The translations under genes were made by a program, and so were the position numbers. This document shows, in pieces, positions 1 to 64,000 of a stretch of 64,000 bases of DNA. Source of the DNA: Deltaproteobacteria bacterium (GTDB taxonomy: Bacteria; Desulfobacterota; Syntrophia; Syntrophales; Smithellaceae). Location: contig JAAYDW010000057.1 in the NCBI GenBank assembly GCA_012729055.1, positions 62,001 through 126,000 of the forward strand. The letters are read 5' to 3'. The notes beneath the pieces were generated by a model. The model was not told the origin of the DNA, searched no databases, and worked only from the letters and a program-made list of their open reading frames with translations. Numbering within the stretch: the stretch's first letter is position 1; each line of letters starts with the position of its first letter.

Positions 1-629
1 CCGTGCGGTGCCGGCAGCACCTGCGTCAGAAGCTCAACACGCGGACCGGTTTGCTGCAGGCTCTGAACGCGCGCTACGCGACGTTTTATTTCACGCCCTC
101 TGCGGTGGTTCTGGATGTCGTGCCCCACGGCGTCCGGGAGATATTCCGGTTTACGGCCGCGCGCACGAGAGGGTGCCGGCCCGCCGACGATTTCGGACGG
201 ATGACGAATATCCTGGGCGGCGCCTGGTGGGACGAGGAAAAACGGACGGCCAAAAACTACCTGGCGTCGCGCCGTGTACTGGAAATGGCCGAGCGCTTGG
301 CGATATCGGAAGGACTGGCCCGGCCGCGTCTGATCAAGGCCCCAACGGTGAAACCGGAAAACCTGGTGCTGCTGGACATTGCCCGGGTGGACCTGGGATC
401 GCGCGATCTGATCCGGATCATCAAGAATGCCTACCGCCGGCAGGTCAAGGTTCATCACCCCGATGCGGGCGGTCAGGCGGCCATCTTTCGGAAAATTCAC
501 GCCGCCTATCAGGAAATGCTGCGCTGGGCGGACAATCCAACCTTCATCCGCCGCCGCGGTTTTCCCGACAAGTGGTACTACGACGGCGACCACAAACGAT
601 GGGTTCAACCCATGCCGGCGCGCAAATAG
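1..629 (+). CDS. J-domain (DnaJ-like) protein, 5' partial
   Basis: The reading frame is open from the first base, so the gene very likely starts left of the window; a GTG at position 3 is the only start visible and has no room for a ribosome binding site. The last third (about residues 130-178 of the visible part) looks like a J domain: helix II, the diagnostic HPD triplet in KVHHPDAGG, then helix III ending QEMLRWA. J domains stimulate the ATPase of DnaK-type Hsp70 chaperones. There is no Gly/Phe region or zinc-finger domain, so it is not canonical DnaJ; J domains at the C terminus occur in small adaptor-type proteins. The N-terminal part is not recognised. It converges on oprM with about 20 bp between the stops and no visible terminator. 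Confidence 0.7.
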   Translation, partial: VRCRQHLRQKLNTRTGLLQALNARYATFYFTPSAVVLDVVPHGVREIFRFTAARTRGCRPADDFGRMTNILGGAWWDEEKRTAKNYLASRRVLEMAERLAISEGLARPRLIKAPTVKPENLVLLDIARVDLGSRDLIRIIKNAYRRQVKVHHPDAGGQAAIFRKIHAAYQEMLRWADNPTFIRRRGFPDKWYYDGDHKRWVQPMPARK

Positions 630-650
630 CTTTTGGAAAATCCGAAGCCG

Positions 651-2057
651 TTACTGAACCGCCCCGCCCAGTGTTTTGTAAAGCGTAATGCGATTGTTGA
701 TGCGGACGAGTTTAAGCAGAATGAGCCCCTGCTCGGCGGCGTAAAGCGAGCGTTGTGCGTCCAGAACGGTCAGATAACTGTCGATGCCCTTGTTGTAGCG
801 GGATTCGGAAAGGCGATAGGCCGTGGCCAGCGCCTCCACCAGGGATTCCTGCGCCGCAATGCGTTCATTGATCATGCCCTTTTCGGCCAGCGTGTCGGAA
901 ACTTCCCGGAAAGCCGTCTGGATGGACTTTTCATACTGGGCAATGGAGATTTCTTTTTCCAGTTTGGCGACATCGTAGGCATACCAGGTGCGGGCGTCAA
1001 AAATCGGCATTGTGATCTGCGGCGTGAAACTCCATACACCGGAGCCGGATTTGAAAAGACCGGAAAGTTCGGCGCTGGCCGTTCCCACGGAGGTGGAAAG
1101 CGCAATCCTGGGGAAGAAGGCGGCGCGGGCCGCGCCGATATTGGCGTTGGCCGCCCTGAGGCGATGCTCCGCCGCGAGGACATCGGGGCGGGCAAGCAGC
1201 GGCTCCGAGGACAGACCCGCGGAAATATCCCGCGGCGGGCCGACGCTGCTGAGATTTTCGGGCAGCAGATCTTGCGCGACGGGCGAACCGGCCAGCAGAT
1301 TCAGAGCGTTCAAATCCTGCGCGACCAGCTGCGTGTAGCGGGCGACGTCGCCGCGGGCGGCGTCGACCTGGCTTTGCGACCGTTTCAGATCCAGTTCCGA
1401 GACCATGCCGACCTCATAGCGCTTCCGGATCAGCCGGTAGGATTCCTCCTGCGCCGTGAGCGTTTTTAAAACCTGCTGCTGGGCTTCCCGGTCGGCGGCC
1501 AGCGCAAGGTAGGCTTGCGCGACGGTGGACACCAGCAGAACTTCTGCTCCACGCAGCGCTTCCCGGGAGGCCATATACTCTTCCAGAGCGGCATCCCGGA
1601 GGCTGCGGATGCGGCCGAAAAAATCGAGCTCCCAGGACGTGATGCCCAGATTGACGCTGTATTTTTCCGCGGTGTAGGCGTTGCCGGAAGCGGACAGATC
1701 GGCGGGAATCCGTTCCTGGTACCAGGTGCCGGCGGCGTTCACCGTGGGCAGCAAAGAGACGCGGCCGATGCCGTAGTAAGCCCGCGCTTTTTCCACGGTG
1801 AGAACGGCCAGCCGCAAATCGCGGTTGTTGGCGAGCGCCGTTTGAATGATCTCCTGCAGACGCGCGTCGGGAATGAAGTCCCGCCAGGGCAGAGGCGCCG
1901 TCTTTTCCGCAGCGGCGTTTTCCGCCGGAGGATAGGCTTTTCCGGCCGGCCATTGCGCGGGGACGGGCGCCTCCGGGCGTTCGTATTTGGGCGCCATTGT
2001 GCAGCCGCACAGGAAGGAGAAAATCAGCAAAAGACAAAGGAGTCGTTTTCCGTTCAT
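651..2057 (-). CDS. oprM: RND efflux outer-membrane lipoprotein (NodT/OprM family)
   Basis: Outer-membrane channel of a tripartite RND multidrug efflux pump. A lipoprotein signal ends at Cys19 (LCGC), and the mature start TMAPKYERPE is typical of OprM/NodT proteins. Two repeats of long alpha-helical and beta-barrel segments follow, with the recurrent RYEVG and RYNKG motifs of the family; 468 residues is the usual length. It is the last gene of a tetR-acrA-acrB-oprM operon, starting one base after the acrB stop, with a strong AAGGAGG site lying inside the acrB end. The symbol is by family similarity; the substrate range cannot be read from sequence. Confidence 0.9.
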   Translation of the reverse strand: MNGKRLLCLLLIFSFLCGCTMAPKYERPEAPVPAQWPAGKAYPPAENAAAEKTAPLPWRDFIPDARLQEIIQTALANNRDLRLAVLTVEKARAYYGIGRVSLLPTVNAAGTWYQERIPADLSASGNAYTAEKYSVNLGITSWELDFFGRIRSLRDAALEEYMASREALRGAEVLLVSTVAQAYLALAADREAQQQVLKTLTAQEESYRLIRKRYEVGMVSELDLKRSQSQVDAARGDVARYTQLVAQDLNALNLLAGSPVAQDLLPENLSSVGPPRDISAGLSSEPLLARPDVLAAEHRLRAANANIGAARAAFFPRIALSTSVGTASAELSGLFKSGSGVWSFTPQITMPIFDARTWYAYDVAKLEKEISIAQYEKSIQTAFREVSDTLAEKGMINERIAAQESLVEALATAYRLSESRYNKGIDSYLTVLDAQRSLYAAEQGLILLKLVRINNRITLYKTLGGAVQ

Positions 2058-2058
2058 G

Positions 2059-5000
2059 TCACTGGACCTCCTTCGGCGTCATTTCCTGTCGGGGAGGCGA
2101 TTTGCGCCGCTGCCGGGCAAAGAACTTTTCACGCACCCCGCTGAAAAATGATTTCGGGTCCTTCGTCTGGTCCGTCTGCTTGTGCCGGCGGCCGAAGAGT
2201 TTCTCGATCAGAACGAAGAACAGCGGCGCAAAAATGACTACGAGCAGCGTCGCCGTAATCATGCCGCCCAGCACGCTGGTTCCGATGGCGTTTTGCGCCC
2301 CGGCGCCCGCGCCGGTGGTTATGACCAGCGGGAGTACGCCGAAGCCAAAGGCCAGCGACGTCATCACAATGGGGCGGAAACGCAGCTTCGCCCCTTCCAG
2401 CGTCGCTTCCAGGAGCCCCATGCCTTTTTCCAGGCCGCTCTTGGCGAACTGGACGATCAAAATGGCATTCTTGGTGGTCAGCCCCAGCGTAGTGAGAAGT
2501 CCGATCTGGAAATAAACGTCGTTTGCCAATCCCCGCAAGCTCGACGCGATGATTCCGCCGATGACGCCCAACGGAAGCACCAGCAGAATCGAAATGGGAA
2601 TCGTCCAGCTTTCATAGAGCGCCGCCAGGCAAAGGAAGATTACAAAAATGGAGAAGGCGTACAAAAGCGGCGCCTGGGAACTGGACATCCGTTCCTGGTA
2701 GGAAAGGCCGCTCCAGTCGAAGCCGAATCCCGAAGGGAGCTTTGCCACGGCTTCTTCCATAGCCTGCATGGCTTCGCCGGAACTTCGGCCCGGCGCCGGT
2801 TCTCCCCAGATATTAATGGAAGGAAAACCATTAAACCGCGTCAGGCGAGGAGCTCCCGACGTCCAGCGTCCCTTGGCAAACGATGAAAAGGGCACCATCC
2901 TGCCCTGCGTGTTGCGGACGTAGAGCTTTTCCAAATCTTTGGGCAGCATGCGGTAAGGGGCGTCCGCCTGAATATAGACCCGTTTTACGCGTCCGCCCTG
3001 GACGAAATCGTTCACATAGGCGCTGCCGAAGGCCGCCGACAACGTTCTGTGAATGGAAGAGATGGGCACGCCCAAAGCGCCGGCTTTTTCCCAGTCCACA
3101 TCGATGCGGTATTCGGGCACGTCGGCCATGCTGTTGGGGCGGACTTTGGCGACGCGCGGATCCTGGGCGGTGAGTCCGAGAAGCTGGTACTGTCCTTCCA
3201 TAAGCGCCTTATGCCCCAGACCTCCCCGATCCAGGAGCTGAAAATCAAAACCGAGCGACGTGCCGAGTTCAACGACGGGGGGCGGCATAAACGTAAAAAC
3301 CATGGCGTTGCGGATCGTGGACAGGGCGCCCATGGCTCTTTGAGCGATGGCCGGGGCTTTCAGGTCGGCGCGGTCGCGCAGATGCCAGTCCTTGAGCCGG
3401 ATGAAGACCATGCCGTTGTTTTGCGACCGGCCGGAAAATCCGACGCCGGTGATGGACATGATCATCTCTACGGCTTCTTTTTCGTTTTCCTGAAAATATT
3501 TTTCAATCTGTTTGGTGATTTCCGTGGTCTGTTCCAGCGTGGCGCCAACGGGCATGATCACCTGGGCCAGCAGGGTTCCCTGGTCTTCATCGGGCAGATA
3601 GGCGGTGGGCATGCGCAGAAATAAAACGCCCATGACCACGACGATCACGAGAAAAACAGCCAGATAGCGTTTTTTGCGGGAAAGCGAATGGCTGACCAGT
3701 CTGACGTAGCGGTTCCGCAGACTGAAAAAAACACGGTCAAACCACAAGAAAAACGGCCTGGCGAAAAAGGCGGCGTTTTCCGCCGGCTGATGCCCGGCCC
3801 GGACAGGCTTGAGGAGGGCGGCACACAAAACAGGCGTCAGGATCAAAGCGACGATCACTGAAAGGAGCATCGCGGAGATGATCGTGATGGAAAACTGGCG
3901 GTAAATGACACCGGTCGACCCGGGGAAAAAAGCCATAGGACCGAAAACAGCGGACAGCACCAGGCCGATGCCGATGAGCGCGCTGGTGATCTGGTCCATC
4001 GATTTGGCCGTGGCTTCCTTCGGAGGCAGGCCTTCCTCGCTCATGATCCGTTCCACATTTTCGACGACCACGATGGCGTCATCGACTAAAAGGCCGATGG
4101 CGAGCACCATGGCGAACATGGTCAGCATGTTGATCGTGAAGCCGAACAGCCACAGGATCGCGAAGGTCCCTAAGATAACCACCGGCACCGCGATGGTGGG
4201 AATTAGAGTGGCGCGCATATTGCCCAAAAAAAGCAGCATGACTAAAAAGACCAGAACAATTGCGATCACGAGCGTCTTGATCACTTCATTAATGGATACC
4301 TTGATGAAGACCGTGGAGTCGTTCGGATAGATGACTTTCATGCCGGCGGGGAAAAAGCGGCTCATCTCCGCCATTTTCGCTTTGACCGCGTCAGCCGTGT
4401 CCAGCGCGTTGGCGTCCGGGCTCTGGCGGATGGCGATGCCCGCCGATGGTCGGCCGTTGTTGGTGACCTGAATGTCGTAAATCTCCGTGCCCAGTTCGCT
4501 TCTTCCCACATCCTTGATGCGGACGATAGAACCGTCCGGGTTGGTTCGAAGCGGAATGTCGTCGAATTCTTCCGGCGTGGAAAGCATGTTCTGAACGACG
4601 ATGGAGGCGTTCAGGCGCTGGCCGGGGACGGCGGGCGCACCGCCGAACTGGCCGGCGGAAACTTCGACGTTGTAGGATTTCAGCGAGGCAAGCACATCGT
4701 CCACCGTCAGGCGGTAATCCGTGAGCTTTTCGGGATTGAGCCACACGCGCATGGCGTAGCCGCCGCCGAAGACTTCCACCTCGCCCACGCCCGGCACGCG
4801 CGCCAGAATCCGTTCGAGGTTGGATTTGGCGTAGTCGCGCAGATCGGTGCCGTCCATCGAACCGTCTTCGGAAATGAGACCGACGAACATCAGGTAGTTG
4901 CGTGTGGATTTCACCACCTGAACGCCCTGGCTCTGCACGACGTCGGGCAGGCTCGACAACGCGGACTGTACCTTGTTTTGCACCTTGGACCAGGCAATGT

Positions 5001-5304
5001 CCGGATCGGTTCCCGGAGCAAACGTAAGTTCCAGACGGGACCCGCCTGCCGAATCACTGGAGGCGGACATGTAGATCATGTTGTCCAGGCCGGTCATCTT
5101 CTGCTCGATGACCTGAGTCACGCTGTTTTCCACCGTTTCGGCCGAGGAGCCGGGATAGGAGGCGTAAATGGCGATGGTGGGCGGCGCCATCTGGGGATAC
5201 TGGGAAATAGGCAGGTTGTAAATCGCCAGAATACCCACCGACATGATCGCAATGGCGATGACCCAGGCGAAGACCGGACGATTCAGGAAGAATTTGGACA
5301 GCAT
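2059..5304 (-). CDS. acrB: RND efflux inner-membrane transporter (AcrB/MexB, HAE1 family)
   Basis: Proton-driven inner-membrane pump of the hydrophobe/amphiphile efflux family. The first membrane segment is followed by a large periplasmic loop, and the pattern repeats in the second half. TM4 carries the proton-relay aspartate pair in LLVDDAIVVVENVER (about residues 405-410). The matching TM10 lysine is in GLTTKNAILIVQF. Length of 1081 is normal (AcrB 1049). The start is taken as ATG at 5304, preceded by GGAGG; a TTG one codon upstream is also open. The ATG overlaps the acrA stop (TGATG), indicating translational coupling. Substrates are unknown. Confidence 0.95.
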   Translation of the reverse strand: MLSKFFLNRPVFAWVIAIAIMSVGILAIYNLPISQYPQMAPPTIAIYASYPGSSAETVENSVTQVIEQKMTGLDNMIYMSASSDSAGGSRLELTFAPGTDPDIAWSKVQNKVQSALSSLPDVVQSQGVQVVKSTRNYLMFVGLISEDGSMDGTDLRDYAKSNLERILARVPGVGEVEVFGGGYAMRVWLNPEKLTDYRLTVDDVLASLKSYNVEVSAGQFGGAPAVPGQRLNASIVVQNMLSTPEEFDDIPLRTNPDGSIVRIKDVGRSELGTEIYDIQVTNNGRPSAGIAIRQSPDANALDTADAVKAKMAEMSRFFPAGMKVIYPNDSTVFIKVSINEVIKTLVIAIVLVFLVMLLFLGNMRATLIPTIAVPVVILGTFAILWLFGFTINMLTMFAMVLAIGLLVDDAIVVVENVERIMSEEGLPPKEATAKSMDQITSALIGIGLVLSAVFGPMAFFPGSTGVIYRQFSITIISAMLLSVIVALILTPVLCAALLKPVRAGHQPAENAAFFARPFFLWFDRVFFSLRNRYVRLVSHSLSRKKRYLAVFLVIVVVMGVLFLRMPTAYLPDEDQGTLLAQVIMPVGATLEQTTEITKQIEKYFQENEKEAVEMIMSITGVGFSGRSQNNGMVFIRLKDWHLRDRADLKAPAIAQRAMGALSTIRNAMVFTFMPPPVVELGTSLGFDFQLLDRGGLGHKALMEGQYQLLGLTAQDPRVAKVRPNSMADVPEYRIDVDWEKAGALGVPISSIHRTLSAAFGSAYVNDFVQGGRVKRVYIQADAPYRMLPKDLEKLYVRNTQGRMVPFSSFAKGRWTSGAPRLTRFNGFPSINIWGEPAPGRSSGEAMQAMEEAVAKLPSGFGFDWSGLSYQERMSSSQAPLLYAFSIFVIFLCLAALYESWTIPISILLVLPLGVIGGIIASSLRGLANDVYFQIGLLTTLGLTTKNAILIVQFAKSGLEKGMGLLEATLEGAKLRFRPIVMTSLAFGFGVLPLVITTGAGAGAQNAIGTSVLGGMITATLLVVIFAPLFFVLIEKLFGRRHKQTDQTKDPKSFFSGVREKFFARQRRKSPPRQEMTPKEVQ

Positions 5305-6500
5305 CAACGGCCTCCGTTCCTGTTGTTTGCCGGGACGGCGGGATTCTTGATTCCCCCCGGGGGATCAAACGGTACGGCTTTCACGGGCATTCCCGGTTTG
5401 ACCTTCAGCGTTCCCTCCACGATCACCCGGTCGCCCGCGGAAAGACCGGTGGAAACCAGCCAGTCATTGTCGACGGCCCGTTCGATCGTAATCGATCTCT
5501 GTTCGACCTTGCCGGTCGCATCCACCACAAGCGTCAGTGGATTTCCCTTGGGATCGCGCGAAACGGCCTGCTGGGGGACGAGGATGGCCTGCTTGTTGAT
5601 GCCCTCCTGGACGATGGTCCGGACATACATGCCCGGCAACAGGATGTTTTTCGGATTGGGAAACAACACACGCAGCGTCACAGATCCGGTGGTCGGATCG
5701 ACGCTGACGTCGCGGAACTGGAGGGTTCCTTTCCAGGCATAAGGGGCGCCGTCATCCAGAAGGAGACGGACCTTGCGCTGATTCGAACCGTTTTCATCCA
5801 GACGCCCTTCCTGGAACAGGCGGCGCAGACGAGAAATATCCGCCGTGGACTGGGTGACGTCCACAAACATCGGGTCCATCTGTTGAATAGTGGCAAGAGC
5901 GACCGGCTGCCCGGCCGTTATGAGTGCGCCTTCCGTCACGTTCGATTTTCCGATGCGGCCCGAGATGGGCGCGCTGATGGTGGTGTATTTGAGATTAATG
6001 CGGGCGGTTTCCACGGTCGCTTTTCCGTACTGGATGTCCGCCTGGATCTGCTTGAGAGCGGCCGAGGCGTCGTCGTAATCCTGCTGGCTGACCGCGCGCT
6101 CGGTCAAAAGCTCCTTGAGGCGTTTTTCCTTGAGCTGGATGGAGGACAGCTGCGCCTCGGAACGGGCGAGCGCCGCTTTTGCATTTTCAAACGCCGCCTG
6201 GTACAGGGCGGGATCGATCTGGAAGAGCGCCTGGCCGGCTTTAACCTCTGCGCCTTCCGTAAACAGGCGCTTCTGGATGATGCCGCCCACCTGGGGGCGG
6301 ACCTCGGCGACCAGGTAAGCGGATGTCCGGCCCGGCAGTTCGGTGGTCATGACCACCGGCTTTTGTTCGACTGTGATGTACGCGACTTCCGGCGGCGGAG
6401 GCGGACCGCCCGGGTTGGAATTTCCGCAACCGTAGAGAAGCAGAAAAACAACTAAAAATGATGCTGCCAAACGCCATTGCAGAACTGTGTGCCTCTTCAT
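5304..6500 (-). CDS. acrA: RND efflux periplasmic adaptor lipoprotein (AcrA/MexA family)
   Basis: Membrane-fusion protein that bridges the AcrB-like pump and the OprM-like channel. The start is ATG at 6500 with an AGAGAGG site, giving 398 residues; upstream codons in the open frame lie inside tetR. A lipoprotein signal ends at Cys25 (LLYGC). The lipoyl-like half motifs (VRPQVGGIIQ and KYTTISAPISGRIG) flank a coiled-coil hairpin of Ala/Glu/Gln-rich helices at about residues 95-165, then the beta-barrel and membrane-proximal domains. It lies 35 bp after the tetR stop and its stop overlaps the acrB start, so the three genes are probably cotranscribed. Confidence 0.95.
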   Translation of the reverse strand: MKRHTVLQWRLAASFLVVFLLLYGCGNSNPGGPPPPPEVAYITVEQKPVVMTTELPGRTSAYLVAEVRPQVGGIIQKRLFTEGAEVKAGQALFQIDPALYQAAFENAKAALARSEAQLSSIQLKEKRLKELLTERAVSQQDYDDASAALKQIQADIQYGKATVETARINLKYTTISAPISGRIGKSNVTEGALITAGQPVALATIQQMDPMFVDVTQSTADISRLRRLFQEGRLDENGSNQRKVRLLLDDGAPYAWKGTLQFRDVSVDPTTGSVTLRVLFPNPKNILLPGMYVRTIVQEGINKQAILVPQQAVSRDPKGNPLTLVVDATGKVEQRSITIERAVDNDWLVSTGLSAGDRVIVEGTLKVKPGMPVKAVPFDPPGGIKNPAVPANNRNGGR

Positions 6501-6535
6501 TGATGAACCTCTCTGTAAAAAAGATATGGAAGAAA

Positions 6536-7165
6536 TCAGCTTATTTCCTTTTTCTGCTCCCCTGCGCCGGTTTGCGGCGCGAATCCCTTCATCAGGGTAT
6601 CCACGATAGCATGGATGTCGCGGCGGATTTGGGCCGGCGACGGATTGCGGCCCAACAAGCGGTCTTCCATGGCCGATTGCAGGGCAATCATCCACAGACA
6701 GCGGGCCGCCACGCCGGCGTCGACGGCGCCGGAGAGCCTGCCTAACCGCTGCTCCGCCGCCAGAAAGACTTTCAGGCCCTCGATGGCTTTTTCCGGGCCG
6801 ATATTTTTTTCCGCCATGATTTCCATCATGCGTCCGCGCAGCTGATGATCCGTGAAGAGCGCGCAAATCAGGATGACGACTTCGTAGTAGGAACGATAAA
6901 CCACGTAAACAACATCTTCCAGGACTTCAACGAGCGTGCGGGTTCCGACCTGGAGGGGGAGCTTCTGCAGGAGATTTTTCGTTTCGGCAAAGCGCCGTTC
7001 AACCGCTTCGTGGACCAGTTCCACCTTGTCCTTGAAGTGATGATAAATGAGCCCTTCGGTGACTTTCGCTTCGCGGGCGATGTCGCGCGTGGTGAGCCTG
7101 GCCAGGCCCTGCGTCTGGAGCAGGCGCTCAGTGGCGTCGATGATGTTTTGCCGGTTGTCGCTCAT
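6536..7165 (-). CDS. TetR/AcrR-family repressor of the efflux operon
   Basis: One-component regulator of 209 residues. The N-terminal helix-turn-helix covers about residues 8-50, with recognition elements TTRDIAREAKV and GLIYHHFKDK, the most conserved stretch of the TetR family. The C-terminal three quarters are helical and divergent, as expected of a ligand-binding and dimerisation domain. As first gene of tetR-acrA-acrB-oprM it most likely represses its own operon and is released by a pump substrate. A perfect 13-bp palindrome at 7239-7251 overlaps the -10 box of its promoter, a good operator candidate. The ligand is unknown. Confidence 0.9.
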   Translation of the reverse strand: MSDNRQNIIDATERLLQTQGLARLTTRDIAREAKVTEGLIYHHFKDKVELVHEAVERRFAETKNLLQKLPLQVGTRTLVEVLEDVVYVVYRSYYEVVILICALFTDHQLRGRMMEIMAEKNIGPEKAIEGLKVFLAAEQRLGRLSGAVDAGVAARCLWMIALQSAMEDRLLGRNPSPAQIRRDIHAIVDTLMKGFAPQTGAGEQKKEIS

Positions 7166-7238
7166 CCATTTCCCGGACAGGCGCTGTTGGAAGGCCTGAA
7201 AAAAAATTCCGGGGCTCCTTGCTGAGTAAATGCTACGT

Positions 7239-7251
7239 GATTACTAATCAA
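7239..7251. promoter_or_regulatory. Candidate TetR operator (palindrome)
   Basis: TGATTA-C-TAATCA is a perfect inverted repeat of 6-bp arms around one base, placed exactly over the tetR -10 box. Repressor binding here would block RNA polymerase. A looser repeat AGTAA-N11-TTACT (7226-7246) overlaps it. Confidence 0.5.
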
Positions 7252-7270
7252 ACGCTCAATGCTTGTCAAG
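7242..7270 (-). promoter_or_regulatory. Promoter of the tetR-acrA-acrB-oprM operon
   Basis: On the minus strand a perfect -35 TTGACA (7270-7265) is followed after 17 bp by TAGTAA (7247-7242), a reasonable sigma-70 -10 box. Transcription would start near 7235, leaving a leader of about 70 nt before tetR. Confidence 0.65.
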
Positions 7271-7326
7271 ACATTTTTTTACGGTATCCGGAGAAAAACT
7301 CGCGGCCGGCCTCGTCCCGGCGGAAA

Positions 7327-7365
7327 GCAGAGCGGAGCACCGCGCGCAAAAGGGCTCCGCTCTGC
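7327..7365 (-). terminator. Hairpin after the acyl-CoA synthetase gene
   Basis: A 12-bp perfect stem (7327-7338 with 7354-7365) lies 11 bp past the minus-strand stop at 7376. On that strand it is followed only by TTTCC, so it is a weak rho-independent terminator or a 3'-end stabilising hairpin. Confidence 0.45.
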
Positions 7366-7375
7366 GTGTTCGGGA

Positions 7376-9559
7376 TCAGATGCCTTCCCGCTCAAGCCAG
7401 TTATTGTAGAAAACCATCTTGGCGAGCACTTTCACGGCGCGTTCCGGTGTGAGGAAAGCGATGCCGCTGTAAGGAGAGCCGGGGACCTCGGTGATGGTTT
7501 TGCTGTGAACGTCGTCGAGAAAAACGCCCAGGATGGGTTTTTTGTGTTTCATCATCAGTTCCGCGCTGTGCTTGAAGACATCAGCCTCCGAATCCTGGTA
7601 CAGCTTGATGCCCATTTCATAGTATTCCTGCTGGATTTCCTGCCCTGAATCGCGGGCGGCCTGGACCATGGTGTTGATCAGACGGAGCCGGCCCACGACG
7701 CCCAGATGGATAATCGCATCGCACTGGTCCCAGCGCGCGAGAATCTCCAGCACCTTCACGGGAATGTCCGCGCCCATTTCGCCCACGAGATCTACCGGAT
7801 TTTCCTTGCTCCAGAAAGGCGGCAGGATCTGATCGATCTGGGCGATCACGTCGGGCGTCAGATGCGGAATCTCGAGCCCGTTTTCGACGCAGAGGTCGGT
7901 GGTCACCACGCCCCAGCCGCCGCCCAGCGTCATGACGGCGACCCGTTTTCCCCTGGGCAGGGGCAGGGAGGAAAAAGCGGCGGAAAGGTCCAGCAGATCC
8001 ATGGGCTGATCGGCCAGGACGATGCCTGCCTGGCGGCAGGCGGCGTTGAGGATTTTGATGTTGGAGGCCATGGCGCCCGTGTGGCTTGCTGCGGCGCGGC
8101 TCCCGGCGGCGGTTCGGCCCCCCTTGAGAACCACGACGGGCTTTTTGCGGGATACCGTTTGCGCCGTTTTAAAGAATCTTTTCCCGTCCTTGATGCTTTC
8201 GACGTAAAGGATGATGGATTTGGTGACGTCGTCGAGGGCGGAGGTCCGCAGATAGTCCTCGATGGTGATCATGGCTTCATTGCCCGATCCGCAAAAGGAG
8301 CGGATGCCGATGCCCTCCGATTCGGCAAAGGCCATGAGCTGCGTTCCCAGGTTGCCCGACTGCGATAAAAGTCCGATCGATCCCGCTTTCGGCCAGCAGG
8401 GCGATCCGATGCAGTAAAACTTGATGTGGGGATTGCAGATGCCCATCGTGTTGGGGCCGAGTACGGAGACGCCGGCTTCGGCCGCCGTGCGGATCAGTTT
8501 CTTTTCCAGTTCGCGGCCTTCGGGACCGACTTCGCCGAACCCGGACGAAATCAAAAGCATGTAGCGGATGCCTTTGGCCTTGAGCTCCGGAATCAATTTT
8601 AACGATTGTACCGCGGGGACGGTGACGACGGCCAGATCGACGGAGCCGGGAATGTCGCCGACGGTCTTGAAGACCTTGCGGCCGGCGATTGTGTCCGCCT
8701 TGGGATTGACCAGATAGACGTCTCCTTCGTACCCGCCGGCCAGCACGTTGGTGAGCAGCATATTGCCCCATTTCCCGAGCTGGGCCGACGCGCCGATAAA
8801 GGCCACCGACTTGGGGTAAAACATCTGTCCGATTTCCCGGGGATCGACGGGCGGCCGCGCGGCGACCTCCAGCGGCCTTTCTCCGAGAATGATCAGGGCG
8901 TCAACGGCGACCACATGGCCGTCCGCTTTGACCAGGAGCGGATTGATGTCCACTTCCGTGATGGTGTCCCAGTCAAGCGCCAGACGGGAGAGGGCGACGA
9001 GCGTCCTGATGATTTCCTCCCGGCAGACGGGCGCTTCGCCCCGGAAAGGGCCGAGCAGCTTTGCGCTGCGGATTTCATCGAGCATCGATTCCGCCTCGCG
9101 TTCATCCAGAGGCGCCACGCGGAAAACGACGTCGCCGATGGATTCCGTAAAAATGCCGCCCAGACCGAACATGATAATCGGGCCGAACTGCGGATCGCAA
9201 AACAGGCCTGCGACAAACTCGCGTTTTCCCTGAATCATGGGGGCGACGAGATACCCTTCCAGATCGTTTCCTGCCGACGCGGCGATGGCGCCGGCCGCCT
9301 CGCGCACGGCCTCGGCGGTTTTGATGTTGAGGTGGACGAGCCCCTTTTCCGTTTTGTGCGTTAACTTGTTTCCCAATCCCTTCACGACCACGGGGAATCC
9401 GAAGGCCTGGGCCGCTCCGACTGCTTCTTCCGCCGTGAGGGCGACGGATTCATTGATGACGGGGACGCCGTAGAGATTCAATACCTGCTTGGCTTCCGCT
9501 TCCGTGAGCGCCGTTCTGCTTTCTTTTTTCGCCTGTGCGAGCAATTTTTTTATTTCCAT
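7376..9559 (-). CDS. Acyl-CoA/acetyl-CoA synthetase (ADP-forming), beta-alpha fusion
   Basis: Single-chain nucleoside-diphosphate-forming acyl-CoA synthetase, 727 residues. Residues 1-230 are an ATP-grasp (beta) domain with GFPVVVKGLG near residue 55 and EVDINPLLV near 202. From about 245 follow the CoA-binding Rossmann domain (KSVAFIGASAQLGKWGN) and the ligase-CoA domains (alpha). His493 in ASHTGAM aligns with the phospho-histidine of the ACD/succinyl-CoA synthetase alpha subunit, which supports catalysis rather than a purely regulatory role. Such enzymes convert acyl-CoA, ADP and phosphate to acid, CoA and ATP, a substrate-level phosphorylation step. The order beta-alpha is the one used by many fused forms. 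A strong AAGGAG site precedes the start. The acyl substrate is not predictable; other ATP-forming synthetases may operate in the cell. Confidence 0.85.
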   Translation of the reverse strand: MEIKKLLAQAKKESRTALTEAEAKQVLNLYGVPVINESVALTAEEAVGAAQAFGFPVVVKGLGNKLTHKTEKGLVHLNIKTAEAVREAAGAIAASAGNDLEGYLVAPMIQGKREFVAGLFCDPQFGPIIMFGLGGIFTESIGDVVFRVAPLDEREAESMLDEIRSAKLLGPFRGEAPVCREEIIRTLVALSRLALDWDTITEVDINPLLVKADGHVVAVDALIILGERPLEVAARPPVDPREIGQMFYPKSVAFIGASAQLGKWGNMLLTNVLAGGYEGDVYLVNPKADTIAGRKVFKTVGDIPGSVDLAVVTVPAVQSLKLIPELKAKGIRYMLLISSGFGEVGPEGRELEKKLIRTAAEAGVSVLGPNTMGICNPHIKFYCIGSPCWPKAGSIGLLSQSGNLGTQLMAFAESEGIGIRSFCGSGNEAMITIEDYLRTSALDDVTKSIILYVESIKDGKRFFKTAQTVSRKKPVVVLKGGRTAAGSRAAASHTGAMASNIKILNAACRQAGIVLADQPMDLLDLSAAFSSLPLPRGKRVAVMTLGGGWGVVTTDLCVENGLEIPHLTPDVIAQIDQILPPFWSKENPVDLVGEMGADIPVKVLEILARWDQCDAIIHLGVVGRLRLINTMVQAARDSGQEIQQEYYEMGIKLYQDSEADVFKHSAELMMKHKKPILGVFLDDVHSKTITEVPGSPYSGIAFLTPERAVKVLAKMVFYNNWLEREGI

Positions 9560-9593
9560 GCGTATCTCCTTTTGCCGTATGCAGCATTGTTTT

Positions 9594-9622
9594 TATTGTC
9601 TCATTTATTGTGATGATGTCAA
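9594..9622 (-). promoter_or_regulatory. Promoter of the acyl-CoA synthetase gene
   Basis: Minus strand TTGACA (9622-9617), 17 bp, then ACAATA (9599-9594). The -10 is imperfect. Two direct copies of a 10-bp word (9628-9637 and 9641-9650) sit just upstream of the -35 box and could bind an activator. Confidence 0.4.
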
Positions 9623-9722
9623 ATGCAAAGTTGACGCTGTAAGTTGACGCAGGCTGGAGGCAGTGTAAATCCTGCCGGAGGCCGCTGCGTTTGAACGGGG
9701 GATAAGAAACGATGAAGAGGCC

Positions 9723-10322
9723 TCAAACGGCGGCCGACGGAGGCTGAATATCCGCTACATCCTGCGGTGTGTTGAGGTTCCTGAACAGGAGCCCGTCGGA
9801 ATTGAAAGGGAGAATGTGCTCTTCACCGACGGCCAGGACACGCATATCGCGGTAAAAGCCCGTTATCTTCAGCTTGTCCGCCAGCAGCAGTCTTTTAATG
9901 GACGGCAGGCAGGCGCGGGAATAAACCGCGTGCAGCGGCTGATAGCCGTCGCGGGTTTCCGGGACGATCACATCATGGCGGCCGATGCGCCCGATCAGGG
10001 AGGCAATGAAGTCTTCCTTCAAATACGGCATATCGCACGGGCAGGCAAAGGCGTAAGGGAATTTTGCGTAAAACAGTCCGGTGTAAATGCCGCCGAGCGG
10101 TCCCTTGCCTTTGTAAATGTCCGTGACGACGGAGGCGTCATCAAACTCCAGATAGGAGAGAGGATCGTTGGTGACGATGAGAATTTCGGCAAACAACCGG
10201 CGATAGATTCCGAGGATGTTGTCGATCAGGCGGGTCCCGTTGATTTCCAGAAAGGCCTTGTTGACGCCCATCCGGATGTTCTTTCCGCCCGCCAGAATAA
10301 TTCCCGTGACTTCGCTTTTCAC
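9723..10322 (-). CDS. mobA: Molybdenum cofactor guanylyltransferase
   Basis: Transfers GMP from GTP to molybdopterin to make the guanine dinucleotide form of Mo/W cofactor used by formate dehydrogenases and related enzymes. The N-terminal nucleotide signature IILAGGKNIRMGVNKA is the LAGGxSxRMGxxKA motif of the family (residues 8-23). KGPLGGIYTGL and FACPCDMPYL supply the guanine and metal-binding loops, the latter holding the catalytic Asp. Length 199 matches MobA. It stands alone, on the minus strand, divergent from the OFA transporter. No other molybdenum gene is in the window. Confidence 0.9.
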   Translation of the reverse strand: MKSEVTGIILAGGKNIRMGVNKAFLEINGTRLIDNILGIYRRLFAEILIVTNDPLSYLEFDDASVVTDIYKGKGPLGGIYTGLFYAKFPYAFACPCDMPYLKEDFIASLIGRIGRHDVIVPETRDGYQPLHAVYSRACLPSIKRLLLADKLKITGFYRDMRVLAVGEEHILPFNSDGLLFRNLNTPQDVADIQPPSAAV

Positions 10323-10414
10323 GCGCTTGCTCCTTTTACCCGAGGCTTTTAAAACACTTTTAGCACAAAAAAATTATTTTTGCCGTTTTTGAAAAATATT
10401 TCCGAATATTTATA

Positions 10415-10443
10415 TTGACTCTGGAATTATTCATCGATAAAAG
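10415..10443 (+). promoter_or_regulatory. Promoter of the OFA transporter gene
   Basis: TTGACT (10415-10420), a 17-bp spacer, then TAAAAG (10438-10443), in a very AT-rich divergent intergenic region. The -35 is good and the -10 weak. A clear AAAGGGAGGG ribosome site follows before the ATG at 10486. Confidence 0.45.
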
Positions 10444-10485
10444 GCGAAAATCAAAAATTATTCATTTATTAAAGGGAGGGACTTC

Positions 10486-11721
10486 ATGGATTTCGACGCC
10501 AAAGTGTTGGGGTTGCCGGCGGCAAGCGGCAGATGGTTGTTCGTGATTTTGGGATTAATCATGAATGTGTGTCTGGGAGCGGTTTATGCCTACAGCATTT
10601 TTCTCAAACCGGTTCGGGACGCTTTTCCGGATGTATCGGCTTTCCAGGCCAACCTGCCTTTCATGGTTTTTCTGGCTTTTTTCGCCGTTTTAATGTTTTT
10701 CGGCGGGCGCGTCATGGAGAAGCTGGGGCCGCGCAAGCTGGGTGTGACGGGCGGCGTGATTGTCGGTCTGGGCTGGCTCCTGTCCGGTTTTGCGCCGAAC
10801 ATCTGGGTGCTGACCCTGACCTACGGCGTCATTGCCGGATCGGGCGTCGGGTTGGTTTACGGCTGTCCGGTTTCCATGGGCGCCAAATGGTTTCCCGATA
10901 AGAAGGGGCTCGCCGTTGGTTTGATGCTGGCGGGATTCGGCGGATCGGCGCTCATCACGGGCAAGATCGCAAACGCCCTGATTCCGACGGTCGGCCTGTC
11001 TTCGACGTTCATGTCCTTCGGCGTGGCTTTCGGCGTGATTCTCGTCGTCTTGAGCCTGCCGTTTCGCTTTCCCGCCGCGGGGTGGGTTCCGGCCGGCTGG
11101 CGGCCGCCCGCGGGTGCGGCGGCGGCCGTGGACTTTGCTCCCGGTGAAATGGTGAAAACCAAAACCTACTGGGGATTGTTTTTGTGTTTTATCATCGGCT
11201 CCATCGCAGGCCTGATGGCCATCGGCATTTCCAAACCGGTCGGCAATGAGATTATCAAAATATCCGGCGAGACGGCGGCCACGCTGGTCGGCGTGTTTGC
11301 GATTTTCAACGCGCTGGGACGGCCGCTTTTCGGCTTTCTCACGGATAAAATTACGCCGCGCAACGCCGCGCTGCTGAATCTGCTGCTCATTCTGGTAGTG
11401 TCCGTCATTATGATTGTCGCCGGAGAAGGGAACACGGGGCTGTACACCGTGAGCTTCATCGGCTTCTGGCTGTGCCTGGGCGGCTGGTTGGCGATCGCGC
11501 CGACGGCGACGGCCGCTTTTTTCGGCATGAAGCATTACGCCCGCAATTACGGGGTGGTGTTTTTTGCCTATGGTCTGGGTGCGATTGTGGGCGGAATCAT
11601 TTCCGGTCAGGCCAAGGACGTTTTCGGGACCTACGCCTACGCCTTCTATCCCACGGCCGTTCTGGCGGCAGTGGGCATCCTTCTGGCGGCGACGCTCCTG
11701 AAAACGCCGAAAAAAGTCTAG
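10486..11721 (+). CDS. MFS transporter, oxalate/formate antiporter (OFA) family
   Basis: Polytopic major facilitator protein of 411 residues with about twelve membrane segments. The opening segment GLIMNVCLGAVYAYSIF and the loop GGRVMEKLGPRKLG after TM2 are typical of the OFA family, whose best known member OxlT exchanges oxalate for formate. GFLTDKITPRN is the second-half copy of the loop motif. OFA members move small mono- or dicarboxylates, so a carboxylate exchanger or exporter fits this organism, but the substrate cannot be assigned. Monocistronic: own promoter upstream and strong terminator downstream. Confidence 0.85.
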   Translation: MDFDAKVLGLPAASGRWLFVILGLIMNVCLGAVYAYSIFLKPVRDAFPDVSAFQANLPFMVFLAFFAVLMFFGGRVMEKLGPRKLGVTGGVIVGLGWLLSGFAPNIWVLTLTYGVIAGSGVGLVYGCPVSMGAKWFPDKKGLAVGLMLAGFGGSALITGKIANALIPTVGLSSTFMSFGVAFGVILVVLSLPFRFPAAGWVPAGWRPPAGAAAAVDFAPGEMVKTKTYWGLFLCFIIGSIAGLMAIGISKPVGNEIIKISGETAATLVGVFAIFNALGRPLFGFLTDKITPRNAALLNLLLILVVSVIMIVAGEGNTGLYTVSFIGFWLCLGGWLAIAPTATAAFFGMKHYARNYGVVFFAYGLGAIVGGIISGQAKDVFGTYAYAFYPTAVLAAVGILLAATLLKTPKKV

Positions 11722-11730
11722 GGACCGGAT

Positions 11731-11760
11731 AAAAAAGCGGGCGTTGCGCCCGCTTTTTTT
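11731..11760. terminator. Bidirectional rho-independent terminator
   Basis: A GC-rich stem GCGGGC/GCCCGC with a short loop is flanked by A6 on the left and T7 on the right. It serves both the OFA gene (plus) and the activase fusion (minus), whose stop codon overlaps its right edge. Confidence 0.9.
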
Positions 11761-14700
11761 ATCGGATGATCTTGCGGTCGATGGCGACGGCGTTTGCGCC
11801 TTCTGCTTCCACCATCGTGGAGATGTCTCCCCGGCCGCGAAATCTTTTCACGTTGAGCATGAAGATTTCCAGTTTGGAAAGCACATTGGGCGGCAGGAGG
11901 TTGCCGTCGATTTCAATGGAGATGGTCGGGTATTTTCGTTCCCTGGCCCAGGGAGTGAAAAGGCCTTCGATGACGCGGCCGATCAGGCAGGCAAAGGGAG
12001 AAATGTTGACGATGCCCGAATAGCCGTCCATCATGGCGGTGGCGGCCACGCCGCTGGAGATGCTGATTTCGGAATACAGCTCCGGGCTCACGAAGTGTTT
12101 TTCCGTATTTTTCATGATGGCCTTCATGTCGTGCGGCGTATGCGGCACGAGCCCCGTCGCGCCGAGCGTATCGCGGACGTTCTTCTCCACGCGCTTCTTA
12201 TAGATGTGCTCGATGCGCCAGTCGATGATATCCCGAAACTCCGGGGCAAAGGCGCGCCGGTACCAGGGCAGCAGCTTGAGCCTTTTTTTGAGTTCGTAGT
12301 GGCGGACAAAATCGCAGTAGTAAAACCATTCGACCACATTGGATACCTTGCCGATAATGCCGTGGCGGCTGAACTGCTGAATCAGTTCATCGACGGCGAA
12401 ATCGTCGCGCCGGACGTAAATTTCGCCGACAATCAGCACTTTCGGGCAGTTCTCCATTTTTCTGGCGAGCGGTATTTGCGAGATGGTTTGGGCGATGTCC
12501 TTCAGAACCGGCAGCACCCGGGTGATGTCCTGTTCGGCTACGCCGAGCATTTTCTGCCATATCTGATCGTAGAGCTTCATGGCTTGGGCCGGATCGGCGG
12601 CGCAGGTGCGCAGTGAGGTCTCCACGTCCTTCATGTAGTCGCCGATGATCGCCGCCCACCAGGCGTACTTGGTGAACTGCGGCCCCAGCTCGGTGTAGGA
12701 GTTGTCCGAATCCATCGTAAAGACCACGACGTTTTCCAGGCGCAGGTCCCTGAACAGGTTTTCGTAAAAGACGAAGTACTGGCCGGTCCGGCAGGGGCCG
12801 GTCGTCGTGGGAACGAACAAAATGTAAATCTCATCCTTGCGGTACTGGTCGGAGGCCAGGTATTTGAGCGTGCTGCCCAGGACCAGGTGCGACGGCAGGC
12901 ATTCCTTGCCGGAGGCGTGGTTGCGCGCCATCTGGAGCGTGTAAACGTCCGGAACCGGCATGGCCTGCGCGTTGATGCCCAGACCGCGCAGCGTTGCCCC
13001 GACCAGCTCCACCGAAAGACGGCCCATGTTGGACAGCAGCAGTTTGACGCGCGGATTGTTCTTGATCGGGATTTTTTCACCGGTTTGCGTGTTGCGGATG
13101 TGAATGTCTTCGCCGCCGGTGTTGATGAAGCGCAAACCGTTGTCGTAGCGTTCCTCCCGGAGGTCCGTGAGTTTGGAGCGGTAGCCTTCGATGATGTCCA
13201 GAAACGCCTCGATGCGCGTGTCCACGCCGGCATCCGCGGTGTGCGAATCCAGCTCCAGGATCAGGAAGGGCTTGGTGCCCATGATCCACTTGATGTAGTG
13301 CAGCATAAAGGAATCCGGCGCGCAGGAAAAATTGGAAACGTAGGTGACGAAAATATTGTCTTCGTCCTTGAGCAGCGCGGCGGCTTTCATGTCCTGCTGA
13401 CCGTAGTACCAGTACATGTTGGGATAAATCGTTTCATCCGCGAACGGAAGAATGTCGAAGGGAATGATGGAATATCCCCGGGAGGTGTATTTCCGGGGAA
13501 TGCCCATGTTGGCGTCCGCCGTGAAGGAGTTGTAGGGCCGTCCCAGAAGAGCAATGACCGGACGCTCGGCAAGGCGCGCCTCCGCCAGCGCCTGCCGGCC
13601 CAGTTCGGCAAACCTCGCGAAGCATTCCATCTGCTTTTGATAAGCCAGGTCAAAGGCTTTCTTCGCCTCGCTTTCGCCGATGCCCAGCGCCGCCGCCATG
13701 GCAATGAAGGGCTCGGCGGCTTTTTCCGTGCCGTACATGAAGCTCACGACCGGCGAAAGGTACTTTTCTTCCGGAATTTCCGGGAAGGCTTTCCGGATGT
13801 AGTAGGGAAGGCTCTGGGTGATCGGGCAGAAATTGGCCGGCGCGTTTTTTTCGTAGCTTTCCATGTCGCGGAAATGCGGCAGGAAGATGTAATCGAGCTT
13901 GCGGTCGAAAATGTCCTGCACCGCGCCGTGCGCGATTTCCGCGGGGAAGCAGTAGCTGCTCTCCACGCGCGCCGTGCCCTCATGCGAGATTTCCCTGGAA
14001 ACGAACGTTTCGATGCCCAGGGTGTGGAAGAACCAGGCGTACAGCGGCCAGAGCGTGTAAATGGAGAAACAGCGGGGAATGCCGACCACAAAATCCTTTT
14101 GCTTCACCAGCGCGGCGGGATCGGGCGCGCACGTGTGAAATAAAATGTCGTTGCGCTTTTCGATATAGTCGACCACTGCGTCTTCGTTGAAGACTTTTTT
14201 CTTGCGGATATTTGCGTATTTGTTGCACCTGCCGCCGAACATGTATTTGTGGCCGTTGACGTTGAGAATGCGGATCGGACAGAAATTGTCGCAGGCCTTG
14301 CACTGAAATTCCTTTTCGTAAACGATGGTCGTCGCCAGAATCGCGTCCAGGTCGTAGACGGTCTTGGAAAGAAAGCCTTCCGCCAGCTTCTGCTTGGCTA
14401 AAATGCCCACTCCGAAACAGCCCATCAGCTCGGGATCGGGCGGCACCAGAATGTCTTTGTTGAGCAGCATCGCAAACGCCAGGGGCACCGCCTTGTTTTT
14501 GGCGACGCCTCCCTGCAGAACGATGTTGCGGCCGATGGTCCGGTTGCCCACGACGCGGTTGAGATAGTTCGAGACGATGGAGGTGACAATGCCGGCTGTG
14601 ATGTCTTCGCGCGACGCGCCCTGCTGAATGGCGTTGCGGATGTCGGAATTGATGAACGCGGAGCAGTGCTCGCCGAATTTGAGCGGCGCCTCGGCCGCCA

Positions 14701-16069
14701 GCGCGATGTCGCCGATCAGGGCGGCTTCGGGAATGTTCAGGTCGCCCTGGGCCGATTCCTCGAGGAAGGATCCCGTGCCCGCCGAACAGGCTTCGTTCAT
14801 GGCATAGTCGATGGGAACTTTGTTCTTAAGCGAAACATACTTGGCGTCCTGGCCGCCGATTTCAAAAAGGGTGTCGATGTTGTCGCGATAAAACGACGTG
14901 CCGACGGCGTGGGCGATGATTTCATTGTAAACGGCCGGCGTTTCCAGAAAGACGCCGAGAATCTCGCGCGAGGAGCCGGTGGTGGAAGCGAGCGTAATGC
15001 GGATCTGCCCGTTGCCGATATCGGCGCGGATCTGCTTTTTGATTTCCCGAAGACAGTTTTTGAGCGCATTGACCGGATCGCCGTGCGTGCGGCCGTAAAA
15101 TGAGGCGGTGATTTCATCGGTTTCGATGTCAATCAGACAGGCCTTGGTGGTCGTGGAGCCGCCGTCGACACCCAGAATGTATTCCCGTCCCGCAACCACT
15201 TTTCCTTTCTGTGACGGCAGGTAAGTGACCTTGCCCTGAGCGGATTGCAGACTTTTGAAGCGCTTGAATTGAATCCGGCTGCTTTTAAAGAGCCGGTCCA
15301 GGGGCGGCAGGGGGCTTCCGGAGGCGCGGGCCAGCAGCGCCGCGCCGTAGGCTTCGAAGTAGGGCGCTTCGTCGGGAACGAGAAACTCGATCTGGGGCAG
15401 GCGCTCGCGGATGAAGCGGAGAATGAAGGGATTCTGGGTCACGCCGCCGACGAGGAGGACCTTGCCCTTGTCGATTCTGGCCCGCTTGAGGAAATCGACG
15501 ACCTTGATGGCCATGACGTCGCTCAGCGACAGAACGATATCGCCGGTTCTGGCTTCGCCTTTGTTCAGCCGGTGGGTGCAGTCGCTCTTCATGAAAACCG
15601 AGCAGCGCGACGAGAGCGTGAGCACGCGGCTGTCCGCGGGGATCTTGAGGATGTCGCCCAGCGTCATGTTCATCCGCGCCAGCTGCTGTTTGAAGAACTC
15701 GCCGGTGCCGGACGCGCACTTGTTTCCGGAAAAACTGGTGATGATTCTATTGTTCTGGTCAATCGTATAGACGACGAGATCCTCGCCGCCCAGGGATACC
15801 AGCGCATCGATGCGCCGGTTGAATTTCGCGAGCGCTTCTTCGATGCAAAGCGGTTCGATGACGCTGTTGATGTTTAACAGGCGCCGGCCTTCGGTGCCGG
15901 TTACGAGCGTTTGAACGTCTGCCGGCAACTGGCGACCGGAGAGCACCTTTTTCAGCGTATCTTGAAAATTGCCTTCATGCGGTTCGACCGCGTTCCAGAC
16001 CAGGCGGCCTTCCTCCAACAGGGCCGCCTTGATGTTCGAAGAGCCGATGTTGATTCCCAGCGTGTGCAT
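11759..16069 (-). CDS. Giant 2-hydroxyacyl-CoA dehydratase-type activase/reductase fusion
   Basis: A 1436-residue soluble Fe-S protein with two BadF/BcrA/HgdC-type ASKHA ATPase domains in tandem. The first (residues 3-250) keeps both cluster cysteines, Cys118 in NKCASGTGEF and Cys156 in SSRCSVFMKSD. The second (residues 298-560) keeps Cys428 in EACSAGTGSF and Cys469 in EHCSAFINSD. In HgdC these cysteines bind one [4Fe-4S] cluster across the dimer, and ATP hydrolysis lowers the electron potential. A DUF2229-like region follows (CKACDNFCPIR near residue 590), then HgdB-like segments with Cys-rich loops (KECLPSHLV, GPCRTGQYF, SPFACLIGRV). ATG 16069 with AGGGAG is chosen because an upstream ATG at 16129 falls in the promoter. 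The activator and its acceptor therefore seem joined in one chain. Acceptor chemistry is unknown; a double-cubane-cluster type reductase is one option. Confidence 0.8.
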   Translation of the reverse strand: MHTLGINIGSSNIKAALLEEGRLVWNAVEPHEGNFQDTLKKVLSGRQLPADVQTLVTGTEGRRLLNINSVIEPLCIEEALAKFNRRIDALVSLGGEDLVVYTIDQNNRIITSFSGNKCASGTGEFFKQQLARMNMTLGDILKIPADSRVLTLSSRCSVFMKSDCTHRLNKGEARTGDIVLSLSDVMAIKVVDFLKRARIDKGKVLLVGGVTQNPFILRFIRERLPQIEFLVPDEAPYFEAYGAALLARASGSPLPPLDRLFKSSRIQFKRFKSLQSAQGKVTYLPSQKGKVVAGREYILGVDGGSTTTKACLIDIETDEITASFYGRTHGDPVNALKNCLREIKKQIRADIGNGQIRITLASTTGSSREILGVFLETPAVYNEIIAHAVGTSFYRDNIDTLFEIGGQDAKYVSLKNKVPIDYAMNEACSAGTGSFLEESAQGDLNIPEAALIGDIALAAEAPLKFGEHCSAFINSDIRNAIQQGASREDITAGIVTSIVSNYLNRVVGNRTIGRNIVLQGGVAKNKAVPLAFAMLLNKDILVPPDPELMGCFGVGILAKQKLAEGFLSKTVYDLDAILATTIVYEKEFQCKACDNFCPIRILNVNGHKYMFGGRCNKYANIRKKKVFNEDAVVDYIEKRNDILFHTCAPDPAALVKQKDFVVGIPRCFSIYTLWPLYAWFFHTLGIETFVSREISHEGTARVESSYCFPAEIAHGAVQDIFDRKLDYIFLPHFRDMESYEKNAPANFCPITQSLPYYIRKAFPEIPEEKYLSPVVSFMYGTEKAAEPFIAMAAALGIGESEAKKAFDLAYQKQMECFARFAELGRQALAEARLAERPVIALLGRPYNSFTADANMGIPRKYTSRGYSIIPFDILPFADETIYPNMYWYYGQQDMKAAALLKDEDNIFVTYVSNFSCAPDSFMLHYIKWIMGTKPFLILELDSHTADAGVDTRIEAFLDIIEGYRSKLTDLREERYDNGLRFINTGGEDIHIRNTQTGEKIPIKNNPRVKLLLSNMGRLSVELVGATLRGLGINAQAMPVPDVYTLQMARNHASGKECLPSHLVLGSTLKYLASDQYRKDEIYILFVPTTTGPCRTGQYFVFYENLFRDLRLENVVVFTMDSDNSYTELGPQFTKYAWWAAIIGDYMKDVETSLRTCAADPAQAMKLYDQIWQKMLGVAEQDITRVLPVLKDIAQTISQIPLARKMENCPKVLIVGEIYVRRDDFAVDELIQQFSRHGIIGKVSNVVEWFYYCDFVRHYELKKRLKLLPWYRRAFAPEFRDIIDWRIEHIYKKRVEKNVRDTLGATGLVPHTPHDMKAIMKNTEKHFVSPELYSEISISSGVAATAMMDGYSGIVNISPFACLIGRVIEGLFTPWARERKYPTISIEIDGNLLPPNVLSKLEIFMLNVKRFRGRGDISTMVEAEGANAVAIDRKIIR

Positions 16070-16100
16070 AAAAACTCCCTTGTTCGGATCATTTGCACAG

Positions 16101-16129
16101 TCCATAATACGATTGATCCCGATCGTCAA
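16101..16129 (-). promoter_or_regulatory. Promoter of the activase fusion gene
   Basis: Minus strand TTGACG (16129-16124), 17 bp, TATGGA (16106-16101). A start near 16094 leaves a leader of about 25 nt containing AGGGAG before ATG 16069, which also settles the start codon. Confidence 0.5.
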
Positions 16130-16193
16130 GTCTTCGGTAAGACTTTTTGCACGATTTTTCCAAACCGGATGTTATGATGTCAGCGGCGCAGAA

Positions 16194-16235
16194 AAGAAAA
16201 AAGGCGGTCCGCCCGATACCTGCGAACCGCCTTTC
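16194..16235 (-). terminator. Terminator of the atpZ-atpI-atpB operon
   Basis: On the minus strand a hairpin GGCGGTTCGC / GCGGACCGCC (16231-16222 with 16212-16203) is followed by TTTTTTCTTTTC. It lies about 25 bp beyond the atpB stop. Confidence 0.8.
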
Positions 16236-16258
16236 GTGTGTTTATCAAAAAACGTGAA

Positions 16259-16930
16259 TTAATGACCTTCTTCCATCGCGCCGCCGATGTACATCATGGC
16301 CAGCAGCATGAAAACCAGCGTCTGAACCACGGAGGTGAAAATCATCAGGAACATGATGGGCAGCGGAACGATCAGCGGCACCAGAAGCAAAACGACCAAA
16401 AGAACGATGTCTTCGCCGGCGATGTTGCCGAAGAGCCGGAAGGTCAGGGACAGAGGACGGGACAGATGGCTGATGATTTCAATGGGCAGCATCAGCGGGA
16501 TCAGCCACCAGACGGGTCCCAAAAACTGCTTGAGGTACTTGATGCCGTGGGTCATGACGCCCACGACGTGGGTCATGAAGAAGACGACCAGCGCCATGGC
16601 TGCGTTCGTGTTGATGTTGGCCGTCGGCGATTCAAAGCCGGGAATGATGCCGATCAGGTTGGAGGTGAGAATGAAAAGTCCTATCGTTGCAATCAGCGGA
16701 AAGAACTTTTTGCCGTGATGCCCCATCGTGTCGATGAGCAGTCCATGCAGGCCGTCAACGATGACTTCCATCACATTTTGCAGACGTCCCGGATAAACCT
16801 GGAGGCTGCGCGTGGCCAGAAAGGAAAGGATGGACAGAAGCGCAACAATGAACAACGTATTGAAAACAATGGTCATGTTAATGCCGACATCCTTGAACAA
16901 AGATGTGTGGAAGAAAATTAGGGGTTCCAT
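16259..16930 (-). CDS. atpB: ATP synthase F0 subunit a
   Basis: Membrane stator subunit that forms the two ion half-channels against the c-ring. Five to six hydrophobic segments are visible in 223 residues. The essential arginine lies in [11 protein letters not shown], and the following helix carries the conserved Gln in [12 protein letters not shown]. It is the last gene of an atpZ-atpI-atpB cluster, six bases after atpI. The c-ring gene atpE, normally next door, is instead about 5 kb away on the opposite strand, and the F1 genes are not in the window. Confidence 0.95.
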
Positions 16931-16936
16931 TCGTAT

Positions 16937-17332
16937 CTAACCAACCTCCTCAATAAAGTTTTTTTTTGCCAGGGCGACGATCATCGTGAAAACGATGTTG
17001 ATCACCACCACGGAAAGTCCGATAATCAGGCCGATAATGTCGACGGTTCGGGCGGTGATGAGAAAAAACAAAACCACCGCGGTGAGCGCCAGACGAAGAT
17101 AGTATTTGACGAGCGTCGGGCGCTTTACGTTGCCGGTTGGATTTCTGAACAGGCCTTTTAATCCCAGCTCCATGCCGTAGAAATTCAATATGCTGATGAA
17201 TCCGCCCAAAAGGACGCCCAGATAAAACTTCGTCGGCGCAAAAATGAAGGAAGGAATAAAAAGGATCGCCAGAATAATCCAGTTGGCGATTTCAAGTCTT
17301 TTTTGGAGCGGGTCTTTGACGATGTTGTTCAC
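16937..17332 (-). CDS. atpI: AtpI-like ATP synthase I chain family protein
   Basis: A 131-residue protein with four predicted membrane segments (about 18-34, 37-55, 78-95 and 99-125) and a short basic loop, the pattern of the ATP synthase I family. AtpI helps c-ring assembly and may act in Mg2+ handling in some bacteria. The start is GTG at 17332, lying 41 bp inside the 3' end of the preceding atpZ gene in another frame, which suggests coupling. Sequence conservation in this family is low, so the call rests largely on position between atpZ and atpB. Confidence 0.75.
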   Translation of the reverse strand: MNNIVKDPLQKRLEIANWIILAILFIPSFIFAPTKFYLGVLLGGFISILNFYGMELGLKGLFRNPTGNVKRPTLVKYYLRLALTAVVLFFLITARTVDIIGLIIGLSVVVINIVFTMIVALAKKNFIEEVG

Positions 17333-17576
17333 TTTTCAAGCTCTTGATGATGGTTTCTTCGTCCCGAAAATTCCTTTTTACCAACACATAAATATTTCGG
17401 AAACCGGCCGAGATTCCGATCAGCAAGAAAACGATGGTAAAGACATGACCGGAATCGAATTTCCTGTCCAGATAGCTGCCCAGAAGGAGGCAACCAAAAA
17501 TCGCCAGAACCATTGCAATGCCGATGCTGCTGGCATAAGCCATCTGGATGCCTAATTTTTTGGTTTCGCTATCCAT
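17292..17576 (-). CDS. atpZ: AtpZ/AtpI-type F0F1-ATPase subunit (ATPase gene 1 family)
   Basis: A 94-residue protein with two membrane helices (about 12-33 and 43-63). The segment GSYLDRKFDSGHVFTIVFLLIGISAGFRN contains the signature G-x-D-x-x-x-x-(S/T) hinge and the G(I/A)xxGFRN end of the ATPase_gene1 family. Such proteins precede atpI and atpB in many anaerobes and have been linked to Mg2+/Ca2+ transport and c-ring assembly. An AAGGAG site lies about 10 bases before the ATG. Its 3' end overlaps atpI. It may be cotranscribed from the gmd-fcl operon 60 bp upstream; no convincing separate promoter was found. Confidence 0.75.
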   Translation of the reverse strand: MDSETKKLGIQMAYASSIGIAMVLAIFGCLLLGSYLDRKFDSGHVFTIVFLLIGISAGFRNIYVLVKRNFRDEETIIKSLKSEQHRQRPAPKKT

Positions 17577-17639
17577 TTGGTGATGCGCTCCTTAACATGC
17601 GGCGGAAACAAAGTCAATCAAAAATATGACCGTCGTTCA

Positions 17640-18611
<972 letters not shown>

Positions 18612-19643
18612 TCAGCCGATCCGCTCCGTATTCTTGCAGGGAAAGCCCGCGTCCATAAGCGTTTTTTCCTTCTTGGCCAGTTCCAGGTCCGCCGCGATCA
18701 TCATGTCCACCAGCTGATCGAACGAGACTTTCGGCCGCCAGTTGAGCACTTTTCGGGCTTTGGAGGCGTCTCCCAGGAGGACGTCCACTTCCGTCGGCCG
18801 GAAGTAACGGGGGTCGATCGCCACATGACGGGCATAGTCCAGTCCCAGCTTGCTGAAAACTTTTTCAGCGAACTCGCGGACGGAATGCGTTTCGCCGGTG
18901 CAGATCGCGAAGTCGTCCGGCTTGTCCGCTTGCAGCATCAGCCACATGGCTTCCACGAAATCGCCGGCGAATCCCCAGTCGCGCTGGGCCTCCAGATTGC
19001 CCAGGTAGAGTTTGTCCTTGAGCCCCAACTTGATCTGCGTCGCCGCGCGGGTGATTTTCCGTGTAACGAACGTTTCGCCGCGGCGCGGCGATTCATGGTT
19101 GAACAGAATGCCGTTTACGGCAAAAATGCCGTAGGCGTCGCGATAATTCCGGACGATGTGATAGGCAAAGACTTTAGCCGCCGCGTAAGGGCTGCGTGGC
19201 TGGAAAGGCGTTTTTTCGTTTTGCGGCGGCGGGGCGGCGCCGAACATTTCGCTCGACGAGGCCTGGTAAAATTTTGCTTTGATGCCGGTTTTGCGGATGG
19301 ATTCCAGGAGTCGCAGGGTTCCCAGGCCGGTGATGTCGCATGTATACTCGGGCATGTCAAAGCTGACGCGAACGTGGCTTTGGGCGCCCAAGTGATAAAT
19401 TTCATCGGGATTGATCGCGGAGAGCAAATCCATAATCTGCCCGGAAACGCTCAGGTCGCCGTAATGCAGAAACAGCCGGGCATCTGGATCGTGAAAGTCG
19501 CGGTAAAGATGGTCGATGCGGTCCGTGTTGAAAGTGCTGGACCGGCGGATCAGACCGTGCACCTCATAGCCCTTGTCCAGAAGAAATTCGGCCAGGTAGG
19601 AACCGTCCTGTCCGGTAATGCCTGTGATAAACGCTTTTTTCAT
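18612..19643 (-). CDS. gmd: GDP-mannose 4,6-dehydratase
   Basis: Converts GDP-D-mannose to GDP-4-keto-6-deoxy-mannose, the first step toward GDP-fucose, rhamnose or perosamine. [18 protein letters not shown] (residues 5-22) is the cofactor-binding signature of Gmd. The active-site region reads SSSEMFG near residue 130 and [10 protein letters not shown] near 154. Length 343 is normal. First gene of the gmd-fcl pair, with a TTGACA/TAAGAA promoter just upstream inside the 3' edge of hemL. Confidence 0.95.
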
Positions 19644-19682
19644 AATCTCCCTTTCATGTCCGGTTGGGACCGGCGAAAAAAA

Positions 19683-19711
19683 TTCTTATCGTATTGATCC
19701 GTGCTTGTCAA
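19683..19711 (-). promoter_or_regulatory. Promoter of gmd-fcl
   Basis: Minus strand TTGACA (19711-19706), 17 bp, TAAGAA followed by T (19688-19683). This is close to consensus. Transcription would begin near 19676, giving a leader of about 33 nt before gmd. Confidence 0.65.
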
Positions 19712-19716
19712 TGCGG

Positions 19717-21000
19717 CTAGAGATCTTGAATCGTCCTGTCGCAGGCGTCCAGAGTCCGTTCCATATCTTCCGGTGAATGGCTGAAGGATAAAAAACCCGC
19801 TTCGAATTGCGACGGAGCCAGCCAGACGCCGTTTCGGATCATGCCGTGAAAAAAGCGGGCATAAAGAGCGGTGTCCGATTGGAGCGCGCCGGCAAAGTTG
19901 TTGACAGGGCCTTCCTGGAAAAAGAGCGTGAACATCGAATCCATCCGGTTGAGGCAGACGGGAATGCCTTTTGCCGCAAATAGGTTGATCATCTCCCGGC
20001 CCAGCCCGGCGGCCCGCTCCGCCAGAGAAGAAAACGCGTCTGCCCGGGCGCGCAGAAGGGTGAGCGTCGCAATGCCGGCGCTCATGGCCAGCGGATTGCC
20101 CGAGAGGGTTCCGGCCTGGTAGACGTCGCCCGCAGGCGCCAGTTTTTCCATGAACTGTTTTTTTCCGCCCAGAGCGCCCACCGGCAGGCCGCCGCCGATG
20201 ATCTTGCCCAGGCAGGTCAGGTCCGGTTCAATGCCGATCCGGTTCTGATAGCCGCCGAAGGAAAAGCGAAAGCCCGTGATCACCTCATCGAAAATCAGCA
20301 CGATGCCGTTTTTTTCGGTGAGTTCGCGGAGCCTTTTCAGAAAGCCTTCCTGAGGAAGCACGACGCCCATGTTGCCCGCAACCGGCTCGACGATCACCGC
20401 CGCCAGTTGCGGGGCGTAGCCCTCGACGGCGCTTTCCAAAGCGCCGATGTCGTTGTAGGGAAGGCTGAGTGTGAGCCGGGCAAGTTCCTCGGGAATGCCG
20501 GGAGAACCCGGAATGCCCAGGGTGGCCACGCCGGAGCCGGCTTTGATGAGCAGCGAATCCGCATGTCCGTGGTAGCAGCCGTCGAATTTGACGATTCCGC
20601 TGCGGCCCGTGCAGCCGCGGGCCAGGCGGATCGCCGTCATTGCGGCTTCCGTGCCGGAGCTCGTCATCCGCACGGATTCGATCGAGGGGATCGCCGCGCA
20701 AATCAGACGGGCCATGGCCGTCTCGGCTTCGGTGGGCGCGCCGAAACTTGTTCCCCGCTCGGCGGCGCGGCAAATCGCGGCGGTGACTTCGGGATGGGCG
20801 TGTCCCAGGATCATTGGGCCCCAGGAAAGGACGTAATCGATGTATTCCTTTCCATCGGTGTCGAAGATTTTACTGCCGCTGGCGCGGGAGACGAAAACAG
20901 GGTTCCCGCCCACCGATTTCCAGGCGCGCACCGGCGAGTTGACGCCTCCGGCAATGAGCTCACTGGCGGCGACAAACGGATCGAATTTTTCAGATGTCAT
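19717..21000 (-). CDS. hemL: Glutamate-1-semialdehyde 2,1-aminomutase
   Basis: PLP enzyme that makes 5-aminolevulinate from glutamate-1-semialdehyde in the C5 tetrapyrrole pathway. Family marks are GGVNSPVRAWKSVGG at residues 18-32, SSGTEAAMTAIRLAR, the PLP aspartate in IFDEVITGFR, and the Schiff-base lysine in CLGKIIGGGLPVGA near residue 267. Length 427 is standard. The start codon overlaps the ahbB stop by four bases (ATGA), so both are made from one mRNA, joining early tetrapyrrole synthesis to the siroheme-dependent heme branch. Confidence 0.95.
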   Translation of the reverse strand: MTSEKFDPFVAASELIAGGVNSPVRAWKSVGGNPVFVSRASGSKIFDTDGKEYIDYVLSWGPMILGHAHPEVTAAICRAAERGTSFGAPTEAETAMARLICAAIPSIESVRMTSSGTEAAMTAIRLARGCTGRSGIVKFDGCYHGHADSLLIKAGSGVATLGIPGSPGIPEELARLTLSLPYNDIGALESAVEGYAPQLAAVIVEPVAGNMGVVLPQEGFLKRLRELTEKNGIVLIFDEVITGFRFSFGGYQNRIGIEPDLTCLGKIIGGGLPVGALGGKKQFMEKLAPAGDVYQAGTLSGNPLAMSAGIATLTLLRARADAFSSLAERAAGLGREMINLFAAKGIPVCLNRMDSMFTLFFQEGPVNNFAGALQSDTALYARFFHGMIRNGVWLAPSQFEAGFLSFSHSPEDMERTLDACDRTIQDL

Positions 21001-21467
21001 TCAAAGTACTCCGGAGATGTTTTTTTGTATTCCTGCAGGCTTTCCAGGATCAGAAAATCCGGGCATTGCACGGCTTGCGCCATTTGCGCGATCAGGACGG
21101 CGGGCGCTTCCCGGCGCGAATGCAGCATGGTGAAGAGCGTGTAGCGGCCCTGGAAAGCGGGTGATCTCTCATAGCAGTGGGAGATAAACGGCAGCGACGC
21201 AAAGCGGCGTCCCGTTTCTTCCATCTTGCCGGGCGGCACGGCCCACATCACGAGCGCGTTTTTTTCGTATCCCGCTTTCTGGTGCCGTACGATGGCGCCG
21301 AACTTGCGAAGGATGCCTTCGCGGGACAGTTCTTTAATCCAGTTGATCAGCTCTCCGCCGGTCAGGCCGCAGGTCTCAGCGATTGCCGCAAAAGGTCTGG
21401 CGCAAAGCGGAATGTCCCGCTGAAGAATGCCGGCCGCTCTTTTCTGCGGCATTGTGAATATTTTCAT
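20997..21467 (-). CDS. ahbB: Siroheme decarboxylase subunit (AhbB-like, Lrp/AsnC fold)
   Basis: 156 residues with an AsnC-type winged helix (about 10-60) followed by the ferredoxin-like domain. Marks that separate it from plain Lrp regulators and point to AhbA/AhbB are DIPLCARPFAAIA, RKFGAIVRHQKAGY and SHCYERSPAFQGRYTLF. AhbA and AhbB decarboxylate siroheme to 12,18-didecarboxysiroheme in the alternative heme route of sulfate reducers, archaea and related anaerobes. The partner subunit, AhbC and AhbD are not in the window. Translationally coupled to hemL. An alternative reading as an Lrp-type regulator is less likely because of the histidine-rich central motif. Confidence 0.8.
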   Translation of the reverse strand: MKIFTMPQKRAAGILQRDIPLCARPFAAIAETCGLTGGELINWIKELSREGILRKFGAIVRHQKAGYEKNALVMWAVPPGKMEETGRRFASLPFISHCYERSPAFQGRYTLFTMLHSRREAPAVLIAQMAQAVQCPDFLILESLQEYKKTSPEYFE

Positions 21468-21478
21468 GGGGATTGTTC

Positions 21479-21498
21479 TTATCCTGCTTGCCGGATAA
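21479..21498. promoter_or_regulatory. Inverted repeat upstream of ahbB-hemL
   Basis: TTATCC-N8-GGATAA lies just ahead of ahbB. It could be an operator in the ahbB/atpE divergent region, but the arms are only 6 bp and could occur by chance. Confidence 0.25.
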
Positions 21499-21540
21499 AA
21501 TCAAGAAAGGCGTTCATCGAAAAATATTTTGAAAAATATC

Positions 21541-21569
21541 TTGACAATTGGTTTTGTGACCGTTAAAAA
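21541..21569 (+). promoter_or_regulatory. Promoter of atpE
   Basis: TTGACA (21541-21546), 17 bp, TAAAAA followed by T (21564-21569). It gives atpE its own transcript with a leader of about 115 nt. The leader holds a consensus AAAGGAGG (21606-21613) that is not followed by a usable start codon, and the true AGGAGG site is just before ATG 21691. Confidence 0.65.
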
Positions 21570-21690
21570 TAGCCTCAAATGACCGGCAGTCGTTAAATCC
21601 AGAAGAAAGGAGGAAAATCAGGAAAACAAAGCATACATAACGCTTCCGGGCACAAGTGTTGTCAAAATAAAAATTCAGGAGGCTGTATCC

Positions 21691-22074
21691 ATGAAGAAGA
21701 GTTTGGTTTATTCCGTACTGGCGATGGTGTTGGTGATTGTTTCTGCTCCGTTTGTTCTGGCGGCTGGTCCCGAAGCGGCGGCTGGCGCTGCAACGGGCGG
21801 CGTTGATTACACAAAGGCGATCGTGATCGGTTGCGCTCTTCTGGGCGCCGGTTTTGCCATCGGTATCGGTGCGGTCGGCGCCGGCCTTGGTCTGGGGCAG
21901 GCGACAAGCGGTGCGTCCAACGCGGTGGGCAGAAACCCCGAAGCGCAGGGTAAAGTAATGTTAACCATGATGGTTGGTATGGCCATGACCGAATCCGTCG
22001 CCATTTACGCTCTGGTTATTTCTCTGGTCATGCTGTTCGCCAATCCTTTAGTGAAACTGGTTGGCCTGGGCTAA
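21691..22074 (+). CDS. atpE: ATP synthase F0 subunit c
   Basis: Rotor-ring proteolipid, 127 residues with a cleavable-looking N-terminal signal (to about residue 24) as in other deltaproteobacterial c subunits. Two membrane helices flank the polar loop GRNPEAQG (Arg81). The ion-carrying carboxylate is Glu101 in MAMTESVAIYALV. Ser102 next to it matches the Ser of Na+-type rings, but the position of the Na+-type Gln (13 residues before the loop Arg) is Leu here, with a Gln at -11 instead, so the coupling ion is ambiguous. Monocistronic, with its own promoter and terminator, away from and opposite to atpB. Confidence 0.93.
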   Translation: MKKSLVYSVLAMVLVIVSAPFVLAAGPEAAAGAATGGVDYTKAIVIGCALLGAGFAIGIGAVGAGLGLGQATSGASNAVGRNPEAQGKVMLTMMVGMAMTESVAIYALVISLVMLFANPLVKLVGLG

Positions 22075-22100
22075 TCGCCGATAATCAGGTATCTTAAACA

Positions 22101-22144
22101 AAGGGAGAAGAAGCAAATAACAAAGGACTTCTTCTCCCTTTTCT
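22101..22144. terminator. Bidirectional terminator between atpE and the VOR operon
   Basis: An 11-bp perfect stem GGGAGAAGAAG / CTTCTTCTCCC (22103-22113 with 22128-22138) is followed by TTTTCTT on the plus strand and preceded by AAA. It ends both atpE and the minus-strand operon. Confidence 0.85.
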
Positions 22145-22566
22145 TATTCTTCCGTAACGATTTTTCCGCGCAGCACTTTTGTTTCCGACCGCCTGTGTTT
22201 GGCCGTGAGAATTTTTTCCTGGGCGCGCTTGCTTCTCTTCCTTTTTTGCCTACGGATTTTCTCGATTTTTTCCTTTTCGGAAGCGGCGAATCCCTTTTGC
22301 CGCTGTTCGATTTTATCGAGCAGCAGGCGTCGGGCCAGAAAGCGGTTTAAGGTCTGGGACCTTTCCTGCTGGCATTTGACGGACAAACCGGTGGGAAGAT
22401 GGACCAGGTGGACGCACGAGGAACTCTTGTTGACTTTTTGCCCGCCGGGACCGGAGGAGCGGACGAACGATTCCTCAAAATCGTTTTCGGAAACGCCCAG
22501 GTCCTGCATCCTCAGGGCGAGCGCCTTTTCTTTATCCGCGGATACCGGCATGGACGGTTTCCCCAA
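22144..22566 (-). CDS. Class-I release-factor-like protein (GGQ domain only)
   Basis: A 140-residue protein holding just the peptidyl-tRNA hydrolysis domain of release factors: RSSGPGGQKVNKSSS at about residues 36-50 has the catalytic GGQ. The C terminus is a long, very basic helix (RRQKRKRSKRAQEK), as in ArfB/YaeJ and the C12orf65-type rescue factors that enter stalled ribosomes and free the nascent chain. It lacks codon-recognition domains. It is the last gene of the VOR operon, 15 bp after the ACT gene. A ribosome-rescue role is inferred from domain layout only. Confidence 0.75.
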   Translation of the reverse strand: MGKPSMPVSADKEKALALRMQDLGVSENDFEESFVRSSGPGGQKVNKSSSCVHLVHLPTGLSVKCQQERSQTLNRFLARRLLLDKIEQRQKGFAASEKEKIEKIRRQKRKRSKRAQEKILTAKHRRSETKVLRGKIVTEE

Positions 22567-22581
22567 AAAAGAGCAAAAGAA

Positions 22582-23013
22582 TTAAGGGATGGCGTATATT
22601 TCGTCTTCAATCAGATGAATCCAGTTCTCGGTTAAGATTGCTTTGGCTTCTTCAAGCTTGTCCACGCCGATAATGACGATGGTTTCCTTGCCGATGCGGT
22701 TGACGGTGGTGTACAGGTAGAGAATATTGATCTCGGCCTCGGCCAGGGGATTCAAAATAGCATTGATGCCGCCCGCGTGCAGGGGAACTTCCGCGGCCAG
22801 CACCGTCGTGACTTCGAAATTGAAATTGAAACTGCTCAAGAGCGCCGCTGCCCGGTCGGGATCGTTGACAACAAGACGCACGCGGCTGTCGTGTGCGATA
22901 CTGGCGGCCGACACGGCGATCCGGCCGATATCCTCCGTGTCGAGCGTATGGGTGAGTTGGGCAAAAGAGCCGGGAACGTTGTCTAATAGAACAGAGATTT
23001 GTTTGACGGCCAT
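22582..23013 (-). CDS. Tandem ACT-domain protein
   Basis: 143 residues made of two ACT domains: the first begins KQISVLLDNVPGSFAQL (residues 4-20), the second about residue 72 with HAGGINAILNPLAEAEINILYLY. ACT domains usually bind amino acids and regulate metabolic enzymes. There is no catalytic domain. Its place inside the operon of a 2-oxoacid:ferredoxin oxidoreductase, 13 bp after the gamma subunit, fits a branched-chain or aromatic amino-acid sensor for that pathway, which is an inference. Similar stand-alone ACT proteins occur next to indolepyruvate or VOR operons and phenylacetate-CoA ligases in anaerobes. Confidence 0.8.
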   Translation of the reverse strand: MAVKQISVLLDNVPGSFAQLTHTLDTEDIGRIAVSAASIAHDSRVRLVVNDPDRAAALLSSFNFNFEVTTVLAAEVPLHAGGINAILNPLAEAEINILYLYTTVNRIGKETIVIIGVDKLEEAKAILTENWIHLIEDEIYAIP

Positions 23014-23025
23014 AGGGTATCCTTC

Positions 23026-23565
23026 TTAATCCTTGACATAGTCGAATCCGGCGACGAAGGCTTTACGGTTGATTTCCGCAAGGGACTTTTTCCGGCTGCC
23101 CATGATCGCCTCCAGACTCTTTAAATAAATATCGGGCGCTACGATTTGTGATTTCTTGATAAAGGCGCCCATCATGACGATATTGGTCGCGCGGCTGTTG
23201 CCCAGATCCTGGGCCATGTCGGTACAGGGAATGCAAAGGCTCTGAACATCCCGACGCAGGGGGCGGTCCTCGATGATCGATGAGTTGATAAAGATCGTTC
23301 CTCCCGACGTGACCTTGTTCTGAAAGGAAAACAGAGCGGGCGAACTCATGACCACCAGGTAATCCGGCTCCGACGCCACGGGCGAGGCGATTTCCTCATC
23401 ACCCATTGCCACCGTGCAGTTGGCCGTTCCGCCCCGCATCTCCGCGCCGTAAGCGGGAAGATAGGTGACATGCAGTCCTTTGTTCATGGCGGCGTTCGCC
23501 AGACTGATGCCCATCATTAAAACGCCCTGACCGCCGAATCCGGAGAAAAATGCCTTGATAATCAT
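23026..23565 (-). CDS. 2-oxoacid:ferredoxin oxidoreductase, gamma subunit
   Basis: Gamma (CoA/catalytic accessory) subunit of the four-subunit VOR/KOR type, 179 residues. The N terminus has the family signature FFSGFGGQGVLMMG (residues 6-19), followed by YLPAYGAEMRGGTANC. Start codon overlaps the stop of the TPP subunit by four bases. Together with the alpha, TPP and ferredoxin subunits it oxidises a 2-oxoacid to acyl-CoA while reducing ferredoxin, or works in reverse. Confidence 0.88.
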   Translation of the reverse strand: MIIKAFFSGFGGQGVLMMGISLANAAMNKGLHVTYLPAYGAEMRGGTANCTVAMGDEEIASPVASEPDYLVVMSSPALFSFQNKVTSGGTIFINSSIIEDRPLRRDVQSLCIPCTDMAQDLGNSRATNIVMMGAFIKKSQIVAPDIYLKSLEAIMGSRKKSLAEINRKAFVAGFDYVKD

Positions 23566-24335
23566 GACCGGCCCTCCGCCGCTTTCTTGAGCGCGGCAAT
23601 CTCGTCTTTATAGATGCCGGGGGGGAATTCTTTGGCCAGAACGTCGTCGATCCATTTGCAGGAATCGACGGAAGACATTTTCCAGTTGGTCGGACACATG
23701 GAAAGCACTTCGATCATGGAGAAACCCAGCCCGTCGAGCTGGCATTGAAACGCTTTTTTGATGGCCTTCTTGGTTTTGTTGACGCCGGCCGGAGAGCTGA
23801 CCGAACATCTTTCCAGGTACGTCACGCCGCCGATCTTGGAAAAAATTTCACTGACCTTGACGGGGTAGCCGTCCAGCCTCTGCTGGCGGCCGGCCGGACT
23901 GGTGGTGGTTTTCTGGTTCAGCATGGTGGTCGGCGCCATCTGGCCGCCCGTCATACCGTACACGGCGTTGTTGATGAAAATTACGGTGATGTTTTCCCCG
24001 CGGTTGGCGGCGTGAAAGCTTTCCGCCATGCCGATGGCGGCCAGGTCGCCGTCGCCCTGATAAGAAAACACGACGCGGTCAGGCAGCGAGCGCTTGATGC
24101 CGGAAGCCATGGCCGGTCCGCGGCCGTGCGGCGCTTCAATCATATCGACATCGAAGTAATTATAGGCCAGAACCGCGCAGCCGGCCGGGGGCACGCCGAT
24201 CGTGATGCCCCGGATGCCCATTTCATCGATGACTTCACAGGCGATGCGGTGAACGATGCTGTGGCCGCAGCCCGGGCAATAATGAAAAATACTGTGCTTC
24301 AGACTCTGAGGATGTTGAAAAACGATTTTTGCCAT
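23562..24335 (-). CDS. 2-oxoacid:ferredoxin oxidoreductase, TPP-binding subunit
   Basis: Thiamine-pyrophosphate subunit. The TPP site is GDGDLAAIGM through VIFINNAVYGMTGGQ (the GDG...NN motif, about residues 90-125), and the N-terminal YCPGCGHSIVHR is typical of KorB/VorA proteins. The start is taken at ATG 24335 (AAGGA upstream, 257 residues) because the family begins this way; an ATG at 24371 overlapping the alpha-subunit stop gives 12 extra residues and cannot be excluded. The narrow family similarity (VorB-type alpha next door) suggests 3-methyl-2-oxobutanoate or a related branched or general 2-oxoacid as substrate. Confidence 0.88.
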   Translation of the reverse strand: MAKIVFQHPQSLKHSIFHYCPGCGHSIVHRIACEVIDEMGIRGITIGVPPAGCAVLAYNYFDVDMIEAPHGRGPAMASGIKRSLPDRVVFSYQGDGDLAAIGMAESFHAANRGENITVIFINNAVYGMTGGQMAPTTMLNQKTTTSPAGRQQRLDGYPVKVSEIFSKIGGVTYLERCSVSSPAGVNKTKKAIKKAFQCQLDGLGFSMIEVLSMCPTNWKMSSVDSCKWIDDVLAKEFPPGIYKDEIAALKKAAEGRS

Positions 24336-24367
24336 ATCAATGGAATCCTTCTTAAAACGGTCGCCCG

Positions 24368-25426
24368 TCAATCTATCTTGTTGTAAAATTTGGCCACGAC
24401 GTTGGCCAGTTCTGCGGGCGTCGGCACTGCGCCGCCGGGGCGTCCGTGAAAGTCGATGTTGGCGTAACCCTGAAGCGCAAGACGGACGTCTTCGAGCATC
24501 TGGCCGGTGCTCATTTCAAAAACCAGAAAATTCTTGACTCGCGAAGACAGGGACCGCAGCTTCAGTTCCGGAAAAGGCCAGAGGGTGATGGGTCGGAAAA
24601 GACCGACTTTCAGACCGTGGTCCCGCAGCCTTTTGATGGCTCCCTTGGCGATCCGCGCGGCCGTGCCGTATGCGACAATCACCATTTCCGCGTCCGAGAT
24701 CAGATATTCCTCGTGGCGCGTTTCGTGCTGAGCGATGACCGCGTACTTCCGCGCCAGTTTCCAATTGTGTCCCTCGCTGTCGATGGGATCCAGAAGCAGG
24801 CCGCGGATGAATTTGCTTTTGCCGCTGCCCGCGCCGCGCAGCATGAATTTTTCCGGGTAATTCCGGGGATTGGGTTTTTTGAAAATGACCGGCTCCATCA
24901 TCTGGCCCATCATGCCGTCGGCCAGGATCATGACCGGCGTGCGGTATTGATCCGCCAGATCAAACGCATCCATGGTCAGATCCGCCAGTTCCTGGCCCGT
25001 GGCCGGACCCAGAACGATCGTCCGATAATCGCCGTGGCCGCCGCCGCGGGTGGCCTGAAAATAATCACCCTGGGCAGGCCTAATGTTGCCCAGTCCGGGG
25101 CCGCCCCGCATGATGTTGACGATGAGGCCGGGAAGTTCGCAGGCGGCCATGGAGGATATGCCTTCCTGTTTCAGGGAGATGCCCGGGCTGGAGGACGACG
25201 TCATGACCCTGAGACCGGCGGCGCTGGCGCCGGCGATCATGTTGATGGCGGCGATCTCGCTTTCGGACTGAATGAAGACGCCTCCCTCGATGCTGCGGAT
25301 ATGCTCGGCCATGTATTCGGTCAGTTCATTCTGGGGTGTTATCGGGTAACCGGCGTAAAAACGGCAACCCGCGCGGATGGCCGCTTCGCCGATAATGTTG
25401 TTTCCTGACATCAGTACTTTATTCAC
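24368..25426 (-). CDS. vorB: 2-oxoacid:ferredoxin oxidoreductase, alpha subunit (VorB type)
   Basis: Pyrimidine-binding and transketolase C-like subunit, 352 residues. It opens KVLMSGNNIIGEAAIRAGC, then GYPITPQNELTEYM, SSSSPGISLKQEGIS and MRGGPGLG, all close to the VorB family (3-methyl-2-oxobutanoate:ferredoxin oxidoreductase). Substrate assignment from sequence alone is uncertain: KOR and VOR enzymes of this type are easily confused. It overlaps the ferredoxin gene by 8 bp upstream and the possible upstream start of the TPP subunit by 4 bp. The operon would deliver reduced ferredoxin from amino-acid-derived 2-oxoacids, or consume it for biosynthesis. Confidence 0.88.
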   Translation of the reverse strand: MNKVLMSGNNIIGEAAIRAGCRFYAGYPITPQNELTEYMAEHIRSIEGGVFIQSESEIAAINMIAGASAAGLRVMTSSSSPGISLKQEGISSMAACELPGLIVNIMRGGPGLGNIRPAQGDYFQATRGGGHGDYRTIVLGPATGQELADLTMDAFDLADQYRTPVMILADGMMGQMMEPVIFKKPNPRNYPEKFMLRGAGSGKSKFIRGLLLDPIDSEGHNWKLARKYAVIAQHETRHEEYLISDAEMVIVAYGTAARIAKGAIKRLRDHGLKVGLFRPITLWPFPELKLRSLSSRVKNFLVFEMSTGQMLEDVRLALQGYANIDFHGRPGGAVPTPAELANVVAKFYNKID

Positions 25427-25628
25427 GGTAAACCTCGATGGCTACATCCGGACACATGGTGGCGCAGATCCCGCAGCCGTTGCATTCGTTTTCTTCGTTG
25501 ACGCAGACGGGATGATAACCCTGAACATTATATTCCTTGGACGGCATGATATGCCCTTTGGGGCAGAAATGAATACAGAGATGACATTCCTTACAAAGGT
25601 CTTTGGTGATGTTGATAAATCCTTTCAC
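25419..25628 (-). CDS. 2-oxoacid:ferredoxin oxidoreductase, 2x[4Fe-4S] ferredoxin subunit
   Basis: 69-residue bacterial-type ferredoxin with two cluster motifs: CKECHLCIHFCPKG and CNGCGICATMCPD. It is the electron-exit subunit of the VOR/KOR complex and first gene of the operon. The start chosen is GTG at 25628, with AAAGGGA about 7 bases upstream; an ATG at 25694 gives 22 more residues of unlikely composition and would lie inside the promoter spacer, so it is rejected. Confidence 0.85.
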   Translation of the reverse strand: MKGFINITKDLCKECHLCIHFCPKGHIMPSKEYNVQGYHPVCVNEENECNGCGICATMCPDVAIEVYRE

Positions 25629-25682
25629 AATCCGTTTCCCTTTCGGTATTTGCGCGTGGTATTTGCGACCGGCGGCGGATGC

Positions 25683-25711
25683 TATCTTGCGCATAATGTT
25701 CAGAATGTCAA
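25683..25711 (-). promoter_or_regulatory. Promoter of the VOR operon
   Basis: Minus strand TTGACA (25711-25706) with a weak -10 (AAGATA at 17 bp, or GATAGC at 19 bp). It lies between the NusG-like gene and the ferredoxin gene, so the operon can be transcribed without reading through the NusG paralog. Confidence 0.4.
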
Positions 25712-25751
25712 GTTTTTTGTAAACGAACGAAACAGAACAGGGACGAGCGGT

Positions 25752-26252
25752 TTAAGGTTTGCAGACCTGGAATCCCTCCAGTCGGATGGCCACGGAACGC
25801 TGCAACAATTCGATGGCAACGACAAACAGCTCTTTTTCCGGATCGCTTTTAACCACAATGCCTTCGATACCCGTGAAAGGTCCGTCGATGATCCTGGCGG
25901 GTTCTCCTTCTTTTGGATACTGCATCGTGAAGATTTCCGCTTTGTGCGCGATGAGCCGCGAAATGGCCTGGATTTTTGCATCCGGCACGGGCAGGGGTTC
26001 CGTATTTTCTTTTTTCCCCAGGATCCGCACCACGCCGAACGTTTTGAGAATGGCCAGTTTGATTTCATTGGTCAGGTCGGCCTGGACAAAAAGATAACCG
26101 GGAAAGAGCGGTACGGTGATTCTTTTTTTTCGGTCTTTTCGCTTGCTCCAGACTTCTATCTCCGGTAGAAACGACGTCAGCTGCTTTTGCGTCAGACCGT
26201 TGTGGGCCTTGTATTCGTGACGGCTTTTTGTGTGGACGGCATACCACGGCAT
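25752..26252 (-). CDS. NusG-family transcription antitermination paralog (RfaH/LoaP-like)
   Basis: 166 residues: an NGN domain begins WYAVHTKSRHEYKAHNGL (residues 3-20) with the PLFPGYLFVQADL core near residue 50, and a KOW segment EGEPARIIDGPFTGIEGIV lies at about residues 115-133. NusG itself sits with secE/rplK; this divergent copy is of the specialised class that travels with RNA polymerase through one or a few long operons, usually polysaccharide or polyketide clusters. Here the next genes on its strand are the VOR operon, about 125 bp away. Its target is unknown. Confidence 0.85.
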   Translation of the reverse strand: MPWYAVHTKSRHEYKAHNGLTQKQLTSFLPEIEVWSKRKDRKKRITVPLFPGYLFVQADLTNEIKLAILKTFGVVRILGKKENTEPLPVPDAKIQAISRLIAHKAEIFTMQYPKEGEPARIIDGPFTGIEGIVVKSDPEKELFVVAIELLQRSVAIRLEGFQVCKP

Positions 26253-26334
26253 AAATAGTTTCCGTTTACAGTGCTGATGGTTTTAAAACGCCGTTTTCCT
26301 ATATGAGTTCAATGATTTTTGCAATGGGGAAAAA

Positions 26335-27942
26335 ATGAAGGTTTTTCGCTTGAGCGGCCTGCCTCTGGCCCTGGAAGAAACCGAAGATCGTCTTTCCGGC
26401 AAAGCGGCTGCCGCTTTGGGGCTGGCCGAAAACGACATCGTTTCTCTCACCATTCTGAGAAAAGCCCTCGATGCCCGGCGCAACAGACAGCCGTATTTTG
26501 TGTATGCCGTCAAAATCGTTTTGTCCGATTCCGCCTCTGTAACCGAACCACTTCCCGACGGTATGCAGCTCGGGGCTTTGCAGGAGGAGCCGGAAATAGG
26601 ATTTTTCCCGCCGGTTGTGCGGGGCGGCTGTCCTGTTGTGGTCATCGGCGCAGGGCCGGCCGGCCTTTTTGCGGCCTATACCCTGTCTGTGCAGGGCCTG
26701 CCGGTGGTCCTGCTGGAGAGGGGGAGTCCGGTTGAAAAACGGATCGGCGATGTCGAGACGTTTTGGCGCAGCGGACGCCTTAATCCGGAAAGCAATGTTT
26801 TTTTCGGCGAGGGAGGGGCGGGAACCTTTTCCGACGGAAAACTGACCAGCCGGACAAAAAATCCCTCCGCCGGCTGGGTCAAGAGAATCCTGGCGGATCT
26901 GGGCGCGCCCGTTTCCATTCTGACAGATGCCAAACCGCATATCGGAACGGACCGGCTCCGCCGGGTTTTGATCAATATGAGGCGCAAGCTTGCCGATCTG
27001 GGATGCGCCGTGCGATTTCACGCCCGGATGACGGACGTGATCATTTCCCGCAGCGCCGTTGCCGCCGTCGTCGTCAACGGCGAAGAGGAAATCAGAGCCG
27101 ACGAAGTCATCCTGGCGATCGGCCAGGGCGCGGACGATACTTACCGTCATCTGAACGCCAGAGGCGTTCAGATGACGCCCAAACCCTTTGCCATGGGGGT
27201 GCGCCTGGAGCATCCGCAGTCTCTGATCAACCGCATCCAGTACGGCCGCTGGGCGGAGGATCCACGCCTGCCGCCGGCGGAGTATTTTGTCACCGCCGCG
27301 GCCGGCGATCGGGGCCGTTCCGTTTACAGCTTCTGCATGTGTCCGGGAGGGCAGGTGATCGGCTGCAGCGCCGTTTCACAAACCGTCATCACCAACGGCA
27401 TGAGCGACACCAGACGCAGCGGAGCATTGGCCAACAGCGCCATCGTGGTGAATGTGCGGGCGGAAGATTTCGCCGTTCCGGGCGATCCGCTCGGGGGGCT
27501 CGCCTTCCGTCGGATCTGGGAGCAAAAAGCATTTGAGACCGGAGGGGGAGATTACCGGGCGCCCGCGCAACGGCTGACCGACTTTATCGCAGACCGAATG
27601 TCGGAAACCCTCGGGTGGACCAGTTTTTTGCCCGGCGTCCGGGCCGCGCGTCTCGACGACGTATTGCCGCCGTTTGTCGGCGGGGCCCTGCGGGCCGGAA
27701 TCCGGATGTTTGACAAAAAAATGCCCGGATTCGTGACAGAAGAGGCTTCTTTGATCGGTGTGGAGACGCGCACGTCGTCGCCCGTACGCATCGTCCGGCG
27801 CGACGACGGTCAGAGCGAAAACGTGCAGGGCCTCTATCCCTGCGGAGAAGGAGCGGGCTACGCCGGAGGCATCATCAGTTCGGCGCTCGACGGCATCAGG
27901 GCCGCACGGCAGGTCCTGGCCGCGCGGGGCGGGCGTCCATAA
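26335..27942 (+). CDS. FAD-dependent oxidoreductase (COG2509-type)
   Basis: 535-residue cytosolic flavoprotein. About 95 N-terminal residues form a small domain, then the Rossmann fingerprint VVVIGAGPAGLFAAYTLS (about residues 100-117) with the acidic end VVLLERG. FGEGGAGTFSDGKLTSRTK is a signature of this uncharacterised family, and PCGEGAGYAGGI is the second FAD contact near the C terminus. The reaction is unknown. A perfect 15-bp inverted repeat lies inside the gene (27145-27177). Its 3' end overlaps ribD on the other strand by 47 bp. It is divergent from the NusG-like gene. Confidence 0.85.
   Translation: MKVFRLSGLPLALEETEDRLSGKAAAALGLAENDIVSLTILRKALDARRNRQPYFVYAVKIVLSDSASVTEPLPDGMQLGALQEEPEIGFFPPVVRGGCPVVVIGAGPAGLFAAYTLSVQGLPVVLLERGSPVEKRIGDVETFWRSGRLNPESNVFFGEGGAGTFSDGKLTSRTKNPSAGWVKRILADLGAPVSILTDAKPHIGTDRLRRVLINMRRKLADLGCAVRFHARMTDVIISRSAVAAVVVNGEEEIRADEVILAIGQGADDTYRHLNARGVQMTPKPFAMGVRLEHPQSLINRIQYGRWAEDPRLPPAEYFVTAAAGDRGRSVYSFCMCPGGQVIGCSAVSQTVITNGMSDTRRSGALANSAIVVNVRAEDFAVPGDPLGGLAFRRIWEQKAFETGGGDYRAPAQRLTDFIADRMSETLGWTSFLPGVRAARLDDVLPPFVGGALRAGIRMFDKKMPGFVTEEASLIGVETRTSSPVRIVRRDDGQSENVQGLYPCGEGAGYAGGIISSALDGIRAARQVLAARGGRP
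27145..27177. repeat. Perfect 15-bp inverted repeat within a coding sequence
   Basis: CGTCATCTGAACGCC (27145-27159), a 3-nt loop AGA, and its exact reverse complement (27163-27177). In RNA it would form a very stable hairpin in the middle of the FAD oxidoreductase message; it encodes RHLNARGVQMT. It lacks a following U tract. Confidence 0.9.
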
Positions 27943-29005
27943 TGACATCCGGCCCCTTTTTCAAAATTTTGCGGATTGAAAATATCCTGGCCTGCGCGAG
28001 GTCGCGGATACCCAGATCGCCGACGGCTTCAATGCCCCGGCCGATGATCTTGGGCGCCGTGACCACGACCAGGCGATCGACCAGACCGTTTTGGAAAGCG
28101 GATGTGATGACTTGCGCGCCGCCTTCGATCAGGACCGAGGAAATCTTGCGCTGGGCCAGAAGCGGTAAAAGGCTCGTCAGATTGACGTGGCCGTGCCCGT
28201 CGGCAGCGACGGTTATCATGGTTGCCCCGGCCGAAGACAGAGCCTGAAACCGAGGATCGGCGGAATCTTTCGTCGTGATGATCAGTGTCGGCGCCTCGGA
28301 GAGGTTTTGCATGACGTTGGCATCCGTCGGCGTAATCAGTCCGGAATCCAGAATAATTCTCACAGGGTTTCTGCCCCGCACGTGCCGGACGGTGAGTGTC
28401 GGATTGTCCGCAAGCACGGTGTTGCTTCCGACCAGAATCGCATCATGTTCGGCCCGCAGACGATGAGCGAATTTCAGGGAGGCCGGAGAACTGATCCATT
28501 GCGACCGGCCGGTCGATGTGGCGATCCGGCCATCCAGGGTTTGCGCGTACTTCACCGTGACAAAGGGCCGTCCCTTTTCCATGAAATGAAAGAAGACCTC
28601 ATTGAGGTCGCGGCTTTCTTTTTCAAGAACGCCGGTGGCGACAGCAATGCCCGCTTCCTGCAGGCAGGAAATGCCCCGGCAGGAAACCAGGGGATTGGAA
28701 TCGGTGGCGCCGATAACGACCCGGGCGATTTTATGCGCAATGATTTTATCCGTGCAAGGCGGCGTTTTCCCGTGATGACAGCAAGGTTCCAGCGTTACGT
28801 AAAGGGTCGATCCTGCGACATTTTCCGTTGCATTTTCTATCGCGTTGACTTCCGCGTGGTTTTCGCCACAACAGGTATGATACCCTTCGCCGATAATGCG
28901 GTTGTTCTTCACAATTACTGCGCCGACCATCGGATTGGGGCTCGCGTATCCCCGTCCTCTGGCGGCGAGTTTCAGGGCCAGCTTCATGTAATCGTCGTCC
29001 ATCAT
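27896..29005 (-). CDS. ribD: Riboflavin biosynthesis deaminase/reductase
   Basis: Bifunctional enzyme of flavin synthesis, 369 residues. The N-terminal zinc deaminase holds SPNPMVGAVIVKNNRI, the zinc His and catalytic Glu in NHAEVNAI (near residue 50), and the cysteine pair in PCCHHGKTPPC. The reductase domain begins at FVTVKYAQTLDGRIA (about residue 146), and the usual SSVLIEGGAQV motif is present. Other rib genes are absent from the window. Two consecutive ATGs start it; the first is used. The end overlaps the convergent FAD oxidoreductase by 47 bp, so its last 15 or so residues are constrained by both genes. Confidence 0.93.
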   Translation of the reverse strand: MMDDDYMKLALKLAARGRGYASPNPMVGAVIVKNNRIIGEGYHTCCGENHAEVNAIENATENVAGSTLYVTLEPCCHHGKTPPCTDKIIAHKIARVVIGATDSNPLVSCRGISCLQEAGIAVATGVLEKESRDLNEVFFHFMEKGRPFVTVKYAQTLDGRIATSTGRSQWISSPASLKFAHRLRAEHDAILVGSNTVLADNPTLTVRHVRGRNPVRIILDSGLITPTDANVMQNLSEAPTLIITTKDSADPRFQALSSAGATMITVAADGHGHVNLTSLLPLLAQRKISSVLIEGGAQVITSAFQNGLVDRLVVVTAPKIIGRGIEAVGDLGIRDLAQARIFSIRKILKKGPDVIMDARPARPGPAVRP

Positions 29006-29137
29006 GAAAAATTATTACCCTAAAAGGCCGTTCCTTTGCAAAGAGTTTGTTGTCCGGGTCGCCCAGGTTGACCGCCGACGGAGCCGGAATTCGTACGGCA
29101 AGCGACCGGAATGGTGACGGGAATCACAATAAATTTA

Positions 29138-29165
29138 TTGACTTCTGTTAAAAAACGTGTACGAT
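29138..29165 (+). promoter_or_regulatory. Promoter of the riboswitch-pilD transcript
   Basis: TTGACT (29138-29143), 16 bp, TACGAT (29160-29165). The predicted start near 29172 coincides with the beginning of the GEMM aptamer. The ATTTATTGAC and TACGAT elements are shared with the pilin operon promoter at 30156. Confidence 0.6.
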
Positions 29166-29169
29166 CCAT

Positions 29170-29268
29170 TGCGAAGCTTGAGAAGGGCAAACCTCCTGAA
29201 AGGGCGGGACGCAAAGTTACTGGCCTAAGTCCTTGGGATGGGATAGGGTCGCAGGGCTGCCGAGCGGT
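29170..29268 (+). ncRNA. Cyclic di-GMP-I riboswitch (GEMM-I motif)
   Basis: The run contains the conserved GEMM-I elements in order: AAGGGCAAACC, a GAAA tetraloop closing a helix, GGGACGCAAAG (with the A that stacks between the ligand bases), GGCCTAAG, and the 3' block AGGGTCGCAGGGCTGCCG, all matching the Vibrio Vc2 class. The base equivalent to Vc2 G20 is G, which favours c-di-GMP over 3',3'-cGAMP; GEMM-Ib cGAMP sensors of Geobacter carry A here. It lies about 60 nt before the pilD start. One U-C mismatch is seen in the first helix. The switching mode is not clear: no terminator with a U tract follows, so control of translation is more likely. Confidence 0.88.
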
Positions 29269-29328
29269 TCACATGTCCCGCGTTCCGGAATATCCCGTAA
29301 AAGAGAAAATCAACGAAAGAGATTGCTC

Positions 29329-30090
29329 ATGATCTTCAGTGTGTTTGCCTTTATTTTCGGCGCTGCCATCGGAAGTTTTCTCAATGTCTGCATTTTCCGG
29401 ATTCCGGCGGGCCAGTCCATCGTCAAGCCTCTTTCTCGGTGTCCCTCCTGCGAGCATCCCATCCGTTTTTACGATAATATTCCGATCATCAGCTTTATTC
29501 TGCTGCGGGGCAGATGCCGGGACTGCGGAGCAAAAATATCCTGGCGCTACCCGTTGGTCGAGCTGATCAGCGGCTTGCTGGCGCTCGCGCTTTTTCTGAA
29601 ATTCGGCCCGACGCTCAACTTTCTGGTATTCTTTATTTTTACAGCCGTATTGATCGTCATTGCATTCATTGACATCGATCATCAAATCATTCCGGATATC
29701 TTATCGCTGCCCGGCATTCCGGTTTTTTTTCTGGCGGCCGTCTTTATCGTGAAAGTTCCCTGGCATGAAGCCCTGATCGGTCTTGTGGTGGGAGGCGGAA
29801 TTCTTCTCGCCATCGCTTTGTTTTACGAGTTTATCGCCAAGCGCGAGGGGATGGGGGGCGGCGACATCAAGCTCCTGGCGATGATCGGCGGATTTTTCGG
29901 ATGGAAGGCTTTGATCTTTGTTCTGCTGTTCAGTTCTCTGGCCGGGGCGGTGGTGGGGATTGCGGCCATGATTATCAAGAAAAAGGATATGAAATACGCC
30001 GTGCCTTTCGGACCGTTCCTTTCGGCGGCGGCGGTGGCTTACATTTTCTGGGGCGATATTTTCATGCGTTTTCTGGTGTTGGGGTATTGA
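29329..30090 (+). CDS. pilD: Prepilin leader peptidase/N-methyltransferase
   Basis: Inner-membrane aspartyl protease that cuts and methylates type IV prepilins. ATG 29329 is used (253 residues); upstream frame overlaps the riboswitch. GSFLNVCIFRIP (residues 15-26) is the conserved methylase-region start, and the zinc-like tetrad CPSC and CRDC (about residues 40-72) follows. The two catalytic aspartates are in IDIDHQIIPD and GGGDIKLL. About seven membrane segments. Its leader carries a c-di-GMP riboswitch, and the pilin genes it serves start about 220 bp downstream. Confidence 0.95.
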   Translation: MIFSVFAFIFGAAIGSFLNVCIFRIPAGQSIVKPLSRCPSCEHPIRFYDNIPIISFILLRGRCRDCGAKISWRYPLVELISGLLALALFLKFGPTLNFLVFFIFTAVLIVIAFIDIDHQIIPDILSLPGIPVFFLAAVFIVKVPWHEALIGLVVGGGILLAIALFYEFIAKREGMGGGDIKLLAMIGGFFGWKALIFVLLFSSLAGAVVGIAAMIIKKKDMKYAVPFGPFLSAAAVAYIFWGDIFMRFLVLGY

Positions 30091-30155
30091 GACGAAACCA
30101 TCGGGGCCGGGAGTGGAGGAACTCAGCGGGCGCATGCCGGTAAAGAGTGAATTTA

Positions 30156-30184
30156 TTGACACTCAACAGCAACTCGGTTACGAT
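30156..30184 (+). promoter_or_regulatory. Promoter of the minor-pilin operon
   Basis: TTGACA (30156-30161), 17 bp, TACGAT (30179-30184). The start near 30191 leaves a leader of about 120 nt before fimT/gspH. That leader contains a stem ACCGAAC / GTTCGGT (30256-30262 with 30269-30275) but no recognised riboswitch. Confidence 0.65.
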
Positions 30185-30313
30185 ATCCTTAAAATAACCG
30201 GCGTTTTTGTTTTGTTTGGGAAGAACTCGGTTCAAAAAAAATGCAGCGACAAGTGACCGAACTTGCCCGTTCGGTTAAACACCGGGCTCGTGGAGAAGAG
30301 GAACCGCAGTTTG

Positions 30314-30781
30314 ATGCAACGTGACAAAAAAGGATTCAGCATCGTTGAACTTATTGTTGTGATGGCGATCCTGATGGTCGTCCTGGCGATTGCCGTGCCG
30401 ATATTCAACAGCTACCGGGATAGAGCCAATCTCCAGGAGGCCGCGCAGGAAACAGCTTCCGACATTAAGTTATATCTTCAGAGAGCCGTGGCGGAAAACC
30501 GGGAATACCGGATAACCTTCGACGCCGGAGCAAATCAATACGTGATTCAAAATCAGGTCGGCGCCAGTTGGGTGGACGTTGCCACAAAACAAATCGGGGC
30601 CGGTCATCGGTCTGTTTCAATTTTTGAAACGCCGGCTTTCGGAGGGAATACTACAGTCAATATGAAGCCCAGAGGCACGCTTGCCAGCGGCGGCCATTTG
30701 AAGTTAAAGCACGCGCAATCAGGAAAGGTCGTCAGAATAACGGCTACGTTAATGGGAAGGGTTTATGTCAAAGATGAATAA
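30314..30781 (+). CDS. Type IV minor pilin, FimT/GspH family
   Basis: Prepilin-like protein, 155 residues from ATG 30314. A short basic leader ends at Gly, followed by the prepilin helix FSIVELIVVMAILMVVLAIAVP with Glu at +5, as required for assembly. The remainder is a beta-rich globular domain with RAVAENREYRITFD, similar to FimT/GspH. First gene of the fimT-pilV-pilW-pilX-pilY1 operon; these minor pilins prime pilus assembly. An upstream ATG (30263) would extend the leader without matching the family. Confidence 0.85.
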   Translation: MQRDKKGFSIVELIVVMAILMVVLAIAVPIFNSYRDRANLQEAAQETASDIKLYLQRAVAENREYRITFDAGANQYVIQNQVGASWVDVATKQIGAGHRSVSIFETPAFGGNTTVNMKPRGTLASGGHLKLKHAQSGKVVRITATLMGRVYVKDE

Positions 30782-31193
30782 CGACAAAGGCATCACTGTT
30801 ATCGAATCGCTGATTGCCGTTGTGCTGACGGCGATCGCCATTATTTCACTGATGCCGATGCAGAGCATTTCACTCAATGTCGGCGCCCGGGCCGATTACA
30901 TGGGCCGGGCGGCCTATATCATGCAGTCGGAACTGGAAGCGCGGGAATATGCTATCATGAATCAAAACATATCCATTACGTTGACGCCGACGGATCCTTT
31001 TGTGACAAAATACACAGTTAACGGCGCGCTGACAGTTTCCACAACCGATGCTTTTTTCACGGTGCGGACATTTGTTAATACGGCGGCGGGAGCGACCAAC
31101 GCCTGGATTGTCCACGTTCAGGTCACCTGGCCGGGCGGTCCGGCGTCAGGCGTCAGAAGTTCCATCATCGCCACACGGCATTATAACTTTTAA
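30765..31193 (+). CDS. pilV: Type IV pilus minor pilin PilV-like
   Basis: 142 residues. Leader MSKMNNDKG then ITVIESLIAVVLTAIAIISL, a type III-cleavable prepilin signal with Glu+5. The short beta-rich C-terminal domain is poorly conserved. It overlaps the preceding fimT-like gene by 17 bp and is followed by pilW after 27 bp. The call to PilV rests on prepilin signal, length and gene order. PilV with PilW, PilX and PilY1 forms the tip or priming complex of type IVa pili. Confidence 0.8.
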   Translation: MSKMNNDKGITVIESLIAVVLTAIAIISLMPMQSISLNVGARADYMGRAAYIMQSELEAREYAIMNQNISITLTPTDPFVTKYTVNGALTVSTTDAFFTVRTFVNTAAGATNAWIVHVQVTWPGGPASGVRSSIIATRHYNF

Positions 31194-31220
31194 ACAGGGA
31201 TGACCAGCAGAGACAATGCG

Positions 31221-31961
31221 ATGAGAAAAAACGGATTTACACTGGTTGAAGTTTTAGTAGGCGTTGTCGTCGGTCTCATCATCGTCGCGGGAGTTTACGG
31301 CGTGATGGTCCTGACGCAGCGCACATCGGCCAGTCTGGGCAGAAGGGTGGTGACCCAGCAGGATACGCGTCTGGTGCTCGATTTCATGGCCTCCGAAATT
31401 CGCATGGCGTCTTTCAATCCGTCGATGTCGGGGGATACTTGGACAAATTTGACGACTACCGACGCCATAGACGTCTGCAGTAACGTGAAATCCGTGATTG
31501 CTGTTCCGACGCCTACTGCGGCCAACCGTGGTATCCTTTACGCCGACGCCAACAATCTTTTTATCGCCATGGATCTGGGGCCGGAAGGTTCGCCGCCGAC
31601 GTACGGAATTATCGGCGACGCGGACAATGAATTCATTTTTTATTCCTACAATGCGGCGACGAGCGCCGTTCGGCGCAGCATTTCCTGCGGAACCAACCAG
31701 GCGATTTTAGGAGGAGATTTGCCGGGGACACGGATTTACAACAACGCGACTTCTCCCTCGGCTCTTCCCCTGTTTCAATATTTTGATCGGACGGGTGCGG
31801 AGCTGACGGGTACCATCAATATTCCGGCCATCCGGAGAATCCGTATCAATATTGCCGCCGAAACCAAAGACGTCGATACCGCCACACAGCAACGGAAAAA
31901 AATGATTTACTCCACCGATGTATTAGTGAGGAACCATGCCGTATTCATGCCGAATTTTTAA
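31221..31961 (+). CDS. pilW: Type IV pilus minor pilin PilW-like
   Basis: 246 residues from ATG 31221, giving the compact leader MRKNG before FTLVEVLVGVVVGLIIVAGVYG with Glu+5. An ATG at 31200 would add seven residues, but its GGG lies too close to be a ribosome site. The protein is larger than the neighbouring minor pilins, as PilW is, and has an RRVVTQQDTRLVLDFMASEIRMA helix after the membrane segment, common to PilW. Its end overlaps pilX by 26 bp. Confidence 0.82.
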   Translation: MRKNGFTLVEVLVGVVVGLIIVAGVYGVMVLTQRTSASLGRRVVTQQDTRLVLDFMASEIRMASFNPSMSGDTWTNLTTTDAIDVCSNVKSVIAVPTPTAANRGILYADANNLFIAMDLGPEGSPPTYGIIGDADNEFIFYSYNAATSAVRRSISCGTNQAILGGDLPGTRIYNNATSPSALPLFQYFDRTGAELTGTINIPAIRRIRINIAAETKDVDTATQQRKKMIYSTDVLVRNHAVFMPNF

Positions 31962-32418
31962 AAAGTGTTTAACGTCGCAAGACGGCTTTGCTCTGCTGGC
32001 GGCGATCATGGCCGTGATGATTATGGTGGCCGTCGGTTTTTTCGCCCTGACCATGACATCTCAGGATATCCGCATCAGTTCGCGTCTGATCGGCGAAAGA
32101 AAAGCCTTTTCAGCCGCCGAAGCGGGGGTGAATGAAGTTTGCCGGACGCTGAATCCGCAAAGTCTCACTGCGATTTCCGGAAGAAAAATCGATACAGCCA
32201 GAGATCCCAGCGCCGAGTTTGACGCAAGCCTGCCCATCCGGGATACCGCTCACCCCTCCATCATCATCCCAGGTTCGGATTTAAGCAAGGCTTATGCCGG
32301 TGCAATATTCCGTACAACGGTGACCGGCAAGGACACAACATACAATTCGCAAACCAGCATTGATGTGGGAGTAGCTTATGCACCGAGCCCGTCAGATACG
32401 CAACAGGGTGGTTTGTAA
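31936..32418 (+). CDS. pilX: Type IV pilus assembly protein PilX-like
   Basis: 160 residues. An N-terminal segment QDGFALLAAIMAVMIMVAVGFFALTM resembles the PilX N-terminal domain: prepilin-like but with Ala instead of Glu at +5, as is common for PilX/GspK-type tip pilins. AFSAAEAGVNEV following the helix is the familiar PilX motif. It ends 72 bp before pilY1. In Pseudomonas PilX and PilY1 depend on one another; the same pairing is expected here. Confidence 0.8.
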   Translation: MPYSCRIFKKCLTSQDGFALLAAIMAVMIMVAVGFFALTMTSQDIRISSRLIGERKAFSAAEAGVNEVCRTLNPQSLTAISGRKIDTARDPSAEFDASLPIRDTAHPSIIIPGSDLSKAYAGAIFRTTVTGKDTTYNSQTSIDVGVAYAPSPSDTQQGGL

Positions 32419-32490
32419 AGGTATGAAATTCGGGAAATACGTTCTGCAGTCCAATTGGCATGTTGACTTTATTGAAAGAGGAGAAAGCGT

Positions 32491-34377
32491 ATGTTTACCA
32501 GAAAGAGCTTGAGCGCCTGGGCAAATATTCTTCTGCTCGTTTTGTTTCTGTGCCTGCCGCTATGTGCTTTGGCGCAGACGGAAGATGAAATACCTCCGGC
32601 CAACGACGAGCAGGATACCTTCGGCGGTGCGGCACCGGATGCCTTGATTCTGCTGGACTTGTCCGGGTCCATGGACTGGAATCCGGCCGGCGATGACACT
32701 TTCGTATACGGATCTTCCACCGCCTGCACGGCGGATACGACAAATTGTGCCGATCACAGTTATTACGGCGATACGAAATGCGCGGGCGGTTTTTGTAAGT
32801 CCAACTTCATTCATCCCACCTGCAAAGTCGATTGCCGGCGTGTGGCGATTGCCAAGCGGGCGCTTTTCAACGTCATGGATTTCAACAACGACGGCATAAT
32901 AGATAAAAACGACGCGTCCGGTTTGAATGTGCGCATCGGTTACATGCGATTCAAGGGCGGCAATGATACAGGCGGCGATCCCGCCACAGGGAAAAACAAA
33001 CTGGTTACTTATATCAGCGATTACGGTAAACTCACAGGTACGTCCTATCAGCTTACCTATTGCGGCAAAACAGGCGAAAATTCCAGTTGTCTCATAACGG
33101 ATACCTGTGCAACAGGCGAATGTATTGCGAAAGCCAGCGCGGACGGAGGAACGCCGCTTTCCGCCGCCTTGAAGGAAGCGAAAAAATATCTGGACCTGCA
33201 TAAAAACGGAACTCCGCCGAACTATACCAACGCCGATCCCGGCAAAGCCTGCCGGCAAAAGTTCGTCATCCTGGTTTCGGACGGAGCGGATACGTATGCC
33301 TGCGATGGCGACGGTTCCGAATGCCAGGCGCATATGTACGAGCGTCGCCGCGAAGTGGTGGCGGCGGCCAAAGCTTTGAACGATCACGGTTATAAACTGT
33401 TCGTAGTCGGCTTTGGTTCGGTGATGCCGTCCTACCTGAAAAATACGCTCAATTGGATGGCCTATTACGGCGGCACGGACAATCCCGATACAGATGCAGA
33501 GAATACCGGAAATCCGGCTGATTACGGTATTCCCAAAGGAACCAACTGCGGGACGGCGAGCGCGGCCAACTGCTGCACCTTCAGCACTTCCGCGGGAACT
33601 TGTCCTTTTCCCGCCGCGACGGCGGCGGCCTGTTTCCCGTCGGGCGTCACCGCCAGTTGTATGGAGCAGAGCAGCGATCTCGCGGCGGCGGATTGTCAGG
33701 GATCCTCGACCGCCAATTTCAAGTCAACGATCAACGATCCCGGTTATCTGGATCTTTCGGGCTACGCATTCATTGCGGAGGACGGAGATAAACTGACCAA
33801 GTCGCTGAAGGTTGCCATGAATGCCATCAGCGGCGCCAGTTATTCCTTTACCACAGCGTCCATTCAGGCAATTCGAACGGCCGATGAAAATTTTATCTAT
33901 GAAGCCTCTTTTGAAACGTCCGATTGCCCATTGTGGCGAGGACATTTGAAAAGGTACAATATCAATGCTACAACGGGCGCCATTATCACGCCCTCGACAT
34001 GGGATGCGGCATGGGATGCGGCCAGCGTTTTAAACAGTCAAAGTGAGACGGGCAGAGTCATAAAAACGCTTATTGGAAATGTTCTGGTTGATTTCAAGGC
34101 CACGACGTCGGACTTGACGGCCGCAAAGCTGAATGCCGCTGACGCCACCGAAAGATCCAATATCATCGGCTTTTTCAGGCAAGGCGATCAGATTGCCGCC
34201 AGCCCCCCGCCTACTGGCGTTTGGGAGATATTTTCCATTCCTCGCCCATGTCCATCGGTACGCCGAACGCCTTGTTTTACGATCAGTGGGATAACGCGTC
34301 GCCGAAGGCCTTTGACACGTTTCGCTCGAATCATATCCGGACATCCGCCAACGACGCTTACCACAACCGTTTCATGA
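32491..34377 (+). CDS. pilY1: PilY1, N-terminal part (frameshifted)
   Basis: Start of a type IV pilus tip adhesin. A signal peptide ends near ALAQ (residue 29). A von Willebrand A-like domain carries the MIDAS residues DLSGS at 56-60, and an EF-hand or dockerin-like loop DFNNDGIIDKND lies at about 130-141. Many cysteines suggest disulfides. The frame is good to about residue 571, where a C6 tract (34203-34208) lacks one base; the remaining 57 residues to the stop at 34377 are an out-of-frame tail. A strong AGGAG precedes the ATG. Adding one C would join it to the downstream frame and give a protein of about 1140 residues, normal for PilY1. Confidence 0.9.
   Translation: MFTRKSLSAWANILLLVLFLCLPLCALAQTEDEIPPANDEQDTFGGAAPDALILLDLSGSMDWNPAGDDTFVYGSSTACTADTTNCADHSYYGDTKCAGGFCKSNFIHPTCKVDCRRVAIAKRALFNVMDFNNDGIIDKNDASGLNVRIGYMRFKGGNDTGGDPATGKNKLVTYISDYGKLTGTSYQLTYCGKTGENSSCLITDTCATGECIAKASADGGTPLSAALKEAKKYLDLHKNGTPPNYTNADPGKACRQKFVILVSDGADTYACDGDGSECQAHMYERRREVVAAAKALNDHGYKLFVVGFGSVMPSYLKNTLNWMAYYGGTDNPDTDAENTGNPADYGIPKGTNCGTASAANCCTFSTSAGTCPFPAATAAACFPSGVTASCMEQSSDLAAADCQGSSTANFKSTINDPGYLDLSGYAFIAEDGDKLTKSLKVAMNAISGASYSFTTASIQAIRTADENFIYEASFETSDCPLWRGHLKRYNINATTGAIITPSTWDAAWDAASVLNSQSETGRVIKTLIGNVLVDFKATTSDLTAAKLNAADATERSNIIGFFRQGDQIAASPPPTGVWEIFSIPRPCPSVRRTPCFTISGITRRRRPLTRFARIISGHPPTTLTTTVS
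34203..34208 (+). other. C6 tract at the pilY1 frameshift
   Basis: Six consecutive C bases sit exactly where the pilY1 frame changes. With seven Cs the text reads ASPPAYWRLGDIFHSSP, matching the conserved PilY1 block. It may be a sequencing or assembly slip, a phase-variable switch or a true mutation. Confidence 0.8.
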
Positions 34378-35909
34378 TTGTGGGCGCCAATGACGGCCAG
34401 TTGCATGCTTTTAAAACAGGAGAACTGGGAGCGGACGGAGGCGGCAAGGAGCTGTGGAGCTTTATTCCGCCCAACCAGTTAAGACGTCTGAAGCTGATTT
34501 ATCATACCTACGGCCAGCATCCGCTCGATAAATCGCGTCAATACTACGTCGACGGACCGACCAGCGCGGCGGAAATATGGGTGCAGGATGGCAGCGCCAC
34601 GGATATTTCCAACACAACGAAAACGGAGAGCGAGTGGAAAACCCTGCTGGTGACGGCGCTGGGCCGGGGCGGAACCAGCACGCTTTGGAGTTCATCGGTA
34701 TCGTGCGACGCGGACAGTTCGGCCGGTTTCAGTCCCTACTGGACAGCAACACATCCCAACTATTGCGGGTATTACGCTTTTGACGCTTCCGATACGGCGG
34801 ATGATACCGTCAACTGGCCGTTTTTATGGCGTATCGGCGCCAATACCGGCTTGCCGGAGGACGAAGGGAAGTATCTCGGGCAAGCCTGGAGCAAAATGTT
34901 TATCGGACGAGTTCGGATTAATAATATTGAGCGATGGATTGGACTTATCGGCGGCGGCTATTCCGGGTGCGGTCTGGCCAAAGGCCGCACCTGTGCGCTG
35001 GATGGAGGAAACGACACCCGCGGCAAAGGATTTTACGTGATTGACCTCTCCAACGGCGATATCCTCTGGAAATACACGTACGCAACGAGTTCGGGGGCGC
35101 TTAAAGGAGACGTTCCGGCCGGGCCTTCGGCCGTGGATTCCGACAACGACGGCTTTATCGATAGAGCCTATGTTGGTGATTTGGCAGGCAATATCTGGAG
35201 GTTTCAATTCTGCCGCAAATCGGATCAGTCAACCTGCACCGAATCCAACTGGAGCGGCGGAATGATGTTCAATAATAATGACAATGCGGGAAACCGGCCC
35301 ATCTACACATCGGCGGCCGTCAGCATGGATCCGTCTTATAACCTGTGGGTGTACGTCGGAACGGGCGACAAAACCCAGCCTACCGCGCCCAATGCCCAGG
35401 AAAGGTTTTATGCAATCAAGGACAGAAGAAATAACGGTGATTCGGCGTACACTGTTTCGGATTTGGATTCAATCACGCCTTCACAGGCAGCTGATGTTTA
35501 TGAAGACGGAAACATTTCTTCAAAAAACGGGTGGTGGATTCAGTTTCCCAAAAGCGAGAAAGTTCTGGCCGAGCCGACCATTTATCAGGGAAGACTGTAT
35601 TTTACGACCTACGTTCCGGACACGGGGGGAGAAAACAGCGATCCGTGCAATGCGCCGGGAAGTTCCAGAATATACAACATGAACTATATCACCGCGAAAG
35701 GGTATTGGGGAAGTGATGCCAAGTATATAACGGAGGAAGGAAGCGGCGTCATGTCTGCCGTCGTTGTTTCCGTGGGGCCGGACGGTTCGGCAAATCTTTA
35801 TTATTCGCAGAGCGTCGGCGATCATGTCCAGCAGCTGCAGGATCCCAATCTTTCCAACGATCCGCGGGGCAGTTTGATTTACTGGCAGGACCGGCGCATC
35901 AGGCCTTAG
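34209..35909 (+). CDS. pilY1: PilY1, C-terminal beta-propeller part (frameshifted)
   Basis: Second part of pilY1, in another frame, opening with AYWRLGDIFHSSP (34209 on); the only internal start in that frame nearby is a TTG at 34221 without a ribosome site, so it is unlikely to be made alone. It is the PilC/PilY1 C-terminal domain: VGANDGQLHAFKTGELG, several propeller blades, and a calcium loop DSDNDGFID (35136-35162) followed by RAYVGDLAGNIWRF, matching the calcium site that controls pilus retraction in Pseudomonas PilY1. A terminator follows at 36016. Confidence 0.9.
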   Translation, partial: AYWRLGDIFHSSPMSIGTPNALFYDQWDNASPKAFDTFRSNHIRTSANDAYHNRFMIVGANDGQLHAFKTGELGADGGGKELWSFIPPNQLRRLKLIYHTYGQHPLDKSRQYYVDGPTSAAEIWVQDGSATDISNTTKTESEWKTLLVTALGRGGTSTLWSSSVSCDADSSAGFSPYWTATHPNYCGYYAFDASDTADDTVNWPFLWRIGANTGLPEDEGKYLGQAWSKMFIGRVRINNIERWIGLIGGGYSGCGLAKGRTCALDGGNDTRGKGFYVIDLSNGDILWKYTYATSSGALKGDVPAGPSAVDSDNDGFIDRAYVGDLAGNIWRFQFCRKSDQSTCTESNWSGGMMFNNNDNAGNRPIYTSAAVSMDPSYNLWVYVGTGDKTQPTAPNAQERFYAIKDRRNNGDSAYTVSDLDSITPSQAADVYEDGNISSKNGWWIQFPKSEKVLAEPTIYQGRLYFTTYVPDTGGENSDPCNAPGSSRIYNMNYITAKGYWGSDAKYITEEGSGVMSAVVVSVGPDGSANLYYSQSVGDHVQQLQDPNLSNDPRGSLIYWQDRRIRP

Positions 35910-36015
35910 CAGGAAGGATTCGCTTAAAAGAAAAACTGCGAAACTAAGGCCGATATCAGGAAACTGCAGTAGATGGATCGGCCGCTGACATCCCCCATCA
36001 ATAGTTCAACTTGCC

Positions 36016-36058
36016 ATGACAAGCGGCAAATGATAAAAGCCGCTTGTCATTTTTTTTT
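36016..36058 (+). terminator. Terminator of the pilus operon
   Basis: A 12-bp perfect stem ATGACAAGCGGC / GCCGCTTGTCAT (36016-36027 with 36039-36050) followed by T8. It separates pilY1 from argS. Confidence 0.92.
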
Positions 36059-36081
36059 AAAGAAAGGTTTTTGCCCGTTCC

Positions 36082-37746
36082 ATGAAGAATCAACTTGCGT
36101 CAATCATTGCCGAAGCCGTCTTAAACTGCGTGCAGAAAGGTTTGCTGCCGGAGGTGCAACTGCCGCCGATTGAAATAGAGGTGCCGGCCAATCCCGAGCA
36201 CGGCGATTACGCCTGCAACGCCGCCATGGTCCTGGCGTCGCTCGCCAAACAAAATCCGCGGAAAATCGCCCAGGCCATTTTGGAAAACATTTCTGACCCG
36301 GAAAAGCTTCTCGACAAAGTCGAAATCGCCGGACCCGGTTTTTTGAATTTTCGCATCCGGGATGATTTCTGGCGGAAAATCCTTCAGAGGATTCATGAAC
36401 AGAAGGAAGCCTACGGACGGGTCAATCTCGGACAGGGAAAGAAGGTTCAGGTGGAGTTCGTGAGCGCCAATCCCACCGGGCCCCTGCATATCGGGCATGC
36501 GCGTGGTGCAGTGGTGGGTGATGTCTTGTCCAACCTGCTTGCGGCAACGGGGTATCGCGTGTCCCGAGAGTATTATATCAACGACGCGGGAAACCAGATG
36601 AATAACCTGGGCAAATCCGTCCTGTATCGCTATCGGGAGCTCCTGGGCGACACCATTGCGTTTCCCGAGAACTGCTACCAGGGCGATTATATTAAAGACA
36701 TTGCCGGTGAAATCCTCCAAAAGGACGGCAACCGGTATCTCGCCGAAAACGAGGACGACACCATTTCGGTTTTCAACGCCCTCGCCGGTTCCGTCATTCT
36801 GGAAGGCATCAAAGGAGACCTCAGGGACTTCGGCGTGGTCTTCGATTGTTATTTCAGCGAAAGGGAACTGTATCAGGAAGACGGCGTCAACCGGCTGCTG
36901 AATACTTTAAAGGATCAGGGCTTCATCTATTCGGACGGCGAGACGTTGTGGTTCAAGACGACGGCTTACGGCGATGAAAAAGACCGGGTGGTCATTCGGA
37001 AAAACGGCGACCCGACGTATTTTGCCGCCGATATCGCCTATCATCGAAATAAATTTGCCCGGGGATTCGATCTGCTGATCGATATCTGGGGAGCGGACCA
37101 CCATGGGTATATGCCCCGTCTCTGGGCGGCCATTCAGGCGCTCGGGCACGATCAAAACGATTTAAAGATTATTCTGGTGCAACTGGTGAACCTGCTGCGC
37201 GCCGGCGAACCGGTGGCCATGTCCACGCGTTCCGGCGAGTTCGTCACTCTGCGCGAAGTGCTCGACGAAGTGGGGCGGGATGCGGCCCGTTATAATTTCC
37301 TGATGCGGCGCTCCGACAGCCATCTGGATTTCGATCTGGAGGTCGCCAAGAAGCAAACCAACGAAAACCCGGTTTTCTATGTTCAGTATGCGCACGCCAG
37401 AATTTGCAGCATTTTACGGACCGCGCAGGAACGCGGGCTGGCGCTGCCGGCGTTCGATCGGATCGATGCCTCGCTGCTCGGCGAACCGGAGGAGAAAACC
37501 CTGATCAAAATGATGGGGCGCTATCCTGAAATGCTTGAAGGCGCGGCCCAAGCGCTGGAGGTCCATCGCATAACCTTTTACCTGAACGACCTGGCGGGGA
37601 TTTTTCATAGCTACTACAACAAAAACAAAGTGGTGACGGATGACGTGGGGCTTTCCGGCGCGCGGCTTGTGCTGGTTGATGCCGTGCGTATCGTTCTGGC
37701 CAACGCCCTCGGTATTCTGGGAGTGGGGGCGCCGGAAAAAATGTAG
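36082..37746 (+). CDS. argS: Arginyl-tRNA synthetase
   Basis: Class I synthetase, 554 residues. The N-terminal additional domain is followed by the HIGH signature [16 protein letters not shown] (near residue 135). The KMSKS position reads [12 protein letters not shown], as in many bacterial ArgS. The C-terminal DALR anticodon domain contains [17 protein letters not shown] modest ribosome site (AAAGAAAGG) lies rather far upstream. Followed at 8 bp by the SPOR-domain gene. Confidence 0.97.
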
Positions 37747-37754
37747 AGGGCGAA

Positions 37755-38501
37755 ATGGGCACCGGAAACATCAAAAAATTTGAATGGAAACTTGGAAAGA
37801 CCGGGCTCGTTCTCGTCATCAGCGGAATGGCGGTTTTACTGTGTCTGGCCTTTTTGCTGGGTGTAGGCGTCGGGAAAAACATTGATAGCTATCCGGAAAA
37901 AATCGCATCCGCGCCGCAGCGGTTTTTGGCCCTGTTCTGGCGTCCGTCGAAAGTAGCGGTTGCCGTAAAGAAACCGGCCGGCGAAGACCGAGGCGAGGAC
38001 AAATCCGGGATGGACCTGGCGTTTCATGACGCTCTCACGACGCAGAAAATTCCTTCGATCGAGCAGGCGCCGGCGGACAGCAAAACGGATGCCGACGTGG
38101 TGGCGGATATCATTGCTCGGGCGCCGCCGCCCCCGCCGCCCGAGCCGCGCAGGGAAGAGCCGGTTGCGCCGGCGGAAATTCCCGTGGCAGAGACAAAAAC
38201 CGACGTCTCTGCTGCCGCCGGAGAGGTTCCTTCCGGCTCTCCAACGCCGTATGTTGTCCATGTGGCGTCTCTGAAGGATAGGGCGAAAGCCGCCCAGATT
38301 TCCAAAACGGTGGATGCCATGGGATATGCCTCGAAAGTCGTGAAGGTGGAACTGAAGGGGAAGGGAACCTGGTATCGCGTCATTGCCGCGGAATTCGAAA
38401 ACCGGGCCAGGGCGCAGGCGGCCGCCGACAAGATTTCCAGAAAGGTCAAAACACAATGCATCATCCGTCCCGTCGAGAAGAACGCGGGCCGGAAGCAGTA
38501 A
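37755..38501 (+). CDS. SPOR-domain membrane protein
   Basis: 248 residues: a short basic cytoplasmic tail, one membrane helix (about residues 17-40), a Pro/Ala/Glu-rich periplasmic linker including a run of seven prolines near residue 125, and a C-terminal SPOR domain (about 162-240) with YVVHVASLKDRAKAAQ. SPOR domains bind denuded glycan strands at the division septum (FtsN, DedD type). Located directly after argS, an arrangement common in Deltaproteobacteria. A septal role is inferred. Confidence 0.85.
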   Translation: MGTGNIKKFEWKLGKTGLVLVISGMAVLLCLAFLLGVGVGKNIDSYPEKIASAPQRFLALFWRPSKVAVAVKKPAGEDRGEDKSGMDLAFHDALTTQKIPSIEQAPADSKTDADVVADIIARAPPPPPPEPRREEPVAPAEIPVAETKTDVSAAAGEVPSGSPTPYVVHVASLKDRAKAAQISKTVDAMGYASKVVKVELKGKGTWYRVIAAEFENRARAQAAADKISRKVKTQCIIRPVEKNAGRKQ

Positions 38502-38521
38502 CCGGATAAAGGCTGAGATTT

Positions 38522-39850
38522 ATGTTCGAAAATTTAGCGGAAAAACTCGAAGGGATTTTCAAGAAACTCAAGGGACGGGGGATTCTGGACGAGGAAAGCG
38601 TCAACGCTGCGCTTAAGGAAATCCGCATGGCGCTTCTGGAAGCGGATGTCAATTTCAAGGTCGTCAAGGATTTTGTCGAGGATGTCCGCGGGAGGGCGAT
38701 CGGCAGGGAAGTTCTGGAAAGCATCACACCCGGTCAGCAGGTCGTCAAGGTTGTGCATGACCGCCTGGTGGAACTGATGGGCAGCCAGAGCGTTCATATC
38801 AAATTCGGGTCCCGGATTCCCGCGCCCGTCATGCTGATCGGTTTACAGGGCTGCGGAAAAACGACGACGGCCGCCAAACTGGCGCGGCTTTTGTCGAAGG
38901 AGAAAAAAGTTTATCTGGTATCGGCGGATGTCTACCGGCCTGCGGCCATGGAGCAGCTTGCCGTTCTGGGGCGGCAGATTTCCGCCGGCGTTTATGACGC
39001 GGGCGATTTGCGCGATCCCGTCAAGATATGCGTTCAGGCGGTGGAGCAGGCGAAAAAGGAAGGCTATGAGGTGGTGCTCATCGATACGGCCGGACGCCTG
39101 CATATCGACGAGCCGCTGATGGACGAGCTTAAGAAAATCAAGGAAAAGATCAATCCGTCGGAAATTCTGTATGTGGCGGATGCCATGACCGGCCAGGACG
39201 CCGTCAACGTCGGAGCGCGGTTCAACGAACAGATCGGCATCGACGGCGTGATCATGACCAAGATGGACGGCGACGCGCGCGGCGGCGCGGCCCTTTCCCT
39301 GAAAGCTGTCGTCGGTAAGCCCATCAAGTTTGTGGGTGTGGGCGAAAAGATCGACGCGCTGGAGGTGTTCCATCCCGAGCGGATGGCCAACCGGATTCTC
39401 GGCATGGGGGACATTTTATCCCTGGTGGAAAAGGCCCAGGCGACGATCGATGAAAAAACCGCCCGACAGATGCAGGAGAGCCTCCGGAAAAATGACTTTA
39501 CGCTGGAAGACTTTCGCAACCAGCTCAAGCAGATCAAGAAGATGGGATCTCTCAAGGATATGATCGGCATGATTCCCGGGATGGGGAAATTAAAGGCGCT
39601 CAAGGAAATGCAGCCGGACGAAAAAGATCTCGTGAAAATTGCGGCGATCATCGACTCCATGACCCACAAGGAGCGGAACAATTATTCGATCATCGACGGC
39701 CGCCGGCGCAAGCGAATCGCTCTGGGCAGCGGAACGACCGTCCAGGACGTGAACCGGCTCCTGAAGAATTACATCGAGATCCGCAAGATGATGAAAAAGA
39801 TCAATTCCAAAGGCGGCGTCAAGTCGTTCATGAGGAATTTCCCCTTTTAA
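38522..39850 (+). CDS. ffh: Signal recognition particle GTPase Ffh
   Basis: SRP54 homolog that binds signal peptides and 4.5S RNA and docks on FtsY. N domain 1-85, then the G domain with P-loop GLQGCGKTTTAAKLA (near residue 105), DTAGRLHIDEPLM, and TKMDGDARGGAALS. The C-terminal M domain (from about 300) has the methionine-rich stretch MGSLKDMIGMIPGMGKLKALKEM and RNA-binding IIDGRRRKRIALGSGT. Length 442. It heads the conserved ffh-rpsP-khpA-rimM-trmD-rplS order. Confidence 0.97.
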   Translation: MFENLAEKLEGIFKKLKGRGILDEESVNAALKEIRMALLEADVNFKVVKDFVEDVRGRAIGREVLESITPGQQVVKVVHDRLVELMGSQSVHIKFGSRIPAPVMLIGLQGCGKTTTAAKLARLLSKEKKVYLVSADVYRPAAMEQLAVLGRQISAGVYDAGDLRDPVKICVQAVEQAKKEGYEVVLIDTAGRLHIDEPLMDELKKIKEKINPSEILYVADAMTGQDAVNVGARFNEQIGIDGVIMTKMDGDARGGAALSLKAVVGKPIKFVGVGEKIDALEVFHPERMANRILGMGDILSLVEKAQATIDEKTARQMQESLRKNDFTLEDFRNQLKQIKKMGSLKDMIGMIPGMGKLKALKEMQPDEKDLVKIAAIIDSMTHKERNNYSIIDGRRRKRIALGSGTTVQDVNRLLKNYIEIRKMMKKINSKGGVKSFMRNFPF

Positions 39851-39920
39851 AATAAAATGAACTATGATAAAAAAGACTCAAAATTATTATTTTTTTAAAG
39901 GAGGTCTTAAGAAAAACTAG

Positions 39921-40175
39921 ATGGCAGTTAAAATTCGATTAACGCGTATGGGCGCGAAAGGCAAACCTTTTTACCGTATTGTCGCAGCGGATAAAGAATA
40001 TCCCCGCGACGGAAGATTTCTCGAAATTTTAGGAAATTATGATCCCAAAAAAAATCCCGCAGAAATTTATCTGAAGGAAGACCGCGTCCGCGATTGGTTG
40101 TCCAAAGGGGCCAAGCCGACGCTGACGGTTTCTCACTTGCTGAAGACCAAAGGCATCGTGGCCAGTGTAAAGTAG
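39921..40175 (+). CDS. rpsP: 30S ribosomal protein S16
   Basis: 84 residues, beginning [24 protein letters not shown], the diagnostic start of bS16. A full AAAGGAGGT ribosome site lies upstream in a short AT-rich spacer after ffh. Found in its usual place before khpA and rimM. Confidence 0.97.
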
Positions 40176-40310
40176 CTGTTTGCTGTTGCGGTATTTTTTA
40201 AGATATGAGATAAAGACTCTACCTCACATCATATAAAAATTAAACAAGCCGTGCGAATATTGAGTTGAATTTTCCAGAAGCGTTAACCAAAATTAGTGGA
40301 GGTGCTGACG

Positions 40311-40541
40311 ATGAAGGAATTGATCAAGTATATCTCTCAATCCTTAGTTGATAATCCCGATAAGGTGGAAGTGACTGAAGTCATCGGCGAGCAGACGTCC
40401 GTTATTGAGTTGCGCGTGGCCAAAGAAGATCTGGGAAAGGTCATCGGCAAGCAGGGCAGAACGGCCAAAGCCATTCGCACGATTTTGAGCGCTACCTCCG
40501 CTAAGGTGCACAAGCGGGCGGTTCTGGAAATTATTGAATAG
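40311..40541 (+). CDS. khpA: KH-domain RNA-binding protein KhpA
   Basis: 76 residues from ATG 40311, with GGAGGTG eight bases before it. A single KH domain with the GxxG loop in [18 protein letters not shown] (about residues 42-59). KhpA binds many RNAs, usually with KhpB/EloR, and affects cell elongation and ribosome-related functions. Placed between rpsP and rimM as in most bacteria; the gap of 135 bp after rpsP is longer than elsewhere in this operon. Confidence 0.93.
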
Positions 40542-40544
40542 CGC

Positions 40545-41051
40545 ATGGATCTCTTTGTCTTTGGGGAGATCGTCAAAACACGCGGTCTCCGCGGTTGCCT
40601 CAAGGCTCTTTCTTTTCTGGAGTCGCAGGAGATTCTGACGGGGCTGGAGTTCATTGATTTGGAATTCCGCTCCGGCCGGAGGAGCCGCCACCCGGTCAAA
40701 AAGATCGATTCCGCCGGCAAGTTTCTGTATCTCGAATTTCAGGACGTCGCCGATGTTGAGGCGGCCCGGGCGTTGATCGGCTGCAAATTGCTGATGCCGC
40801 GCGAGCGGCTCGGCGCGTTGCCCGACGGCGAATACTACTGGCAGGACATCATCGGACTGGAAGTCTATACAACCGAAGGCCTGTTCCTGGGGCATGTTGC
40901 ATCCATCTTTCCGACGGGGAGCAACGATGTCTATGTGTGCCGCAACGGCGAGGCCGAATATCTGATTCCGGCCATCGTCGACGCCGTCGTGAACATCGAT
41001 CTTGCCTCGCGTCGAATAACCGTCAATTTGCTGGAAGGACTGAAGACGTGA
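40545..41051 (+). CDS. rimM: Ribosome maturation factor RimM
   Basis: 168 residues. N-terminal beta-barrel begins [21 protein letters not shown], and the C-terminal PRC barrel contains [16 protein letters not shown] and [20 protein letters not shown]. RimM helps late 30S head assembly next to uS19. Three bases after khpA; its stop overlaps the trmD GTG start (GTGA). Confidence 0.95.
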
Positions 41052-41785
41052 TCCGATTCGATGTCCTGTCCATTTTCCCGGAGATGCTGCGCTCTCCGCT
41101 GCAGTACAGTCTGCTTAAAAAAGCCTGCGACAAAGGTCTCATTGAAATCGGTCTGCACAACATTCGCGACTGGACCGAAGACAAGCACAACATGACCGAT
41201 GACGCCCCCTACGGCGGCGGGTGCGGCATGGTGATGAAGGTGGAGCCCGTCGAAAGGGCGCTGGCGGCGGTGAAGCGGAAAGGCGTTCCGGGGGAAGTCG
41301 TTTTGCTCACTCCGCAGGGGCGGACGTTCACCCAGAAAATCGCCGGAGAGCTGGCCCGGCGGCAGCATTTGATTCTGGTGTGCGGGCGTTATGAAGGATT
41401 TGACGAACGCATCCGGCAGCACCTTGCCGACCGGGAAATTTCCATCGGCGATTACATCCTGACCGGAGGAGAGCTCTCCGCGCTGGTTGTCATCGACGCG
41501 GTATCCCGATTGATTCCGGGCGTTCTGGGCAATGACGCCTCCGTCACCGCGGAGTCCTTTACCCGCGGTCTTCTCGAGTATCCCCAGTACACCCGACCGG
41601 CCGAATACAAAGGGTGGCGCGTTCCGGAGGTGCTCGTTTCCGGGAACCACGCCCAGATTGAGCGCTGGCAGAAGGCGGAGGCGCTGAAACGGACCTGGTT
41701 GCGCCGTCCCGACCTGCTCGAAACGGCGGATCTTTCCGATGAAGATAAAAAAATATTGGAAAAAATCCGCCTTGATCAGATTTAA
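41048..41785 (+). CDS. trmD: tRNA (guanine-37-N1)-methyltransferase
   Basis: Trefoil-knot SPOUT enzyme that methylates G37 next to the anticodon. GTG start at 41048, coupled to the rimM stop. The 245-residue protein begins [13 protein letters not shown] and carries the catalytic Asp region [11 protein letters not shown] and the AdoMet knot [11 protein letters not shown] and [16 protein letters not shown]. Upstream in-frame codons belong to rimM. Confidence 0.97.
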
Positions 41786-41849
41786 AATCTTGATTTCCGG
41801 ATTTATTTAAGGTAGTAAGATCAACTTTTTTGGCGGGGGTGATGCGCGA

Positions 41850-42428
41850 ATGGAAAAGCAGCTTCCCCGGGCGGGTAAACTTTATCTCGCTCTTTTACAT
41901 TATCCGGTGCTCAATAAAGCGGGCAGTGTGGTGACGACCGCCATTGCCAACATGGATCTTCACGATATCGCCCGGACGGCGAAAACCTTCGGCGTGGAAA
42001 AATTTTTCGTTGTCAATCCGGTTGCCCTGCAGCGCGAACTGGCGCGACGAATCATCGATCACTGGCGCTTTGGACACGGCGCCGCGCATAATCCCTTCCG
42101 GCGGGAGGCTTTTGAAAAAGTTGAGATTCAGTCCACTCTGGAAAACGCGCTGGACCAAATCAAAGCGGAGACGGGCTGTGCAGCGAAAACGGCGGTAACG
42201 GGGGCAGGCCTCGAGGGCGACGTGCTGACATGCGGCAAGCTCAGGGAATTTCTGAGCAATAATCGTTTGCCTTATCTTTTAATTTTTGGTACAGGGTGGG
42301 GCGTCGCGCCGGAGGTCGTCCAGCGGGCGGATTATCGCCTGGAACCGATCCGGGGGACGGGCGAATATAATCACCTGGCGGTCCGGTCGGCCGTCGCGAT
42401 CATTTTGGACAGGATCAGCAATGCTTAA
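41850..42428 (+). CDS. SPOUT-type RNA methyltransferase (Methyltrn_RNA_4 family)
   Basis: 192 residues, start ATG with GGGGGTG upstream. Family features are LYLALLHYPVLNKAG at residues 11-25, DLHDIARTAKTFGVEKFFVVNP, and the C-terminal knot LLIFGTGWGVAPEVV with GEYNHLAVRSAVAIILDR, resembling AdoMet-binding SPOUT proteins of COG4752. The gene sits between trmD and rplS in many Deltaproteobacteria, Thermotogae and others. The modified RNA position is not known to me. Confidence 0.85.
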   Translation: MEKQLPRAGKLYLALLHYPVLNKAGSVVTTAIANMDLHDIARTAKTFGVEKFFVVNPVALQRELARRIIDHWRFGHGAAHNPFRREAFEKVEIQSTLENALDQIKAETGCAAKTAVTGAGLEGDVLTCGKLREFLSNNRLPYLLIFGTGWGVAPEVVQRADYRLEPIRGTGEYNHLAVRSAVAIILDRISNA

Positions 42429-42467
42429 GAAAAATAATACGGCGAGTTTCGCAGGAGGAAATAGACG

Positions 42468-42815
42468 ATGAATGTTTTGGAAATGGTAGAAAAAGAACAG
42501 ATGAGAGGCGATATTCCCGCCTTCAAAGCGGGTGATACCGTCAAAGTATATGTGCGCATCATCGAAGGCCAGAAGCAGAGAATCCAGGCTTTTGAAGGCG
42601 TGGTCATTCGCAAGCGGCGCGGTAACAGCCGGGCGAACTTCACGGTTCGGAAAGTGTCCTACGGCATCGGCGTGGAAAGAACTTTTCCCATGCACTCGCC
42701 GGTGATTGACCGCGTGGAAGTCATGACCAAAGGCCTGGTGCGCCGTTCACGCCTTTATTACCTGAGAAGTCTGCGGGGCAAGAAAGCAAGAATCAGAGAA
42801 GCCGCCAACAAATGA
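42468..42815 (+). CDS. rplS: 50S ribosomal protein L19
   Basis: 115 residues with the bL19 core [32 protein letters not shown] and [16 protein letters not shown], ending with a basic tail. AGGAGG ribosome site just upstream. Downstream a hairpin AAGCCCGG / CCGGGCTT (42893-42900 with 42916-42923) without a proper T run precedes rnhB and may attenuate read-through. Confidence 0.97.
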
Positions 42816-42952
42816 TGCTTTACCCCTTGCTGAATGCCAGGTGCGACGCCCCGAAAGATGCAGGACGGGAGCGCCGCTGAAAGCAATGAATGAAGCCCGG
42901 ACGACGGATGTTGTGCCGGGCTTTGTTGCGTAAAAGGGCTTTTCCTCGGACG

Positions 42953-43564
42953 ATGAATACTTTTGAAAAGCTTGCCTCTGGTGAAGGCTATCGCCGGATT
43001 GCCGGCGTGGACGAAGCGGGCCGCGGTCCGCTGGCCGGACCCGTTGTCGCTGCCGCCGTCATTTTTCCCCCCGACTATTCCAATTCCGCCATCAATGATT
43101 CCAAGAAACTCTCCGCCCGCAAAAGAGATGAACTGTACAAAGTGATCGCACAGGAAGCAGTCGCGGTCGGCGTGGGCGTCGCGGACGCCGACGTCATCGA
43201 CCGCATCAACATTCTCCGGGCTTCGCTGCAGGCGATGCGCGAAGCCGTGCTGGAGCTTGCCGCTGTTCCCGATTTCATCCTGGTGGACGGTCTGCACACG
43301 ATCCCCCTCGACCTGCCGCAGAAGGCGCTCGTCAAAGGCGACGCCCGCAGCGTATCCATCGCCGCCGCGTCTATCGTGGCCAAGGTTTCCCGCGACCGGA
43401 TCATGGAAATTTATCACCGGCAGTTTCCCCAGTACAATTTTCTTCAGAACAAAGGGTACGGCACGGCCGAACACCGCCGCATTCTCGAAGAGATCGGCAT
43501 GTGCAAGATTCATCGCCGGTCGTTTCATTTAAAAAACCGGCAGACGGAGCTGGATTGGTCATGA
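42953..43564 (+). CDS. rnhB: Ribonuclease HII
   Basis: Removes ribonucleotides from DNA:RNA hybrids. 203 residues from ATG 42953. IAGVDEAGRGPLAGPVVAAAV has the first catalytic Asp-Glu pair, NDSKKLSARKRDEL and ILVDGLHT follow, and the last Asp region is SIVAKVSRDRIM. The ribosome site is weak. A longer ORF start at 42890 lies in the hairpin region and adds residues unlike the family. Coupled to yraN by an ATGA overlap. Confidence 0.95.
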   Translation: MNTFEKLASGEGYRRIAGVDEAGRGPLAGPVVAAAVIFPPDYSNSAINDSKKLSARKRDELYKVIAQEAVAVGVGVADADVIDRINILRASLQAMREAVLELAAVPDFILVDGLHTIPLDLPQKALVKGDARSVSIAAASIVAKVSRDRIMEIYHRQFPQYNFLQNKGYGTAEHRRILEEIGMCKIHRRSFHLKNRQTELDWS

Positions 43565-43941
43565 AAACGAAAGACATGAGCCGCATCTCCACCGGAAAAA
43601 GGGGAGAGGCCATCGCCGTCGATTATTTACGGAAAAAGGGCTTTCGGATTATTGAGGTCAATTACCGCTGTCCGATCGGCGAAATCGATATTGTGGCCCG
43701 GGACAAAAACGAGCTGGTGTTTGTCGAAGTCAAGGCCAGAAAATCCAGCGCGCTGGGGTTTCCCGAACAGGCGGTGGGAATCGGGAAGCAGAGAAAAATG
43801 TCGCAACTGGCCCTGTGGTACCTCCGGGAGAAAAAGCAAGACGAAGCCCGCGCCCGCTTTGACGTTGTGGCTGTTTTACTGGAACCTTCCGGAAACGAGA
43901 TCCGCTGGATTCCAAACGCCTTCGATTTTATCGCTTTCTAA
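43561..43941 (+). CDS. yraN: YraN/UPF0102 nuclease-fold protein
   Basis: 126 residues from the ATG that overlaps the rnhB stop. The restriction-endonuclease-like core reads KRGEAIAVDYLRKKGFRI, GEIDIVARD and LVFVEVKARKS, the E-x-K and D residues of the PD-(D/E)XK fold. Function is unproven; the family is often next to rnhB. Its last four bases overlap the convergent ugd gene. Confidence 0.9.
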   Translation: MKTKDMSRISTGKRGEAIAVDYLRKKGFRIIEVNYRCPIGEIDIVARDKNELVFVEVKARKSSALGFPEQAVGIGKQRKMSQLALWYLREKKQDEARARFDVVAVLLEPSGNEIRWIPNAFDFIAF

Positions 43942-45314
43942 AAGCGTGTTAAGGCCGGTTTGCCGATCGGAAACACGTTGAAGCCGATGTCAAAGCACTG
44001 GCGATGGTCGAGAATGTTGCGGCCGTCAAAAATGAAGGCGGGTTTGACCATCGATTCATAAATCTTCCGGTAATCGAGCCGGCGGTACAACTCCCAATCC
44101 GTCATGACGGCCAGCGCATGGCAGCCGGCGGCCGCCTTGTAGGGGTCTTCGACGTAGCGGATCGTTCCTTTTTCGTCCGCCAGATCCAGAGCGGCGTTGG
44201 AGAGCGCCTTCGGATCGGAAATGACCACTTCGGCATGCTCTGCCAGCAGTTTCCGGGTGATATAAATGGCCGGGCTTTCGCGCGTGTCTCCCGTATCCGC
44301 CTTGAAGGCGAAGCCCAGGACACAGATTTTTTTTCCGGCCAGCGTGTTGAACATGGATTGCAGAACGTTGGCGATGAAACGGTCCTGCTGGTATTCATTG
44401 ATGCGGACCACGCTTTCCCAGTAGTCGGCGACCTCCGGCAAACCGTAGAAACGGCAGAGGTAGACCAGATTCAAAATATCCTTCTTGAAGCAGGAGCCGC
44501 CGAAGCCGATGCCGGCCTTGAGAAATTTGGCGCCGATGCGGCTGTCCATGCCCACCGCGTAGGCCACTTCCGAGATGTCGGCATCCGCCTTTTCGCACAG
44601 GGCCGATATGGAATTGACCGATGACACCCGTTGCGCCAAAAACGCGTTGGCCACCAGTTTGGAAAGTTCGGCGCTCCAAATATTCGAGGTGATGATTTTT
44701 TCCGAAGGCACCCAACGGGCGTAAATGTCCACCAACTGCCGGCGGGCCGCAAGACCGCGGGGGGTTTCACGGGAGCCGATAAGCACCCGGTCGGGATATT
44801 CCAGATCATTTACGGCCGTGCCTTCCGCCATGAACTCCGGATTGGACAGGACGTCAAAGGTGATGTCTCCTTTTCCGGAAGACAGAATGCGTTCCATCGC
44901 CTGCGCGGTTTTGATGGGCAGCGTGCTTTTTTCGACGACAATTTTCGACGACGGTGAGTTCTCCAGAATCTGCCGGGCCGTCTTCTCCCAGTATTGCAGG
45001 TCGGCGGCCATGCCGGCGCCCGCGCCGAAGGTTTTGGTCGGCGTGTTGACGCAGACGAAGATGATGTCGCTTTTTCGAATTTCTTCTTCGACGTCCGTGG
45101 AAAAAAACAGATTTTTGCCGCGCGTCTTGCGTACGATCTCCTCGAGCCCCGGTTCGTATACCGGAAGCTCTTCCGAGTTCCAGGCCGCGATCCGCTGCGG
45201 ATTGATGTCGACGACGGTCACTTTATAGTCCGGACATTTGGAGGCGATCATCACCATGGACGGCGCGCCCACGTAACCCGCTCCGATGCCGAGGATGTTT
45301 TTTTTGAACTCCAT
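43938..45314 (-). CDS. ugd: UDP-glucose 6-dehydrogenase (eukaryotic-like class)
   Basis: Oxidises UDP-glucose to UDP-glucuronate with two NAD+. 458 residues with GIGAGYVGAPSMVMIASKCP at the N terminus, VNTPTKTFGAG, NPEFMAEGTAV, and the catalytic cysteine in GFGGSCFKKDI (about residue 275). The phrases WNSEELPVYEPGLEEIV, LAQRVSSVNSISALCE and GFAFKADTGDTRESPAIYI run very close to animal and plant UGDH, longer than the usual bacterial Ugd of 390-450 residues. It follows uxs by 25 bp on the same strand, so the pair makes UDP-xylose. Confidence 0.95.
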   Translation of the reverse strand: MEFKKNILGIGAGYVGAPSMVMIASKCPDYKVTVVDINPQRIAAWNSEELPVYEPGLEEIVRKTRGKNLFFSTDVEEEIRKSDIIFVCVNTPTKTFGAGAGMAADLQYWEKTARQILENSPSSKIVVEKSTLPIKTAQAMERILSSGKGDITFDVLSNPEFMAEGTAVNDLEYPDRVLIGSRETPRGLAARRQLVDIYARWVPSEKIITSNIWSAELSKLVANAFLAQRVSSVNSISALCEKADADISEVAYAVGMDSRIGAKFLKAGIGFGGSCFKKDILNLVYLCRFYGLPEVADYWESVVRINEYQQDRFIANVLQSMFNTLAGKKICVLGFAFKADTGDTRESPAIYITRKLLAEHAEVVISDPKALSNAALDLADEKGTIRYVEDPYKAAAGCHALAVMTDWELYRRLDYRKIYESMVKPAFIFDGRNILDHRQCFDIGFNVFPIGKPALTRF

Positions 45315-45339
45315 ATGCGCTTCTTTTCCCTTCCGTAAG

Positions 45340-46287
45340 TCAGGACTGCTTTTGCAGGATCTCCTGAAAATATGTAATGGTGTTGATCAGGCCCTGTTCC
45401 AGGGGAATTTTCGGCAGCCAGTCGAGCTTGTTTTTCGCGAGTGTGATATCCGGCTTGCGCTGCGCCGGATCGTCGGCGGGCAGGGGCTGAAAATCAATTT
45501 TCGATGAGCTGCCGGTCAGGTCGATGACGAGCCTGGCCAGTTCCAGGATGGTGAATTCGCCGGGATTGCCGATGTTGACCGGTCCGAAAAAATCGTCGGA
45601 GGAATTCATCATGCGGACGAGGCCGTCGATCAGATCGTCGCAGTAACAAAAGGACCGCGTGTGGCTGCCGTCCCCGTAGACAGTGATGTTTTTGCCCCGC
45701 AGGGCCTGGATGATGAAATTGCTGACGACGCGCCCGTCATTGACGGCCATTCGGGGACCATAGGTGTTGAAGATCCGCACGATCTTCGTATTCACCGCAT
45801 TTTGCCGCCGGTAGTCCATCATCAGGCATTCGGCGGCTCTTTTCCCTTCGTCGTAGCAGCTGCGGATGCCGATGGGATTGACGCGTCCCCAGTAGGATTC
45901 CTGCTGCGGATGAACGTCGGGGTCCCCGTAGACTTCCGATGTGGAGGCCTGAAGCACCCTGGCTTTGGTTCTCTTGGCGATGCCCAGAACATTGATCGCT
46001 CCCATGACGTTCGTTTTGATGGTCTTGATGGGATTAAACTGATAATGCACAGGCGATGCCGGGCAGGCCAGGTTGTAAATTTCGTCGACTTCCAGATAGA
46101 TCGGAATGGTTATGTCGTGGCGGATCAATTCAAAGCGCGGATGCCCCAGCAAATGGGCGATGTTGTCCTTGCTGCCGGTGAAAAAGTTGTCCAGGCAAAG
46201 GACGTCTTGTCCTTCGCCGAGCAGGCGTTCACAGAGGTGGGAACCTAAGAAACCTGCGCCGCCGGTGATTAATATTCGTTTCGTCAT
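45340..46287 (-). CDS. uxs: UDP-glucuronate decarboxylase (UDP-xylose synthase)
   Basis: SDR enzyme converting UDP-glucuronate to UDP-xylose. 315 residues from ATG 46287 (GGA six bases upstream; an ATG at 46305 would add six). [15 protein letters not shown] is the NAD site, [18 protein letters not shown] and [15 protein letters not shown] are UXS hallmarks, and the SDR motif is [20 protein letters not shown] near residue 235 is also typical. First gene of the uxs-ugd pair, whose products act in the reverse order. Confidence 0.93.
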
Positions 46288-46330
46288 TTCAGGTCCAAGC
46301 ATCACTCGTGGTTGAATTTTTACTCTTGCT

Positions 46331-46360
46331 ATTTAAGCCGAAACAGGCCAAATAAGTCAA
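46331..46360 (-). promoter_or_regulatory. Promoter of uxs-ugd
   Basis: Minus strand TTGACT (46360-46355), 18 bp, TTAAAT (46336-46331), in the AT-rich divergent gap with rsmI. Confidence 0.45.
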
Positions 46361-46379
46361 CAACAAAAAGGGATTTGTT

Positions 46380-47255
46380 TTGAGGAACATGGACAAAAGC
46401 GCAGAGAAAAAGCCGGGAACCCTTTATGTGGTGGCCACGCCGATCGGGAACCTGGAGGACATCACGCTCCGGGCGCTGCGGATTTTAAGGGAGGTCGGTC
46501 TGATTGCCGCGGAAGATACGCGCCATACCCGAATTCTCCTTAATGCCCACGGCATCGGCACGCCGCTTCTCAGTCTGCACGAACACAATGAAAAGGAGCG
46601 AAGCACCCGCATTCTCGCCAAAATCCGGGACGGCATGAGCGTGGCTTATGTTTCCGATGCCGGAACACCGTGCATTTCCGATCCCGGCCATCATCTGGTC
46701 CGCGCGGCGCTTGACGAGCGGATCGCCGTGGTTCCTGTTCCCGGCGCCTGTGCGCTGGCTGCGGCTCTTTCCGCCGGCGGTTTTCCCGCCGACGCCTTTT
46801 TCTTTTGCGGTTTCCTGCCGGCAAAGGAAAACAAGCGCCGTCGGTATCTCGAAACGCTCCGGCATGTGGAGACGACCCTGGTGTTTTATGAGTCCCCGGT
46901 CAGAATCATCGCCGCCTTAAAAGATGTTTGCGAGATTCTGGGCGACCGGGAGATGGTCATGGCGCGAGAGCTTACCAAGGTCTTCGAAGAAATCGCCCGG
47001 GGGAAGATATCCGAGATTCTTCCGGTCTTGTCCGCGACGAAGCCCCGGGGAGAATTCACGGTACTTCTTGAGCAGGCGCAGCGCGCAGCGGTATCCCTGA
47101 CTGAAGACGATTTTCGCGAAATGCTGCGGCAGCTTTGCGACGAACAGTCCCTGTCGCTGCGGGATGCCGTTGCCCGTGTGGCTGGGCAGACCGGATTACC
47201 GCGGAAGCAAGTATATGACGCAGCCCTGAAAATTCGCCGGATTCCCAATCCATAG
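46380..47255 (+). CDS. rsmI: 16S rRNA (cytidine-1402-2'-O)-methyltransferase
   Basis: Tetrapyrrole-methylase-fold enzyme, 291 residues. Motifs are LYVVATPIGNLEDITLRALR near the start, AAEDTRHTRILL, SDAGTPCISDPGH and VPVPGACALAAALSAGGFP, all standard RsmI. TTG 46380 has AAGGGA at good spacing; ATG 46389 three codons later is the other option, with AGGA placed too close. Divergent from uxs. Confidence 0.95.
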   Translation: MRNMDKSAEKKPGTLYVVATPIGNLEDITLRALRILREVGLIAAEDTRHTRILLNAHGIGTPLLSLHEHNEKERSTRILAKIRDGMSVAYVSDAGTPCISDPGHHLVRAALDERIAVVPVPGACALAAALSAGGFPADAFFFCGFLPAKENKRRRYLETLRHVETTLVFYESPVRIIAALKDVCEILGDREMVMARELTKVFEEIARGKISEILPVLSATKPRGEFTVLLEQAQRAAVSLTEDDFREMLRQLCDEQSLSLRDAVARVAGQTGLPRKQVYDAALKIRRIPNP

Positions 47256-47277
47256 GGAAAGCGGCCGTCGGGATATA

Positions 47278-47305
47278 TTGCTTGAAGAGTTTCCGGCGCT
47301 ATGAT
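47278..47305 (+). promoter_or_regulatory. Possible promoter of the envelope cluster
   Basis: TTGCTT (47278-47283), 16 bp, TATGAT (47300-47305). A start near 47312 would favour ATG 47367 for the first gene of the cluster over ATG 47301. Confidence 0.3.
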
Positions 47306-47366
47306 AATTCCAGAGCAAAACCGGCGGGAAACCGGTGGTTTTATTGATGCAGGTGGAGCAGATCAG

Positions 47367-47729
47367 ATGGCGGAGAATTCCGGAAAGGTCGAAGGCAGAA
47401 AAATTGTCGAGCTGACCGACGTCTACGACGAAAGGGTCGGGCAGGGCCGCCGGTCGGGCGACGGGAAAAATCCGCAGCAGATTATTGTAATTGACGGCCG
47501 CGGTTACGAGCGCGTCAAATCAAACGGCCATTCCATGCATGACCTGACGGATGTGGTTGACGATCATCTTGTGAGCCCGCAGATGAAAGAAGCGATCATG
47601 AAACAGGCCGTGGAAATCATCGAAAAAATGGCCAGGGAAATGATTCCGGAGATCGCCCAGCGAGTGATTCGGGAAGAGATAGAAAAAATCAAGACCGCCG
47701 GCGCACATCATAAGACCAGACAGGATTAG
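47367..47729 (+). CDS. Uncharacterised protein with PopZ-like C-terminal helices
   Basis: 120 residues from ATG 47367 (GGAG eight bases before); an ATG at 47301 would add 22 residues. No named family is recognised. The N-terminal half is charged and probably disordered (VELTDVYDERVGQGRR). The C-terminal half is two amphipathic helices ending MIPEIAQRVIREEIEKIK, reminiscent of the oligomerising tail of PopZ and of response-regulator tails in Deltaproteobacteria. It starts a row of four same-strand genes whose other members are exported. Confidence 0.6.
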   Translation: MAENSGKVEGRKIVELTDVYDERVGQGRRSGDGKNPQQIIVIDGRGYERVKSNGHSMHDLTDVVDDHLVSPQMKEAIMKQAVEIIEKMAREMIPEIAQRVIREEIEKIKTAGAHHKTRQD

Positions 47730-47732
47730 GCC

Positions 47733-48413
47733 ATGAAAAACAGACTGCTCATGATATTTCTGATCATGATGGGGACGGGGGTTTTTCCGGTGGATGTCCA
47801 TCCTCACGGTAACCTGACGCTCCAGGTGGAAGGACGGGCGGCCGTCGTCAAAGACGACGAAGCCCGCGCCCGGCGCGAAGCGGTTAAAAACGCGCTGGAA
47901 AAGGCGATTCTGCAGGCATGTGCCCGCATCCTGCCGGAAAAAGTTGAACAGGAGTCCTTTCAGGCCGTCAAAAGCCTTTTGATCGGCCGAACGGACCGCT
48001 ATGTCAACCATTACAGTATTGCGTCCGAAAGCAGGCGGCAAAACGAGTACATTGCCGAAGTCCAGGCCATTGTCGCGATGCCGCCGCTGCGGGAGGATCT
48101 GGCGCAGATGGGAATGCTGCCGGATTCAGAGGCAAAGGAATCTTCGGTCGTTTTGCTGTCTTTGCGGGGCATCCGGAAATACGCGGATTTCAAACGGATG
48201 AATACTTTTTTGCAGAGCCGTCCCCAACTTGTCAAAAGCCGCTATCCCTGCCGACTGGAATGGCAGAGGATAGACTGTGATCTGACCCTGTCGGAACCCG
48301 TTCAAATCTTTACGGCGGAATTGAAAAAAGCGGGTCCCTATCAGATGGAAACCTTGGCGGGAAATTCAGATACGGTTGAAATTCGTTTGCAGATTCAGGA
48401 GGAGATCCGATGA
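47733..48413 (+). CDS. Exported protein with FlgT N-terminal-like domain
   Basis: 226 residues with an N-terminal signal peptide (hydrophobic 5-20). The segment GRAAVVKDDEARARREAVKNALEKAI (about residues 34-59) follows the FlgT N-terminal pattern, a fold also seen in LPP20-type outer-membrane proteins and built for periplasmic oligomers. No flagellar gene is near. The start lies three bases after the preceding stop and the end overlaps the lipoprotein gene by four bases. Role unknown; an envelope assembly factor is a guess. Confidence 0.65.
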   Translation: MKNRLLMIFLIMMGTGVFPVDVHPHGNLTLQVEGRAAVVKDDEARARREAVKNALEKAILQACARILPEKVEQESFQAVKSLLIGRTDRYVNHYSIASESRRQNEYIAEVQAIVAMPPLREDLAQMGMLPDSEAKESSVVLLSLRGIRKYADFKRMNTFLQSRPQLVKSRYPCRLEWQRIDCDLTLSEPVQIFTAELKKAGPYQMETLAGNSDTVEIRLQIQEEIR

Positions 48414-49024
48414 AAATCCTAAAAGCGGCGTTAATGGTTCTCTGGGCAGGGTGTTTTTGCGCCTGTTCACTGCTGCCGTCGCCGGCCTTTTTAAAAGAAG
48501 ATCCCGGCGCCAATCCGGAACCCAAACCGCTTTTGGTCAACGTCATCGCTTTGCTGCCGGTGGAAAGCATCACTGCGGACACCAAGGCAACCAAAATGCT
48601 GCGGGCGAAACTGGGCGATGAACTGCGCTTCAAAGGTTATCCTCCGCTCGATGCAGAGGTCATTGACAATAAATTGAAGTCTCTCAGCGGAGAAAAGGAA
48701 ATCACGAACAGCAGTGCCATTCCGCCACGGGTGGTCGAGGAATTGCTGGGGGCCGACGGCGTCATGTACTGCAGCTTTCAGGAAAGCGGAAAGACAAGCC
48801 GTTTCTTTTATTCGCCGGTGACGGTTTCCGTCCGGTGCGTCTTGCGCAGAGCAAAAACGGGCGAAACGATCTGGAGCGCTCAATCCCGCTCGACCAGCCG
48901 CAGTTTTGATGTCAGGCATTCAAAAATTCACATGGAATCCAGGGGCAACCTGGAGGAAGCCATGGAAGAAGCGGTGGCTGGCGTCATGGAAACACTGCCC
49001 TATGGTCCGAAACTGAGGAGTTGA
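48410..49024 (+). CDS. Putative lipoprotein (DUF799/GNA1162-like)
   Basis: 204 residues. The lipobox FCAC puts the lipidated Cys at 19. The mature part has the pattern of GNA1162-type lipoproteins: NVIALLPVESITADTKATKMLRAKL, then LLGADGVMYCSF and ETIWSAQSRSTSRSF. In Neisseria and relatives such lipoproteins sit with CsgG-like and LPP20-like proteins; here the neighbour is the FlgT-N-like gene. ATGA overlap with the gene before and close spacing with the FecR gene after indicate one operon. Confidence 0.7.
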   Translation: MKILKAALMVLWAGCFCACSLLPSPAFLKEDPGANPEPKPLLVNVIALLPVESITADTKATKMLRAKLGDELRFKGYPPLDAEVIDNKLKSLSGEKEITNSSAIPPRVVEELLGADGVMYCSFQESGKTSRFFYSPVTVSVRCVLRRAKTGETIWSAQSRSTSRSFDVRHSKIHMESRGNLEEAMEEAVAGVMETLPYGPKLRS

Positions 49025-49092
49025 AGCTTCATACGGAAAGACCGGTTGGAATGAGAGACGACTTTCAAAAAGGAATCTTGAAGGAGAAGACC

Positions 49093-49860
49093 ATGAAAAA
49101 GTGGACGTCAATCGTGTTCTGCGTTGCCTTGCTGATCGTGTTTTTTTCCCTTGCGCAGGCCAAACCGCCGGTGGCGGTAAAAATGACCAGGGGCGAGGCA
49201 AAAGTGACGCTGTTGAAGGGTAAAGCCCACGTGGTTTGTGCCGGACAGAAAGAAGCCCGTTTTCTGAAAGTGAATGATTTGATCCGGGCCGGCTGTGAAA
49301 TTGCCACCGGCGATGAAAGCCGTCTGGAAATGATGCTGCCGGACAGAACGATGATCCGCTTTGCCGACAACACGAAATTCCGGCTGGTTCAGGTCGATGT
49401 GGAGCCGGAAGGCGACCGGGCCGTTGAAATTTCCGTCACGGTCGGCAAGATCTGGACGAATGTCCGGAAATCCCTGCCGGGCAAGAAAGACAAGTTTGAA
49501 GTGTCCTGTCAGAATGCCGTGGCCGGAGTTCGCGGAACGATTTACCGGGTGGACGTTGCCGGCGACCAGTCGGCGCTGGTCAAGGTTTACGACGGAGAAG
49601 TCCGCGTCGCCGGCATTCCCAAGGCAGAACAGACGGCCGTTGCTCCGGTCGGACCGCCCCAGGCAGTTTCCGGTCCGACGCCGGTGGAAGGCCCCCGGCC
49701 CGTGTCCATGGAAGAATGGGTTTACATTTTGAAAGCGATGCAGAAAGTTGCCATCGGCGCCGACGGACGGGCACAGGAGCCGGAAACATTTACGGAAGTC
49801 GAGGATATCGACGACTGGGCCAAGTGGAATAAAAGTCGCGATCAAAGAAGGCGCAGATAA
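49093..49860 (+). CDS. Exported FecR-domain protein
   Basis: 255 residues from ATG 49093 with AAGGAG eight bases before it. The signal peptide ends near AQA (residue 23). The FecR domain spans about residues 50-175: LIRAGCEIATGDESRLEMMLPDRTMIRFADNTKFRL, then FEVSCQNAVAGVRGTIYRVDV and LVKVYDGEVRVAG. Without a membrane helix or LysM it is probably periplasmic. A Pro-rich linker precedes a short acidic C terminus. Last gene of the envelope cluster. Confidence 0.8.
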   Translation: MKKWTSIVFCVALLIVFFSLAQAKPPVAVKMTRGEAKVTLLKGKAHVVCAGQKEARFLKVNDLIRAGCEIATGDESRLEMMLPDRTMIRFADNTKFRLVQVDVEPEGDRAVEISVTVGKIWTNVRKSLPGKKDKFEVSCQNAVAGVRGTIYRVDVAGDQSALVKVYDGEVRVAGIPKAEQTAVAPVGPPQAVSGPTPVEGPRPVSMEEWVYILKAMQKVAIGADGRAQEPETFTEVEDIDDWAKWNKSRDQRRRR

Positions 49861-49881
49861 AGCACAAAGATCTGATAAGCG

Positions 49882-50439
49882 ATGAACATACCGAATTTTT
49901 TGTCGTTAATGCGGATTATCCTGGTTCCCGTCTTTGTCATTTTCCTGATTCAGGCGGCTTACGACAAGGCGTTAATTACATTCGTGGCGGCCGGTCTGAC
50001 CGATGCCCTGGATGGAACGTTGGCGCGTTTGCTGAAGTGCCAGACGGTTCTCGGCGCCTATCTCGATCCCATTGCAGACAAATTTCTGCTGGTAACCAGT
50101 TTTGTGGCGCTTGCCGTCTATGGACTGATTCCCGGGTGGCTGGCCGTCATCGTCATCAGCCGCGATTTAATCATATTGCTGGGGATAGCCATTCTGACTT
50201 TAATGTCCGTAAGTTATGAAATTCGACCGGCGATTGTCGGCAAAGTGACAACAGCCCTGCAGATTCTTACGGTTTTCTTTGCGCTGCTTTACAAGGCGGT
50301 GCCCCACAATTTCAGCTACAACTGGATTATCGGTCTTTGCTGGGCGACTGCTCTGTTCACCATAATTTCCGGCTTGGTTTACATTCAGAGGGGAATCCGC
50401 ATTTTGAACAAATCCGCGTCTGAGGAAGCAAAAAAGTGA
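49882..50439 (+). CDS. pgsA: CDP-alcohol phosphatidyltransferase (PgsA-like)
   Basis: 185-residue membrane enzyme with the full signature D-G-x2-A-R-x8-G-x3-D-x3-D in DGTLARLLKCQTVLGAYLDP...D (about residues 44-66), which binds CDP-diacylglycerol and two metal ions. About six membrane helices. Phosphatidylglycerophosphate synthase is the likeliest role because the start NIPNFLSLMRIILVP is like PgsA, but other CDP-alcohol phosphotransferases share it. Followed by tRNA-Val. Confidence 0.85.
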   Translation: MNIPNFLSLMRIILVPVFVIFLIQAAYDKALITFVAAGLTDALDGTLARLLKCQTVLGAYLDPIADKFLLVTSFVALAVYGLIPGWLAVIVISRDLIILLGIAILTLMSVSYEIRPAIVGKVTTALQILTVFFALLYKAVPHNFSYNWIIGLCWATALFTIISGLVYIQRGIRILNKSASEEAKK

Positions 50440-50448
50440 GATATTTGC

Positions 50449-50477
50449 TTGACACAAAAGCGTTTTGCTGCTAGGTG
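50449..50477 (+). promoter_or_regulatory. Promoter of tRNA-Val
   Basis: TTGACA (50449-50454), 17 bp, TAGGTG (50472-50477), about 24 bp before the tRNA. The -35 is perfect, the -10 poor. Confidence 0.5.
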
Positions 50478-50500
50478 AGCAAGCTCGAAAAGTTGAATAT

Positions 50501-50575
50501 AGGCAAGTAGCTCAGGGGGAGAGCGCCATCCTGACGCGGTGGATGTCCAGGGTTCAAATCCCTGCTTGCCTACCA
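50501..50575 (+). tRNA. tRNA-Val (GAC anticodon)
   Basis: A full cloverleaf is visible: acceptor AGGCAAG with CTTGCCT, D arm GCTC/GAGC, anticodon arm CCATC-CTGACGC-GGTGG with GAC at positions 34-36, T arm CAGGG-TTCAAAT-CCCTG, and an encoded CCA end. It reads GUC and GUU valine codons. It has its own promoter and lies between pgsA and thrS. Confidence 0.95.
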
Positions 50576-50619
50576 TTTTTCTCTGACGAACGCGCATAGG
50601 TCGTAAATGCCGGAAAAGA

Positions 50620-50653
50620 AAGGGCATCAGCAAAAATGGTGATGCCCTTTTTA
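50620..50653 (+). terminator. Terminator after tRNA-Val
   Basis: Stem GGGCATCA / TGATGCCC (50622-50629 with 50640-50647) followed by TTTTT and preceded by AA; it ends the tRNA transcript before thrS. Confidence 0.8.
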
Positions 50654-50694
50654 AAATGAAGCAGGCGGCCGGCAAGGATGAATAAAGTAACGTG

Positions 50695-52608
50695 ATGAAT
50701 ATAAAAGTTGTTTTTCCGGATCAGCAGGAACGGACCTTGGAGGCCGGCGTTACCGCAGGCCAGGCGCTTATGGACTGGCAGAAAGAAGCGCAGACAACCG
50801 CCGTTGCCGCGAAAGTTGACGGCGCTTTGGTTGATTTAAGTTTTGTCCTTACCAAAGACGCAACCGTCGCACCGATTGCCGTTTCTTCCAAAGAAGGTCT
50901 CGCCGTCCTGCGGCACAGCATTTCTCATGTCATGGCACAGGCGGTGCAGGATGTTTTCAAGGGCGCCAAGGTCACGATCGGTCCGTCCATCGAGGACGGC
51001 TTTTACTACGATTTCGAATACGCCGAGGCCTTTACGCTGGAGGATTTCGAGAAAATTGAAAAGCGCATGCGGGAAATCGTCGCCGCCGATTACCCCTTTA
51101 TCCGGGAAGAAATGCCCCGCGATGAGGCCGTTAGACTGTTTGCGCAAAAAGGCGAAGACTACAAAGTCGAACTGATCCGCGACCTGCCTGCGGATGTTGA
51201 TATCGTGAGCATTTATCGCGACGGCGACTACCTTGATTTGTGCCGCGGGCCGCACATTCCTTCAACCGGCCGGATCAAGGCCTTCAAGCTGCTGAGCGTT
51301 GCGGGAGCTTACTGGCGCGGCGATGAAAGAAACAAGATGCTGCAGCGCATTTACGGCACGGGATTTGCCGATGAACAGGCGCTCAACGATTACCTGACCC
51401 TGATCGAGGAAGCCAAGAAAAGAGACCACCGGCGTCTGGGCCGCGAACTGGATCTGTTTCAGGTCAACGACGAAGCGGGCGCCGGCCTGGTGATCTTTCA
51501 TCCCAAAGGCATGCTTCTGCGGTATCTGATTGAGGAATGGGAAAGGAAAGAGCATTTAAAGCGCGGCTACGATATGGTGATGGGACCCCAGATTCTCAAG
51601 GTGGATCTGTGGAAGAAATCCGGCCATTTCGATCATTACCGTGAAAACATGTATTTCACGGAAGTGGACGAGCAGACTTACGGCATCAAGCCGATGAACT
51701 GTCTGTCTCATATGTTGATCTACAAATCCAAAATCCGCAGCTATCGGGATCTGCCGCTGCGATATTTCGAGCTGGGCACCGTTCATCGCCACGAAAAGAC
51801 CGGCGTCCTTCACGGGTTGATGCGGGTGCGTCAGTTTACGCAGGACGATGCGCACATCCTGTGCATGCCCGAACAACTGAATGCCGAAATCCGCGCCATT
51901 GCCGACTTCGTCAATTACGCGATGGGCATTTTCGGTTTTGAATATGAAGTGGAGCTCAGCACCCGGCCCGAACACTCGATCGGAGCGGATGCGGATTGGG
52001 AGCTGGCGACTTCCGCTTTGGAAAACGCGCTCAGAGACAATAACATCACCTATGACGTTAATGAAGGCGACGGCGCTTTTTACGGGCCGAAAATCGATTT
52101 CAAACTCAAGGACGCCCTGAAGAGAAAGTGGCAGTGTGCGACCATTCAGTGCGACTTTACGCTGCCGGAGCGTTTCGATCTGAACTACATCGGCGCGGAC
52201 GGCGAAAAGCACCGTCCCGTGATGCTCCACCGGGTCATCCTGGGGGCGATAGAACGTTTCATGGGCGTGCTCATCGAACATTATGCGGGCGCATTCCCGG
52301 TATGGCTGGCGCCGACGCAATGTGTTATACTGACCGTGACGGACAAGCATATTCCTTATGGCCGCGCGGTTCATGCCCGGTTGCTCGAGGCAGGCATCCG
52401 CAGCGAAACAATGTTTGACAACGAAAAACTGGGCTATAAGATCCGACAGGCGCAGCTGCAGAAAATTCCTTATATGCTCGTAATCGGCGACAAGGAAATG
52501 GAAGCGCAGACAGTGGCGCCGCGCGCCCGCGACGGTCAGAACCTCGGCGCGATGCCTGTGGAGCAGTTGATCGCGCTGGTTGAGGATATGTGTGAGAAAA
52601 AGAAGTAG
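50695..52608 (+). CDS. thrS: Threonyl-tRNA synthetase
   Basis: Class II synthetase, 637 residues from ATG 50695 (a GTG one codon upstream is also open). N-terminal TGS domain, then the editing domain with [11 protein letters not shown] (near residue 77) and the later zinc Cys/His of CRGPH. Catalytic motif 2 is [21 protein letters not shown], and the anticodon domain follows. It opens the thrS-infC-rpmI-rplT-pheST-ihfA order conserved in Proteobacteria. The ribosome site (AAGGA) is further away than usual. Confidence 0.96.
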
Positions 52609-52639
52609 GAACCGATGAGATTGGTTTGGGAGGTGTCGT

Positions 52640-53152
52640 ATAGCTAAGGATTTAAGGATCAACAGAGAGATAAAGTCGGCCAGTGTCCGGGTGATCAGCG
52701 ATGAGGGACAGCCGCTGGGGGTCATTTCGCTGGAGGAAGCCATCGCCCACGCGGAAAAAGCCGGTCTGGATTTAGTGGAAGTGTCGGCCAACGTAGATCC
52801 GCCCGTCTGCAAAATCATGGATTACGGGAAGTACCGATACAAGCAGAGCAAGAAGCTGCATGACGCCCGGAAAAGTCAGACGGTTATTCACGTCAAGGAA
52901 ATCCGCTTGCGGCCTAAAACGGAAGCGCATGATTTGCAGGTGAAAATCAAGCATATAAAAAAGTTTCTGGAACAGCATGACAAAGTAAAGGTATCGATGC
53001 TGTTCCGGGGGCGCGAAATTGCCTTCACCGAGATCGGCCGGAGAATAATGGAGCAGATCAAAGCTGCGCTGGTCGATGAATGCACCATGGACCAGGAGCC
53101 CAGGCTGGAAGGCCGGAGCATGGTCATGGTCGTTTCGCCGAAAAAACAATAA
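52640..53152 (+). CDS. infC: Translation initiation factor IF-3 (AUA start codon)
   Basis: 170 residues. The conserved N terminus [17 protein letters not shown] lies upstream of the first ordinary start (GTG 52691). In that frame no ATG, GTG or TTG occurs between the stop at 52616 and 52691, but ATA at 52640 follows GGGAGG by about seven bases. Use of AUU/AUA/AUC is the known hallmark of infC and lets IF-3 repress its own translation by rejecting non-standard start codons. The core [23 protein letters not shown] and the C-terminal domain are normal. Confidence 0.92.
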
Positions 53153-53177
53153 TGAGAATAAAAGAAGGGGTAAACCT

Positions 53178-53375
53178 ATGCCAAAGATGAAAACGCACAG
53201 AGGGGCTGCCAAACGCTTTTCGCTGACCGCTTCGGGAAGGGTCAAGCGCAGCAAGGCTTTTGCCAGCCACATCCTCACCAAGAAGACCACCAAGAGAAAG
53301 AGAACGTTAAGGAAGTCCACGCTGGTGCACAGCGCCAATGAGAGCGCCATCAAGAGACTGATTCCTTATTTGTAG
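53178..53375 (+). CDS. rpmI: 50S ribosomal protein L35
   Basis: 65 residues beginning [19 protein letters not shown], the bL35 signature, and ending in a basic tail. ATG 53178 preceded by AGGGG. Between infC and rplT as expected. Confidence 0.96.
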
Positions 53376-53419
53376 ACGATCCATCCGTATGATGCAGAAA
53401 TTGAGGAGAACGATAAAAA

Positions 53420-53779
53420 ATGGCAAGGATTAAGAGAGGCGTCACCGCCCGCAAGAAAAGAAGAAAAATCTTGAAAATGGCCAAAGGATTCTTTGGAGCG
53501 CGCAGCCGCCTGCTGCGCACCGCCACGGAAGCCGTCAACAAAGCCCTGAGCTACGCGTACCGCGACCGTCGGGGCCGGAAAAGAGAATTCCGGAGGCTTT
53601 GGATTGCGCGGATCAACGCCGCCGCGCGTTTGAACAACATTTCCTACAGCCGCCTGATGGACGGCTTGAAAAAGGCGAACATCGCCCTGGATCGCAAGAT
53701 TCTGGCCGAACTGGCTGTTAACGATCCGCAGGGATTTGCCAGGATTGTGGCCACGGCTAAAGGCGAGCAGGCGGCATGA
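53420..53779 (+). CDS. rplT: 50S ribosomal protein L20
   Basis: 119 residues starting [30 protein letters not shown], the diagnostic bL20 N-terminal tail, with [18 protein letters not shown] near the C terminus. GAGGAG site upstream. In other bacteria L20 represses rpmI-rplT; no such structure was identified here. ATGA overlap with pheS. Confidence 0.97.
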
Positions 53780-54792
53780 TAGCGGATCTTCAACAGCTGG
53801 AAAAGGACGCTTTGGCCGAGTTGGACAGCGCCGGAACGGCTGATGCGGTTTTGGCGGTGAGAACAAAATATTTGGGCCGCAAAGGGCTCCTCACCGGGCT
53901 GTTGAGGAACATCGCTTCGGTACCGCCGGAGGAAAAACCGCTTTTCGGCAAGCGCTGCAATGAAGTCAAAGAGATCCTGGAGGCCAGGATCGCGGAGGTT
54001 CAGGAGAAGCAGGCCCGGGCGCAAAAGGAAGACATTCTCGCCCGGGAAAAGATCGACGTCACGCTGCCCGGCAGGGGCGTCCGGCCCGGGCGGGTGCATC
54101 CGGTCACCCAGATTCGCCGTGAAATCTGCGATATCTTCGCCGCGTTCGGCTTTTCGGTGGTGGAAGGTCCGGAAGTCGAACTGGACTATTACAATTTCGA
54201 AGCGCTCAACATCCCCAAAGACCATCCCGCCCGCGACATGCAGGATACCTTCTACATTTCCGACAACATGGTGCTGCGCACCCACACATCGCCCGTTCAG
54301 GTCCGGATCATGGAAAAGGTGCGGCCGCCCGTGCGGATTCTCTCTCCGGGGCGCGTTTACCGGCCCGATTCCGACGTTTCCCATACGCCCATGTTTCACC
54401 AGATTGAAGGCCTGCTCGTCGATCGAAACGTGAGTTTCGCCGACCTCAAGGGCATTCTGAGCGCTTTTCTCAAAAAAGTTTTCGGCGAAGACACCGTGCT
54501 GCGTTTTCGTCCCAGCTTCTTTCCGTTCACCGAACCTTCGGCGGAAGTCGATATCCGCTGCGTCATGTGCGCTGGAAAAGGATGCCGGGTCTGCGGCCAG
54601 TCCGGCTGGCTCGAGATTCTGGGCTCCGGCATGGTCGATCCCGCCGTTTTTCAAAATGTCGGTTACGATCCTGAAATATATACCGGTTTTGCGTTCGGCC
54701 TCGGTCTGGAGCGCATCGCCATGCTGAAATACGGCATTTCCGACATCCGTCTGTTGTTTGAAAACGACATTCGATTCCTCAAACAATTTTAG
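53776..54792 (+). CDS. pheS: Phenylalanyl-tRNA synthetase alpha subunit
   Basis: 338 residues. N-terminal coiled coil (1-90), then the class II catalytic core: [26 protein letters not shown] region with [29 protein letters not shown], and the [16 protein letters not shown] motif, ending [18 protein letters not shown] (motif 3). Together with PheT forms the alpha2-beta2 enzyme. Coupled to rplT. Confidence 0.97.
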
Positions 54793-54806
54793 GAGCGTTT
54801 TGTCTC

Positions 54807-57215
54807 ATGCTCGTCAGTCTCAAATGGCTACAAGATTATATTGAACATCAATTAACGGCACAGGAACTGGCCGACAGGCTGACCATGGCCGGCCTGGAAG
54901 TGGATGAAATCAAGACGATCGCCCCTGCATTCAGCGGCGTGGTTGTCGCCGCTATTTTGTCCGTCCGGCCCCATCCGAACGCAGACAAGCTTTCTTTGTG
55001 CGACGTGACGGACGGGACAAAAACCTATCCGATCGTCTGCGGCGCTAAAAATATTCAACCCGGCGACGTCGTGCCGCTGGCGAAAATCGGCGCGGTTATT
55101 CCCGGCGGATACACCATCAAGTCCACCACCCTGCGCGGAGAAAAGTCTGACGGCATGCTCTGTTCGGAAACGGAGCTGGAAATCGGCGATGACGCTTCGG
55201 GCATCATGCAACTGGCTTCCGGACTCGCGCTGGGCACACCGCTTGAAGAAGCCCTGAACCTGGGCGACACGGTGCTGGATGTCAGCATTACACCGAACCG
55301 GTCCGACTGCCTGAGCATGATCGGCATCGCCCGGGAAGTCGCTGCCCTGACCGGCGGAAAAATTCGTCTGCCGGCTGTTAACGTCGTGGAATCGGGCGAG
55401 GACATCGCCTCTTTGTCGTCGGTTTCCATTCTTGATGCCGATGTTTGTCCGCGATACACCGCCCGGATGATTCAAGGCGTCAAAATCGGCGATTCTCCCC
55501 TGTGGATGAAAACGCGGCTGCAGGCGGCCGGCATGCGTCCCATCAACAATGTGGTGGACGTCACCAACTTTGTCATGCTGGAACTGGGACAGCCGCTGCA
55601 TGCCTTCGATTACCGTTTTCTTGAAGAGGGACGCATTGTCGTACGCAAATCAAAAGCGGGCGAAGAATTCGTCTCCCTCGACGGGAAAAGCCGCATTCTG
55701 CCGGACGACACACTCTTGATCTGCGACGGGAAGAAGCCCGTCGCGATCGGTGGGATCATGGGCGGACTCAATTCTGAAGTCAAGGACGATACCCAGATCA
55801 TCTTTCTGGAAAGCGCCTATTTCAGTCCGTCTTCAATCCGGCGTTCGGCCCGCCGTCTGGCCATGCCGACGGATGCCGCATTCCGATTTGAAAGAGGCAT
55901 CGACCCGGGGGGAGTCATTCGGGCGCTCGACCGCGCGGCGCAGTTGATCGCCGAGCTTTCCGGCGGGTCCGTCTGCAGAAACATTTTGGATGAATATCCG
56001 CAACCGGTCAAAACGGTTGAAAACATTCCTCTGCGGCTTTCCCGGGTGCGGGACATCATCGGGACGGATATCGCCGACGAGGATGTCGTTTCTCTTCTGA
56101 AGAGCCTCGGCATGACGGTGAAGCAGGAAGAGAAGGGAAAGTATTTTGTTACGCCCCTGACGTGTCGCGTGGACATTGAAAGAGAAATCGATTTGATAGA
56201 AGAGGTGGTCCGTCTGTACGGCTATGACCGTGTGCCCGTTGCCCTGCCGGCCGTTGCGGTGACGGAAATGGAAGTGATTCCCCGCCTGGCGCTGGAGGAG
56301 AAGGTCCGGCAACTGTTCACCGGCTCCGGTTTTACCGAAACCATTCATTACAGCTTCACGTCGCCCGCTTCCGCCGATGGCCTTGGCATGCCGGCGGATG
56401 ATGAACGGCGCCGTTTCGTGGTCATTCGCAACCCGCTTACGGAAGACCAGTCCGTGATGCGCACCACTCTGGTTTACGGGCTGCTCGAGACGCTTAAGAA
56501 GAACATCAACAACGCTGCTTTCAATCTCAAAATCTTTGAGATCGGGCGCATTTTCCTGTTCCGGAAGGAAGGCGACCTGCCCGAGGAAAGAAATATCGTT
56601 GCCGGCCTGTTGTCCGGGAAGACGAGCGATGATGTCTGGGGCGCCAAGACGAACGTCGATTTCTATGATCTCAAGGGCTCACTGGAAAATATCTTTTACG
56701 ATCTCAAATTGGAAGACTGCGTCTATCGGGTGGAACAAAACGAACCTTTTTTGCATCCCGGCCAATCCTGCGGTATCTACGTCAAGGGGGTCCGGATCGG
56801 AAGTATGGGGCAGGTCCATCCGGAAATCATAAGCGGAATGGATATTCGGGCGCAAGCCTACATATTTGAAATAAATATAGATTTGCTTGAAACAGTCATT
56901 GACCGGCGCATCAGCTACAGAGAAATATCCAAGTTTCCCGCCGTGACTCGCGATGTGGCTTTTGTCGTCCCGGCCGCCATGGAAGCGCGCCAAATGCTCG
57001 AAATAGTTTTAAGCCAACGTGAAGATTTACTTGAAAATGTGGGGATTTTTGATATATACGCGGGTAAAGGTCTGGACGAAGGGACCAAAAGTCTCGGGTT
57101 AAGATTTTCCTATCGTGCACTCGACAGAACCTTAACTGATACGGAAATCAACGGCATCCATGAACGGGTTGTGCGCAATACTGTACGGCTGACCGGCGCT
57201 AAAATCAGGGCCTGA
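54807..57215 (+). CDS. pheT: Phenylalanyl-tRNA synthetase beta subunit
   Basis: 802 residues, start LVSLKWLQDYIEH. An N-terminal EMAP-like tRNA-binding domain (about 40-150), B3/B4 editing domain with GQPLHAFDYRFL, B5 DNA-binding-like domain, catalytic-like core, and the C-terminal ferredoxin-fold anticodon-binding domain (KFPAVTRDVAFVVP to the end). Length and order are standard. 14 bp after pheS. Confidence 0.97.
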   Translation: MLVSLKWLQDYIEHQLTAQELADRLTMAGLEVDEIKTIAPAFSGVVVAAILSVRPHPNADKLSLCDVTDGTKTYPIVCGAKNIQPGDVVPLAKIGAVIPGGYTIKSTTLRGEKSDGMLCSETELEIGDDASGIMQLASGLALGTPLEEALNLGDTVLDVSITPNRSDCLSMIGIAREVAALTGGKIRLPAVNVVESGEDIASLSSVSILDADVCPRYTARMIQGVKIGDSPLWMKTRLQAAGMRPINNVVDVTNFVMLELGQPLHAFDYRFLEEGRIVVRKSKAGEEFVSLDGKSRILPDDTLLICDGKKPVAIGGIMGGLNSEVKDDTQIIFLESAYFSPSSIRRSARRLAMPTDAAFRFERGIDPGGVIRALDRAAQLIAELSGGSVCRNILDEYPQPVKTVENIPLRLSRVRDIIGTDIADEDVVSLLKSLGMTVKQEEKGKYFVTPLTCRVDIEREIDLIEEVVRLYGYDRVPVALPAVAVTEMEVIPRLALEEKVRQLFTGSGFTETIHYSFTSPASADGLGMPADDERRRFVVIRNPLTEDQSVMRTTLVYGLLETLKKNINNAAFNLKIFEIGRIFLFRKEGDLPEERNIVAGLLSGKTSDDVWGAKTNVDFYDLKGSLENIFYDLKLEDCVYRVEQNEPFLHPGQSCGIYVKGVRIGSMGQVHPEIISGMDIRAQAYIFEINIDLLETVIDRRISYREISKFPAVTRDVAFVVPAAMEARQMLEIVLSQREDLLENVGIFDIYAGKGLDEGTKSLGLRFSYRALDRTLTDTEINGIHERVVRNTVRLTGAKIRA

Positions 57216-57249
57216 CGGCGGCCATGACGTTAAATACGGAGGAAGAGAG

Positions 57250-57525
57250 ATGACGAAGATTGATATTATTCAGAATGTTTACGAAAAGCTCGGTTTTTCC
57301 AAAAAAGAATCAGCGGATATAGTTGAATCCGTGTTTGACATCATCAAAGACAGCCTTGCTCAGGGTGAAAGAGTTAAAATCTCCGGTTTTGGGAATTTCA
57401 TGGTGAAAGAAAAACGCGCCCGGCGCGGGCGCAATCCACAGACCGGTGAAGAAATATCCATTACAGCTCGCCGGGTTCTGACGTTCAAATCCTCGCAGGT
57501 CTTGCGCAAAGCTTTAAACGGTTAA
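57250..57525 (+). CDS. ihfA: Integration host factor alpha subunit
   Basis: 91-residue DNA-bending protein: TKIDIIQNVYEKLGFSKKES at the N terminus, the beta-arm region GFGNFMVKEKRARRGRNPQTGEEI with the Pro that intercalates DNA, and a C-terminal helix. The position after pheT is the classic ihfA locus, which distinguishes it from HU. Confidence 0.93.
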   Translation: MTKIDIIQNVYEKLGFSKKESADIVESVFDIIKDSLAQGERVKISGFGNFMVKEKRARRGRNPQTGEEISITARRVLTFKSSQVLRKALNG

Positions 57526-57567
57526 TAACTTCATTCAACTGCGTTGCCAGTCTGAAACTTCAAACGG

Positions 57568-57603
57568 TTTCTCCGTCCGGTTCCGGACGGAGAAATATTT
57601 TGC
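57568..57603 (+). terminator. Hairpin/terminator after ihfA
   Basis: A perfect 13-bp stem (57568-57580 with 57583-57595) followed by TATTTT. The U tract is interrupted, so termination may be partial and allow merR expression. Confidence 0.6.
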
Positions 57604-57651
57604 AGTTTCGAATATCGGGATATTTTTTCTCCGCAGGAATTCAGGAATTGT

Positions 57652-57990
57652 ATGAATATCATCATTCCCGAAAAGGCTTATTTCCGTATCGGAGAAGTGA
57701 GCAAAATCCTGAACGTTGAACCTTACGTGATTCGTTACTGGGAGACGGAATTCAAAACCGTCAAGCCGGTGCGAACAAAAACTTCTCAACGCCTTTACCG
57801 AAGAAAAGACATCGAGGAGTTGTTGACGATCCGCAATCTGCTTTACCAGCAGAGGTTCACGATTAACGGCGCCAAGAAGCAGTTGCTGAAAATGCGCAGT
57901 GAATCCCCTCCGGCGCGCGCCGGTGGTGGTGATGAAACATTAAGGATCATTAAAAGAGAACTGCAGCAAATCAAAAAGATCATCGGGTGA
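57652..57990 (+). CDS. MerR-family transcriptional regulator
   Basis: 112 residues. N-terminal MerR winged helix: YFRIGEVSKILNVEPYVIRYWETEF (about residues 9-33), then LYRRKDIEELLTIRNLLYQQ, and a short C-terminal helix instead of a metal-binding loop. A MerR gene directly after ihfA is a frequent arrangement; the target is unknown. AGGA lies five bases before the ATG. A strong terminator follows directly. Confidence 0.88.
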   Translation: MNIIIPEKAYFRIGEVSKILNVEPYVIRYWETEFKTVKPVRTKTSQRLYRRKDIEELLTIRNLLYQQRFTINGAKKQLLKMRSESPPARAGGGDETLRIIKRELQQIKKIIG

Positions 57991-58024
57991 AAAAAGCCGG
58001 CAAAGACGTTTGCCGGCTTTTTTT
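57991..58024. terminator. Bidirectional terminator after merR
   Basis: Stem GCCGGCAAA / TTTGCCGGC (57996-58004 with 58009-58017) flanked by A5 and T7. It also serves the PxxKW gene on the minus strand. Confidence 0.92.
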
Positions 58025-58050
58025 GCATTTTGTCATCCCCAAATGCGCGG

Positions 58051-58332
58051 TTATTTCTTTTTATTGGCTCTTTTGGACGCTTTGAGCGGATTGATTTTCT
58101 GCGTTTCCTTGATTTCCGTTTTGACATGGGATGCGCTCGGACAATTGCCGTTCATCCATTTGCTTTTCGGATCCGGATAGACTTTGCAGTACTTGCCTGC
58201 TTCGTACTCGAAAATCTTATTGCAATCTCCGCATTTCTCGACGATCGGAGAGCAGCTTCCGCCGAAGAAGCCGCAGCCTTTTTTGCTCATGAAAGCGCAT
58301 TCCACACCCTTTTTTACGGTATCACAAAGCAT
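58051..58332 (-). CDS. PxxKW-family cysteine-rich protein
   Basis: 93 residues from ATG 58332 with AAGGGGG upstream. Nine or so cysteines: VECAFM, GCGFFGGSCSPIVEKCGDCNK, KYCKVYPDPKSKWMNGNCP. The YPDPKSKW segment is the PxxKW signature for which this small anaerobe-specific family is named. The cysteine spacing suggests metal or Fe-S binding, without a signal peptide. The tail is lysine-rich. Function is not known. It is a single-gene unit with its own promoter. Confidence 0.8.
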   Translation of the reverse strand: MLCDTVKKGVECAFMSKKGCGFFGGSCSPIVEKCGDCNKIFEYEAGKYCKVYPDPKSKWMNGNCPSASHVKTEIKETQKINPLKASKRANKKK

Positions 58333-58700
58333 ATTGTAAACAACCCCCTTAGTAAAATTACGTGAAATTTTGGACGTTGCGGAAAAAGAGAAGAAAACGA
58401 ATAACATCCACAGTCGCCGCCGGCTTTAAAACCGGCGTGTCCTTAACAGCAAAAAAAAGGCCTGTCAAGAAAAATTAAAGTCCTTGCCGTCAAAGAGCCG
58501 CATCGACCGAAAACGGAGCGGACCGTCGCCGCGAAAATCAAAATACGGTCGGGAAAAACCAGGCAAAATATTGCATTTTCGGATTTATTTAAAAAAAACA
58601 ATTCCCTGATTAAATTGACTTAGACTGCCATTTGTGTTAGTTCCTTCGGCACGTAAAAATAGGATAATAATCAGGATATGTGCGTCGGGGGCCGCAGCGG
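58333..58700. other. Intergenic region between the PxxKW gene and the PTS genes
   Basis: No gene seen in 368 bp. It holds the PxxKW promoter (58440-58468), a leader hairpin GCCGG/CCGGC (near 58415-58433), an A/T-rich stretch at 58570-58620, and on the plus strand a TTGACT (58615-58620) with weak -10 choices (TAGTTC at 58638, GATAAT at 58663). Confidence 0.6.
58440..58468 (-). promoter_or_regulatory. Promoter of the PxxKW gene
   Basis: Minus strand TTGACA (58468-58463), 17 bp, TAAGGA (58445-58440). The start near 58433 leaves a leader of about 100 nt with a GC hairpin. Confidence 0.5.
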
Positions 58701-59462
58701 ATGAAAAAGGGGGCTTTGTTCGGAATATTTTTGCGGTCGTTATTTATTGCCGCCGCACTGAACTTCCGGCGCATGCAGAATCTCGGTTTCGCCTATGCCA
58801 TGATGCCGGTCATCCGGAAAAAGCAGGACACCGCAGCGGAAACGGATGAGCGGCTCACCCGGCATTTGCAGATGTTTAACACACATCCGTATTTGTCGAC
58901 GCCGCTCATCGGATCGCTTGTCCGGATGGAGGAAGAGCAAGACGGGCCAGACGGCGCGTCGTCCGTTGAGATGGTCAAAAAGAGTCTGTCGGGGCCTTAC
59001 GCAGCGATAGGCGACACTTTTTTCTGGGGGGCCCTTCGGCCCTGCGGGGGAATTGTTGCCGTGGCGCTGTCCGGCCTCGGCTGGGCGCTGGCCCCTCTGG
59101 CCTTCCTCCTGATTTACACTCCTGCGCACATCTGGGTCAGAACCCAGGGATTTCTGGAGGGGTATCGCCGGGGAAAACAGGGGGTTGAATTTGTCCGCAG
59201 AATGGATTTGCCGCGCATTGCCGGACGTCTGCGATGGATATCCCTGGTTGTTCTGGCCGCCTGGGGGGGCTGGCTGGCGCAGAGATTTCCGGTGAGCGCA
59301 GAAGGAATCCCTTCGCCTGCGGCGGCGCCGGCCGCGCTGGCGGTCGTCGTGATCTGCTGGATGCTGATCCGAAAGGGAGTTTCGCAAGTGTATATTTTAT
59401 ACGGAGCAATGATTTTGTTTTTGGTCATGGCGTCGAGAGAATGGTTGGTATTTTGGAAATGA
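58701..59462 (+). CDS. PTS mannose-family EIID-like membrane protein
   Basis: 253 residues from ATG 58701; a GTG at 58680 would add seven. The start KKGALFGIFLRSLFIAAALNFRRMQNLGF is typical of mannose/sorbose-type EIID, followed by HPYLSTPLIGSLVRMEE and GPYAAIGDTFFWGALRP, with four membrane helices toward the C terminus. EIIA, EIIB and EIIC do not lie next to it. Its stop overlaps the HPr start. With EI and HPr it may form a regulatory rather than transporting PTS. Confidence 0.85.
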   Translation: MKKGALFGIFLRSLFIAAALNFRRMQNLGFAYAMMPVIRKKQDTAAETDERLTRHLQMFNTHPYLSTPLIGSLVRMEEEQDGPDGASSVEMVKKSLSGPYAAIGDTFFWGALRPCGGIVAVALSGLGWALAPLAFLLIYTPAHIWVRTQGFLEGYRRGKQGVEFVRRMDLPRIAGRLRWISLVVLAAWGGWLAQRFPVSAEGIPSPAAAPAALAVVVICWMLIRKGVSQVYILYGAMILFLVMASREWLVFWK

Positions 59463-59719
59463 AAACATTTCAATTGAAAAACAAACTGGGGATGCACGCG
59501 CGGGCGGCCGCGTCATTTGTCCGCGTCGCGCAAAAGTATCGCGCGGAGATTGTGATTGAGCGCAACGGCCAAACCGTCAACGGGAAAAGCATTCTGGGTA
59601 TTTTGACTCTTGCCTGTCCGATGGGCGGTATGATAACAGTAAGAGCGGAAGGCGCAGACGCGCCGCAGGCGCTGGCGGAACTGGAAGCGTTGATCGAAAA
59701 TAAATTTGGAGAAGAATAA
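59459..59719 (+). CDS. ptsH: Phosphocarrier protein HPr
   Basis: 86 residues. KLGMHARAAASFV holds the phosphoryl-accepting His13 (His15 in E. coli numbering), and Ser44 in VNGKSILGIL is the usual HPr-kinase site, though no hprK lies here. It transfers phosphate from EI to EIIA domains. ATG overlaps the EIID stop; an in-frame ATG six codons upstream (59441) is possible. Confidence 0.93.
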   Translation: MKTFQLKNKLGMHARAAASFVRVAQKYRAEIVIERNGQTVNGKSILGILTLACPMGGMITVRAEGADAPQALAELEALIENKFGEE

Positions 59720-59727
59720 ACACACAC

Positions 59728-61512
59728 ATGACGGTTGACCAAGGGAAAAAGACTTTTGTTCTTAAGGGCATCGGCGTTTCTCCGGGTGTGGTGATCGGTA
59801 AAGTTTACCGATTTGATCCTCTGGACGCCCAGATATCATTTTACAAACTCAACAACAGCGAACTGGTTCCGCAGGAAATTGAGCGTTTTAAAATTGCCCT
59901 GAAGGAATCAACGCGTCAGCTCCAGGCCATTCAGGAAAATCTCAAAAAAACCAAAGTCACGGAACCGCTTTATATCATTGACGTCCACATCCTGCTTTTG
60001 TCGGACAAGAAATTCATCAACCGCACCATCAAATATATCCGGCGGCTGGGGGTGAACGCCGAATGGGCGTTGCGCATGACGCTCGACCATTACAAGCAGA
60101 TTTTTGAAGGGCTGGACGACGCTTATATCAGCGGCCGCATCAGCGATGTGCAGTATGTCGTTCAGCGGATTCTGCGCAATCTTTCCGGAGAGAAGCATGA
60201 AATTGTCTGGGATGTCGGTCTGGGGGGCGTCGTCATTGTTTCTCACGATTTGTCGCCGGCCGACACGGCGCAGATGAAGCTGGACAAAGTCGTGGGCTTC
60301 GCTACGGACAGCGGTGGCCGGACCTCACATACCGCTATTGTCGCCCGGTCCATGGAGCTGCCCGCGGTCGTGGGGCTCGACAATGTCACACGCTTTGTCC
60401 GGACGGGCGATGATATCATCGTGGACGGAACATCGGGGCTGGTCGTCATCAATCCCTATCCCGACATGCTCAAGCGTTACGAGGAGAAGAAACGCCATTA
60501 CGATGCCGCCAAGGACGAATACCTGAAATATGCCCGTCAGCCGGCCGAGACGACAGATGCCTATCGGGTGCGGATTGGGTCAAACATCGAGTTTGTCGAG
60601 GAAATTCCGTCGGCGATCCTCCACGGCGCAGAGCACATCGGGCTTTACCGGACGGAGTTTCTCTTCATTTACCGTGACGATCTGCCGACGGAGGAAGACC
60701 ACTTCAACAATTACCGCCAGGTGGTGACCGAAAAAAATCTGGCGTGGTCGACGATCCGCACGTTTGACCTGGGCGGCGACAAATTTCCCAACTATCAGAA
60801 GCAGGTCAAGGAACTGAATCCGCAAATGGGACTGCGGGCGATCCGCTTCTGCCTCAAGGAAGTGGATATCTTCAAGACGCAGCTGCGCGCCATCTGGCGG
60901 GTGAGCGCCCTGGGCAAAGTCAAGATTCTGTTTCCGATGATTTCCTGTATCGAGGAAATCCGGGAAGCCAAGCGTCTGCTCGAGGAAACGCGCCGGGAGC
61001 TCGCGGCCGAGGGGGTGCCGGTGGCCGAGCGCATGGAAATCGGCGCGATGATTGAAGTGCCGGCGGCGGCCGTCATCGCCGATCAACTGGCCCGGGAGGT
61101 CGATTATTTCAGCATCGGGACGAACGATCTGATCCAGTATTCGCTGGCAATCGACCGGTCCAACGAAAGGGTAACGTATCTTTACGAGCCGCTGCACCCC
61201 GCCGTCTTACGGTTGATCAAGCAGATTGTGGATGCGGCGCACACGGCCGGCATTCGCGTGGCCATGTGTGGAGAAATGGCCGGCGATCCCCTGTGCTGCC
61301 TGATTCTGCTGGGCATGCGGCTTGACGAGTTGAGCATGAATCACCTGGCCATTCCCCGGATTAAACGCATCGTTCAGCAATCGACGCTGGAAGAGTCCCA
61401 GACACTGCTGGAGCAGGCCTTGACCTACAACAGCGCCGTCGATGTCAGGACCTATGTTCAGGATTACATGAGCGAGCGCTTTCCCGATGAATTTCAGAAA
61501 AAGGAATCCTGA
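59728..61512 (+). CDS. ptsI: Phosphoenolpyruvate-protein phosphotransferase (PTS enzyme I)
   Basis: 594 residues. N-terminal HPr-binding domain, then the phospho-histidine His201 in SGGRTSHTAIVARS, and the PEP-binding TIM barrel: GLYRTEFLF, TFDLGGDKFP, MGLRAIRFCL, GTNDLIQYSLAIDRSN, and the active Cys514 in AMCGEMAGDP. Length is 20 more than E. coli EI. Nine bases after ptsH. It starts the phosphate relay from PEP. Confidence 0.96.
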   Translation: MTVDQGKKTFVLKGIGVSPGVVIGKVYRFDPLDAQISFYKLNNSELVPQEIERFKIALKESTRQLQAIQENLKKTKVTEPLYIIDVHILLLSDKKFINRTIKYIRRLGVNAEWALRMTLDHYKQIFEGLDDAYISGRISDVQYVVQRILRNLSGEKHEIVWDVGLGGVVIVSHDLSPADTAQMKLDKVVGFATDSGGRTSHTAIVARSMELPAVVGLDNVTRFVRTGDDIIVDGTSGLVVINPYPDMLKRYEEKKRHYDAAKDEYLKYARQPAETTDAYRVRIGSNIEFVEEIPSAILHGAEHIGLYRTEFLFIYRDDLPTEEDHFNNYRQVVTEKNLAWSTIRTFDLGGDKFPNYQKQVKELNPQMGLRAIRFCLKEVDIFKTQLRAIWRVSALGKVKILFPMISCIEEIREAKRLLEETRRELAAEGVPVAERMEIGAMIEVPAAAVIADQLAREVDYFSIGTNDLIQYSLAIDRSNERVTYLYEPLHPAVLRLIKQIVDAAHTAGIRVAMCGEMAGDPLCCLILLGMRLDELSMNHLAIPRIKRIVQQSTLEESQTLLEQALTYNSAVDVRTYVQDYMSERFPDEFQKKES

Positions 61513-61551
61513 GCGGCAAAATCCGTTTGCGCCTCTTTTTCCGGATGGGTT

Positions 61552-64000
61552 ATGAAAGAAAGCACGTCAACAGTCAGCAATCTTCAGGAAGAGGAATACT
61601 ACTCCGGCTGTATATACAACAAGCAGGACATCTGGCGCTTTCGTCCGGCGAAAGCCTACCTGTCGCGTGTTTCCATATCCGATGAAGAGGTCAGCACGCT
61701 CGGGAAACTGGCCGGCGAGGGCGCGATTGTTTATGCCATCAAACAGAGAAGCAAGCTCAACAGTCTGATCATCGCCGAGATTGCCGCCCGCAAGGGACTG
61801 CCCATGCCGGTCTACAGCCACGGCGTCAACATGTCCTTCTGGCAGCCGCTTGCCAAAATGCTGAAGTTCTACTGGTCGTCTTTTTTGCGCCGTTTCCGCA
61901 AAGACCGCGTTACCCGTCAGGGGAAGCTGGATTATCTGACCCGGAAGGTCGCGGGAAAGGAAAGTATCATCATCCACCTGGGCGAATCGGAATTCATCGA
62001 AAGCCGCGCCGCCCAGGACGCTCTGGCCGCCCTTACTGCGCTCCAGCGCGACGTTTCCTTTCCTATCTACATCGTTCCGGTTCTGGTCGCCTACGGCCGC
62101 CGCCGGGAAAAAGAAGACGAAAGCCTGATCAATATTCTTTTCGGGCAGATGGAGCACACGGGGACCATCCGGCGCCTCATCACCTTCATGCGCTATTCGA
62201 AGCAGGCCTTCGTGATCCCCGCCAACCCGGTCAACCTTGCCGATTATTTGTCCTCGGCCAGGAATCTGACGCAAGACGAGCTGATTATGGACCTGCGCGG
62301 CGAACTGATCGACCGGATCGAGGAAGAAAAGACGACGGTTGTGGGGCCGGCGCTGAAATCGCGCGCGGAGCTCATCGGCATGGTGATGCACGATCCAAAC
62401 CTCAACCGGTTTCTGGACGAATACGCGCAAAAAAACAAAAAGGACCGCATTGCGCTGGCCAAGGAAGCGCGGCGCTACCTTTACGAAATCGCCGCCGACT
62501 ACCAGGAGACGTTTATCGAGATCTGGCTCAAAGCCCTCACCTGGCTGTGGAACACGGTCTACGACGGCCTGTCCGTCGATTCCGAAGGGCTGGCCCGGCT
62601 GCGTAATCTGTCCAAGAAAATGCCTTTTGTCATCATTTCCTGTCATCGCAGCCACATTGACTATCTGCTGTTGTCCTATGTCTTTTTTAAAAACAACATC
62701 CAGCTTCCCTTTATCGCGGCGGGCAACAATCTTTCATTCTTCCCGCTGGGGTATATTTTCCGCCGCTCCGGCGCCTTTTTCCTCCGGCGCAGCTTCCGCG
62801 GCAATGAAGTTTACGGAGAGGTCTTTGCCAAATACATGGCCACGCTTCTGAAGGAAGGCCTGCCCCTGGAGTTTTTCATTGAAGGCGGACGGAGCCGGAC
62901 CGGCAAAATGGTCATGCCGAAATACGGTCTTTTGTCGATGATCCTTCAGGCGTACCAGGAAAAATACTGTGAAAATCTGGCGGCCGTGCCCGTTTATATC
63001 GGTTACGACCGCGTCATCGAAGAGCGGTCCTACCTCAACGAGCTGTCCGGAGCGCCCAAGGTCCAGGAAAACACGGTTGAAATCATCAGAAGCACCAAAG
63101 TCCTGCGCAAGCGGTACGGCCGCGTTTACATCAACGTCGGCGAACCGATCGTGATGAAAGATTATCTGGAGGCGCAGGACAAGCCGATGGACCAGATGAC
63201 GCTGGAAGAGCGCCAGAGCCTTTACCGCAAAATCGGGTATGAAGTGGTGCTGGAGATCAACAAGGTTTCCGTTGTCACACCGTTTGCGCTGGTGGCCTGC
63301 GGCCTGTTGAGTCATGATCGACGCGGAATCTCTCATGATGAATTAAAGGCCCTTTTAAACGAATTTTACGACTATCTGTCCACCTGCCAGGTGAAATTTG
63401 CCGCGACCTTCGCCCATCGCGATAAAGCCATTGCCGATGCGCTCAACCTCTTCGATTCAACCGACACCATTTCCAAGATCGAGGCTGACGAAGACGATGA
63501 GGAGATGCAGGAGGTGGTCTATTCTCTGCCGGATGCCAAGCGGCTGAATCTTGAATATTACAAAAATAATATCCTGCATTTCTTTACGCCCATCTGCTTT
63601 GTGGCCACCTCCATGGTCAAGAATCCGGAGGATACCCTCAGCCTGGCCAAGATCATGGGGGACTATAAGTTTCTGAAATGGCTTTTATGGAATGAATTCA
63701 TCTTCGACGACACGCGCGACGACGTGGAGGAAGTGGACGATGTGCTGGCCTATCTGCACACCAGATCCATGATCGTCACGACGGAGCGGGACGGCGAGGT
63801 CTGGGTGGAAATCAAAAGCAGGGGCGGCGCCAAACTCAAACCGTTTACCGGATTGATCCACAATTATCTCGAATCATACTGGATCGTCATCCGCAGCCTG
63901 GTCTACCTCAAGAAGAAATCTCTGACGCAGAGGGAGTGGCTGGCGCGGATTCGTCCCCTGGGAGACCGGATGTACCGCAAGGGCGAAGTGCTGCGGGCGG
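61552..64000 (+). CDS. plsB: Glycerol-3-phosphate 1-O-acyltransferase PlsB-like, 3' partial
   Basis: Membrane acyltransferase of phospholipid synthesis; the frame stays open to the window edge (816 codons). Acyltransferase motif I is HRSHID (residues 365-370, the HX4D catalytic dyad), motif II lies in IFRRSGAFFLRRSF, motif III is FIEGGRSRTGK (from about 442), and motif IV is VPVYIGYDRV. The N-terminal 300 residues are the helical region of long-form PlsB rather than PlsY/PlsC. It follows ptsI by 40 bp. E. coli PlsB has 807 residues, so the end is probably close. Confidence 0.93.
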   Translation, partial: MKESTSTVSNLQEEEYYSGCIYNKQDIWRFRPAKAYLSRVSISDEEVSTLGKLAGEGAIVYAIKQRSKLNSLIIAEIAARKGLPMPVYSHGVNMSFWQPLAKMLKFYWSSFLRRFRKDRVTRQGKLDYLTRKVAGKESIIIHLGESEFIESRAAQDALAALTALQRDVSFPIYIVPVLVAYGRRREKEDESLINILFGQMEHTGTIRRLITFMRYSKQAFVIPANPVNLADYLSSARNLTQDELIMDLRGELIDRIEEEKTTVVGPALKSRAELIGMVMHDPNLNRFLDEYAQKNKKDRIALAKEARRYLYEIAADYQETFIEIWLKALTWLWNTVYDGLSVDSEGLARLRNLSKKMPFVIISCHRSHIDYLLLSYVFFKNNIQLPFIAAGNNLSFFPLGYIFRRSGAFFLRRSFRGNEVYGEVFAKYMATLLKEGLPLEFFIEGGRSRTGKMVMPKYGLLSMILQAYQEKYCENLAAVPVYIGYDRVIEERSYLNELSGAPKVQENTVEIIRSTKVLRKRYGRVYINVGEPIVMKDYLEAQDKPMDQMTLEERQSLYRKIGYEVVLEINKVSVVTPFALVACGLLSHDRRGISHDELKALLNEFYDYLSTCQVKFAATFAHRDKAIADALNLFDSTDTISKIEADEDDEEMQEVVYSLPDAKRLNLEYYKNNILHFFTPICFVATSMVKNPEDTLSLAKIMGDYKFLKWLLWNEFIFDDTRDDVEEVDDVLAYLHTRSMIVTTERDGEVWVEIKSRGGAKLKPFTGLIHNYLESYWIVIRSLVYLKKKSLTQREWLARIRPLGDRMYRKGEVLRA

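Follow-up and report, generated by a model that had tools for sequence, protein, structure and literature searches.

The actions for which c-di-GMP is best known are those on pilus motors and pilin transcription. The type example of the class I family RF01051 is Vc2/Vc1 of Vibrio cholerae, for which the residues that contact c-di-GMP are G20, A47 and C92; in Vc1 neither a terminator nor an anti-SD is apparent (PMC4744006). In Geobacter, cGAMP riboswitches precede pilus assembly genes (PMC6456294). One of these, the pilM riboswitch of Geobacter metallireducens (GEMM-Ib), is an ON-switch: a downstream strand captures the 3′ strand of the aptamer, including the C that pairs with the ligand, and ligand turns expression on; the base at the G/A site biases ligand selectivity without being a hard filter (PMC9262584). 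In Clostridioides difficile, a class II c-di-GMP riboswitch acts on a pilus cluster that includes the prepilin peptidase gene CD3504, which rises with c-di-GMP (PMC8428550).

The window analysed here is a stretch of 64,000 nucleotides from a genome whose lineage reads as Smithellaceae/Syntrophales-like (a 3.36-Mb draft in 113 contigs, rated 100% complete). An earlier note, made from the letters alone, had proposed that the leader of pilD in this window holds all the conserved blocks of a GEMM-I aptamer, and had named a covariance search as the check. That search (cmscan against Rfam) gives a match to RF01051 (c-di-GMP-I) of 71.0 bits (E 6.2e-12; gathering score 35) over the full length of the model, positions 1–87 of 87, and every block is in place: GGGCAAACC, the GAAA tetraloop, GGACGCAAAG, CCUAAG/GAUAGG and GCUGCC. 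The equivalents of the conserved A (A47) and C (C92) are both present, beside a G at the position of Vc2 G20. The family model R1 scores the same aptamer at 90.4 bits. It is the single GEMM-I in the whole genome, and one tRNA is the only other Rfam match in the window. The aptamer has a promoter-like TTGACT/TACGAT pair on its upstream side, with ribD (27896–29005, minus strand) lying before that pair, and pilD on its downstream side; after pilD follow fimT/GspH and then pilV-, pilW-, pilX- and pilY1-like genes (Table 1). The interval proposed at the outset, 29138–29330, was right: it begins at the −35 box and reaches the start codon.

Table 1. Features of the pilD leader and its surroundings, in window positions.
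Feature	Position	Strand	Evidence
pilD promoter: −35 TTGACT, 16-nt spacer, −10 TACGAT	29138..29165	+	position and TTGAC[TA] kept in nearly all of 32 leaders
c-di-GMP-I (GEMM-I) aptamer	29176..29264	+	RF01051 71.0 bits; R1 90.4 bits; compensatory changes
P1 5′ strand GCUUG, partner CGAGC at 29261–29265	29176..29180	+	sequence: G-C, C-G, U-A, U-G, G-C
Ligand-selectivity base, G (Vc2 G20 position)	29186	+	RF01051 model position 11
P2 stem-loop, GAAA tetraloop	29192..29208	+	cmscan alignment; helix 2 paired in 96.7% of cells
P3 stem-loop with tetraloop receptor CCUAAG ... GAUAGG	29216..29258	+	cmscan alignment; helices 3 and 4
Linker strand complementary to aptamer 3′ half (29231–29258); candidate expression platform	29274..29306	+	duplex −25.7 kcal/mol; family z −5.6
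Shine-Dalgarno-like GAAAGAG of pilD	29315..29321	+	sequence
pilD, prepilin peptidase/methylase, 253 aa	29329..30090	+	A24_N_bact and Peptidase_A24 domains; sole A24 peptidase of the genome
Second promoter-like pair, TTGACA-17-TACGAT, ahead of fimT-pilV-pilW-pilX-pilY1	30156..30184	+	position kept in many relatives

In sequence, in P2/P3 architecture with its tetraloop and receptor, in the G at position 20 with the A47 and C92 equivalents, and in its placement in a 5′ leader, the window aptamer is the same as Vc2/Vc1. It differs from them in its target, pilD, in its Syntrophales lineage, and in a platform whose linker is complementary to the aptamer 3′ half. With the pilM riboswitch it shares a pilus gene as target and a downstream strand that pairs with the aptamer 3′ half, excluding the bound fold (PMC9262584); whereas the pilM riboswitch has cGAMP as its ligand and an intrinsic terminator, the window switch has a G at the selectivity position, no T-run, and a peptidase gene in place of pilM. 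Cdi-2-4, in the type IV pilus cluster of C. difficile, is likewise a c-di-GMP riboswitch on pilus genes, but it belongs to an unrelated aptamer class (II), lies before pilA1 and acts on the cluster, whereas the window element is of class I and stands before a lone pilD. The literature search returned no class I riboswitch linked to pilD and no case in Syntrophus or in this lineage, for which the earlier note knew of no studied case either, although a similar gene association may already have been listed. The molecule appears to be an ordinary, good c-di-GMP-I riboswitch, and it is the link to pilD and the lineage that are without known precedent in the literature found.

The nearest relatives of the window's PilD come from Smithella/Syntrophaceae metagenome bins. 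Among 80 pilD loci fetched from species genomes, 15 carry the aptamer upstream of pilD, at 73–101 bits with model R1, and the next-best matches of this model across the 80 loci are noise, at 15 bits. The PilD proteins of these 15 loci are about 72–82% identical to that of the window, and the aptamer lies within 100 nt of pilD in all of them except L033; no aptamer was found in fetched pilD loci at 69% PilD identity or less, including those of Syntrophus, the Desulfobacterales and Geobacter sp. OR-1. With the sets of loci combined, the aptamer precedes pilD in about 32 of 51 family-level genomes, the window's counted, and the order promoter-aptamer-pilD is common to about 31 further genomes of the family. 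An exception outside the family is L018, with an aptamer 146 nt upstream of pilD. At least one GEMM-I is present in 61 of 99 relatives.

Compensation was assessed on the first 31 aptamers, aligned over 22 base pairs, with 500 shuffles and with slid controls. Across this alignment 97.9% of helix cells are paired (34–48% in the slid controls), and two-sided changes are seen in 12 of the 22 pairs; none of the 500 shuffles is as high. The earlier observation is confirmed: the covariance match, the synteny with pilD throughout the family and the compensated pairs support a real riboswitch, a well-made example of the known class I c-di-GMP type.

A transcription start had also been predicted at the 5′ edge of the aptamer. 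The pair TTGACT-N16-TACGAT matches the consensus at 9 of 12 positions, which in the window alone is no better than chance, and a promoter scan of the 64-kb window by itself gave a count of sites at chance level. The promoter was therefore judged by comparison across orthologous leaders. In almost all of 32 such leaders, TTGAC[TA] and a TATAAT-like box 16–18 nt downstream of it occupy a near-identical place, the pair ending about 6–16 nt upstream of the aptamer; the best promoter-like pair averages 10.0/12 over the 32 leaders versus 7.9/12 in shuffled upstream DNA. Since the promoter is conserved just upstream of the aptamer, transcription of pilD probably starts a few nucleotides before it.

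The linker that follows the aptamer measures about 60–100 nt in nearly all leaders. Between the end of the window aptamer (29264) and pilD (29329) there is no stem followed by a T-run, that is, no intrinsic terminator. In a set of 20 representative leaders, complementarity of the linker to the aptamer is strong over the last 36 nt of the latter (z −5.6; 0 of 300 dinucleotide shuffles) and lacking over its first 50 nt (z −0.5). Most leaders place this pairing alike, between about positions 62–90 of the aptamer and about 15–38 of the linker, and in L046 and L039 a divergent aptamer 3′ end, GGGGUUGCCGG, is matched by a divergent linker, CCGGUAUUCCC. A comparison of own with swapped linkers against the aptamer 3′ half agrees with this but is no more than suggestive (p 0.04–0.08), since there is little variation on the aptamer side. 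Such specific complementarity implies an alternative fold, mutually exclusive with the one that would bind ligand. The MFE of the leader as a single strand is not below that of shuffles (z −0.49), which argues neither way. Two other pairings were considered and dropped: that of the P1 3′ strand with the region before the ATG (GAGCGGUU/GAUUGCUC) has z −2.1 in the window but a mean z of −0.5 in relatives, and that of aptamer GGCAAAC with the pilD codons GUGUUUGCC, although strong in the window (z −3.1), has a mean z of −0.7 in relatives.

Compared with a platform of the pilM terminator type, the window has the anti-aptamer strand and lacks the U-tract. Because no U-tract follows this strand, intrinsic termination is less likely than control at translation or some more indirect effect on the transcript. 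The aptamer, the promoter, the gene, the single copy and the alternative pairing are well supported by sequence and comparison. What the RNA senses, that it regulates pilD, that it does so at translation and not by intrinsic termination, and in which direction, are inferences, which lead to the following scheme. The pilD mRNA would start a few nucleotides upstream of the GEMM-I aptamer, and c-di-GMP bound at the P1/P2/P3 junction would stabilise the aptamer. Without ligand, the linker strand would pair with the aptamer 3′ half, excluding the bound fold and forming a long hairpin about 9 nt upstream of the Shine-Dalgarno sequence. The amount of PilD would then be set by the choice between the ligand-bound and the linker-paired folds. 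That a c-di-GMP riboswitch controls pilD, whatever the sign, we regard as very probable from the sequence evidence.

With regard to the sign, the analogy to the pilM platform of Geobacter inclines us, with some caution, to the proposal that c-di-GMP turns pilD on. The opposite sign is quite conceivable, if not what we expect: bound c-di-GMP would free the linker to pair with the SD region, and without ligand the aptamer would hold the linker and pilD would be translated. The complementarity between the aptamer 3′ half and the linker agrees with this arrangement too, and in several relatives (e.g., L045, L113 and L012) the same segment of the linker, UCCAG, is complementary to an SD of sequence CUGGA. 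Over the set of 20 leaders, however, pairing between linker and SD is weak and not significant (z −1.3; swap test p 0.58), and in the window itself it is weak as well (−4.9 kcal/mol, z +1.2). The energy needed to open the SD region, with the aptamer forced or free, has no consistent sign among 31 leaders.

How far would a switch before pilD reach? The genome has exactly one Peptidase_A24 gene, pilD, together with 12 N_methyl prepilins at the search threshold and seven ATPases of the GspE/PilB/PilT type above the cut-off. This gene content fits the earlier suggestion that control of pilD would gate the processing of all prepilins at one step: with PilD as the sole prepilin peptidase, the switch could scale how much of each type IV pilin and each pseudopilin is processed. 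If PilD is limiting, a change in its amount could affect all prepilins and the GspE/PilB/PilT-type systems, and pilus formation and secretion might then be throttled at the processing step. PilD may, on the other hand, be in excess in the cell, and pili might then not be limited by how much of it is made.

It is tempting to extend the switch to the whole cluster, with pilD-fimT-pilV-pilW-pilX-pilY1 governed as one operon. The genes all lie on the same strand, and in other genera (L115, L129, L131, L134, L136, L144 and L024) a GEMM-I stands directly before fimT-pilV-pilW, in place of the pilD site or besides it. The 217-nt gap between pilD and fimT, however, holds a promoter-like pair of its own (10/12), whose position is kept in many relatives, and we consider the single operon rather unlikely. 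Since fimT and the genes after it have this conserved pair, pilD is probably the main target of the riboswitch. The gap is short in L015 and L016. In Rfam, even at permissive E-values, the region between pilD and fimT holds no second structured RNA. The occurrence of GEMM-I before fimT-pilV-pilW in other genera indicates that pilus biogenesis has come under c-di-GMP control repeatedly within the order.

The ligand-selective base had been read as G, the c-di-GMP type. The window aptamer indeed has G, and not the A of GEMM-Ib (cGAMP) riboswitches, at model position 11 of RF01051, which we take to be Vc2 G20 (mapped via the Rfam alignment). A Ser in place of the canonical Asp marks the Hypr GGDEF enzymes, which make cGAMP. 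Of 14 GGDEF matches in the window's genome, 12 have a readable motif; all of these are GG[DE]EF with the canonical Asp, none has the Hypr Ser, and a scan of the genome for the exact motif was also empty. The same motif scan found two Ser-type GGDEF domains in Geobacter sp. OR-1, the positive control. The G at the selectivity position and the c-di-GMP type of all 12 readable GGDEF domains point to c-di-GMP as the likely ligand. Genes preceded by GEMM-I in relatives, assigned by eye from motifs, include a PAS-GGDEF gene (L146), a GAF protein that is maybe an HD-GYP phosphodiesterase (L114, 372–459), a CheW-like gene (L017) and secreted repeat-rich proteins, a typical c-di-GMP regulon; the GGDEF, GAF and CheW-like genes, as identified by eye, suggest possible feedback on c-di-GMP itself.

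It is very unlikely that the window aptamer senses cGAMP, or both dinucleotides, instead. Orthologous pilD leaders of one sister genus, L122 (= L048; G021, 500–591) and L126 (= L037; G033, 425–518), do have A at the selectivity base, as do only a few other loci, and the G/A base is a selectivity factor without being absolute (PMC9262584). Against this, the window base is G, and a Hypr-type GGDEF was found neither in the window's genome nor in the genomes of L122 and L126, where all 18 full-length GGDEF domains read are of the Asp type. These two A-type leaders either still sense c-di-GMP, or have a source of cGAMP that is absent from the assemblies or from current knowledge. Leaders that are orthologous and carry G or A at this base are material for the study of shifts in riboswitch specificity. 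A bolder proposal, which we think improbable, is that in these syntrophic bacteria the switch serves as a single master valve, governing every type IV filament and type II secretion where present, and that the orthologous switch of the sister genus, in going from G to A, has changed its ligand preference although no cGAMP synthase is known there; if true, one locus would offer a natural series of changes in ligand specificity.

The interpretation of the earlier note, a c-di-GMP riboswitch controlling pilD, is thus supported by the RF01051 match, the pilD synteny, the compensation, the G base and the canonical GGDEF domains. That the aptamer is a functionless remnant, a conserved sequence uncoupled from pilD, is scarcely credible: the window aptamer has one mismatch in P2 (U-C) and the linker hairpin of relatives is altered in the window, but the aptamer scores 71 bits with every ligand-contact position kept, promoter and spacing are retained, the linker remains complementary to the aptamer (−25.7 kcal/mol), and within the family the aptamer evolves by compensation. 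The same messenger that acts on motors and pilin transcription appears, in this syntrophic family, to act via RNA on the one enzyme that all prepilins pass, and a surface-attachment signal would probably set the amount of the pilus-processing enzyme.

Several other features of these loci deserve mention. The pilY1 gene of the window is split into two overlapping frames, 32491–34377 and 34221–35909, near 34200–34225 at a C6 run, and its parts are in one frame in all relatives where both were found; the split reflects a frameshift lesion, or else a mistake in the assembly. A sigma-54-type promoter signature, TGGCAY-N5-TTGC, is not found in the window's own pilD-fimT intergenic region and is conserved in those of L032, L034, L033, L117, L051, L048, L005, L010, L011, L035 and L113, and a motif, GTGAAAATMACMGG, is conserved upstream of fimT in many of these loci.

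Among the aptamers, the L033 record (JAKLFM010000099.1) is titled Bacteroidetes, yet it carries the family's GEMM-pilD locus and is probably mis-binned; an insertion brings its linker to 378 nt. The pilD-linked aptamers of L118 (= L046) and L127 (= L039) have a shortened P3 arm without the usual receptor sequence, and a linker altered to match. L114 (G014:C38), L112 (G043:C44), L141 (G037:C84) and L008 carry two to four GEMM-I aptamers in tandem, and several such arrays precede secreted repeat-rich proteins. In the trio of L114, the selectivity base is A in the first aptamer and G in the next two.
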